Shown one piece after another: positions 1-34,030 of a stretch of DNA of 34,030 nucleotides. The position numbers and the translations under genes are program-made. Source of the DNA: Fragilaria crotonensis (lineage: Eukaryota; Bacillariophyta; Fragilariophyceae; Fragilariales; Fragilariaceae); contig JAKSYS010000669.1 of the NCBI GenBank assembly GCA_022925895.1, positions 1-34,030 of the forward strand. The letters run 5' to 3'. Positions within the stretch are counted from its first letter, which is position 1, and the number at the start of each line of letters is the position of its first letter. The notes beneath the pieces were generated by a model. The model did not search any database and was not told where the DNA came from. It saw only the letters and a program-made list of their open reading frames with translations.

Positions 1-1
1 C

Positions 2-213
2 TGTTAATCCTACAAGTAGATCATCCTTGCAGGAAAGCATGTCTTGATTCAGTTATGAATTATCGAACATAAAAAGTGAGCATACCGTTCGGGTGTCCCT
101 CAATCCAGGTCGTACCGTGCAGAACATAGTACCGTATAATGGTAGACCATCTACGTCTACATGATTCATAGTATCCTGATACAATACAGTACCGGTAGCT
201 TGTAATATCAACA
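2..213 (-). repeat. Copia-1 3' LTR
   Basis: Starts with TGTTAATCC and ends AATATCAACA, giving the TG...CA ends expected of an LTR. It aligns end to end with 6239-6469 but is about 19 bp shorter, with many mismatches and indels, most obvious in the middle third. In element orientation it begins TGTTGATATT. The left end lies at the window edge, so the flanking target duplication cannot be seen. Confidence 0.85.
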
Positions 214-347
214 GTCCCGCGACTCTGAATTAAGTTCCTGAATCAGAGGCGAATCACACTTCCTGAACCGATCGACAGAGGCCCCGGCTCGTCGTTAACA
301 TATATAACCCTGCGACGGTCGCCTACTGTTTTGATGGACAGTTACCA

Positions 348-1895
348 TTACATCGCGACCACCCGTATCATTATTTCCGGGTGTTCGTTGTCGACCCAGA
401 GTATGTTATGTAACAACTCCTTCATCTTCGGACCTGACATCAACTTTGTTAGGATATCTGCCAGGTTCGTCTGGGTGCCCTCTTTTGCCACTCTGATGGT
501 GCCGGCAGCAATCGATTCACGTACACGGTGAAAATTAATTGCAGCGTGCTTCTTCTTGAGTGTCGATTCCGATCGGGAATTAGTCACAACTGCCGAGTTG
601 TCGCAAAACACGGAACATTCCTCAGTTAGCGACACACCCATCATCCGCAGTTTGTAACGTAGTCCCTCGATCATCTCAATCGAAAGTCGCATTGCGAGCA
701 GCTCTGAACCGTACGTAGACGCCTCGACTGTATTCTGCCTCTTGGAAAACCAGAGTATCGGCGCTCGGTTAACGAAAATTAAGATCCCTGAATGCGACCT
801 CCTCGTCTCTCTACACCCCGCATGGTCTGCATCCACAAAACATGACATTGTGACATCCTTGCCTCGTGGTGTCGGCATGTTCTCGGGTATTGCTTCGGCT
901 GCGTCGGGGTAGAACTCAGACCAGTCACACTTGACGAATCGCTCTCCGCGGAATATCGGGACCGTATCGTCAAAAACCATCGTCGATCTCGGATGGTGCT
1001 TTAAGTATGCAAAAATGTGGAAGACTTGTTCCAAATGTCCTTGTCGCGCCGATACTAAGTACCGCGACATCAACGACACCGGCATCAAAACATCAATCCT
1101 CCCGATTTCGCAAATCCATCTGAGGACTCCAATCAAACCTTGATAGTAGTTTAATTGTTTGCTCCCCAACTCTGCTGAAACGTCTAGCTCAGGCCGGTAT
1201 CCACTTGCCAGCGGAGTCTTCGCACTTGGCAACAGCCTGAGATCGGCATCTTCAAGCTCCTTTTCAAGGTCGGCGATCGCCTTCTTCACGTATGAAGTCG
1301 ACTCGAACGCCCATCTCACCTTGTCAGGCTCATCAGAATCTGGGATACGGAATTTCTTTATGTCAACGCCCAAATAAGTATCCGGCTCTTTAATGCTCCC
1401 AGGTTTCAAAGTAAAACGCTGTCCCAAGGCATCCATGAAGCCCTTCGGATCGATTCCTTGAAAAATCAAGTCATCTACGTACGATATGACGTACTCGTAG
1501 ACTTTGTCCCCGTTCGGCTTGACCGCTGGCTTCATCCACAGATCTGGGTCAGCTTTCGACGACATGAAGCCCAGTTCCCTTAAATTCTTAGCCAAGTAGT
1601 CGCGAAACGATCTTCCGCTCGATCTTAAACCATAGAGAGCTTTCGCAATTATAGCTCTTTTACCATTGTACTCAGGTCCTAGTTGATCAGTAAACTTAGT
1701 CCACACCTTTTCCTTATTCGGTGCCGCCAGGTAAGCATTTTGAATATCACACGACAAGAGGTCTAAATCGTTAAGAGCGGCCAAGAGGAAGAAAGTCTCA
1801 CCGTATCTCTGCTCGACAGACGCAAACGTTTGTTCCTTCGTTGCCTCGGTCATGTTGCCTCGCGCTACCAATCTGGCCTTTCTAGTAAGGTCCAT
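348..1895 (-). pseudogene. Copia-1 reverse transcriptase and RNase H
   Basis: The longest intact stretch of Copia-1, about 515 codons on the minus strand. It opens with the conserved Copia RT block around DLTRKARLVARG. The catalytic YVDD (in ISYVDDLIF) lies about 140 residues in. The C-terminal third is RNase H, with DADHAG, the glutamate in EASTYGSELLA, and DNSAV followed by KKKHAAINFHRVRE. The methionine at 1895 is not the native start: RT coding continues upstream through 1896-2600 in shifted frames. It would normally be processed from a Gag-Pol polyprotein, copying element RNA into DNA in virus-like particles. The RT/RNase H stretch is uninterrupted although the rest of the element is broken. 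Confidence 0.88.
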
Positions 1896-2600
1896 TTTGA
1901 TGTCGAAGACAAAATATGTATCAACGAACTCGTACCCAGGTGGAACTTTTGTCGTCGTCTTCGATAAACTCGAATGCAGGAAAACGTTGCGTATCTCTTT
2001 TTCGATCGCCTTCGTCCAGAAATCCGTCCCCGTCTCTTGTCGATCGCTAACGCATGGGCGACACTGGGAGTTCTAATCCATATTGTGTGAAACCGACCAA
2101 TATTTCGACTTGACCTTCTTTAGAATCCTTTCTCGTTTCTTGAGTACAAATGGAACCCACCATCGGAACGCTGGTTCGTTTGACAGGTTGTTTGTAACGG
2201 CGTAGTCGGCAACTTGGACTGGATAAGAGTCCTTTAAATCTGCCAGCGGTACCCAAATTACTGGAACCGTCTTTCCATTCGACTAATAGGCGCCAGCCTT
2301 TGTCGTTCTCTTTGGTTTCGGTCCAGTCTTGGTAGAGTAGTACGCTCATCTTCTCGTAGCGCACTATGACTCTTCTCGTGGTCAACGATCTCCTGCATCA
2401 CTTGCAAGCGTCGATCATCGTCTCTTTGCAGTATAAACACTCAGCAATTAGATTCGCGGTGTATGTCTCCTCCGTCCCGTCCTCGAAACACACAGGTATT
2501 CGCGAATCAATAAAGGATTTGGTTTGACGATCCAATTGGCTTTCCGTCGTGGTCTCTTTTTCGGCTTTTCACGGTGCCGCGAAGGATATCTCCGCCGCGG
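1896..2600 (-). pseudogene. Copia-1 integrase-RT linker and RT N-terminus, frameshifted
   Basis: Minus-strand translation gives recognisable pieces of the region between integrase and RT in alternating frames. A piece around WRLLVEWKDGSSN (in 2047-2385) is followed, in another frame, by a stretch with PAFRWWVPFVLKKRERI. After that come a block resembling TGTDFWTKAIEKEIRNV and then PPGYEFVDTYFVFDIKMD, which leads into the intact RT segment. I recall this order from diatom Copia polyproteins. At least two frame changes are needed to read it through, so it is not functional. No separate gene is present here. Confidence 0.6.
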
Positions 2601-3581
2601 TCAGTTATATCTCAGCAGTTGAGTACTGATCAAAGCCTCCGGGGTATAGTCATCAGCGTCGGAACGTCGGAATTCTCCTCCGTCCTCCGTTGCGTCATTC
2701 AAGTCCCCGAAGATGTCAACCAGGAAACTGATTTTCACCAGGCTCTTCCGCCACCTCCTCGTTTGTCCGCTTATCCCTATCTTCTCTTCTATCGATTCCA
2801 ACAATTCCGCGATCTCCTCCCTTCGATCTGCCCGTTCATCTGGTGTTAGGGCCCAGAACGTGCTCCTCACGATTGGCTTTGCCGACTTCGGTAACAGGAA
2901 CGCTGCGTCCCCGCCACCATAATCTTCTGCTGGCCCTAACCAGCATGCCAACTTCCGCTCGTTGTCATTGTCGAGGTGAAATGACTTCGTACCAACCATG
3001 CATAACGTGCCGAAATATCTGAGTCCACCCATGGACCTGTTCGAGGCGGAGCGTCCTTGTAGGTCGGATGTGTCCCCACTGTGAAGGATCTGATCCTCGC
3101 GCAAAGGTTGACGAGATAATTCAAGTCTTCTTGGTGATCGCGTCTTGTCTTGGAATCTTCGGATCATCTCTTCAACTCTCTGATGTCCAATTCAGCCTTG
3201 TTCTGAAACGGTGAATAGGGTTCCGTGCTTCGGATCAATGGAATACTTCCGGATCCTCTTCTTCCACTCGCCCCATCCTTCCATTGTGGCGTCGTTATCG
3301 CACAACAATACTTCTGGAATTCCCACTTTCTTGACAAAATCATCTAGCGCATAGATCGACTCGTTCTTACGCTCCATCGGGTATGCCTTGGTGTACCCTC
3401 GGCCATTCCCAATAATGTGAGCATATCGTTGTGAATCGATTGACTTGATCTTCGGTTCCATTATATCGGCGTAAAACATTCCCCTCAACCTTGGATAGCG
3501 CAGATGTGCCATCTGGGTTTTAAAACGTCGCGTCGCTGGATTCGGTATTGACCGGATTCCTTGTTGGGTGGTCACCTTCAA
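2601..3581 (-). pseudogene. Copia-1 integrase catalytic core, frameshifted
   Basis: The catalytic core of a retroviral-type integrase. The first aspartate is in FYADIM and the second in LLCDNDATM (both in 3192-3581). The catalytic glutamate lies in NKAELDIRELKR, which is readable only in a neighbouring frame near 3190-3160. Downstream pieces (YFGTLCMVGTKSFHLDNDNERK, GWLGPAEDYGG-like, IVRSTFWALTPDERADRREE) match the C-terminal half of diatom Copia integrases. The main frame carries an in-frame stop at about 3189-3191, and the correct reading hops between frames. The family inserts element cDNA into the genome, making 5-bp duplications; this copy cannot encode a working enzyme. Confidence 0.72.
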
Positions 3582-4147
3582 GGAGTTCTTTGCCGTCTCT
3601 AATCAACCATCAGCGTCGTGCCACATTTTCTGGGTTACATCGAGTCACATCTCCAGTTCGTATCGCCGCAATGCCAATCTCCTCCGAGCTCGCATCCGCT
3701 GTCGTCGTAAGTGCTGCGACCCTTCGCAGTATCGGGTCGGTCTGATTCAGCAGATTTACTTCGTTTGCGATTTGCATTTCGAAGAACTGGCTCGCTGCAG
3801 AACCTTGCATGCTCTTGATCTTCTGTTTCGTTGCCTTGGAGTGGTTCAAGCGCCTTGCTCATAAGTTCGTAATCTCCTCTTCGTCTTCGGAGTCCAACAC
3901 ATCCTCCTCCGCGAGCGAGAGCGCGAAGGTGTGGGGAATCCACTCAACGTCGGAGGTGAGTTCGACATGCAGGGCAGTATTATCAAGCTCGTCTTGGGTT
4001 GGGGGTCTCGAATCAAAGCCGGCAACAACTCCTTCGAGGGTAAAAGGGATTCGTAGGGGTTCGGACGGAACGAGAATACCGAATATCGAGTCAGGTGCAT
4101 GTTGCCTGTGTCGTTCGTCGACGTGGACATCGTTGTCCCGGAGCTGG
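3582..4147 (-). pseudogene. Copia-1 protease-integrase linker, degraded
   Basis: Between the protease motif and the integrase core the minus strand holds only short open stretches in several frames (for example 3610-3849, 3635-3943 and 3846-4232). By position it should carry the GAG-pre-integrase zinc-binding region, but I cannot see a clean HHCC motif. I see no independent gene. Confidence 0.45.
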
Positions 4148-4465
4148 TTAGGGGAAAGTAACGAAAATGGTAAGGAGTCTCCGAAGTAAAGCTTCGTTGA
4201 TTATCACATACGTGGCCCCGGAAGTCGGACAATCGTAGGCCGTTGCAACCGTTGCGATAGGAATCTGCTTCGACGGGTAATCAGGCGAATAAGCCTCGAC
4301 CTCAGCTGATCTCCCGGTATACTCGAGAACCACGCAATTACTTCCTGCCACGCATGTGTCGGCGTGAGAGTCCATCTCGCACCGACCCGAGCGATGACAC
4401 TCTCCGTGTATTGCATTGTAATCCACTGGTATACCTCCCGCGAAACCATCGCAACGGTTCTGCAT
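4148..4465 (-). pseudogene. Copia-1 aspartic protease segment
   Basis: The minus strand reads MDSHADTCVAGSNCVVLEY, the protease signature of a group of diatom Copia elements in which the usual D-S/T-G is written as DSHADTC. It is followed by the flap-like region (SPDYPSKQIPIATVATAYD). The family cuts the Gag-Pol polyprotein into mature parts. The segment is out of frame with the Gag upstream and with the integrase downstream, so it is part of a pseudogene. Confidence 0.65.
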
Positions 4466-5826
4466 TGTCAGGCCTTATCCAGCTTCTGCTTCTTCTTGTG
4501 AGCGCCGCGACGAATTCCTTCCCGGCCGCTTCATCTGCGCTCGACTCATGGTCATCATCGCCATCATTGTCGTTTCCCTTTGCCAGTTTCTTCATCTCGT
4601 TCTTCAACTCCTCCTTGATTTGTTTCTTTAAAGCGGCCACGGATCTCTTGCCTTTCTTGTCTCCCCACTCCTTAAGCTGGTCTTTTTGCTCCTGGCTCAG
4701 AAGTCGGAAGATCTTTGGCGGGTAATATTTATTCTCTAACTTAAAACCCTTTGGCAACTTCCCTGCCTTCGCCGTCTTATCCGTCTTCTCACCGCTCTTC
4801 ACGCCCGAAATGTTCCTTTCCTTACTCTCTCGAGGTTGCCCTGTTTTCCACGGTCGTCGACAGGTATTGCTGACATGCCTGGAAATTGTTCAGCAGCTTG
4901 GGATCGCTAGCACCACTGAGACTGCAGATTCCAATTTCGGTCGGTAATTCCTGAGGAAATCAGCAACTTTCTTGGATTCAGGGACGGCCTCGGTTGGATC
5001 ACAATCAAGGATTTCATTGTGAGCGGTCTGGTGACATTGATAAAATCTTGGAATTTATACTGGCGACGCGACCCACTGTAGGACGCGTTCGCGATCGACG
5101 CGTAGGCTTTGTTCTTACGTGTGATCTTGGACGCGGTGCCTTCACACTGCGTCTTCAATGCCAAGTACGCCTTCCGACCGTCCTGCGACCTCTCGATTTC
5201 TTGATGTATGACCATCCTTCTCCGTTTACGACAAATGTCTTCAATTCCCGATAGAATAGGGTTATCAATTCGTAATGTCGTCCTCGAGTACCGTCGCTTC
5301 AATAAGGTACTCCATTGGACTTCCAAAGTCCGCTGGATCAAGAACATTCTCTGGTGCTTCCTTTCGTCCTGGTGGGAATTAACGAGTGGGATCTTCGCAG
5401 CACTAAGGATTTGACGAGAGTAATTCTGGAAGGACTCATTCCACAATGCCCAGTTGACCAACTTCTTAAGACTGTCAGGCTTGGATGCATCTTCGTCTTT
5501 TGCTGCCTCCTTCTGTTCCTGGTATTCTTGGCACTTGGCCGTGAACTCAGGAACCTTGTCAGCTGTGAAACTTTCGGGGTTCGCTTCGAACCCGGTCGCT
5601 TGCGCTCATCCGCCCAGAAGCGGAAGCCTTTCAAGTTCTTCACTGCGATGAATGGCATCGTAACGTTGCCTGCTCCTCGCGGTGCAGATCTAGCAACACT
5701 CCTGGCAATCGAGTCGAGATCCGACTCAGTTGCGAGCATCAAGTCATTCAGGGTTGCAAATCCCTGAGCAATCAACCACGTGACAGTCGGGGCGTTAAAG
5801 CCGCATCGTTGGAGGGCAGCGTTCAT
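4466..5826 (-). pseudogene. Copia-1 Gag, frameshifted
   Basis: The polyprotein starts at the ATG at 5826 (MNAALQRCGFNAPTVTW...), about 410 bases downstream of the 5' LTR, a normal leader length. The N-terminal part (about 5826-5450) carries VTMPFIAVKNLKGFRFWADER, typical of diatom Copia Gag. The central helical region continues in a second frame (4907-5461), and the C-terminal part in a third (4466-4802) with YYPPKIFRLLSQEQKDQLKEW and a lysine- and acid-rich tail. At least two frame changes break it. Gag of this family forms the particle that packages element RNA. Confidence 0.65.
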
Positions 5827-6220
5827 GGTCGAGATATCGGTTCGGTGTGGTCTTGTGTGAAATTCCTAAAGAAACAAGCAGAAGGGTAAAGGGTGGAAAA
5901 AACCGGAATACCCGCCTTCAGAGTGCCAACATTTATGCCGATCGGATAATGACTTGCCTTAATCACATTTAGGAGATTTGTTGCGAATCGGTCTTTGAGA
6001 GACTGATTCGTTCCGTGCCGGATCATTTACTTATCCGTATGGCACGTCTATCAGTAATGCGGTCTTTCGGGTATGAAACACTCCCTACGCAATTTCTCAT
6101 CAATCCCGACGTTATCTGCTCAACATCGTTTCATCACATGCGGCCATTCTTAGCCATGATGAAATGATCAACCAGTAGTCTCCATACTACCGATCGGATG
6201 GCGCCATTCATATCATTGAG

Positions 6221-6238
6221 CCGTTGGGTCTGATAAAC
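6221..6238 (-). other. Copia-1 primer-binding site (candidate)
   Basis: Immediately inside the 5' LTR the minus strand reads GTTTATCAGACCCAACGG. The TATCAGA core resembles the initiator-methionine tRNA primer site used by many Copia elements (TGGTATCAGAGC in plants). This also fixes the LTR end at 6239. The tRNA itself is not in the window, so complementarity is not tested. Confidence 0.35.
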
Positions 6239-6469
6239 TGTTAATCCTACAAGTAGATCATCCTTGTAGGAAAGCATGTCTTGATTCACTTATGAATTAT
6301 CTAGAACATAAAGAAGTGAGCAATACCTTGATTCGGAGTCATCCCTCAATCCCGAGTCGTACCGTGCCGAACATAGTACCGTACGACGGTACTTGATACA
6401 TCTCACACGTCTCACAGTCGTCTCACAGTAACCTATACAATACAGTACCGGTAGCTTATAATATCAATA
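6239..6469 (-). repeat. Copia-1 5' LTR
   Basis: The partner of 2-213, starting TGTTAATCC and ending AATATCAATA, where the terminal CA expected from the other copy has become TA. It contains a local tandem of an 11-base unit (GTCTCACAGTC) that is absent from the other LTR and explains part of the length difference (231 versus 212 bp). The divergence indicates an old insertion. Confidence 0.83.
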
Positions 6470-8378
6470 GTGCCCCATCAAATTGGTGCCGGAAGAAAAT
6501 CCTTTTGGGAAGTTCATTCTTGGGAGATCGCGGTCGCTGTGTCGTGACAATCGCCCACTAATGGAAGCACACAGTCGATCATAATATTTCAGGGACAAGG
6601 AGTCGCGACCGCCTGCTTGAGCTGCGAACGCTTCGAGACAGTATTTAAACCAGCCCAAGGAAATGAGGTGCAACATCTCAGCAGGACACGCCCCAAATAT
6701 TCCCTCTTATTATGGAACCAAAACGAACCTTGTCAAAGCCGTTGACCAGATAGTTCTCGATTTGTTCTTTCAACCTTCCAAATCACCCGATCTGACCAGC
6801 TTGTTGATAGCAGCTGGATTCCTGTGGCGATACTTTGCCTTTGAGTATCCAGATTCAAGGGTGGGATTCCACACGCGACAAAGTTGCTTAACGGAGCTGA
6901 AGCGAGGCTGTATAATGCCCACATAGACGATCATGGCCCTCAGTATCGCCAATTATGAATGGGATGTAAGGATGCAGTACAATGGGATAAACCTTCCCAT
7001 CGTAATGTAACATCCAATTAATCCTTGCGTTGCAAGTCAAGGAAGCCGGATTCTTCGAGGATGAACTTGATCTGCATGTGCATCTCGTTAAGGATGTAAG
7101 TGGACCAGCTCACATTGGGAATAGACTTCAGTGCAACTTGACCAATAACAGTGCCGTCAGGAACATCGGCAGCCATGGTGGGAGCAAACCCAGACTTTCT
7201 ACCTTTTTGCTTGTCGGCTTGTGTGCTGGAAATTGGCATATATAGCCAAGGATTCGCATTGCGCTATGCTGCGATCGAACACCATGCTTGAGAAGGCCAT
7301 GAGATATAGTCATAGGTTCCATCTGCATCCGACCATATGTGTCTACTTGTGTCTTGTCCATTGCTACGACTGTTGGTAAAATCATGTCGACACCTTTTTC
7401 TTGACAAGTTCTTTGTACGTCCTGCGGTAACAACGACCTGTATTGATGTCTCCAATGTCACCAGACTTTGAGGTTCAACAAAGGATCCTTATGTTCATGA
7501 AACAAATAGTTTTCGTCGCGATTCAGAAGAGGGCACGAGAGGAGAGATGCAAAGACTTGAGAGGCATCAAAATACACCATGGATCTGATCCTCTTTGAAT
7601 AAGGCAGATAGAGCTGCTTCTCCTTTGGTATTAATCCCTTCATGTTGTACCTGCAATACAACTTTTGTACAACCTTCTCGGGATGGTTGGCAGTCCACCT
7701 GGAATATATGTCCATTACTGTTGGCTTGAGCTGACCAATTAAGAATACGAGTAAATGCATTGAGAGGTGCATTTGGCTCATGAAGGTGTAGCAATTCAAT
7801 ATGGACCTTTTCCTCTCAGAGAGAATCGGTCGAGGCCAAGTGGATTTGAGCATAACTCAAGCAGTTCCTCATACAGTTTCAGCACACATCGATCAGGTGC
7901 CCTTCTCCGTCAACGTGAGGATCTTCTCCTCATTGTTCCAAGGAAGTGCATCATCTAATGATGGGAATCCATCCTCGCGATCATCTTCAATCTTACCATC
8001 CTCGAAACAACGCTCTTTGCTAGTCCTGGCTATACCTGATGATGCGTCCACTTTTGACGATTGCACGTTCGTCTTTCGAGTCAATGCTGGACCATTTGCC
8101 GGCTTCCTTGTCGAAGAAAGATTCCCAGAAAGTGGATGAGTCACAGATGACAAATCATTTGATGAAAGCCGTCCGCTTCTCCTTAGTGGTGAGGATTGTG
8201 TTGCCGCATCATTGTTACGAAGAACACTACCAGAAATGAACTCGTGGCATGTTGTGTAGAGCTGCTCGCAAATGGGACTCTGAGCAATGTGAGTTGAAAG
8301 CCTCTTGAACAATCGATGACAACCAGCACATCGCGAAGAAGAGGTAATACCACTAGTTGAGCCCGATGCCATTTTCAA
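6470..8378 (-). pseudogene. Plavaka-like (CACTA-group) transposase, fragment
   Basis: A decayed minus-strand gene starting near 8378. The N-terminus has a zinc-finger-like CAGCHRLFKRLSTHIAQSPIC, the start typical of Plavaka-type proteins. After a low-complexity region, pieces in alternating frames follow: a block around LNAFTRILNW (about 7790-7570), YNMKGLIPKEKQLYLPYSK (about 7650-7590), and the strong marker LPTVVAMDKTQVDTYG followed by MTISHGLLKHGVRSQHSAMRILGY (7128-7433). The last recognisable block is DRDLPRMNFPKGFSSGTNLMGH (6470-6530). It ends exactly at the Copia-1 LTR, so the C-terminus lies left of the window. At least four frame changes make it dead. The family moves DNA by cut-and-paste. 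The family name rests on remembered similarity (SSDKTQL-type block, DRDxPRTxFPKGF); a search would decide. Confidence 0.6.
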
Positions 8379-8882
8379 GAAACAATTTTAGAAACAAGCT
8401 GTGAGATTTTGCATGTGCACAAAAAATGCTGCAAATGAAACAAATGCCTTGAAGATATAAAATAAGAATTGCGACGAGTAAAGAAACCACTTGGCAGGAA
8501 TTCACAATTCTATTTCAATAGCCTCGAGGAAAATGGTAAGAAAACGAAAGATGTTTTCGAAGATGCGGAAAAATGTTGAGGCTTTGAATCGACAATTGAG
8601 TAATCGTAAATCAAACAATTTTGTGAAAGAACTCAATGTTGTTAAGAAATCATCCACTGTTGTTTTGATCATCATAATTGTGATATACTGAACAAAATTT
8701 TCTTCTATTTGTTATCATTACAACACGAATGCTATGCATCCAATAGATGTTCGTTAAGACAAACATTAAAGTGTCAGAGAATTAAAAAAGACGCCGTATT
8801 AATGTAGGAAACCGCCATAAAATAATACATATCGAACAAATATTGTGAATATGCAACAAATTTCTCAATAAAAAATGACAAC
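8379..8882. other. AT-rich non-coding stretch between two transposase remnants
   Basis: About 500 bases, clearly more AT-rich than either side, with no convincing gene. One 66-codon plus-strand frame (8491-8691) is lysine-rich at its start and hydrophobic at its end but matches nothing I know. This stretch probably contains the outer non-coding end of the Plavaka-like element and its border with the neighbouring DDE element. I could not find a terminal inverted repeat. Confidence 0.4.
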
Positions 8883-9147
8883 CTAAACAAAACGTACCTT
8901 CTGATGAAACAAGAAGACTATTTCAAATTCAGGATACAGCACTTGAAGGCAATCGACGACATCATCCAACTGTAAACTCATGTGGTAACTATTCCAATAC
9001 CCTTCGTTGTTCGCTCCAATATACAAGTACATCACAAATGGTGATTCGGTCAGAATCGGCTTGTGAGTTGCCTTGAGAATCTCCATAGCAGCCTGAGAAT
9101 CAAAGTAAGTCTTGTCAATTCCCCTGCGTGCTGTGTTGACCCTAACT
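8883..9147 (-). pseudogene. DDE-type transposase, 3' fragment cut off by Copia-2
   Basis: The minus strand reads LVRVNTARRGIDKTYFDSQ, then SPFVMYLYIGANNEGYWN and LQLDDVVDCLQVLYPEFE, ending in VFLFHQ. These are the second half of the DDE core of the family whose first half lies at 16844-18685. The two halves are in the same frame once Copia-2 and one duplicated pentamer are removed. Related proteins usually continue FLFDHSxGH at this point. Here the sequence diverges right after VFLF, before the expected second aspartate, and stops at 8883. A donor-like AAG|GTACGT lies at this point but no matching downstream exon is visible, so truncation is the simpler reading. Confidence 0.65.
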
Positions 9148-9152
9148 AACTC
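9148..9152. repeat. Target-site duplication of Copia-2, left copy
   Basis: AACTC directly before the LTR start TGAGAATCC. The same pentamer follows the right LTR at 16844-16848. Five bases is the usual duplication for Copia integrases. Confidence 0.75.
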
Positions 9153-9602
9153 TGAGAATCCAAAACGTCCAAGGCTCCGCCTCAGTGCCGCGCTCGCTGA
9201 GGAGCAGGATTAGTCGCCAGGCAGCGGTCGAACGTTCTCGATCGACAATGTCAGAACGAGACGAATCGGTTGCGATCACACGATGTATGCTATCGGGTGG
9301 GGCGGAGTTCTTTGACAGGTGTTGGAGTATTTGAAAGCGTATATACTTAGCGTTCCCGTACCTCTACACCCTTACGATCGATTGGACCGGCGAAGATGCG
9401 TTTGAGGTTTATAGGATGGCTAAAGTAGAAGTTGTGTGCGGAGGCCGAGAGGTGCTCCGCTGTTACACTATAGTAGTAATCCTTGTGCGTAGAATGTACG
9501 TGAGTCACAGTAGGGGATCATGTGTGAATCAATCACGTATGTGAATGCATGGATGTATACTGTACGGATGAGCAACGGTACAGCGGTTGATATGCACTGA
9601 TA
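9153..9602 (-). repeat. Copia-2 3' LTR
   Basis: Matches 16394-16843 at all but one position. Its left end is TGAGAATCC (element end GGATTCTCA). The right end is ambiguous by two bases: the purine tract GGGGGAG (minus strand, about 9605-9611) is followed by TGTATCAG, so the LTR may natively start TGTATC (to 9604). The other LTR shows only TATCAG before the duplication. Confidence 0.9.
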
Positions 9603-9604
9603 CA

Positions 9605-9611
9605 CTCCCCC
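9605..9611 (-). other. Copia-2 polypurine tract
   Basis: On the minus strand GGGGGAG lies directly upstream of the 3' LTR, where plus-strand DNA synthesis is primed in LTR elements. The position and composition fit; there is no other evidence. Confidence 0.5.
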
Positions 9612-9668
9612 ATTGTCAACATTGTAAATGTGGCAATGAGCAACAGGAGTGCATGAGGCGGGGTGCAA

Positions 9669-11141
9669 TTAGGTGTCACAGGGTTGCCATGGAGCACCGT
9701 AATGCCCCATCAAACGTCGGATATGTCGATGGTGCAACGTGGACCCAAGGGATTTGGTCAGAGAATCGGCAGTATTAATGATTCCCGGAATATGAGCGAG
9801 AATGATTTCACGATTAGCCTTCCATTCCTGAATGGCAAAATGCTGTATGTCGATGTGGCGCGATCGCGGGGTAGGACGGCTTGCGTTGATCATCAATATG
9901 GCGGCGGCGTTATCTTCGTAGAGCGTAGTGGGCTGGACTTGAGTGTAGCCCAGTTCGTTGAGGATGGACCGGAGGTACTTGGCAATCTTGGCGGCATGGA
10001 CGGCAGCAAGGAATTCTGCTTCAGTCGAACTTGTGGAGACTGTTGGCTGGATTTTTGACTTATATGCCAATGGTCCACCGCAGAACATGAAAACGAGGCC
10101 GGTGATGGATCGACGAGTCTTGAGGTCGGTCGCATGTGCCGCGTCGACATAGCCAGCAAGGAGAGTAGGTTGCGAGGGTTCCGGGAAGGAGGGAAGAGAT
10201 GGATCCGGGGAGAGGGGCTGAAACATTCCGGCGGGAAGGGACGAGAGGAGTTGTCGGCGCCAATAATGAAGGCCCCATGATTTGGTCATGCGTAGGTACC
10301 GCGCCACGCGACGAAGTGCATCATAATGAGCTTTGGCTGGGCGATCCGAGAAGCGTGCAAGAGTGGTAACCGCATAACCGATATCTGGGCGTGCGACAAC
10401 GTAGGCATAGATAAGAGCCCCAAGAACACTGCGATAGGAGAACCCGACTGAGCGTTCCAATGCTGCATGTTCCGCGGTGCCGTCGACGGGAGAGGTGTCA
10501 TAGTCCGTGAAGAGCTGTTGTAGCGTTGATGACGATATTGGTTCAATTGGCTTAGCATCTGTGTCGCGTGATCCGGCAGCAGACCATCCATAATGTGCAA
10601 GCAATTTATCGATGTATGACTCGCACGATACTTTGATGTATTTGTCGGTTTGATCGACGTCAACGCCATTAAACGAAGTTAGGACGCCTTCATCTCGGAG
10701 GTCGATACCATCTTCACGGCAGATAGTACGAACAAGCTCACGGATTGCTTCAGGATCAGAGCAACCAATTGCCAGATCATCAACCTGACGACAAATCAAC
10801 ATACGTTGTCCATTAAAAGTGCCTTGATACAGACTCCGCTCATGGACGGTGGACGTAAAACCGTGTCGCGCGATGACGCTGTTCACGAATTTTTCCCAAA
10901 GCGCACCTGATTCGGGGTGTCCTTGTAAAGCATGTTGAACAGGGAGGACCATATCGCGGGAAACTGGGATACCATGACGCGCCAAATACCAATCCGCATA
11001 TTGGTCATCGATAAATACAAAGGTTGGTTGCTCGGGGGGAGGCGAATTGGCGTATGCGTTCGTGGCATCGACCTTCAAACTGATATACCCTCGAAAGCAC
11101 ACAGGGCGAAAAACAAACGCATGCATGGTTGTTCGATGCAT
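9669..11141 (-). CDS. Copia-2 reverse transcriptase (main part) and RNase H
   Basis: The RT continues here from the preceding frame (11075-11449). ISLKVDATNAYANSPPPEQP is the first catalytic block. The second holds the catalytic aspartates in CRQVDDLAIG, with Q in place of the usual Y of YVDD. The RNase H domain has YVDAAHATDLKTRRSITG, the glutamate in STSSTEAEFLAA, YEDNAAAI and RSRHIDIQHFAI. The ORF ends 66 bases before the 3' LTR, as usual. The ATG at 11141 is not a native start. As sequenced, this part is reached only by a one-base backward shift from the upstream RT segment. Confidence 0.85.
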   Translation of the reverse strand: MHRTTMHAFVFRPVCFRGYISLKVDATNAYANSPPPEQPTFVFIDDQYADWYLARHGIPVSRDMVLPVQHALQGHPESGALWEKFVNSVIARHGFTSTVHERSLYQGTFNGQRMLICRQVDDLAIGCSDPEAIRELVRTICREDGIDLRDEGVLTSFNGVDVDQTDKYIKVSCESYIDKLLAHYGWSAAGSRDTDAKPIEPISSSTLQQLFTDYDTSPVDGTAEHAALERSVGFSYRSVLGALIYAYVVARPDIGYAVTTLARFSDRPAKAHYDALRRVARYLRMTKSWGLHYWRRQLLSSLPAGMFQPLSPDPSLPSFPEPSQPTLLAGYVDAAHATDLKTRRSITGLVFMFCGGPLAYKSKIQPTVSTSSTEAEFLAAVHAAKIAKYLRSILNELGYTQVQPTTLYEDNAAAILMINASRPTPRSRHIDIQHFAIQEWKANREIILAHIPGIINTADSLTKSLGSTLHHRHIRRLMGHYGAPWQPCDT

Positions 11142-11449
11142 GAGGAATATGTGTTCGCCAGTTTTAGCTGTGGCGCGGCGCGGGAAGATCCATCACAACA
11201 GTTTCTGGCCTTGCGTGTCCCATCAGCTTTTATCGAATAATTCCAATGTTGCCGAAGTATGATGGCATCTTTGGGAGGTATACAAGGTGCCCCATACATG
11301 TCCTGTTTCGCCATGGAATCTAATTGCTTGAACTCGCCATGTTGCCAATCTGTCCAGTTCGGGAGACGCATGAGTTTCCGGCGAGTGAAGCTTCCGATGG
11401 CTCGTTCTTCCGGTGTCCCGTGACTCGTTGTATTTAGGGATCGCATCAT
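11075..11449 (-). CDS. Copia-2 RT N-terminal segment
   Basis: The conserved start of the Copia RT domain: the pattern W-x2-W-Q-x2-E-x2-QLDSMAKQDMYGAPC, then the nucleotide-handling block WNYSIKADGTRKARNCCDGS and a tail RLFFALCAFEGIS. This joins naturally to ISLKVDATNAYAN in the next frame. The break lies at about 11085-11095 (GAGGGTATATC on the minus strand) and looks like a single missing base. The frame is open upstream beyond its first ATG to about 11525, where it overlaps the integrase ORF end. Confidence 0.7.
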   Translation of the reverse strand: MMRSLNTTSHGTPEERAIGSFTRRKLMRLPNWTDWQHGEFKQLDSMAKQDMYGAPCIPPKDAIILRQHWNYSIKADGTRKARNCCDGSSRAAPQLKLANTYSSCIEQPCMRLFFALCAFEGISV

Positions 11450-11508
11450 GAGAATATCGGTTTCCGAGGAAGTGGAGAGACTCGTGTTGTCAATGTCGTC
11501 ATTTGACT

Positions 11509-13242
11509 TTACTGTCGGGTCAAATGTGTACGATCGGGGCTTGATAGAATGGTGTTGATAACTCGGAGCTGGTCGACGGACAAGTGGACTGGTGATTCAC
11601 GGCGATTCGCGATTGGTATGTATCGGTCGGGGGCGAAGACGATGCGAAAGGAAGACTCCTCGGATGATGCAGCCGCAGTCAAGGCAAGAATCGCGGACTC
11701 GGCAGTGAAAACAGGAGTGTCATTGACAGATACAATGAAGGATCCAATGTATTTCCGACGTGCATTCTTGATTCGCGCAGCTGAAGTGCGTGGAATGATC
11801 TCGGACACATACGCACGTTTGCGTATATGACATTCGGAGACCTCAAACCCCAAGGTTGGATGGTCACAAACGATTGCAGGGGTAAGCTTGTCAAGTCGGT
11901 CAAAAGGGTCATCCGATACCGAGAGATCCAAAGGGGATAGATCGACCAAGTCGGGTATAACCGGATTGTCGCTGTTCATTTGACGAAGGATCTGGACGTT
12001 CGGAGGTGGGGTGCCGAGAACGTCGTTCATACCCTCATCGAATCGAGCATGTGTGGCAGTCTTCACCACGGCACTATCAATGTCGTAGTAATACATAATC
12101 TTCAAGGATCGCGAATATCCCAGGAAGATGCCGAGTCGGGAGTTTGGAACCAGTTTTCCATACCGTACCGTTGTAGGCCGAACATGCACACGGCACCCAA
12201 AGGTCCTCAGTTTGGACAGATTTGGTAACTCGGAACCGCACATCTCGTGCGGGCTTGAAGGGCGAGACCCATGTGGGACAAAGTTATAAAGTCGCACATA
12301 ATGATAAAACGCATATGGCCAGAAACTCGGTTGGAGGCTCGCGCCGGAGAGCATAGCTCGCAGTGCATCAGCAATTGTCTGGTGAGGTCGCTCGCCTGGG
12401 CCGTTTTGATTCGAGGAGTCAGGGCCAGTTAATTCCACCGTGTAGCCGAAATCTGCAAAGATGCGAAGGATGTCGCGGCTTTTGCCAAGCTCACCGCCAC
12501 CATCCATGCGCACGTATTTGTCTGGACAGCTCGGGGCGTTGTTGGCCAACCAGTTATTAACCCAATCGATTGGTGGGGCTTTGGATGTAAAAGCACGACC
12601 GTAAAGCCGACCACTAAAGTGATCTGTGATCAAAGCGTAGCATGTTTCTCCATTCAATCCGATGAGATTATGCTGACGGCTCTTGTCGTGATTCTTCTGG
12701 ACCATGAATCCGAAATCGATTGAAATCCCCTGATTGCATACCGTTGACCGCATAATGGTGGCAGTACCCGAAGGCTGTTTACGAAGTTTTGCGGCCAAGC
12801 AGACAGGGCATTCTTCAAGTGCAGTGGGGAGTGTAAACTCGGGCATCCCCTTCACGAAACGATGCATGGTGGACAGACGTCGGAAGTTCAAATGTCCCAA
12901 ACGTTGGTGCCAAAGCATGCGGAGTGCTGAACGAGAGAGGGAGCGGACAAGATACGAAACTGATTCGCTGACGGAGGAGTGCACCGTATCGTCATCACTA
13001 TGTATCATCGGATCCGGCGTCGTACTCGTTGGATCCTGGTTTGCCTGTGATTCCTGCGGTGACGATAAAACGATGGATTCGTTTTCGGCGATCGCCCCGC
13101 ACCCATGTGGTCTCGGCCCGTTATTGTCAGAGGGTGAACCTGACAAAGGGCCTACCGAAAATCCGATAGTGGGGTGGATCCTGAGCAATTGGTGCATGGC
13201 GACATAGCGGGATGATCTGGTGGATTGTGACACAACTGACAT
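11509..13242 (-). CDS. Copia-2 integrase
   Basis: This ORF of about 577 codons holds the GAG-pre-integrase zinc-binding region (WHQRLGHLNFRRL ... CPVCLAAK). The catalytic triad is DFGF (first D in GISIDFGFM), VRMDGGGEL (second D) and the E in NQNGPGERPHQTIADALRAML. The C-terminal part has FWPYAFYHYVRLYNFVPH and a region typical of Copia integrase tails (RTFGCRVHVRP, GIFLGYSRSLKIMYYYD). The family inserts element cDNA and makes 5-bp duplications. The ORF overlaps the protease ORF by 91 bases in a frame displaced by one, and ends 60 bases before the first ATG of the RT frame. Confidence 0.88.
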   Translation of the reverse strand: MSVVSQSTRSSRYVAMHQLLRIHPTIGFSVGPLSGSPSDNNGPRPHGCGAIAENESIVLSSPQESQANQDPTSTTPDPMIHSDDDTVHSSVSESVSYLVRSLSRSALRMLWHQRLGHLNFRRLSTMHRFVKGMPEFTLPTALEECPVCLAAKLRKQPSGTATIMRSTVCNQGISIDFGFMVQKNHDKSRQHNLIGLNGETCYALITDHFSGRLYGRAFTSKAPPIDWVNNWLANNAPSCPDKYVRMDGGGELGKSRDILRIFADFGYTVELTGPDSSNQNGPGERPHQTIADALRAMLSGASLQPSFWPYAFYHYVRLYNFVPHGSRPSSPHEMCGSELPNLSKLRTFGCRVHVRPTTVRYGKLVPNSRLGIFLGYSRSLKIMYYYDIDSAVVKTATHARFDEGMNDVLGTPPPNVQILRQMNSDNPVIPDLVDLSPLDLSVSDDPFDRLDKLTPAIVCDHPTLGFEVSECHIRKRAYVSEIIPRTSAARIKNARRKYIGSFIVSVNDTPVFTAESAILALTAAASSEESSFRIVFAPDRYIPIANRRESPVHLSVDQLRVINTILSSPDRTHLTRQ

Positions 13243-14060
13243 GTCATGCCGTCAGTAGGGTCGAGGACATCTGGCGCGGCCGGATCCGGTGAATGATCCG
13301 AACACAAACGACGAACTGCGGTAGGCCACGGCGGAATGGGAGCGATGTGTTGTTCATGCGTTGGAAGAATCAGTGCCTCAGTGAATGTCAGACCGCCTCG
13401 ACGCGAAATCGGTTGAATAGGAATGAAGACATCCTGACTGTGTCGCAAACGATGTGGGAAATGAATGAAACCGGCAATGTCTGAATGGCTCGACATATAA
13501 TATCCCGAAGTGCGCAACTGTGTTGAGATGGCAGAATGGGAAATGATGACACCGGGGATCGTGGGAGTGTGGTAGGTTCGGACGAATACGAACTGGGGGG
13601 CTCCCCCAATCCCACGATTATCGGTGGGGACACACAGAAAACCGACACCCAGGGGGCGATGTACGTGGTCACCAGCGTCGAAGAGACGGATGCTGGATTT
13701 TCCGAGCAGGCGGTACGCAAAAAGGAGTTTGGAGTCATTGACGGTACATGCCATCGACCCGTTGTCGGCGTGGGCGTAGACGGTGGCTGTGTCGGGATCG
13801 TAGGTCTCGGCCAAGCGACGAACGACGACAGGGTCGCACGTTGGGGTTGGCTCGATGACGACAGTCTCTGCGGAGACCGGGTAGTCGTTGTCGACACCCA
13901 GAATGTGAACAGACTGGATGGAAAAATCCGAGAAACAGGCTTCAAAGTCGCCCGTGGGGTCATCGTTTGACACATGGATGGAATGCTGGCGGTAACCTGT
14001 AGTAAGGTCATCATCGTCATTGTCATCGACTGACGAGGGGTAGGCGTAGTGTCGTCCGGG
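13152..14060 (-). CDS. Copia-2 aspartic protease region
   Basis: A minus-strand frame open from 14060 to the stop at 13152, with no ATG near its beginning, so it must be reached from Gag. The protease active site is AHADNGSMACTVNDSKLLF, with DNG in place of the usual D-S/T-G. A run of aspartates precedes the domain. The C-terminal end has a CxxC...CxxC pair (CQLCHNPPDHPAMSPCTNC) just before the frame changes to integrase. The protease would cut the Gag-Pol precursor. Relative to Gag the frame is +1 (or two successive -1 steps). Confidence 0.65.
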   Translation of the reverse strand, partial: PGRHYAYPSSVDDNDDDDLTTGYRQHSIHVSNDDPTGDFEACFSDFSIQSVHILGVDNDYPVSAETVVIEPTPTCDPVVVRRLAETYDPDTATVYAHADNGSMACTVNDSKLLFAYRLLGKSSIRLFDAGDHVHRPLGVGFLCVPTDNRGIGGAPQFVFVRTYHTPTIPGVIISHSAISTQLRTSGYYMSSHSDIAGFIHFPHRLRHSQDVFIPIQPISRRGGLTFTEALILPTHEQHIAPIPPWPTAVRRLCSDHSPDPAAPDVLDPTDGMTCQLCHNPPDHPAMSPCTNCSGSTPLSDFR

Positions 14061-16155
14061 TCAGCAGAAGGTTGCAAAGCTGAAGGCTGCGGACGGTGCG
14101 AGTGTTGGTGTTGCCGGGCATTGCACGCGATCGAGCGCTCGCGGCATTGAGACGAGTACGGAATTGCGAGTGAGAGTTTGCAACTTGGGCACGTAAAGCT
14201 GGGTGACGTTGGGCGAGTGATTCTGCCACGATGTAATCCACAAAACGGTTGCAATCTGTCAACGTATGACCGGTCTGACCACAACCAAGACAAGTGGTAC
14301 TGGACTGTTGATTCTGAGCGATGGCATTGACGATGAGATCAACATCTGCCTCAGGGAGATGCATGCTTTCGGCGTCGTCCATTTCGGTCGTCGTTTCCAA
14401 TCTTCGCATGATGGCCGTCGGTGGAGCACGCAAAGATGCAGGAGATGGACGAGAACCGGGAGCATCACGGCCAATTTTGTCGGCATACTCGACAAAAGTT
14501 GTAGCGATCTGAGGCAATGCCAACTTGAAGGGGAGAGACCCGCCCTTTCCGGCGGATTTATCACGTTCGACAAGTCGACGGAACTCATTGCGCCATTCAG
14601 TAGAGAGGTTTCGAACGGCCAAGTCGAGGGCTTCGGATTCCGTATAAGTTCGCATCGCCAAACGTTCACGAGCGATGAACTCTTGCAAACGTCGTAGGTA
14701 GAGACTAAAAGTCTCAGATCGTCGATGACGCGGGATTTCGTTGGCTGTCGAATAAACGGAATGAAGGATCGGATGATGCAAACGAAGGATGTTGTAGATG
14801 GCATTATAACCGGCATTTGCTGTCGACCCCTCGACGGCCTCAAGTTCGCGAGAATTAGAGGGGAAAGTGTCTGGTTTGATGAGAAGACTGTATAACAGAT
14901 GTCCCATAAATGATTGTTGATCGCGGACCGATTGTGGTAACATCATCCACCAGCATCCATGAACGTTATCTTCTTCAACAGATTCGTATGGTGGACACCA
15001 TACGCCCCATTGTAGACAAGTGGACACTAAAAATTTGTACCAATGTACAAAAGAATCGTTTTTGCTGGCATCAAACTTTGGAATCGTCACCTTGCGGAAA
15101 TCCTTATACTTGACTTCGGAAACCTGGAACTGTGACATATAATCTTGAAAAGTCTCGGCACCAAAACTGACTTCATTGTTGAATGGGTGGGACCGAGTAG
15201 GTGTCCGGAGAGATGGCGTTCGCTCGGCGGTGTGATCGAATAGGCGAGCACGTCGGCTCGACGCGTTGTTGGTACCAGTAGGATGTCCACCATAAGAGTC
15301 GTAGTTGTCCCGTAGGTCACTACCCGGGGCACTCGATGTGGTATTGAGTGTTTCCATGATTATCGGAGTGCCACGGAAATTTGGACCAACATTTGACGCC
15401 ATGGATCCAGGGTGAGCGCGATAACGTGCATCCATCGTATCAGGTTCTGGATGACGTTCGTCACGATCGGCATTTCGCGTTCCAGGAACGGGCCCAGGCT
15501 CAGCCCGAGTGCTGGACGCACTGGGTAGGTAGGTAGCTGATACGTTATCTTGGGCTGTATCGGGTACTGTCGCCGGGTTAGTGGTTGCTCCTGGGGCGGG
15601 GAAAATGCCGCTCGCACCACCACGAGCTTGTTGAGGCACCGGGGATGATGCAGGGAGTTCCGACACTTGATCCAGAAATTCGGTTTCGGAGACATTTGAT
15701 GGCGGGCCGGGACGACTGAACGGATGTTCAACGGTAGTATCCATAATCGTAGGTATTGTCCTTGGTGTTGGCAGGGCCTGATCCGGAGACTTGAAACGGA
15801 TCAAAAGAGGAATTTGAATCGCGACAATCGGTAGAGTGCGATGTGCAACAGCCTGCATAGTTAAGCGTTGCAGTCCCGCCGTGCGAAGGGATACAATCAA
15901 TCCTCCTTCGCGAACGTCGAATATACCAAAAGTGGCGTTGATAAATGCCTCCATCATGTTTGCATTTATCCACATTGTGTCCTCGAGAATTTGGATAACT
16001 GTCTCGCGAATAGTATCGCGATAGTTGTCACGAAGAGACGACGTTACCATATCGTATAGTTCGGCCAGCGGAAGTTCAGCGGAGGGGCTGTCTTTTACGT
16101 CAAGGCTGACGATAAAGCAGTCATTTAGCAGCGCAATCTCCTCAGCGACCGTCAT
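14023..16155 (-). CDS. Copia-2 Gag with CCHC zinc knuckle
   Basis: A 710-codon ORF starting at the ATG at 16155, 238 bases inside the 5' LTR. The N-terminal 120 residues are compact and mixed in composition. A proline-, serine- and threonine-rich stretch follows (about 130-330). A helical capsid-like region with FRKVTIPKFDASKNDSFVHWY and ESEALDLAVRNLSTEWRNEF spans about 340-560. A CCHC knuckle, CLGCGQTGHTLTDC, sits at residues 622-635. The knuckle binds element RNA during packaging. The last 25 residues look out of frame: a neighbouring frame reads a more natural proline- and serine-rich linker. The true C-terminus is therefore uncertain. Confidence 0.88.
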   Translation of the reverse strand: MTVAEEIALLNDCFIVSLDVKDSPSAELPLAELYDMVTSSLRDNYRDTIRETVIQILEDTMWINANMMEAFINATFGIFDVREGGLIVSLRTAGLQRLTMQAVAHRTLPIVAIQIPLLIRFKSPDQALPTPRTIPTIMDTTVEHPFSRPGPPSNVSETEFLDQVSELPASSPVPQQARGGASGIFPAPGATTNPATVPDTAQDNVSATYLPSASSTRAEPGPVPGTRNADRDERHPEPDTMDARYRAHPGSMASNVGPNFRGTPIIMETLNTTSSAPGSDLRDNYDSYGGHPTGTNNASSRRARLFDHTAERTPSLRTPTRSHPFNNEVSFGAETFQDYMSQFQVSEVKYKDFRKVTIPKFDASKNDSFVHWYKFLVSTCLQWGVWCPPYESVEEDNVHGCWWMMLPQSVRDQQSFMGHLLYSLLIKPDTFPSNSRELEAVEGSTANAGYNAIYNILRLHHPILHSVYSTANEIPRHRRSETFSLYLRRLQEFIARERLAMRTYTESEALDLAVRNLSTEWRNEFRRLVERDKSAGKGGSLPFKLALPQIATTFVEYADKIGRDAPGSRPSPASLRAPPTAIMRRLETTTEMDDAESMHLPEADVDLIVNAIAQNQQSSTTCLGCGQTGHTLTDCNRFVDYIVAESLAQRHPALRAQVANSHSQFRTRLNAASARSRAMPGNTNTRTVRSLQLCNLLLTRTTLRLPLVSR

Positions 16156-16381
16156 ATTGTTGTGGCCGAAGTGTTAGGAAATTTTAAAGTTCGGGAACTT
16201 TTATCTCCACGTTCCACGCTCACTTTGTATGAATCTTCACCGGACGTGTCACTGGCTTGACCGGAGTATCACGTGCGTGGTTGATTTATAACCTCTGATT
16301 TTCGGGAAACGTGTCGTTCGGGATTGGATCTATCCTTTGCCACGTTTTTTATTTAGAATATCCTTAACCCTAGCAGAGTTT

Positions 16382-16393
16382 GGGCTCATAACC
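16382..16393 (-). other. Copia-2 primer-binding site (candidate)
   Basis: Directly inside the 5' LTR the minus strand reads GGTTATGAGCCC, resembling the Copia initiator-tRNA primer site (TGGTATCAGAGC) with some differences. It starts at the LTR end, where reverse transcription is primed. Confidence 0.4.
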
Positions 16394-16843
16394 TGAGAAT
16401 CCAAAACGTCCAAGGCTCCGCCTCAGTGCCGCGCTCGCTGAGGAGCAGGATTAGTCGCCAGGCAGCGGTCGAACGTTCTCGATCGACAATGTCAGAACGA
16501 GACGAATCGGTTGCGATCACACGATGCATGCTATCGGGTGGGGCGGAGTTCTTTGACAGGTGTTGGAGTATTTGAAAGCGTATATACTTAGCGTTCCCGT
16601 ACCTCTACACCCTTACGATCGATTGGACCGGCGAAGATGCGTTTGAGGTTTATAGGATGGCTAAAGTAGAAGTTGTGTGCGGAGGCCGAGAGGTGCTCCG
16701 CTGTTACACTATAGTAGTAATCCTTGTGCGTAGAATGTACGTGAGTCACAGTAGGGGATCATGTGTGAATCAATCACGTATGTGAATGCATGGATGTATA
16801 CTGTACGGATGAGCAACGGTACAGCGGTTGATATGCACTGATA
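16394..16843 (-). repeat. Copia-2 5' LTR
   Basis: This LTR differs from 9153-9602 at one base. In element orientation it holds a TATA-like AAGTATATACG about 190 bases from its inner end (plus-strand GCGTATATACTTAGC near 16580), a candidate promoter. It is followed on the right by the AACTC duplication. Confidence 0.92.
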
Positions 16844-16848
16844 AACTC
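16844..16848. repeat. Target-site duplication of Copia-2, right copy
   Basis: AACTC matches 9148-9152. Joining the flanks with one copy of the pentamer gives a continuous open reading frame on the minus strand (…GFGRELSEDE then LVRVNTARRG…), independent support for the exact borders. Confidence 0.78.
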
Positions 16849-18685
16849 ATCTTCCGACAGTTCTCTGCCGAATCCAAATTCTCTAGACACAAACGCCGAG
16901 AGCACATAACCATCGCCTTCGGACTTTGGGAGTAGTGGTCGTTGACCTTTTGGACCAACCCAAGTCTTGCTTCCGAGGAGGTATTGAGCAAACACACTCT
17001 CGTCTTGACCGACTATCATTATTGGTCTTGTCGTTGCTGAAACACAAACGCTGGTGGTTGGCAATTTCGATGCTAAGTCGATAGATACAATGGTCCGTTC
17101 CTTCTGCTGCTGATGTTCTTGCATCACACGATTCCAATAGTTGACATGAAATTAAAGTCTTTCCTGGTTGTTGATTGTATCATAGCAGGAATAACCAAAA
17201 TCCCGATTTAGATTGTTGATTGTCTTTGCTTCATCGACTTGTACTTGTATCCATCGATTGCAATAGGGCTCGTAGTCTGTAAGGTAACGCTTGCACAATT
17301 TCTGTCGATTTGTCACGACATCGGCACGTTCGTGTCCGTCAACATAAAAACTCTTCCTCCGACTATCATACTGGAACCCAAGTAATCTCATCCACCGCCA
17401 AGTAGTTGTGAGGCTCATAGACTCCAATCGGTGAGCATGTAAAAACAACCTGATCACGGTATCAATAATGACAGGTTCGTTGCTGTCACCGTTAGTACTA
17501 GACGAACTCGAAGTATTTTGAGCTTCGCGTTGCCAAGTTGTCGCTAACCTTGGTATGACTTTCGTCACAATAAGGTCGTGAACACTCTCTATACTTAGTG
17601 TTGCTAGGTTCTTGAGTCCAAATGAGACAATCTGGTCCTTGGCATTCGGAAAGAGTTCAAGGAGAGGCGGGAGTGGACGCTTTCCACATTGAACGTACGG
17701 ATTCGGGTGTGGAAAACATTCGAATCGTCGGAATAACTTGTTCCAATTCGCGACGGTCTTGAAAAACGTAGCCTGCATCATTCCAAGGTTATTGAGTAAG
17801 TTGCAAGCCTGCTTGCAACAGTCATGCCATGTTTTACTATTCATTTCCACTATCGCAATCTGATAGGCAGCACAACAAAGGAATGTTGACCTCTGCCGAA
17901 TCTCAAAAATCTCGAGCGTGGTGCACTAGTTGTCGGAATCTCTTCCAAGAATTACATTCCTCCAGCCATCTTCACTTTCGTGTACAGACTTTAACAATAA
18001 TATCCTTCGCTCCACTGCTTCCTTTGCGCTTTCATTGTATGATGTGAAAGACTCATTATTGTCGGCAGCTGATGTCGTCTTGTTCCCCTCCTCCGCTTAC
18101 GCAACGTGTTCGGATGAAAGACCTGTCGGGCTTCGGGACTATTTGGCCAATAGGACATATTCTCTGAGGGCTCAACCCTCTCTAACCTTGGGCGTTTTTC
18201 TGGCGAGGGCTGTCGATCTTCATAAGTAGTACCTGCGTCGTTTTCGTTTGTAACCGTCACATCAATGATAGCAGGACTCCTATCTGGCCTCGCCCTTGTA
18301 GATGGAATCGCAGGACATTAGCAGCTGCCTCTATAATTTTGTCCTTCCATGCACTGTTGAGAGGAAAGGGGTAGCTTGCCTGCCTCGATTCTTTAGTGAA
18401 ATAGTAGTAAAACTTGTTCTGGAACGTGATCCTGAAAACTCCTGTGGCGTTTGATCCATCGAATTGTTGCATCACTTCTCCAAACAAAGGGGACTTCGAC
18501 ATGGCTGTATTAAACTTCCTCACATCAATGGCAATGGAGGCGTCAATAAGGTTTGATTTCTTTAATGCTTCGACCCATGTAGATGCAGGGAGCCAGCAAT
18601 CTGATAATCTTGGTCCGTAGGTTGTGTCCGATCGAATCCGCATTACAGCATCAGTCAAGATAGCGTCTCTAGCTTTCTCAGCCAT
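16844..18685 (-). pseudogene. DDE-type transposase, 5' part, interrupted by Copia-2
   Basis: A decayed minus-strand gene whose first ATG is at 18685. The N-terminal domain (18685-18257) has WLPASTWVEALKKSNLIDAS and reads like a conserved accessory domain. After two apparent one-base losses (near 18290 and 18100) the main frame runs on. It holds a helical block with TVANWNKLFRRFECFPHPNP, the marker TTWRWMRLLGFQYDSRRKSF immediately followed by YVDGHERADVV, and the first half of the catalytic core, GQDESVFAQYLLGSKTWVGP and SEGDGYVLSAFVSREFGFG. Stops interrupt the frame at 17926-17928 (TAG) and 17152-17154 (TAA). The coding sequence then continues at 9147. I recognise the VDGHER/GQDES pattern from hypothetical diatom and fungal transposases but cannot name the superfamily. 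A cut-and-paste role is inferred. Confidence 0.65.
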
Positions 18686-19130
18686 CGTATCTATCAATTT
18701 ACTTCAACCAGTGCTATTCGTTAGAACACTTGGAACTCCACAGCAGTAGGTAAATCTATAGATTGGAGTGGAAACGTTGGTATCGGCGGCCTGCAATCTC
18801 ATTGTGGAACCACTTGCTTCCAACACGAGAAAGAAAAAATAGTGTGACGTCACGCCTCTTTTTTAATTGGCTACAAGTACATCCTGTACTGAGTGCTGCG
18901 CCAGGTTTCACGAGAATGAAACCTGCTGTAACTGTCAAGAAAAGGGAGTTTGGCGATGAGAAGCCCAAGATGTCGTACCTGGAATTTATATTAATGTTAT
19001 ACCAGTCTGGCGGGCGGCCGTTGGCCGTGGTTGTTGCACGACGGTAGAGGAGGTCTGGTAAGATCTATACTGTACCTAGAGTACGGAGTACGACAGGTAC
19101 AGTACGTAATATTGATTCTGGACATGTCAT

Positions 19131-19398
19131 TTTCTACTGCAAAATTTGTACCACGTTATAAGCATTGGAATCTGGAATTCAAAATACATTTTCCAGTATT
19201 TCTAGACAGATCGAACAAACTGGATATGGCATTAACGGAGTACTTGTACATAAAATTGTTGTCCGTTCTACACAACGATTCGTACCACGTTATACAATAT
19301 AGATTTCTTGACACAGTGTAAAAAAGTTTTTATGTAGATTTCTACTGAAAAATTTGTACCACGTAGTTTTCTACCGCAAATGCTACGTCAGTACGTGG
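19131..19398 (+). repeat. Dispersed TTCTACTGCAAAATTTGTACCACGT-like repeats
   Basis: Related copies lie at 19131-19160, 19265-19294 and 19339-19366, sharing a TTCTAC start and a GTACCACGT(TATA) end. A fourth, more divergent copy follows at 19367-19398 (TTTCTACCGCAAA...GTACGTGG). Spacing is irregular (134, 74, 28 bases). They could be debris of a satellite or of a small non-autonomous element, or clustered binding sites containing CACGT-type cores. Confidence 0.5.
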
Positions 19399-19476
19399 AT
19401 TAAAAATAAATATATACGATTACTTTTGAAAATACAGTACGACAATATCTGAGTTATTTTATTATTATATACTTAA

Positions 19477-19641
19477 TTACCAATTTGGAAAACCAGCTGG
19501 ACCATTCGCAACAATTTGGGTCCAAATTGGTATTTCCTCTTCTGTTGTCCATTTCAGCACACCAATAATGCTTTTCAAATTGGGTACTTCTGTCGTCTCC
19601 TGTGTACTCGTACAGCAGTGTGTACGTGTGGATATACACAT
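19477..19641 (-). pseudogene. Possible terminal exon or coding remnant
   Basis: A 54-codon minus-strand frame. Its last 40 residues look protein-like: a stretch around LKSIIGVLKWTTEEEIPIW, then QIVANGPAGFPNW and a stop. An acceptor-like ACAG|GAG precedes this part, so it may be the last exon of a lost gene. I recognise no family. The other two frames look less protein-like. No upstream exon was found. Confidence 0.25.
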
Positions 19642-20217
19642 TTACCCACCCGTTGGCAATTTTGGTTCAGTTTGTCTGAACTTTTGGTTGTGTGGGGGAT
19701 GATTTTGCCCATTCGCCATCCGTCTCAGAATCGCAGTATGTACATTTTGTGCCAACAGTCTAAATGAGGTTGATTAGAACCTACGGTAGTGACACTACGA
19801 CATGAGACATATGACGTACAAAACGGAGTTTGAAGTAGAAAATCTCGAGTGTCGACAGTGGCGAGCACTGTTGCACCGTCTGGGTGTTTCAAGTTTCAAT
19901 ATATAGCAGTTGCGTAGAGTGTATCATACGAGTATCATATAGATGCTGGACTACCGGTAGGACACACGATTGGTACCTGGTAGAGTAGTAATTGGGCGCT
20001 ATCACTGTTACCAACCTTGAGTGTATCGAATAGGCGATTGAACAACCTCTGTTTGTTTCAGGTGGTCGAGTTCAAAAGTTGTATCCTACCAGGTAGTGCA
20101 AGGTCAAAAACGGACAAGGTTTAAAGTACTTTGTGCAGTAAACGCCTTCCAAAGACAAGAGTGCTGAGGGAAAGCAACGCTAGAGTAGAGTGGTCGGACT
20201 CGGAAAAACACACACAC

Positions 20218-21513
20218 ATGCGTACCAGCATGACAATAAAGGATACTGACGATGGTTCATCGAGTGCAACGGCTCCGTCGACGACACCAAACAGGAATCG
20301 ATCGCTCATGGTAGGAGAATCCAACTGGAAAGGAGTTGCTTGTCATGTTCAAGACGAGGTGACTGTGACCTTGGACGCTCCAAAACCAGTGAAGGGAGAA
20401 GAAGAGGATGAAACTACCGACAATCCAAAGTCACGACTCTTTGATGACATTATGCACACCACCAATGGTGGCAGCGTGTGCATCAGTCACAGCAACACTG
20501 GAAAAATCAACAAGAACAATGACAATGATGATGTTGACGACGTTATTGACGACAACAACAAGGACAAGAACAAACGTGACGAAACGACGTGGAGGACACG
20601 GTTGCATGCCATTCGCACCCTTGCGGGCGCGATTGTGAATGCTCCACGGTTCCAAGCTGTAATTGTGTTATTGATTGTTGTCAATTCCATCATGATGGGT
20701 ATTGCCACATTTGATTTTGTCCAGAACAATCCCGATGTGGCGTCTGGATTCGAGATTACGGACAAGGTATTTTTGATTATCTTCACCATGGAACTTGGTT
20801 TGCAATTCATTTATCGTGATGTTCGGCTGTTCCTCGATGGGTGGTTGTTGTTTGATTTTATTATTGTCGTCATGTCATGGTCATTGGAGTCCTTGCAGGT
20901 TGTGAGAACCTTTCGTGTCTTTCGAGCACTGCGATTGGTAACGAGAGTGAAAGTCTTGAAAAACCTCGTGTCGGCACTCTTCTCCGTTGGACCAAGAATA
21001 TTTGCCATTTTCTGCCTGTTGGTTTTGGTCTTTTACATTTACGCAGTCATGTGCACTGTCTTATTCAAGGATCTCTATGCCGAGGGATACACAGAATTCG
21101 ATTACTTTTCGCGACTCGACCAATCACTGTGGACGTTGTTGGTGATGATGACTCTGGAATGGGGTGACGTTACGAGAGAAGTGATGGTCGTGTACTCGTG
21201 GGCATGGGCCATTTTTGTCTCCTTCGTCATGATTACATCCTTTAGTGCCTACAACCTTATTGTTGCCGTTGTGTGCGACTCGGTGTCCATTATTGAGAAG
21301 CAGAGCAAGGAAGACGACCATGTCGACGGGTCAGAAGGAGGAATGACAATTGAGGAGTTGCAGTTTCAGCAAATACGGCGCCTCCAGACCCGAGTGGCGG
21401 AGCTGGCGAAGCAACAACAGCAAATCCTTCAGGCTTTGCTAGATGCAACCGGCGACAGTGGAGGTTTTCCTGATTTCGACAAACCGTGCTTTCGAAGCCA
21501 GGAAGCCGAGTAG
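20218..21513 (+). CDS. Single-domain voltage-gated cation channel, EukCat-like
   Basis: A 431-residue protein from the ATG at 20218. The frame is open further upstream to a TTG at 20131, but no earlier ATG exists. The first 140 residues are hydrophilic, with an Asn/Asp/Lys-rich run at about 98-120. Six membrane helices follow: S1 about 144-166, S2 183-199 (MELGLQF), S3 208-221, S4 226-246 with arginines every third residue (230, 233, 236, 239, then 243), S5 259-283 and S6 329-354. The re-entrant pore between S5 and S6 carries TLEWGD (312-317), comparable to the TLESW filter of bacterial sodium channels and the glutamate filters of diatom EukCat channels. A coiled coil (376-411) suggests tetramer assembly. 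The expected role is fast voltage-gated Na+/Ca2+ entry at the plasma membrane; ion selectivity is not provable here. It converges on the next gene with a 70-base gap. Confidence 0.85.
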   Translation: MRTSMTIKDTDDGSSSATAPSTTPNRNRSLMVGESNWKGVACHVQDEVTVTLDAPKPVKGEEEDETTDNPKSRLFDDIMHTTNGGSVCISHSNTGKINKNNDNDDVDDVIDDNNKDKNKRDETTWRTRLHAIRTLAGAIVNAPRFQAVIVLLIVVNSIMMGIATFDFVQNNPDVASGFEITDKVFLIIFTMELGLQFIYRDVRLFLDGWLLFDFIIVVMSWSLESLQVVRTFRVFRALRLVTRVKVLKNLVSALFSVGPRIFAIFCLLVLVFYIYAVMCTVLFKDLYAEGYTEFDYFSRLDQSLWTLLVMMTLEWGDVTREVMVVYSWAWAIFVSFVMITSFSAYNLIVAVVCDSVSIIEKQSKEDDHVDGSEGGMTIEELQFQQIRRLQTRVAELAKQQQQILQALLDATGDSGGFPDFDKPCFRSQEAE

Positions 21514-21583
21514 CAACTACAACTGTACTTTTTTAGTTTTGAGAGTGTTTTAAAATGGATGTTAACCAAAAATCTCATCGTAA

Positions 21584-23026
21584 CTAGACGAATGCAAACT
21601 CAGCCTGCTCCCGAGCCCATTTCGTCATATCTTGCGCGTTCTGAACACGTGCAACTCCAATTGCTGTACTTCCATCGGCACCTTGTCCGGTGTAGTACAT
21701 TCGCATGGATCCATCATCCAGTCGGATCACGTGAGGAGAACCTACACCTCCAGAGTCCCACGCGTCGTCACTTGCGCCAGTATCAAACGCCAGACCTTTC
21801 TTCTCCCAGGTACGCCCATCCTTACTTTCAGCCATTAAAATGCGATGTTTGCCGTCTTCCTTGGAAACACCCTCATACAACATGATCCAACCATCCTCCG
21901 TCTTCCAGACTCCATCTTGATAACTTGCTTTTTGTAAAACATTGCATCGAGCGCAACCGGCAGCATCCAATCCACCAACATCTGGCTCAAGACATACTCC
22001 TCGTTTCGACCAAGTGAATCCATCATTGGAAACTGCCAACGCGATGCACTTCGCCTTGTCACGTTTCCTCATGGTGCTGTGGTACATGAAAAAACTTGGC
22101 GCAGTCTTTCCCTTGGTTGGTTGTTCTTGTTCCGGCGATCCGATTCGCACGGCCACTTCTGGCCAGGCGCAGTACAGTTCTTCTTCAATCTGAAGCAACG
22201 CATCATTTTCATCTCGCATGAACGACACGGACTTTTGATTCGGATCTGCCTTATCGTACGGGGCAACGCATGCACCAGTGGGGTCTTCACCCTCGACGCG
22301 TCCCCACGTTTTACCATCTTGTGATATGGCGACCCCGATCCTCATTTTCATTCCCTTGATTGTGGCATCCGAATCTGCAGCAGCAGAAGTGCTGCTACCA
22401 ACGTAATCTGCCAGGGGTGTTTCTTCCTCGGAACCACCAAAGTAGTACATAATGTAGACCCCACCTTCGGTAATGACAGAGGGTGTGCTCATGGGCAGCA
22501 GTACCTGTCCCAAACCGAGATGTTTGGTATCAAATCCCCACCACGATTCTTGATTCAGACCAAGACTAACATCGGAAACATCTTCGGCCAAACTCCCATC
22601 GGTAATCTTTTCCCACTGCAATCCATTGAGACTGGTGGCACTCCCTATCCGTCCGGTGCTAAGTGGTGGCATTGACGAATCCTCGCCGTCATGTGCCTTG
22701 GATCGTCCATGGAACCACATGACATATTCGGCGGAGGATTCGCCGCCACCAGCGTAGTCTTCTCTCACGTAGCGATGGACTCGTGCGGATCCAATTTTGA
22801 AAGAATCAAACGCATTTGGATTTTCGGATGGACGAAGGACAACGTTGTTGTTGCTGTTGACAAGCGCATGGATGGAAGTAGTAGATGAACAGGCAGTACG
22901 GTATGGTTTCGAATATGGATGCAGAGGCTGTCGTGTTGTTGTCGATGCTCGTGGTAACGTTTGGACCCAACTTTGAGACGTTGGGCACAGACATGCGAGG
23001 AGAGTGAGACCAAAATATGTCATCAT
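21584..23026 (-). CDS. Five-bladed beta-propeller glycosidase-like protein (GH32/43/68 clan type), secreted or plastid-targeted
   Basis: 480 residues with two adjacent ATGs at the start (23026 and 23023). Five blade-type motifs are visible: MWFHGR, YIMYYFGG, FFMYHS, WIMLYEG and MRMYYTG. They alternate with four S-x-D/N-G-x-x-W motifs (SLNGLQW, SQDGKTW, SNDGFTW, SKDGRTW). This is the pattern of the arabinanase/levansucrase/invertase propeller fold. Residues 1-19 are a hydrophobic signal peptide. The likely cut before W20 (SQS|W), followed by a Ser/Thr/Arg-rich stretch, resembles the diatom bipartite plastid presequence, which needs an aromatic residue at +1. Substrate and even activity are unknown: I cannot place the catalytic carboxylates with confidence, and many algal members are uncharacterised. 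No intron is apparent. It shares its upstream region with the divergently transcribed eL14 gene. Confidence 0.7.
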   Translation of the reverse strand: MMTYFGLTLLACLCPTSQSWVQTLPRASTTTRQPLHPYSKPYRTACSSTTSIHALVNSNNNVVLRPSENPNAFDSFKIGSARVHRYVREDYAGGGESSAEYVMWFHGRSKAHDGEDSSMPPLSTGRIGSATSLNGLQWEKITDGSLAEDVSDVSLGLNQESWWGFDTKHLGLGQVLLPMSTPSVITEGGVYIMYYFGGSEEETPLADYVGSSTSAAADSDATIKGMKMRIGVAISQDGKTWGRVEGEDPTGACVAPYDKADPNQKSVSFMRDENDALLQIEEELYCAWPEVAVRIGSPEQEQPTKGKTAPSFFMYHSTMRKRDKAKCIALAVSNDGFTWSKRGVCLEPDVGGLDAAGCARCNVLQKASYQDGVWKTEDGWIMLYEGVSKEDGKHRILMAESKDGRTWEKKGLAFDTGASDDAWDSGGVGSPHVIRLDDGSMRMYYTGQGADGSTAIGVARVQNAQDMTKWAREQAEFAFV

Positions 23027-23805
23027 GATATAGTCAGTCTGTGCAGATTATGAGTTCAAATCGTTAGCCGTGAAATGTGAACAGCAATCTGGAGTGCTGA
23101 CAATAATATTTTACAAAATTGTCGGATCCAAGGATTGATGATGCATCTGATGATGGATGAGTCTGTTTTTCAGATGATTTTCTCTCTGGAAGGTCCGGCC
23201 ATGCACCTCTGCTTGGTATAAATTGCATGTTGAAGCTACGAGAAGAAACGTCATTTTACCGGACCTCCCTGTTCAGTGTGGTTTTGTGACGATCTCGTTG
23301 TTGTGTAGTTCAAGTTACCACGAGCCTTTTTGAAGACTCAACTCAAGCGAGATCACTAATGTTGCATTCTAAAAAATACACAGACAAAATGACACGTTGC
23401 AGGTTACCGCTTACTGTTTTTCGATTCCACAAAAGAACGCACCCCACACACCGCCGCAGCAAAATCAAATCAACACCGGCTCCCTGTACCAGAGTGCGTA
23501 CAGTACCACCCACTCGACCTTCCACTATTGTAGGCATAGCATCGGACAAGATGTAAGTGTCGTTGTCGTTCTTGTGGTTGTGAATGAGATGGACGTTGTT
23601 CACGACGATAAGCATCACGACCCTCGTAGTAACGACAATGAAGTGGCGACGATTTGGAAACTTGTGTCGACGAATGACTGTCATGATAGTTGGTAGGAAT
23701 CGTTGTTTGTTGCGTGATCCTGCTCCTGCTCCTGCTCGTCGAAATCATTATTTGCACAGACTAATCCTGTCCACTTCTTTCGTTCCACTTTTATAGTTTT
23801 TAAAA
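23027..23805. promoter_or_regulatory. Shared upstream region of propeller gene and eL14 gene
   Basis: 780 bases between two divergent start codons, with no convincing gene. It must hold both promoters; a TATA-like GTATAAAT lies near 23,217-23,224. The right third appears to be the leader of the eL14 transcript with a candidate intron. Short open frames here on both strands look like chance. Confidence 0.5.
23553..23796 (+). other. Candidate 5'-leader intron of the eL14 gene
   Basis: A strong donor (AT|GTAAGTGTCG at 23553) and an acceptor (CCACTTTTATAG, ending 23796) bracket 244 bases and end nine bases before the eL14 ATG. Leader introns just before the start codon are common in ribosomal protein genes. 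An ATG-TAA minimal frame would be created at the donor if unspliced. Not proven without transcripts. Confidence 0.4.
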
Positions 23806-24207
23806 ATGGTGTTCAAGCGATATGTTGAGATTGGTCGTGTGGTTCTGGTGAACTACGGTCCCGATGCTGGAAAGTTGGCAACCATTGTGGACGTTGTCGA
23901 TCAGAACAAGTGTTTGATCGATGGTCCTGCCGAGATTACCGGCGTGACCAGGCAAGTCATTGCCTACAAGAGAATTGCTCTCACTGACTTTACGGTCAAG
24001 GTGGAGAGATCCTCCACCCCTGCCGAGATCAAGGCTGCCTGGGATGAGTCCGAGACCTTGTCAAAGTGGGAGGCCACATCATGGGCGAAGAAGCTGTCGT
24101 CAAAGGTCAAGCGCGCGAACCTGAGCGACTTTGATCGATTCAAGGTCATGGTGGCCAAGAAGCAAAAGAGTGCCATTATTGCCAAGAAAATTGCGGAGCT
24201 CTCTTAA
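23806..24207 (+). CDS. RPL14: Cytosolic 60S ribosomal protein eL14
   Basis: 133 residues, a normal length for eL14. The N-terminal half is the SH3-like KOW fold with VEIGRVVLVNYGPDAGKLA and DQNKCLIDGP. The conserved RQVIAYKRIALTDF and the lysine-rich helical tail (KLSSKVKRANLSDFDRFKV) follow. The ATG has a good context (AAAATGG). The protein is a structural part of the large ribosomal subunit. The coding part has no intron. Codon choice favours AAG, GTC and GCC, as expected for a highly expressed gene. Confidence 0.95.
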   Translation: MVFKRYVEIGRVVLVNYGPDAGKLATIVDVVDQNKCLIDGPAEITGVTRQVIAYKRIALTDFTVKVERSSTPAEIKAAWDESETLSKWEATSWAKKLSSKVKRANLSDFDRFKVMVAKKQKSAIIAKKIAELS

Positions 24208-24773
24208 ATTAGATTATTACTATTGCTGATGGTGATGGGCTTTTACTTTTGTCACGAGACCAGAATTGTATTCTGGTTTGATTTTCGAATGACCAATACT
24301 ATTTACTTTCAACACGTGTGGCATCGCTTGGAGTTATGACATGGGCATGGGTATCATCGTGATCATTGCCATTGCGGTGCAAATACCATGTCATGTTTTG
24401 TTTTTGCCCGTGTGAAAGAAACGTAGTCTACTGGAGTACTGTTTACTGTCTACTCCTTTCGCCATTGGTGGCCTGTGGCCTGTCGTGCTGATCGTGCTCC
24501 TACCTCCTACATGTACTGGAGATCGTTACAGTAATGACGGTGCCATCCTAGTACAGTATCCTTTCTGACACGTTTGTGCTTTGTGGTCAAGCGGGAGTTG
24601 TCACGTCTGCACGGCGCTCGGCATCGTCTACCTTCTCTCCCTTGAATCTTTGATCATATCTCTGATGCGCATTAGGCATCCATCAGTTTCAACTTTCAAC
24701 CCCTCAACGACGACAGCAACTTATCCTAAAACCTGCGTTAACGACTACAGAATACATTAACAAATTGACAACA
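24208..24773. other. Intergenic region eL14-HisIE
   Basis: 566 bases with no gene that I can support. The left part is the eL14 3' region, the right part the HisIE promoter and leader. The leader just before the HisIE ATG is A-rich (AATTGACAACAATGG). Confidence 0.5.
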
Positions 24774-26398
24774 ATGGCTTCCGTACCGTATCCCACATTT
24801 GTGAATCAACCACCAGTGGATGTCAGTAACGGCCGTGCCGCTCTTTCGTGTGTTGGAAAGTGTCGTGTTCATCCAGAAACTTGTTTTGGAACCGACCATG
24901 TCCAAGAAGAATATCGTGCCATTGTTGCCAAGAATGTCGAACAAGCAAATGCAGCACATGCAGTGTTAGATACTACCGATTCGGAAGAAAAGGCTTCTCA
25001 AAAGAAACTTCAAAAGAAATACATGAAGCAAGGAGTGGCCATGGCCAAGAAGTTCCTCACGTTGACACTCCAATTGGATGTTAGCATTGTCCATGTCGAA
25101 CTGTACATCGATTCGAACGATGTGATCCAAACCGATGGATTTGTGGCATCGTGTTTTCTCGATGCCGGTTGTCATGCCATTGTTACTGACGGATCGGACC
25201 TTGTGGCTCTCGAATGTGCCAAGATTCCTCGTGAGCGTCTTGTGGCACACTTTTCCTCTCAAACGGTACCAACCCAGCAGCTTCTGCATGTAATTGGTGC
25301 TAGTAGTGCTGCTGATACTGATGATGCTACTGCTGGCATGGATCTACAAGTCGTAATGGCGACCGCGGCATCCATGGCGAGCAGGATGAGTGTCGAGTTT
25401 TCAGGTGCGGGCAACAACGACCAAGAGACAATCGACGCCATTTCCAAAGTACTCCAATTGGATTCTGAAAAGCAAAAGGAACTTGATTATCACATTGTAG
25501 TTCAACTCAATCCATCGGATTTCAACAATACGACGAATGATCATGACATGACGTTTGACTCCATGGTGGGTGCCATCATCAAGGCAGCGACGAAGTGCAG
25601 CAGCAAGGCAACTGTGAGTCTCGTGGATCCGTCAGCATTTCAACTTGGAATGAGTTTTGCAGCATGCATGAAGACAGATCGTACGGATGGCTTGTATACA
25701 ACGGTTGTTTGCACCCGAAGTGGTGAAGCATTGGGATTGGTGTATTCTTCCAAGGTATGACTACGAATTTTGGAAACGACATGTATATCCGGCGCGTTCG
25801 TCTGTTTGACTCACACACTTGCTCCTTCTTGTTGTAACAGGAATCCATGGTTGCATCCTTGGAGAGTGGTCGTGCAGTGTACTATTCCAGATCGAGACAG
25901 GGACTGTGGAGAAAGGGAGACACATCGGGTCACTATCAAACGCTCCATAGACTTGATGTGGACTGTGATGGCGATGCGTTGCGTTTTACCGTCACCCAGC
26001 GTGGCGATGATGTTGCTGCGTTCTGTCACTTGAATACTCTCACTTGTTGGGGCGAACCGTGTGGTCTACGACAATTGGAAGGCACTTTGAAAGAACGACT
26101 CAAGAGTGCGCCCGAGGGGTCATACACGAAACGACTATTCGATGACGAAATACTATTGAGAGATAAACTTGTCGAAGAAGCGCAAGAACTTTCGGAAGCT
26201 GATACAAAGGAGCATGTTGCCGAAGAGCTTGCGGATGTGTTGTACTTTGCCATGACCAAGGCTGTCAAGGCTGGCGTTAGCATTGACGACGCAGTCGCTG
26301 AGCTTGACCGACGTACACGAAAGGTAACACGGAGGCAGGGTGACAGCAAAGCATTTCGTATTGCGGCAGGAAACGCAATTCTCAACAAGAAGAATTGA
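24774..26398 (+). CDS. Histidine biosynthesis bifunctional HisIE: phosphoribosyl-AMP cyclohydrolase / phosphoribosyl-ATP pyrophosphatase
   Basis: Two exons (24774-25754 and 25841-26398) joined in phase 0 give about 512 residues. The N-terminal region of about 300 residues resembles the non-catalytic leader domain of fungal HIS4 proteins (RTDGLYTTVVCTRSGEALGL at its end). The cyclohydrolase domain spans the intron: GLVYSSK | ESMVASLESG, then SRQGLWRKGDTSGH, the metal-binding DCDGDALRF, and CHLNTLTCWG. The pyrophosphatase domain follows, with DKLVEEAQELSEAD and EELADVLYFAM, its metal-binding glutamates. The enzyme performs steps 2 and 3 of histidine synthesis (PR-ATP to PR-AMP to ProFAR). In photosynthetic eukaryotes the pathway is usually plastidial, but I see no clear signal peptide here, so location is open. 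A TTG nine bases upstream is in frame, but 24774 is the first ATG. Confidence 0.9.
25755..25840 (+). other. Intron of the HisIE gene
   Basis: 86 bases, GTATGA...TTGTAACAG, phase 0, between AAG (Lys) and GAA (Glu). Reading through would stop at TGA (25758-25760). Removing it restores the highly conserved LVYSSKES block of cyclohydrolases, which fixes both splice sites. Confidence 0.92.
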
Positions 26399-26899
26399 AT
26401 GGGATGTCGAAACTCTGGTGCACTCGTGTTATCATTCTACAATCGCTAGCCGAGGTCCGCATTGGTCGTAATGTGTAGGAGTGTGTGAACTAGCTAGTCC
26501 ATAGTTTCTACTTCAGGAGTGCGATAGTGCTTTGTGATTCCTTATCCTTGAACTATGTTCGGTGACAGGAATTAATGTGGCTGCTACCTGTTCCAAGGTA
26601 GTGCCCATTGCCCATGCGTGTGGGGCAAGCATCACGTGCCAGTAGGGGTGTCGCGGCAGCACGTTAACAACTGCATTTTGTCTTGGCTTTGTCCTAGAGA
26701 GGGCATGTTGATCTGTCTTAAAAGGTTGTTTTATTAGTTCGTAGGCTGTTGTGTTACCAGTTCCTTGCAAATGGATTGGTCGGTCAACGAATGTAGGGCT
26801 GATGCGCCTTTCGGTGGTATTAAAGATATATTGGTAAAGAACCTTGTACGGTACACGTAGCTCGTCGTTAAGACTATACACAGGGTATGATTTGTTGCT
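26399..26899. other. Intergenic region left of the tyrosine-recombinase element
   Basis: 500 bases between the HisIE stop and the terminal repeat. A 122-codon minus-strand frame (26513-26881) has no ATG at its start and matches nothing I know, so it is not called as a gene. No RNA gene was recognised. Confidence 0.5.
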
Positions 26900-27066
26900 G
26901 GCGGGACTCTGAATCGCCCCGCCTCAGTGGTTGCTTGTTATGTGGCATGGCTGTAGAATGAGTCGACGGTAGATGGTAGTATGCATTTGGTGGTAACGAT
27001 GTCCTTACTGAGTGCCCTTCCCACCACCCTGTACGAGTAGTATCTCCCGTTGAAGTTGCTCGGAGT
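26900..27066 (-). repeat. Split direct repeat B2 (outer)
   Basis: 167 bases identical to 27354-27520. It forms the 3' terminus of the element. An 11-base unique spacer (27067-27077) separates it from A2. Confidence 0.9.
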
Positions 27067-27077
27067 GGGCGGGTGGG

Positions 27078-27355
27078 GAAGCTAAAAACTAGACTACTAG
27101 TATCGCAAACGCCCTGTTGGTGACCGTCTTAGCGGTGACCAACCTTGTGTGCTTTGCCGTGTTGTCCGAATGCGATGCCGTTGCGTCGCTTTCAAACTAA
27201 CAATGAGACTTGAGTGGCATTCCGTTCACGACGCCGAGTATCTTTTATATATATGGAGAGCTACGACTCGCTGTATGAATGTTCTGCGCTGCGTAGCTGT
27301 TGTGTAGAAATGTAGTGGGCAGCCATCCCCCCTTGCACTTCGCTACCACTGACGG
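27078..27355 (-). repeat. Split direct repeat A2 (inner)
   Basis: 278 bases identical to 33043-33320. It abuts and overlaps repeat B1 by two bases (GG, 27354-27355). Confidence 0.9.
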
Positions 27356-27385
27356 CGGGACTCTGAATCGCCCCGCCTCAGTGGT
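27345..27385. other. Hairpin across the A2/B1 repeat junction
   Basis: ACCACTGA (27345-27352) pairs with TCAGTGGT (27378-27385), and GGCGGG (27354-27359) pairs with CCCGCC (27372-27377). Together they give 14 bp with one bulged C and a 12-base loop. The left arm comes from repeat A and the remainder from repeat B, so it forms only where the two repeats abut: here, and in a circle joining the element ends. Confidence 0.7.
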
Positions 27386-27520
27386 TGCTTGTTATGTGGC
27401 ATGGCTGTAGAATGAGTCGACGGTAGATGGTAGTATGCATTTGGTGGTAACGATGTCCTTACTGAGTGCCCTTCCCACCACCCTGTACGAGTAGTATCTC
27501 CCGTTGAAGTTGCTCGGAGT
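27354..27520 (-). repeat. Split direct repeat B1 (inner)
   Basis: 167 bases identical to 26900-27066, lying directly downstream of the recombinase ORF. Confidence 0.9.
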
Positions 27521-27585
27521 ACCCAAAGCGCCAAAGGCAAAGAAGGGTGGGAAAACAAGAGCGAAGCGACGGAGGGTGGGGACGT

Positions 27586-28665
27586 TCAGCCCGGCCCGAG
27601 GCGATAGCCGCCACCGTGTAGCATGGCGGCTGCCAGGCCCGTCATGACAGGTTGGGCTTGGACGTGAAGATATCGGTAGAGCTCGTCAGAGCGCCAGCGA
27701 CCAACCATGCGGATTTTGTCACAGGGAACACCCGCGCATAACAAGGCCATGGCGCCCCCGGCGCGGGTGGAGCGGGCGGAAACGTCGGTGGCGGCGAAGG
27801 CGGGGTCGGGGTAGAGGACGAGGGCGGAGCGAAGGCGGTGAGTGACGTCGGTGGAGAGGACAAATTGAAGGCGTGCGTCTGGTGACGTCGCAAAGGCATT
27901 CAAAGGGGTGGTTGGGGGGGAATGGAGGCTCCGTAAGGTTAGGACGCGCGCAACTAAAGCCAACACCGGGCATAAGGTGGGGTGCCCGGAGCGGCCATGG
28001 CCGATGCGCTCGTTGCGCACGCCATTCTTTTGGCGTGTGAACGTCAACGTGGCAAAGGTGGCCGCGCGCACGTCGTCCAAGGGACACACGGAAATGTCGA
28101 GGGCACGGGTACCAATCCAGAGCTGAAGATCTTTCAACCGGAAGAGGTTGTCGGTGGGGTCAGGAACACCGAGGTATTCCCCGGGCCGTAACAGGAAGTA
28201 GAAACCGAATACTAAACATTCGGCAGCCGCGGCGGCGGCGGGAGTGGCCTCCAGTGTGGCCAAGTGCACCATGCGTGTGAGGAGCCCAATCGGCAGCGGC
28301 TTTACGCGTGATGGCGGGTCATCGGCGGTGGCCCAGGCGCGGTACAATGAGCTGAGCCGGAAATCCAGGTGACCATGGGGACTTAAGCGAGGGTCTGGGG
28401 CCCCCAACCCGGCATACGTCTGTCCCACCGAGCGGAGGGCATCCTCCACCGTGCGAGAGCGGACGGGGTGCCGGCCGGGAGCGATGGTGCCGTCGCGGAG
28501 GCGTTGGGCAAAGATTTGGAGGAGAGGGACAGGGTCACGGGGGAGGTGATCGGGGACAACGCCAAGGTCGGTGCAGAACTTGACCCACAATTGCCAGGAT
28601 TTGGAGGTGGAGGTGACACGGTTAGGGGAAACGCGCCGGGCTGACGCTTGCAAACAGAGCGCCAA
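27586..28665 (-). CDS. Tyrosine recombinase of the DIRS-order element
   Basis: An ORF of about 360 codons. The N-terminal half is the SAM-like core-binding domain (TSTSKSWQLWVKFCTDLGV). The catalytic half has the first arginine in FGFYFLLRPGEYLG, then DVSARSTRAGGAMALLCAG, and finally IRMVGRWRSDELYRYLHVQ with the tyrosine nucleophile. Where most tyrosine recombinases have H-x-x-R, this one has R-S-T-R, so the box-II histidine is arginine. The family joins circular element DNA to the target. No ATG lies near the beginning: the frame follows a TGA at 28666-28668 and the first usable codon is TTG. It overlaps the RNase H ORF by 44 bases, so translation may depend on frameshifting or reinitiation. 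Confidence 0.85.
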   Translation of the reverse strand: MALCLQASARRVSPNRVTSTSKSWQLWVKFCTDLGVVPDHLPRDPVPLLQIFAQRLRDGTIAPGRHPVRSRTVEDALRSVGQTYAGLGAPDPRLSPHGHLDFRLSSLYRAWATADDPPSRVKPLPIGLLTRMVHLATLEATPAAAAAAECLVFGFYFLLRPGEYLGVPDPTDNLFRLKDLQLWIGTRALDISVCPLDDVRAATFATLTFTRQKNGVRNERIGHGRSGHPTLCPVLALVARVLTLRSLHSPPTTPLNAFATSPDARLQFVLSTDVTHRLRSALVLYPDPAFAATDVSARSTRAGGAMALLCAGVPCDKIRMVGRWRSDELYRYLHVQAQPVMTGLAAAMLHGGGYRLGPG

Positions 28666-29068
28666 TCAGCATAGAGCTGGTGGACGGCGGCAGGGTCCAG
28701 ATGCGCCACGGCAATACCTGTGGATAGTGGGTGTCGAAGTGGGTGAGTAAGTTCTCCGCAGACAAGTGCCACAAGCGGGAAGCATCGTCGGCCATCACGT
28801 TCGCCGCCCCTGCAATGTGCGAGTGGGTGGGGACGTAGCGGAAATGTCGCTGGTGGAGAGAGTTGAGTCGTAAGAGATAGGCTCGAGGACCTAAGGACGT
28901 GGCAGAGCCTTTCTCGGACCAGGCTAGCGCCACCGTGTTGTCGGTAGCTAGCCACAGCGTGCGCTCTGCGACGTCGACGTGACGTGCGAGCACATCCTTG
29001 TGCGCAATGAGTGCTGTGAGCTCTAAATCAGAGATGGAAATGGTGCCGTGGGGATTGTCGGCGGACAC
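28622..29068 (-). CDS. RNase H domain of the DIRS-order element
   Basis: Holds the second half of RNase H: TISISDLELTALIAHKDVL with the catalytic glutamate, the aspartate in LWLATDNTVALAW, and ANVMADDASRLWHL with the final aspartate. The first aspartate (FLGASDASGNGMGG) lies at the end of the RT ORF in another frame. The break lies near 29080-29090 and looks like one extra base, since the better protein reading passes from PFPV into SQQALVSADNP. The frame has no ATG start, so it is a part of the RT polyprotein rather than a separate gene. Confidence 0.75.
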   Translation of the reverse strand: MSADNPHGTISISDLELTALIAHKDVLARHVDVAERTLWLATDNTVALAWSEKGSATSLGPRAYLLRLNSLHQRHFRYVPTHSHIAGAANVMADDASRLWHLSAENLLTHFDTHYPQVLPWRIWTLPPSTSSMLIGALFASVSPARFP

Positions 29069-30773
29069 TAACGCTTGTTGGGATTGCTACGGGAAACGGC
29101 ATGCGCCATAGTGTAGGCGGAAAAACGTTTCCGTCGCCGTTGTGGAACCACACACCACCCATTCCGTTGCCGCTGGCATCGCTGGCTCCGAGGAAAAGGG
29201 GCTCGCTTGGGTGTAGCTCACGGAGGCGAGTAGGCCTGTCGCGTAACGTGTCGGCCAATGCCGTGAAGTCGGCTGCCATGTCGCGCACGCGTGTCGTGAT
29301 GCGCACCCGATTGCCAGTTGCGGATTGGAGGGAATGTTGTAGGATGGAGAACAGGCCTCGGGAGCCTGGCAGCGCAGGGGACATGGAGCGAAGCTCTCCT
29401 AGCAGTTTATGCCAGAAGGCCACGGAGACGCATTTGCGGGGAGGATCAAGGTGACGCAGCAGTTCATACAGGCGCTCCAGCCGGTGTGGCGGCAATTGCA
29501 AGGTCCCAGCGTGTGTGTCGAGATCCCACCCCAAAATGCGTTTCCTTGTACTCCAAAAAGCGTCACCCTTTAGCATCTTCTTGACGGACGCGGGCTCCTT
29601 TCGATATATCGGATCGCCCGTTTCCAAAGGGCGTAAGACATCGTCGATGGCTGCTAACGTATGGCGCAGGACGTTCCGCTGTTGGGACGCCGTTTGTGCC
29701 ATAAGCAGAAAATCGTCCACGTAGACGTCCACACTTGCTACCGGCGGTCGTCCATGCTTGTGCCGGTGCACGTCATGGACGGACGGCCGTATAATTGGCT
29801 TGTCCTTGACGATGTCGGGCGGGGGTGTTGCGGCAACTGCCTCCAACCGATGCATCGTGCTGCGGGGTCGCTCGCTGGAGGAGCGGCGTCGCAGGCGGCT
29901 ATTGGACAGGTCACAAGCTGTCTCGGTCAGTACGCAGAAGTATGGCGGGGATTCCACCCAGCCCATGGGTAGGGCTAACGGGAATGCCACCAACAATGGT
30001 TGGCCAAGCGAAGTCGGTAGAACGACTCCTAATTTAGGGATGTCACGTATATTTAACCAGACTCGGTAGAACCCATCCGCAATATCGATTTTGGACAGAT
30101 ATACCGGTCCGTAGCGCGGGTCGCTCTCGACTATCGTGCGGACAACCCGTTGCAGTGCTCGGCCAAACTGCATGGCCTCTTTGGGGGCAAGTGCAACGGT
30201 TTCTTCGTTCACCGCGGAGAAACTGTAGTCCACAATCAGTCGAGGTCTTCTGTCTCGCTGTGGCACTACCCCCAGCGGTGAAAGGCGGAGGTTCGGCCAG
30301 TCTTTAACCATCTCATATGGGAGGACCGTCCAGTAGCCTTGCATGCAAAAGTCAAGGATCTCTGTGAAAACAAATTCTTGGTAGTCGCGAGACGATTTGT
30401 GCGGTCCGCGTATCATGGCACGACGTCGTTTCTCCGTGGTCCATGGTGGTGTAGATGTTAGGAGGTTGGCCCCTCGTAACCTCAGATGGTTCAGCAAGCG
30501 CGCCGCTTTGTGGGGAAGCGTTTGCACATCTGGGGACAAATTTGACGTTCCTCTGGCCCCTGCGACGTGTGCGGTCCAACCGGATTCACGAACGGACAAT
30601 GCGGCACGATATGCTAACTTACCAAGCGTTTCCTCTGTCGCCGACAGGTCCGACGCCTTCCGTTTGGATCCTGTCGTGTGGCCAGTGTCGGGCCTTACAT
30701 CACCCCCTCCAGGCCAGGGCGGTGCCGTGCGAAGCCAGGACAACTCCTCCTCGGAGTCATCCTGGCGTCCCCG
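29028..30773 (-). CDS. Reverse transcriptase ORF of the DIRS-order element
   Basis: Open directly after the Gag UGA in the same frame. The first ATG lies over 100 codons inside, so expression as a Gag-RT fusion is likely. RT motifs in order: LRLSPLGVVPQRDRRPRLIV, SKIDIADGFYRVWLN (first catalytic aspartates), FPLALPMGWVESPPYF, and the catalytic YVDDFLLMAQ. KEPASVKKMLKGDAFW and LGWDLDTHAGTLQLPPHR follow. The ORF ends in the start of RNase H (GASDASGNGMGGVWF). It copies element RNA into DNA. The RT type (DGFYR, SPPYF, YVDDF) is of DIRS-like elements, distinct from the Copia RTs in this window. Confidence 0.87.
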   Translation of the reverse strand, partial: RGRQDDSEEELSWLRTAPPWPGGGDVRPDTGHTTGSKRKASDLSATEETLGKLAYRAALSVRESGWTAHVAGARGTSNLSPDVQTLPHKAARLLNHLRLRGANLLTSTPPWTTEKRRRAMIRGPHKSSRDYQEFVFTEILDFCMQGYWTVLPYEMVKDWPNLRLSPLGVVPQRDRRPRLIVDYSFSAVNEETVALAPKEAMQFGRALQRVVRTIVESDPRYGPVYLSKIDIADGFYRVWLNIRDIPKLGVVLPTSLGQPLLVAFPLALPMGWVESPPYFCVLTETACDLSNSRLRRRSSSERPRSTMHRLEAVAATPPPDIVKDKPIIRPSVHDVHRHKHGRPPVASVDVYVDDFLLMAQTASQQRNVLRHTLAAIDDVLRPLETGDPIYRKEPASVKKMLKGDAFWSTRKRILGWDLDTHAGTLQLPPHRLERLYELLRHLDPPRKCVSVAFWHKLLGELRSMSPALPGSRGLFSILQHSLQSATGNRVRITTRVRDMAADFTALADTLRDRPTRLRELHPSEPLFLGASDASGNGMGGVWFHNGDGNVFPPTLWRMPFPVAIPTSVSVRRQSPRHHFHL

Positions 30774-30776
30774 TCA
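30734..30776 (-). promoter_or_regulatory. Predicted stop-codon readthrough signal between Gag and RT
   Basis: The stop UGA at 30774-30776 is followed by CGG, a known leaky context. After a seven-base spacer (CGGGGAC) the minus strand forms a hairpin: arm GCCAGGATGACTCC (30766-30753), loop GAGGA, arm GGAGTTGTCCTGGC (30747-30734). All 14 positions pair, with two G-U pairs. Both flanking ORFs are in the same frame. Confidence 0.7.
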
Positions 30777-32987
30777 AGCCGATGCATTGGGGGCCGACGA
30801 CGCCGCGAGGTGCTCTCGGCAATAGGTGAGTAAACGGGCGCGCTCCCCGGGGGTTGCAAAATTTGCGTGGGTTTGCGCCCGACCACAATTATCGAAACAC
30901 GCACCCCGCAACCACCAGGCCAGGCAGAACTCCTGACCGGCGTCGTTCGCCGGTGGCCGATGTGCCTGAATCACAGGGCTGGTGCCTCCCGGTCGCACAA
31001 CGATGGCCGCAAAATCAGCATCGTGTGTTGGGTTTTGGACGCGCGTAGCCTGCTGCTCTGGCTGCGCCCCTCTCGTGGTGCCCGTCGTCAAAGTCGACAC
31101 TCCCGTGCTGACTGTGCCGGTGCTGGTCGAGGTAGTGGTTCCTGTACCGCGCCCTCCTCCAGCACTACCGCCGCTACCGCTTCCTCTGCCGATGACCGTA
31201 TACTCAGATGGGAGTGGGACCCAGTTCGACGACAACGGAAAGGTACCTCGTTTGAGCTCCGTCACGAGCGAACGGAACTCCGGTAGCTCGACGCCGGTGT
31301 TGTCTTCGGCTATGTTCGTGCTCACGGCATGCAAGTACTCGAACACGTTAACCTGAACCGACCTGATAATACACGGGAAGAACATGTTGGCAATGTTCGG
31401 ATTGCCCGCGATTTGTAAGTACCGATCCGTGATGTATGGCGTCGCATTATTGATCGCGGAAACCAATTGCCACACACGCTCCACGAAGGTGTGAGTGGGA
31501 CCGACGCCTTGGAAGAGTGCTTGGCATAGCACCGCGTATCGTGTGAGAGTTATAGCTACGTCCAATGTGTCACGTGGGAAACGTAGCCTCTCCTTTTCTT
31601 TCAACGCAGTGTAATCGTGCAGGCTGGCCGCTTGTTCGCCTTGCGCTAGTTGGTTGCTGACGTTTGAGAGTGCCAAGGCCTCGAGGTGGCTTGCGGTTCC
31701 TGAGTAGGCCACTTGGAAAGGCTGACAGCCTGAGTTTAGGTCGTCCACGCCGTGTCCCACGAACATGAAACCAATTATCATTTGCTTCAAGCCAGTTGTG
31801 ATGATCGGGGTATAGAGTGCAGTGTCTAAACCCCGTGCTTGACACACTCGATGGAATTCTTGTGTGAGGAGCGTGTGTTGCTCGCTCTTTGCGCAGTTGG
31901 CGAGTCGCCCCCACACAGGTGCCACGTCTTCTGGGCGCGATACGTTGCAGAATCGAAGCAGCGTGCGGTACGTCTCCCTGTACACCTCTTGTATAAGTTT
32001 CGGTTCGCGGGTGACCCCTCGCTCACCAGCTAACGGTCCCTCTCCTCCTCGAGCACTCGTTAGTGCTCGCAAGGCTCCAGCAAGGGTGCCCGTAACTTCG
32101 GCGGTTGCTGGGTCCGGGTCAGCAAGTGCCGGTAGGTCCGCACGTACCTTGCTTATCATGTACCGATAGACCTGTTCAGGCAGGTGTACCGCGGTTAGGG
32201 GATAGAGTACGCAAGGCGACCCGTTCTGCGCTCCCCCTCCTCCTCTCGCCGTACAAGCTGCCCTCAGCCATATGAGAATGTCGGTGCAGGCTGCCACTTC
32301 ATCTCGGGCCTGCATGCTACCGTAAAGCTCTTGATAGACAACCTTCGCCGATAAACCTCGGCGGTGTATGATGAGGGCGGCGTAGTGCCCCGGGATCAAT
32401 TGCACATTTCGTGGTCTCACCACTTCAGTCTCGGGATCCGCCTCGGTGTACGGCCCCAGGGGTACCATGGGGTCCTCCCAGGTCAGTAAGTGGACATTCA
32501 TGGCTGCTAACGTGGGGACGCGCACAGGCGCCTGCACAAGATGGAACACCGAGTTTGGTACGTCCACTGCAGGATATTGATGAGGCATGATGTCACCTTG
32601 CAGGCCGATGACCTGGTCATGGAAACCAGATGCAGGCTCTCCGGGCAAGTCCATGTAGCGCATGAACCTATGGAGTACCGTAACCTCTAGGGTATTGCCG
32701 GGTCCCGTGACCAGTACAAGGAAGTTCATTGGCTGGCGGTCACTGAGATGAACTGTCTGGTCACGGAGATTTGCTGGGGCTGGGACTGCCCCGGCTCCCC
32801 CGTCGACGAAACGATATCCGAATAGGTATTCGGCTACCCGACCGGCAGCCGGTCCATTAACGGCGTCACTTAGAAGTTCTCGATACGTGCGAGGTCGAAA
32901 CACCCCCGCAGGGGCAACGGGCACTGGTGGTGCTCCCGGAGCTTCGGGGGCGACACCAGGTACTCCCACTTGGAATGGTAGGGCCAT
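30774..32987 (-). CDS. Gag-like ORF of the DIRS-order element
   Basis: A 737-codon ORF from the ATG at 32987, 55 bases inside repeat A1. The first 30 residues are rich in proline, alanine and valine. A long globular part follows, with few recognisable motifs. A Gly/Ser/Thr-rich linker lies at about 600-660. The C-terminus has a cysteine-histidine cluster, CLAWWLRGACFDNCGRAQTH (C-x7-C-x3-C-x5-H), a likely RNA-binding knuckle. The position, length and terminal zinc cluster support a Gag role; I recognise no domain beyond that. It ends in UGA within the readthrough signal. Confidence 0.75.
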   Translation of the reverse strand: MALPFQVGVPGVAPEAPGAPPVPVAPAGVFRPRTYRELLSDAVNGPAAGRVAEYLFGYRFVDGGAGAVPAPANLRDQTVHLSDRQPMNFLVLVTGPGNTLEVTVLHRFMRYMDLPGEPASGFHDQVIGLQGDIMPHQYPAVDVPNSVFHLVQAPVRVPTLAAMNVHLLTWEDPMVPLGPYTEADPETEVVRPRNVQLIPGHYAALIIHRRGLSAKVVYQELYGSMQARDEVAACTDILIWLRAACTARGGGGAQNGSPCVLYPLTAVHLPEQVYRYMISKVRADLPALADPDPATAEVTGTLAGALRALTSARGGEGPLAGERGVTREPKLIQEVYRETYRTLLRFCNVSRPEDVAPVWGRLANCAKSEQHTLLTQEFHRVCQARGLDTALYTPIITTGLKQMIIGFMFVGHGVDDLNSGCQPFQVAYSGTASHLEALALSNVSNQLAQGEQAASLHDYTALKEKERLRFPRDTLDVAITLTRYAVLCQALFQGVGPTHTFVERVWQLVSAINNATPYITDRYLQIAGNPNIANMFFPCIIRSVQVNVFEYLHAVSTNIAEDNTGVELPEFRSLVTELKRGTFPLSSNWVPLPSEYTVIGRGSGSGGSAGGGRGTGTTTSTSTGTVSTGVSTLTTGTTRGAQPEQQATRVQNPTHDADFAAIVVRPGGTSPVIQAHRPPANDAGQEFCLAWWLRGACFDNCGRAQTHANFATPGERARLLTYCREHLAASSAPNASA

Positions 32988-33042
32988 ATCGTCGGCTGGC
33001 TGGAAAACCGAGTTCTGACGTCGATATGTGCTCGAACACCAA

Positions 33043-33320
33043 GAAGCTAAAAACTAGACTACTAGTATCGCAAACGCCCTGTTGGTGACCGTCTTAGCGG
33101 TGACCAACCTTGTGTGCTTTGCCGTGTTGTCCGAATGCGATGCCGTTGCGTCGCTTTCAAACTAACAATGAGACTTGAGTGGCATTCCGTTCACGACGCC
33201 GAGTATCTTTTATATATATGGAGAGCTACGACTCGCTGTATGAATGTTCTGCGCTGCGTAGCTGTTGTGTAGAAATGTAGTGGGCAGCCATCCCCCCTTG
33301 CACTTCGCTACCACTGACGG
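33043..33320 (-). repeat. Split direct repeat A1 (outer)
   Basis: 278 bases identical to 27078-27355. It forms the 5' terminus of the element and carries its likely promoter. Its right end is CCACTGACGG, then flanking TGTGTGTTG. Confidence 0.9.
33208..33219 (-). promoter_or_regulatory. TATA box of the DIRS-order element (candidate)
   Basis: The minus strand reads TATATATAAAAG about 220 bases upstream of the Gag ATG, inside the terminal repeat. A second copy lies in A2. Position and sequence fit a polymerase II promoter. Confidence 0.4.
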
Positions 33321-33956
33321 TGTGTGTTGTGTGTGAATGTTTGAGTAGGAAGTAGGAACTGGCTACATGTAACAGGATTTAGTTGCATGTACTTTGTACT
33401 GTAGTCTAGACTACTGTTGTACTGCGTCTCCACATTACGAATCTGCCATTGTGGCATTGGGGAATCGGACCTGTGCTCGTGATTTGGGAATATGGGTGCG
33501 CCTTGATGACGAAACACCATGGATTGGAGCACCTCCTGCTGTGGAAATCCGTTGAAAAGTGTAGGAAAGATGAATGACACGATCTATTTAGGTTTTTTTA
33601 ATTTGAGAAATTTAATGATTATATGCATGGATCCACCTCGTATGAGCCTGGCAAGTGGGAGGAGGTTAAATCAAGGTTATAGGACTCCGTATGGTAGCCT
33701 CAACGTTCAAATCGTGCCAAAATTCCCATTTGTTTCCCTCCGGCTTGATGGTGCATTTCTATGTTACAGTATGTATCATACATACGGGGCTATTCCCATT
33801 GAGGGACAAAACAATTTAGAATATCAACACACAATTGTTACTGATACTGTACGGCGGGTGTTGCATTGTTCCATTGTCACATTGTCGCCTTCTTCGATTG
33901 TGATTATCGAGAAAGCCATTGTATCATCTACCCATCATCTATTGTACTAGTTTACC
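33321..33956. other. Intergenic region right of the DIRS-order element
   Basis: 636 bases. It begins with a TG-rich run (TGTGTGTTGTGTGTG). A 143-codon plus-strand frame (33519-33950) contains ATG but lacks protein-like character and matches nothing I know; it is not called as a gene. This stretch probably holds the promoter of the gene that starts at 33957. Confidence 0.45.
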
Positions 33957-34030
33957 ATGGACGCCTACGATGAGCCCTTCGATGAGTTCATGGGACCTTC
34001 CAATGCCGCGAAGAGAGAATGCTGCAGGCT
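33957..34030 (+). CDS. Start of a protein-coding gene, cut by the window end (candidate)
   Basis: ATG in a strong context (TTTACCATGG), followed by 24 open codons: MDAYDEPFDEFMGPSNAAK and on to the edge. The start is acidic and protein-like, and the base composition rises towards coding. The product cannot be named. Confidence 0.4.
   Translation, partial: MDAYDEPFDEFMGPSNAAKRECCR

Follow-up and report, generated by a model that had tools for sequence, protein, structure and literature searches.

Introduction

Type II readthrough signals are described as a UGA codon, a following CGG or CUA triplet and a stem-loop 6–12 nt downstream (PMC3542737, PMC11166343). UGA followed by C is regarded as a leaky stop context, and structures that start approximately 8 nt 3′ of the stop are common at readthrough sites (PMC3542737). 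The type II cases in the table of that article are viral; they include the alphavirus replicase, the tobraviruses, furoviruses and pecluviruses, and coltivirus VP9', with UGA, then CGG or CUA, then an extended stem-loop lying about 8 nt further on (PMC3542737). Gammaretroviruses also use readthrough for gag-pol, as was noted in the sequence-only reading that this analysis followed up: an in-frame stop yields Gag together with a little Gag-Pol (PMC5009743, PMC3542737).

Related arrangements have been described in retrotransposons. The Ty3/gypsy Tj1 family of fission yeasts has an in-frame Gag-UGA-Pol organisation in which a conserved CT follows the stop, and for which readthrough has been proposed (PMC10085805); in Tca2 of Candida albicans a UGA separates gag from pol, with a putative structure on its 3′ side (PMC2194720). 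Elements of the Ngaro/PAT/VIPER type, such as Ngaro of Cafeteria burkhardae, resemble the locus described here in their A1-ORFs-B1-A2-B2 repeats and their gag, RT-RH and YR ORFs (PMC8547959). We found no study in the literature on the means by which elements of the DIRS order balance RT against Gag. The word readthrough is absent from the main text, as far as accessible, of PMC8547959, PMC3266345, PMC3783388, PMC6681497, PMC9210276 and PMC5890265, and the literature covered, to which subscription journals mostly do not belong, contained no recognisable report of readthrough in DIRS, Ngaro, PAT or VIPER elements.

Results

A probable DIRS-order retrotransposon in Fragilaria crotonensis

The window, that is, the whole stretch of F. 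crotonensis DNA analysed (34,030 nt), carries a 6.4-kb retrotransposon on its minus strand (33320–26900), with ORFs for Gag, RT/RNase H and a tyrosine-recombinase-like protein. The assumption of a diatom host was borne out by the silicon-transporter family, which is represented in the same genome by 19 matches, 18 of them above the family cut-off. The element is composed of the following features:

33043–33320, minus strand: split direct repeat A1, 278 nt, 100% identical to A2
30774–33053, minus strand: Gag ORF, 759 aa from stop to stop and 737 aa from the first ATG
29028–30773, minus strand: RT ORF, in the Gag frame, no ATG before codon 120
28622–29086, minus strand: RNase H part of pol, in a frame other than that of RT, labelled by alignment to relatives
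27586–28665, minus strand: third ORF, tyrosine-recombinase-like, with motif blocks common to relatives
27354–27520, minus strand: split direct repeat B1, 167 nt, 100% identical to B2
27078–27355, minus strand: split direct repeat A2, 100% identical to A1
26900–27066, minus strand: split direct repeat B2, 100% identical to B1

The repeat order A1 - B1 A2 B2 is that of DIRS-order (Ngaro/PAT-like) elements, and the identity of both repeat pairs suggests that the window element inserted recently. The RT translation contains a YVDD block, in line with the reverse transcriptase of this order, and its match to Pfam RVT_1 (E 2.1e-4, 21.5 bits) lies under the gathering cut-off of 29.6; of 8000 scored candidates, 1225 proteins were related to it at E ≤ 1e-10. 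The present case also bears on annotation, since two NCBI models that correspond to RT ORFs of this family (P0058 and P0248) are named adenylate kinase. Pfam returned no match for Gag, for which 159 protein relatives were found at E ≤ 1e-5, and none for the RNase H part. At the RNase H region the window copy is broken: the RT frame stops at 29028 and RNase H continues in another frame.

The third ORF shares the LLRPGEYLG, RSTRAGGA, GRW and YRYLH blocks with its relatives, and we take these blocks (LRPGE, RSTR, GRW, YRYLH) to be tyrosine-recombinase motifs. The window protein had no match in Pfam, PHROG or NCBIfam and its alignment none in the PDB, and other members of this family gave weak matches to unnamed PHROGs (best E 0.0022). 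The initial designation of the locus as a tyrosine-recombinase retroelement draws on motifs and repeat structure and not on any Pfam or PDB match for the recombinase itself, which is therefore putative. No Pfam methyltransferase match was obtained in the four ORFs scanned; absence of this domain is a Ngaro trait, as opposed to PAT/DIRS1.

The Gag–RT junction carries a stable hairpin behind a single UGA

Gag (33053–30774) and RT (30773–29028) lie in one frame and are split by a single UGA, as the sequence-only reading had claimed. Its description of the site also proved accurate in detail: CGG directly follows the UGA, a 14-bp stem with two G-U pairs, no mismatch and a 5-nt loop starts exactly 7 nt past the stop, and the RT frame lacks an ATG for more than 100 codons, the first one in frame being codon 120. 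The whole cassette spans positions 30776–30734 on the minus strand and, together with a conserved protein motif downstream, is laid out as follows:

30774–30776, minus strand: UGA stop of Gag and proposed readthrough site; UGA occurs here in all 41 RT-anchored junctions
30767–30773, minus strand: 7-nt spacer CGGGGAC, the first triplet of which, CGG (30773–30771), is the 3′ context of the stop
30753–30766, minus strand: 5′ arm of the hairpin, GCCAGG core plus 8 nt; GCCAGG in 40/41 junctions
30748–30752, minus strand: 5-nt loop of the hairpin, from the fold
30734–30747, minus strand: 3′ arm of the hairpin, ending in the CCUGGC core; CCTGGC partner in 40/40 junctions with GCCAGG
30714–30725, minus strand: APPW motif, codons 17–20 past the stop; conserved protein ahead of the first AUG

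With UGA, CGG and a stem-loop 7 nt downstream, the site fits the type II arrangement to which it had originally been assigned, as a signal predicted from sequence comparison. The isolated hairpin has a folding energy of −25.9 kcal/mol (z −5.65), and none of 200 dinucleotide shuffles was equally stable. It is the only hairpin of at least 14 bp with a 3–10-nt loop on the coding strand of the element, for which 20 shuffles of the 6.4-kb sequence gave a mean of 0.0; elsewhere in the 34-kb window we identified two further such hairpins, one of them inside the element on the opposite strand. Within a 151-nt junction stretch the stem still forms, and because the region is GC-rich the stretch as a whole reaches a z of only −1.72, with 10 of 200 shuffles equally stable. 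The main weight of the case therefore lies with the comparison between copies.

In some genes, selenocysteine insertion is likewise promoted by a hairpin shortly after the UGA, so that this UGA could in principle encode selenocysteine or another special residue. SECIS elements are included among the Rfam families, and positions 26900–33320 gave no Rfam match at E ≤ 1. The residues around the site vary, and UGA also ends 4 of the 9 other window ORFs checked. We consider a special residue at this position exceedingly unlikely.

The junction is conserved across divergent copies in the genome

A search of the 62.1-Mb, 881-contig F. crotonensis assembly with the RT yielded 84 matches; 45 of these, the window among them, begin no later than query residue 44. 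Our RT-anchored set consists of the window and the 40 matches that reach the RT start, picked regardless of motif (n = 41). Four copies stand outside this set: C582 and C715, both with a 7-nt spacer, and C824, with a 6-nt spacer, were found via the motif pattern, and C111 has no Gag upstream of RT. UGA followed by exactly 7 nt, GCCAGG and a 3′ CCTGGC partner was present in 40/41 RT-anchored junctions, which rules out a one-off nonsense mutation. The stop and the spacer had been predicted to be conserved among related copies, and within this one genome both are: UGA ends Gag in 41/41 junctions and the spacer measures 7 nt in 40/41.

The predicted conservation of CGG held in part. This triplet follows UGA in 24/40 junctions and CUA in one, whereas 16/40 have triplets other than CGG, namely CGC (4), CTG (3), CGA and CGT (2 each) and CTA, CTC, CAG, TGG and CCG (1 each). 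C-initial triplets besides CGG and CTA account for 14/40 junctions, and the +4 base is C in 39/40. Stems as long as that of the window, at 13–14 bp, are confined to a few copies; the common core is a basal stem of 6–9 bp with a variable apical part.

In the exception of the RT-anchored set (L041 on C196), as in its near copy C499, the stop reads UGA CAU and the long hairpin behind it differs in sequence from that of the other junctions; in C499 the Gag frame continues by eye past the UGA into RT-like sequence. On C9, a distant element has an upstream ORF in frame with RT on either side of UGA CAG; no hairpin was found near this stop, and the upstream ORF showed no similarity to the C-terminus of the present Gag. 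Because the C9 element lacks a hairpin near its stop, this structure may be restricted to the present element group. Genome-wide scans, which covered spacings of 7 and 6 nt, gave 52 matches to the 7-nt pattern (46 TGAC, 3 TGAT, 3 TGAA) and 8 to the 6-nt pattern; reversed-pattern controls gave 0.

The 40 motif junctions fall into 33 clusters at 80% nucleotide identity (single linkage over the 300 nt upstream of the stop), with a median pairwise nucleotide identity of 0.58, and synonymous divergence was saturated or above 0.8 in every computable comparison. Given these sequence distances, we assume that a 12-base motif free of selection would have been lost.

The hairpin might be a conserved RNA element with a role other than at the stop, for example in packaging, in dimerisation or as a protein-binding site. 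A protein-binding site could require just such an invariant sequence as the basal stem shows in the 40 junctions. Such a role would not account for a UGA held 7 nt away in 40/41 junctions and UGA-C kept in 39/40, nor for the C196/C499 pair, in which a stem of different sequence also lies close behind UGA. We judge a separate function to be very unlikely as the explanation of the hairpin, and favour a signal acting on the UGA.

Inner-stem covariation and RNA-level constraint

The six basal pairs of the stem are invariant across the 40 junctions and, because they never vary, are by themselves uninformative on covariation. The inner pairs do vary. Across 33 cluster representatives, the arms of each junction pair with one another in 131/198 cells (0.662) at positions 7–12, leaving 67/198 unpaired. 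When arms were swapped between lineages, 0.508 were paired (sd 0.027) and none of 5000 swaps reached the value of a junction's own arms; arms slid against each other gave 0.38–0.49 at these positions. Swap tests on 35 and on 42 unique arm pairs had the same outcome (0/2000). Kinship remains under arm swapping, and the clustering and the slide control remove it in part. At pair 7, G-C, G-U, A-U or U-G was observed in 30/35, and pair 8 takes six pair types. Compensatory change in the stem, which the sequence-only reading had named as a check, was accordingly found at the inner pairs, among copies within one genome and against the swap and slide controls.

Codon and folding tests were performed on 29 of the 40 motif junctions, the 11 decayed copies being left out; a copy counted as clean if the 120 codons ahead of the junction and the 100 codons following it were free of stops. 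Since these 29 copies were drawn from motif-bearing junctions (L041 left out), their fixed bases are partly preselected and the weight lies on the 40/41 unselected junctions that have them. In all 29 copies, codon 3 past the stop is NGC, with the encoded residue varying (G 20, R 7, C 1, S 1), and codon 4 is CAG, although CAA is used almost as often elsewhere in these elements (CAG 376, CAA 320). In every copy the codon ahead of the Trp codon in the stem has the form NNC (P 20, S 6, A 2, T 1), and the next base behind this Trp codon is C without exception (L 19, P 7, Q 2, H 1). Because these bases are fixed where the residues vary, the alignments show the RNA constraint to override the protein: the amino acid yields and the stem stays. 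Conservation of the stem driven by the protein is ruled out, as the wobble and first-base patterns track the RNA.

Compared with synonymous shuffles, the 29 clean copies fold more stably, with a mean z of −2.99 and a median of −3.21; the weakest values were those of L015 (−0.79) and L014 (−0.93). In minimum free energy folds with 30-nt flanks, at least five of the six basal pairs form in 38/40 junctions and four in the other two. The sequence-only reading had cautioned that chance pairing must be weighed in a GC-rich region. Copy conservation, fold z-scores and the swap and shuffle controls rule it out, and the observation is confirmed as real.

Protein-level constraint past the stop

An [AP][PL]PW motif occurs within 70 codons past the stop in 29/29 clean copies, and in some of them its Trp is the Trp encoded in the 3′ arm of the stem. 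APPW or PPPW with a Trp other than the stem Trp was found in 22/29, and the stem Trp is the sole APPW/PPPW Trp in the other seven (L011, L015, L017, L018, L019, L037, L046). In the 29-copy alignment the two motif prolines are fixed and their wobble bases vary (0.62 and 0.41), which by sequence comparison is the mark of protein-level selection past the stop. Estimates of dN/dS were 0.03–0.13 in Gag (5/11 usable) and 0.10–0.20 in RT (4/11 usable), and are rough: 10 of the 22 values were saturated, 3 involved stops and most usable dS values exceeded 1.

The same region bears on the possibility that RT is made by reinitiation after termination, or from a non-AUG start just past the stop, with help from the hairpin. 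The stop and the RT frame adjoin, as reinitiation would have it, and a Met codon lies no more than 11 codons past the stop in 3/29 clean copies (L015, L034, L046). In the window, however, the first in-frame AUG is codon 120, and among the 22 copies that have the stem-independent APPW/PPPW motif the first AUG comes after it in 21. Nor would reinitiation need a common frame, yet Gag and RT share one in 34/41 junctions, and the UGA is in frame with both in 32/41. The remaining 9 comprise L041 and eight motif-group copies with discordant frames near the junction, and those of the frame-discordant copies that were translated have indels at or near the junction. Reinitiation also has no need of UGA over UAA or UAG, which counts against it. 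We regard this route to RT as quite improbable.

Relatives outside this genome

All junction DNA was counted in one genome, and relatives elsewhere were compared as proteins. Of the 159 Gag relatives 120 were listed, at least 7 of them from F. crotonensis itself, and for 100 of the 120 a simple pattern places the C-terminus 13–28 aa past a conserved ER..L block; among these 100, at least P0212 has an altered tail. The other 20 are truncated, shifted or missed by the pattern (P0148 and P0191, by eye); in P0144, Gag runs into RT without the junction. Among RT relatives of up to about 1730 aa, of which the best 120 of 1109 were listed, the longest was P0251 (1273 aa). As none of those listed is long enough, there is no intact Gag-RT fusion through a sense codon among them.

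P0251 is also the one observation in favour of an intron that would remove the stop and let an ordinary spliced mRNA encode Gag-RT: this NCBI gene model, drawn for a decayed copy on C733, connects Gag with RT and leaves the junction out. The conservation past the stop at the protein level and of the stem at the RNA level would be unexpected inside an intron, and for at least one further copy the annotation gives Gag and RT as two distinct proteins of a single contig (P0194, P0059). Splicing is, in our estimate, highly improbable as the source of Gag-RT.

Viral contigs were rejected as a home of relatives: protein searches found none there, and at least 120 viral contigs came from the pattern scan, with no Gag or RT among those listed (best E 0.57). 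The bacterial genome collection contained one distant RT (L201), on a low-coverage contig of a Nitrospira MAG; in its RT frame a UGA is followed, after 7 nt, by a 9-bp stem that differs in sequence. The stretch upstream of this junction reads by eye as what we presume to be a bacterial protein; the contig looks chimeric near that spot, and L201 was not counted.

Discussion

We propose that this site is very probably a programmed type II-like UGA readthrough cassette, which would give Gag and some Gag-RT. Most ribosomes would terminate at the UGA and release Gag. In a minority, a near-cognate tRNA would decode the UGA, aided by the following C (usually as CGG) and by the hairpin that starts 7 nt downstream, and these ribosomes would continue in frame to produce a Gag-RT fusion. 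The ratio of Gag to Gag-RT would be the purpose of the cassette. This model builds on the frame common to Gag and RT, the conservation of stop, spacing and stem, the covariation of the inner stem and the constraint on the RNA and on the early protein, which emerge from the comparison of copies; from them we infer readthrough by the ribosome, its efficiency, the inserted amino acid, the place of the hairpin relative to the ribosome and the ratio as purpose.

We advance more tentatively, and as somewhat doubtful, the broader hypothesis that a group of diatom YR-type retrotransposons evolved or inherited an alphavirus-like UGA-C plus hairpin cassette between Gag and RT, with two recoding events possible in series. 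The latter is suggested by the recombinase ORF, which occupies the −1 frame and lacks an early AUG: readthrough followed by a frame shift would yield Gag, Gag-RT and Gag-RT-YR.

If the proposal is correct, the cassette gives a ready answer on how RT is set against Gag in one large group of the DIRS order. Type II-like signals would then extend from viruses to a retroelement order without a known report of them, and diatom ribosomes would respond to such signals. The approximately 40 natural variants, with fixed spacing and varied inner stem, also form a test set for how a 3′ stem promotes the reading of UGA.

The known retrotransposon and retroviral cases differ from this locus in several respects. 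The Tca2 junction directed no readthrough in S. cerevisiae, which counts against readthrough here (PMC2194720). Tj1 belongs to another retrotransposon order, as an LTR element whose Pol comprises protease, RT and integrase, and no conserved hairpin is reported for it in the accessible text (PMC10085805). Gammaretroviral type III signals consist of UAG, a purine-rich octanucleotide and a compact pseudoknot, whereas the diatom element has UGA-C and a plain extended hairpin.

In contrast to the type II viruses, the diatom case concerns a chromosomal retrotransposon of the tyrosine-recombinase type and would join Gag to RT, and its cassette, known here from sequence, has an unvarying GCCAGG/CCUGGC basal stem. 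To our knowledge, it would be the first such cassette in the DIRS order.

Frame of the recombinase-like ORF relative to RT

In all eight loci examined (L001–L008), the third ORF of the element, which is tyrosine-recombinase-like, lies in the −1 frame with respect to RT (window positions 28383–28665), and the two ORFs overlap by 280–553 nt. No ATG was identified within the first 150 nt of the recombinase-like ORF in any of these eight loci, and no slippery heptamer common to them was found.

Integrity and annotation of the RT region

The RNase H region of the window copy (28622–29086) is disrupted by frame changes and by a stop at 29028, yet the terminal repeats of the same element are identical. 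The copy has either decayed recently or carries indels introduced by errors of nanopore sequencing. Two RT ORFs of this element's family, P0058 and P0248 (contigs C82 and C418), are called adenylate kinase in NCBI gene models, which is apparently a misannotation.

Another element is present in the window:

9152–16692, copia-like element (named by eye)

It carries identical 300-nt repeats at its two ends (9152–9451 and 16393–16692), and its coding parts are split over separate ORFs in this copy.

Other UGA contexts

At L201 (1258–1309), on a Nitrospira MAG contig with a distant RT, a UGA in the context UGA UGG has a perfect 9-bp stem 7 nt after it, in the RT frame; the stem sequence differs from that of the main group, and the arrangement is unproven because the contig looks chimeric near that spot. 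In L198 (C9:89200–90300), a distant element whose RT shares 37% identity with the protein P0118, UGA CAG separates an upstream ORF and RT, both in one frame. There is no hairpin close to this stop; a 13-bp hairpin is located ~40 nt past it. In the divergent lineage represented by L041 (2855–2944) and L199 (on C499, a near copy of L041), the Gag stop UGA is followed by CAU, and the hairpin 3′ of the stop is longer than the main-group stem and unrelated to it in sequence.
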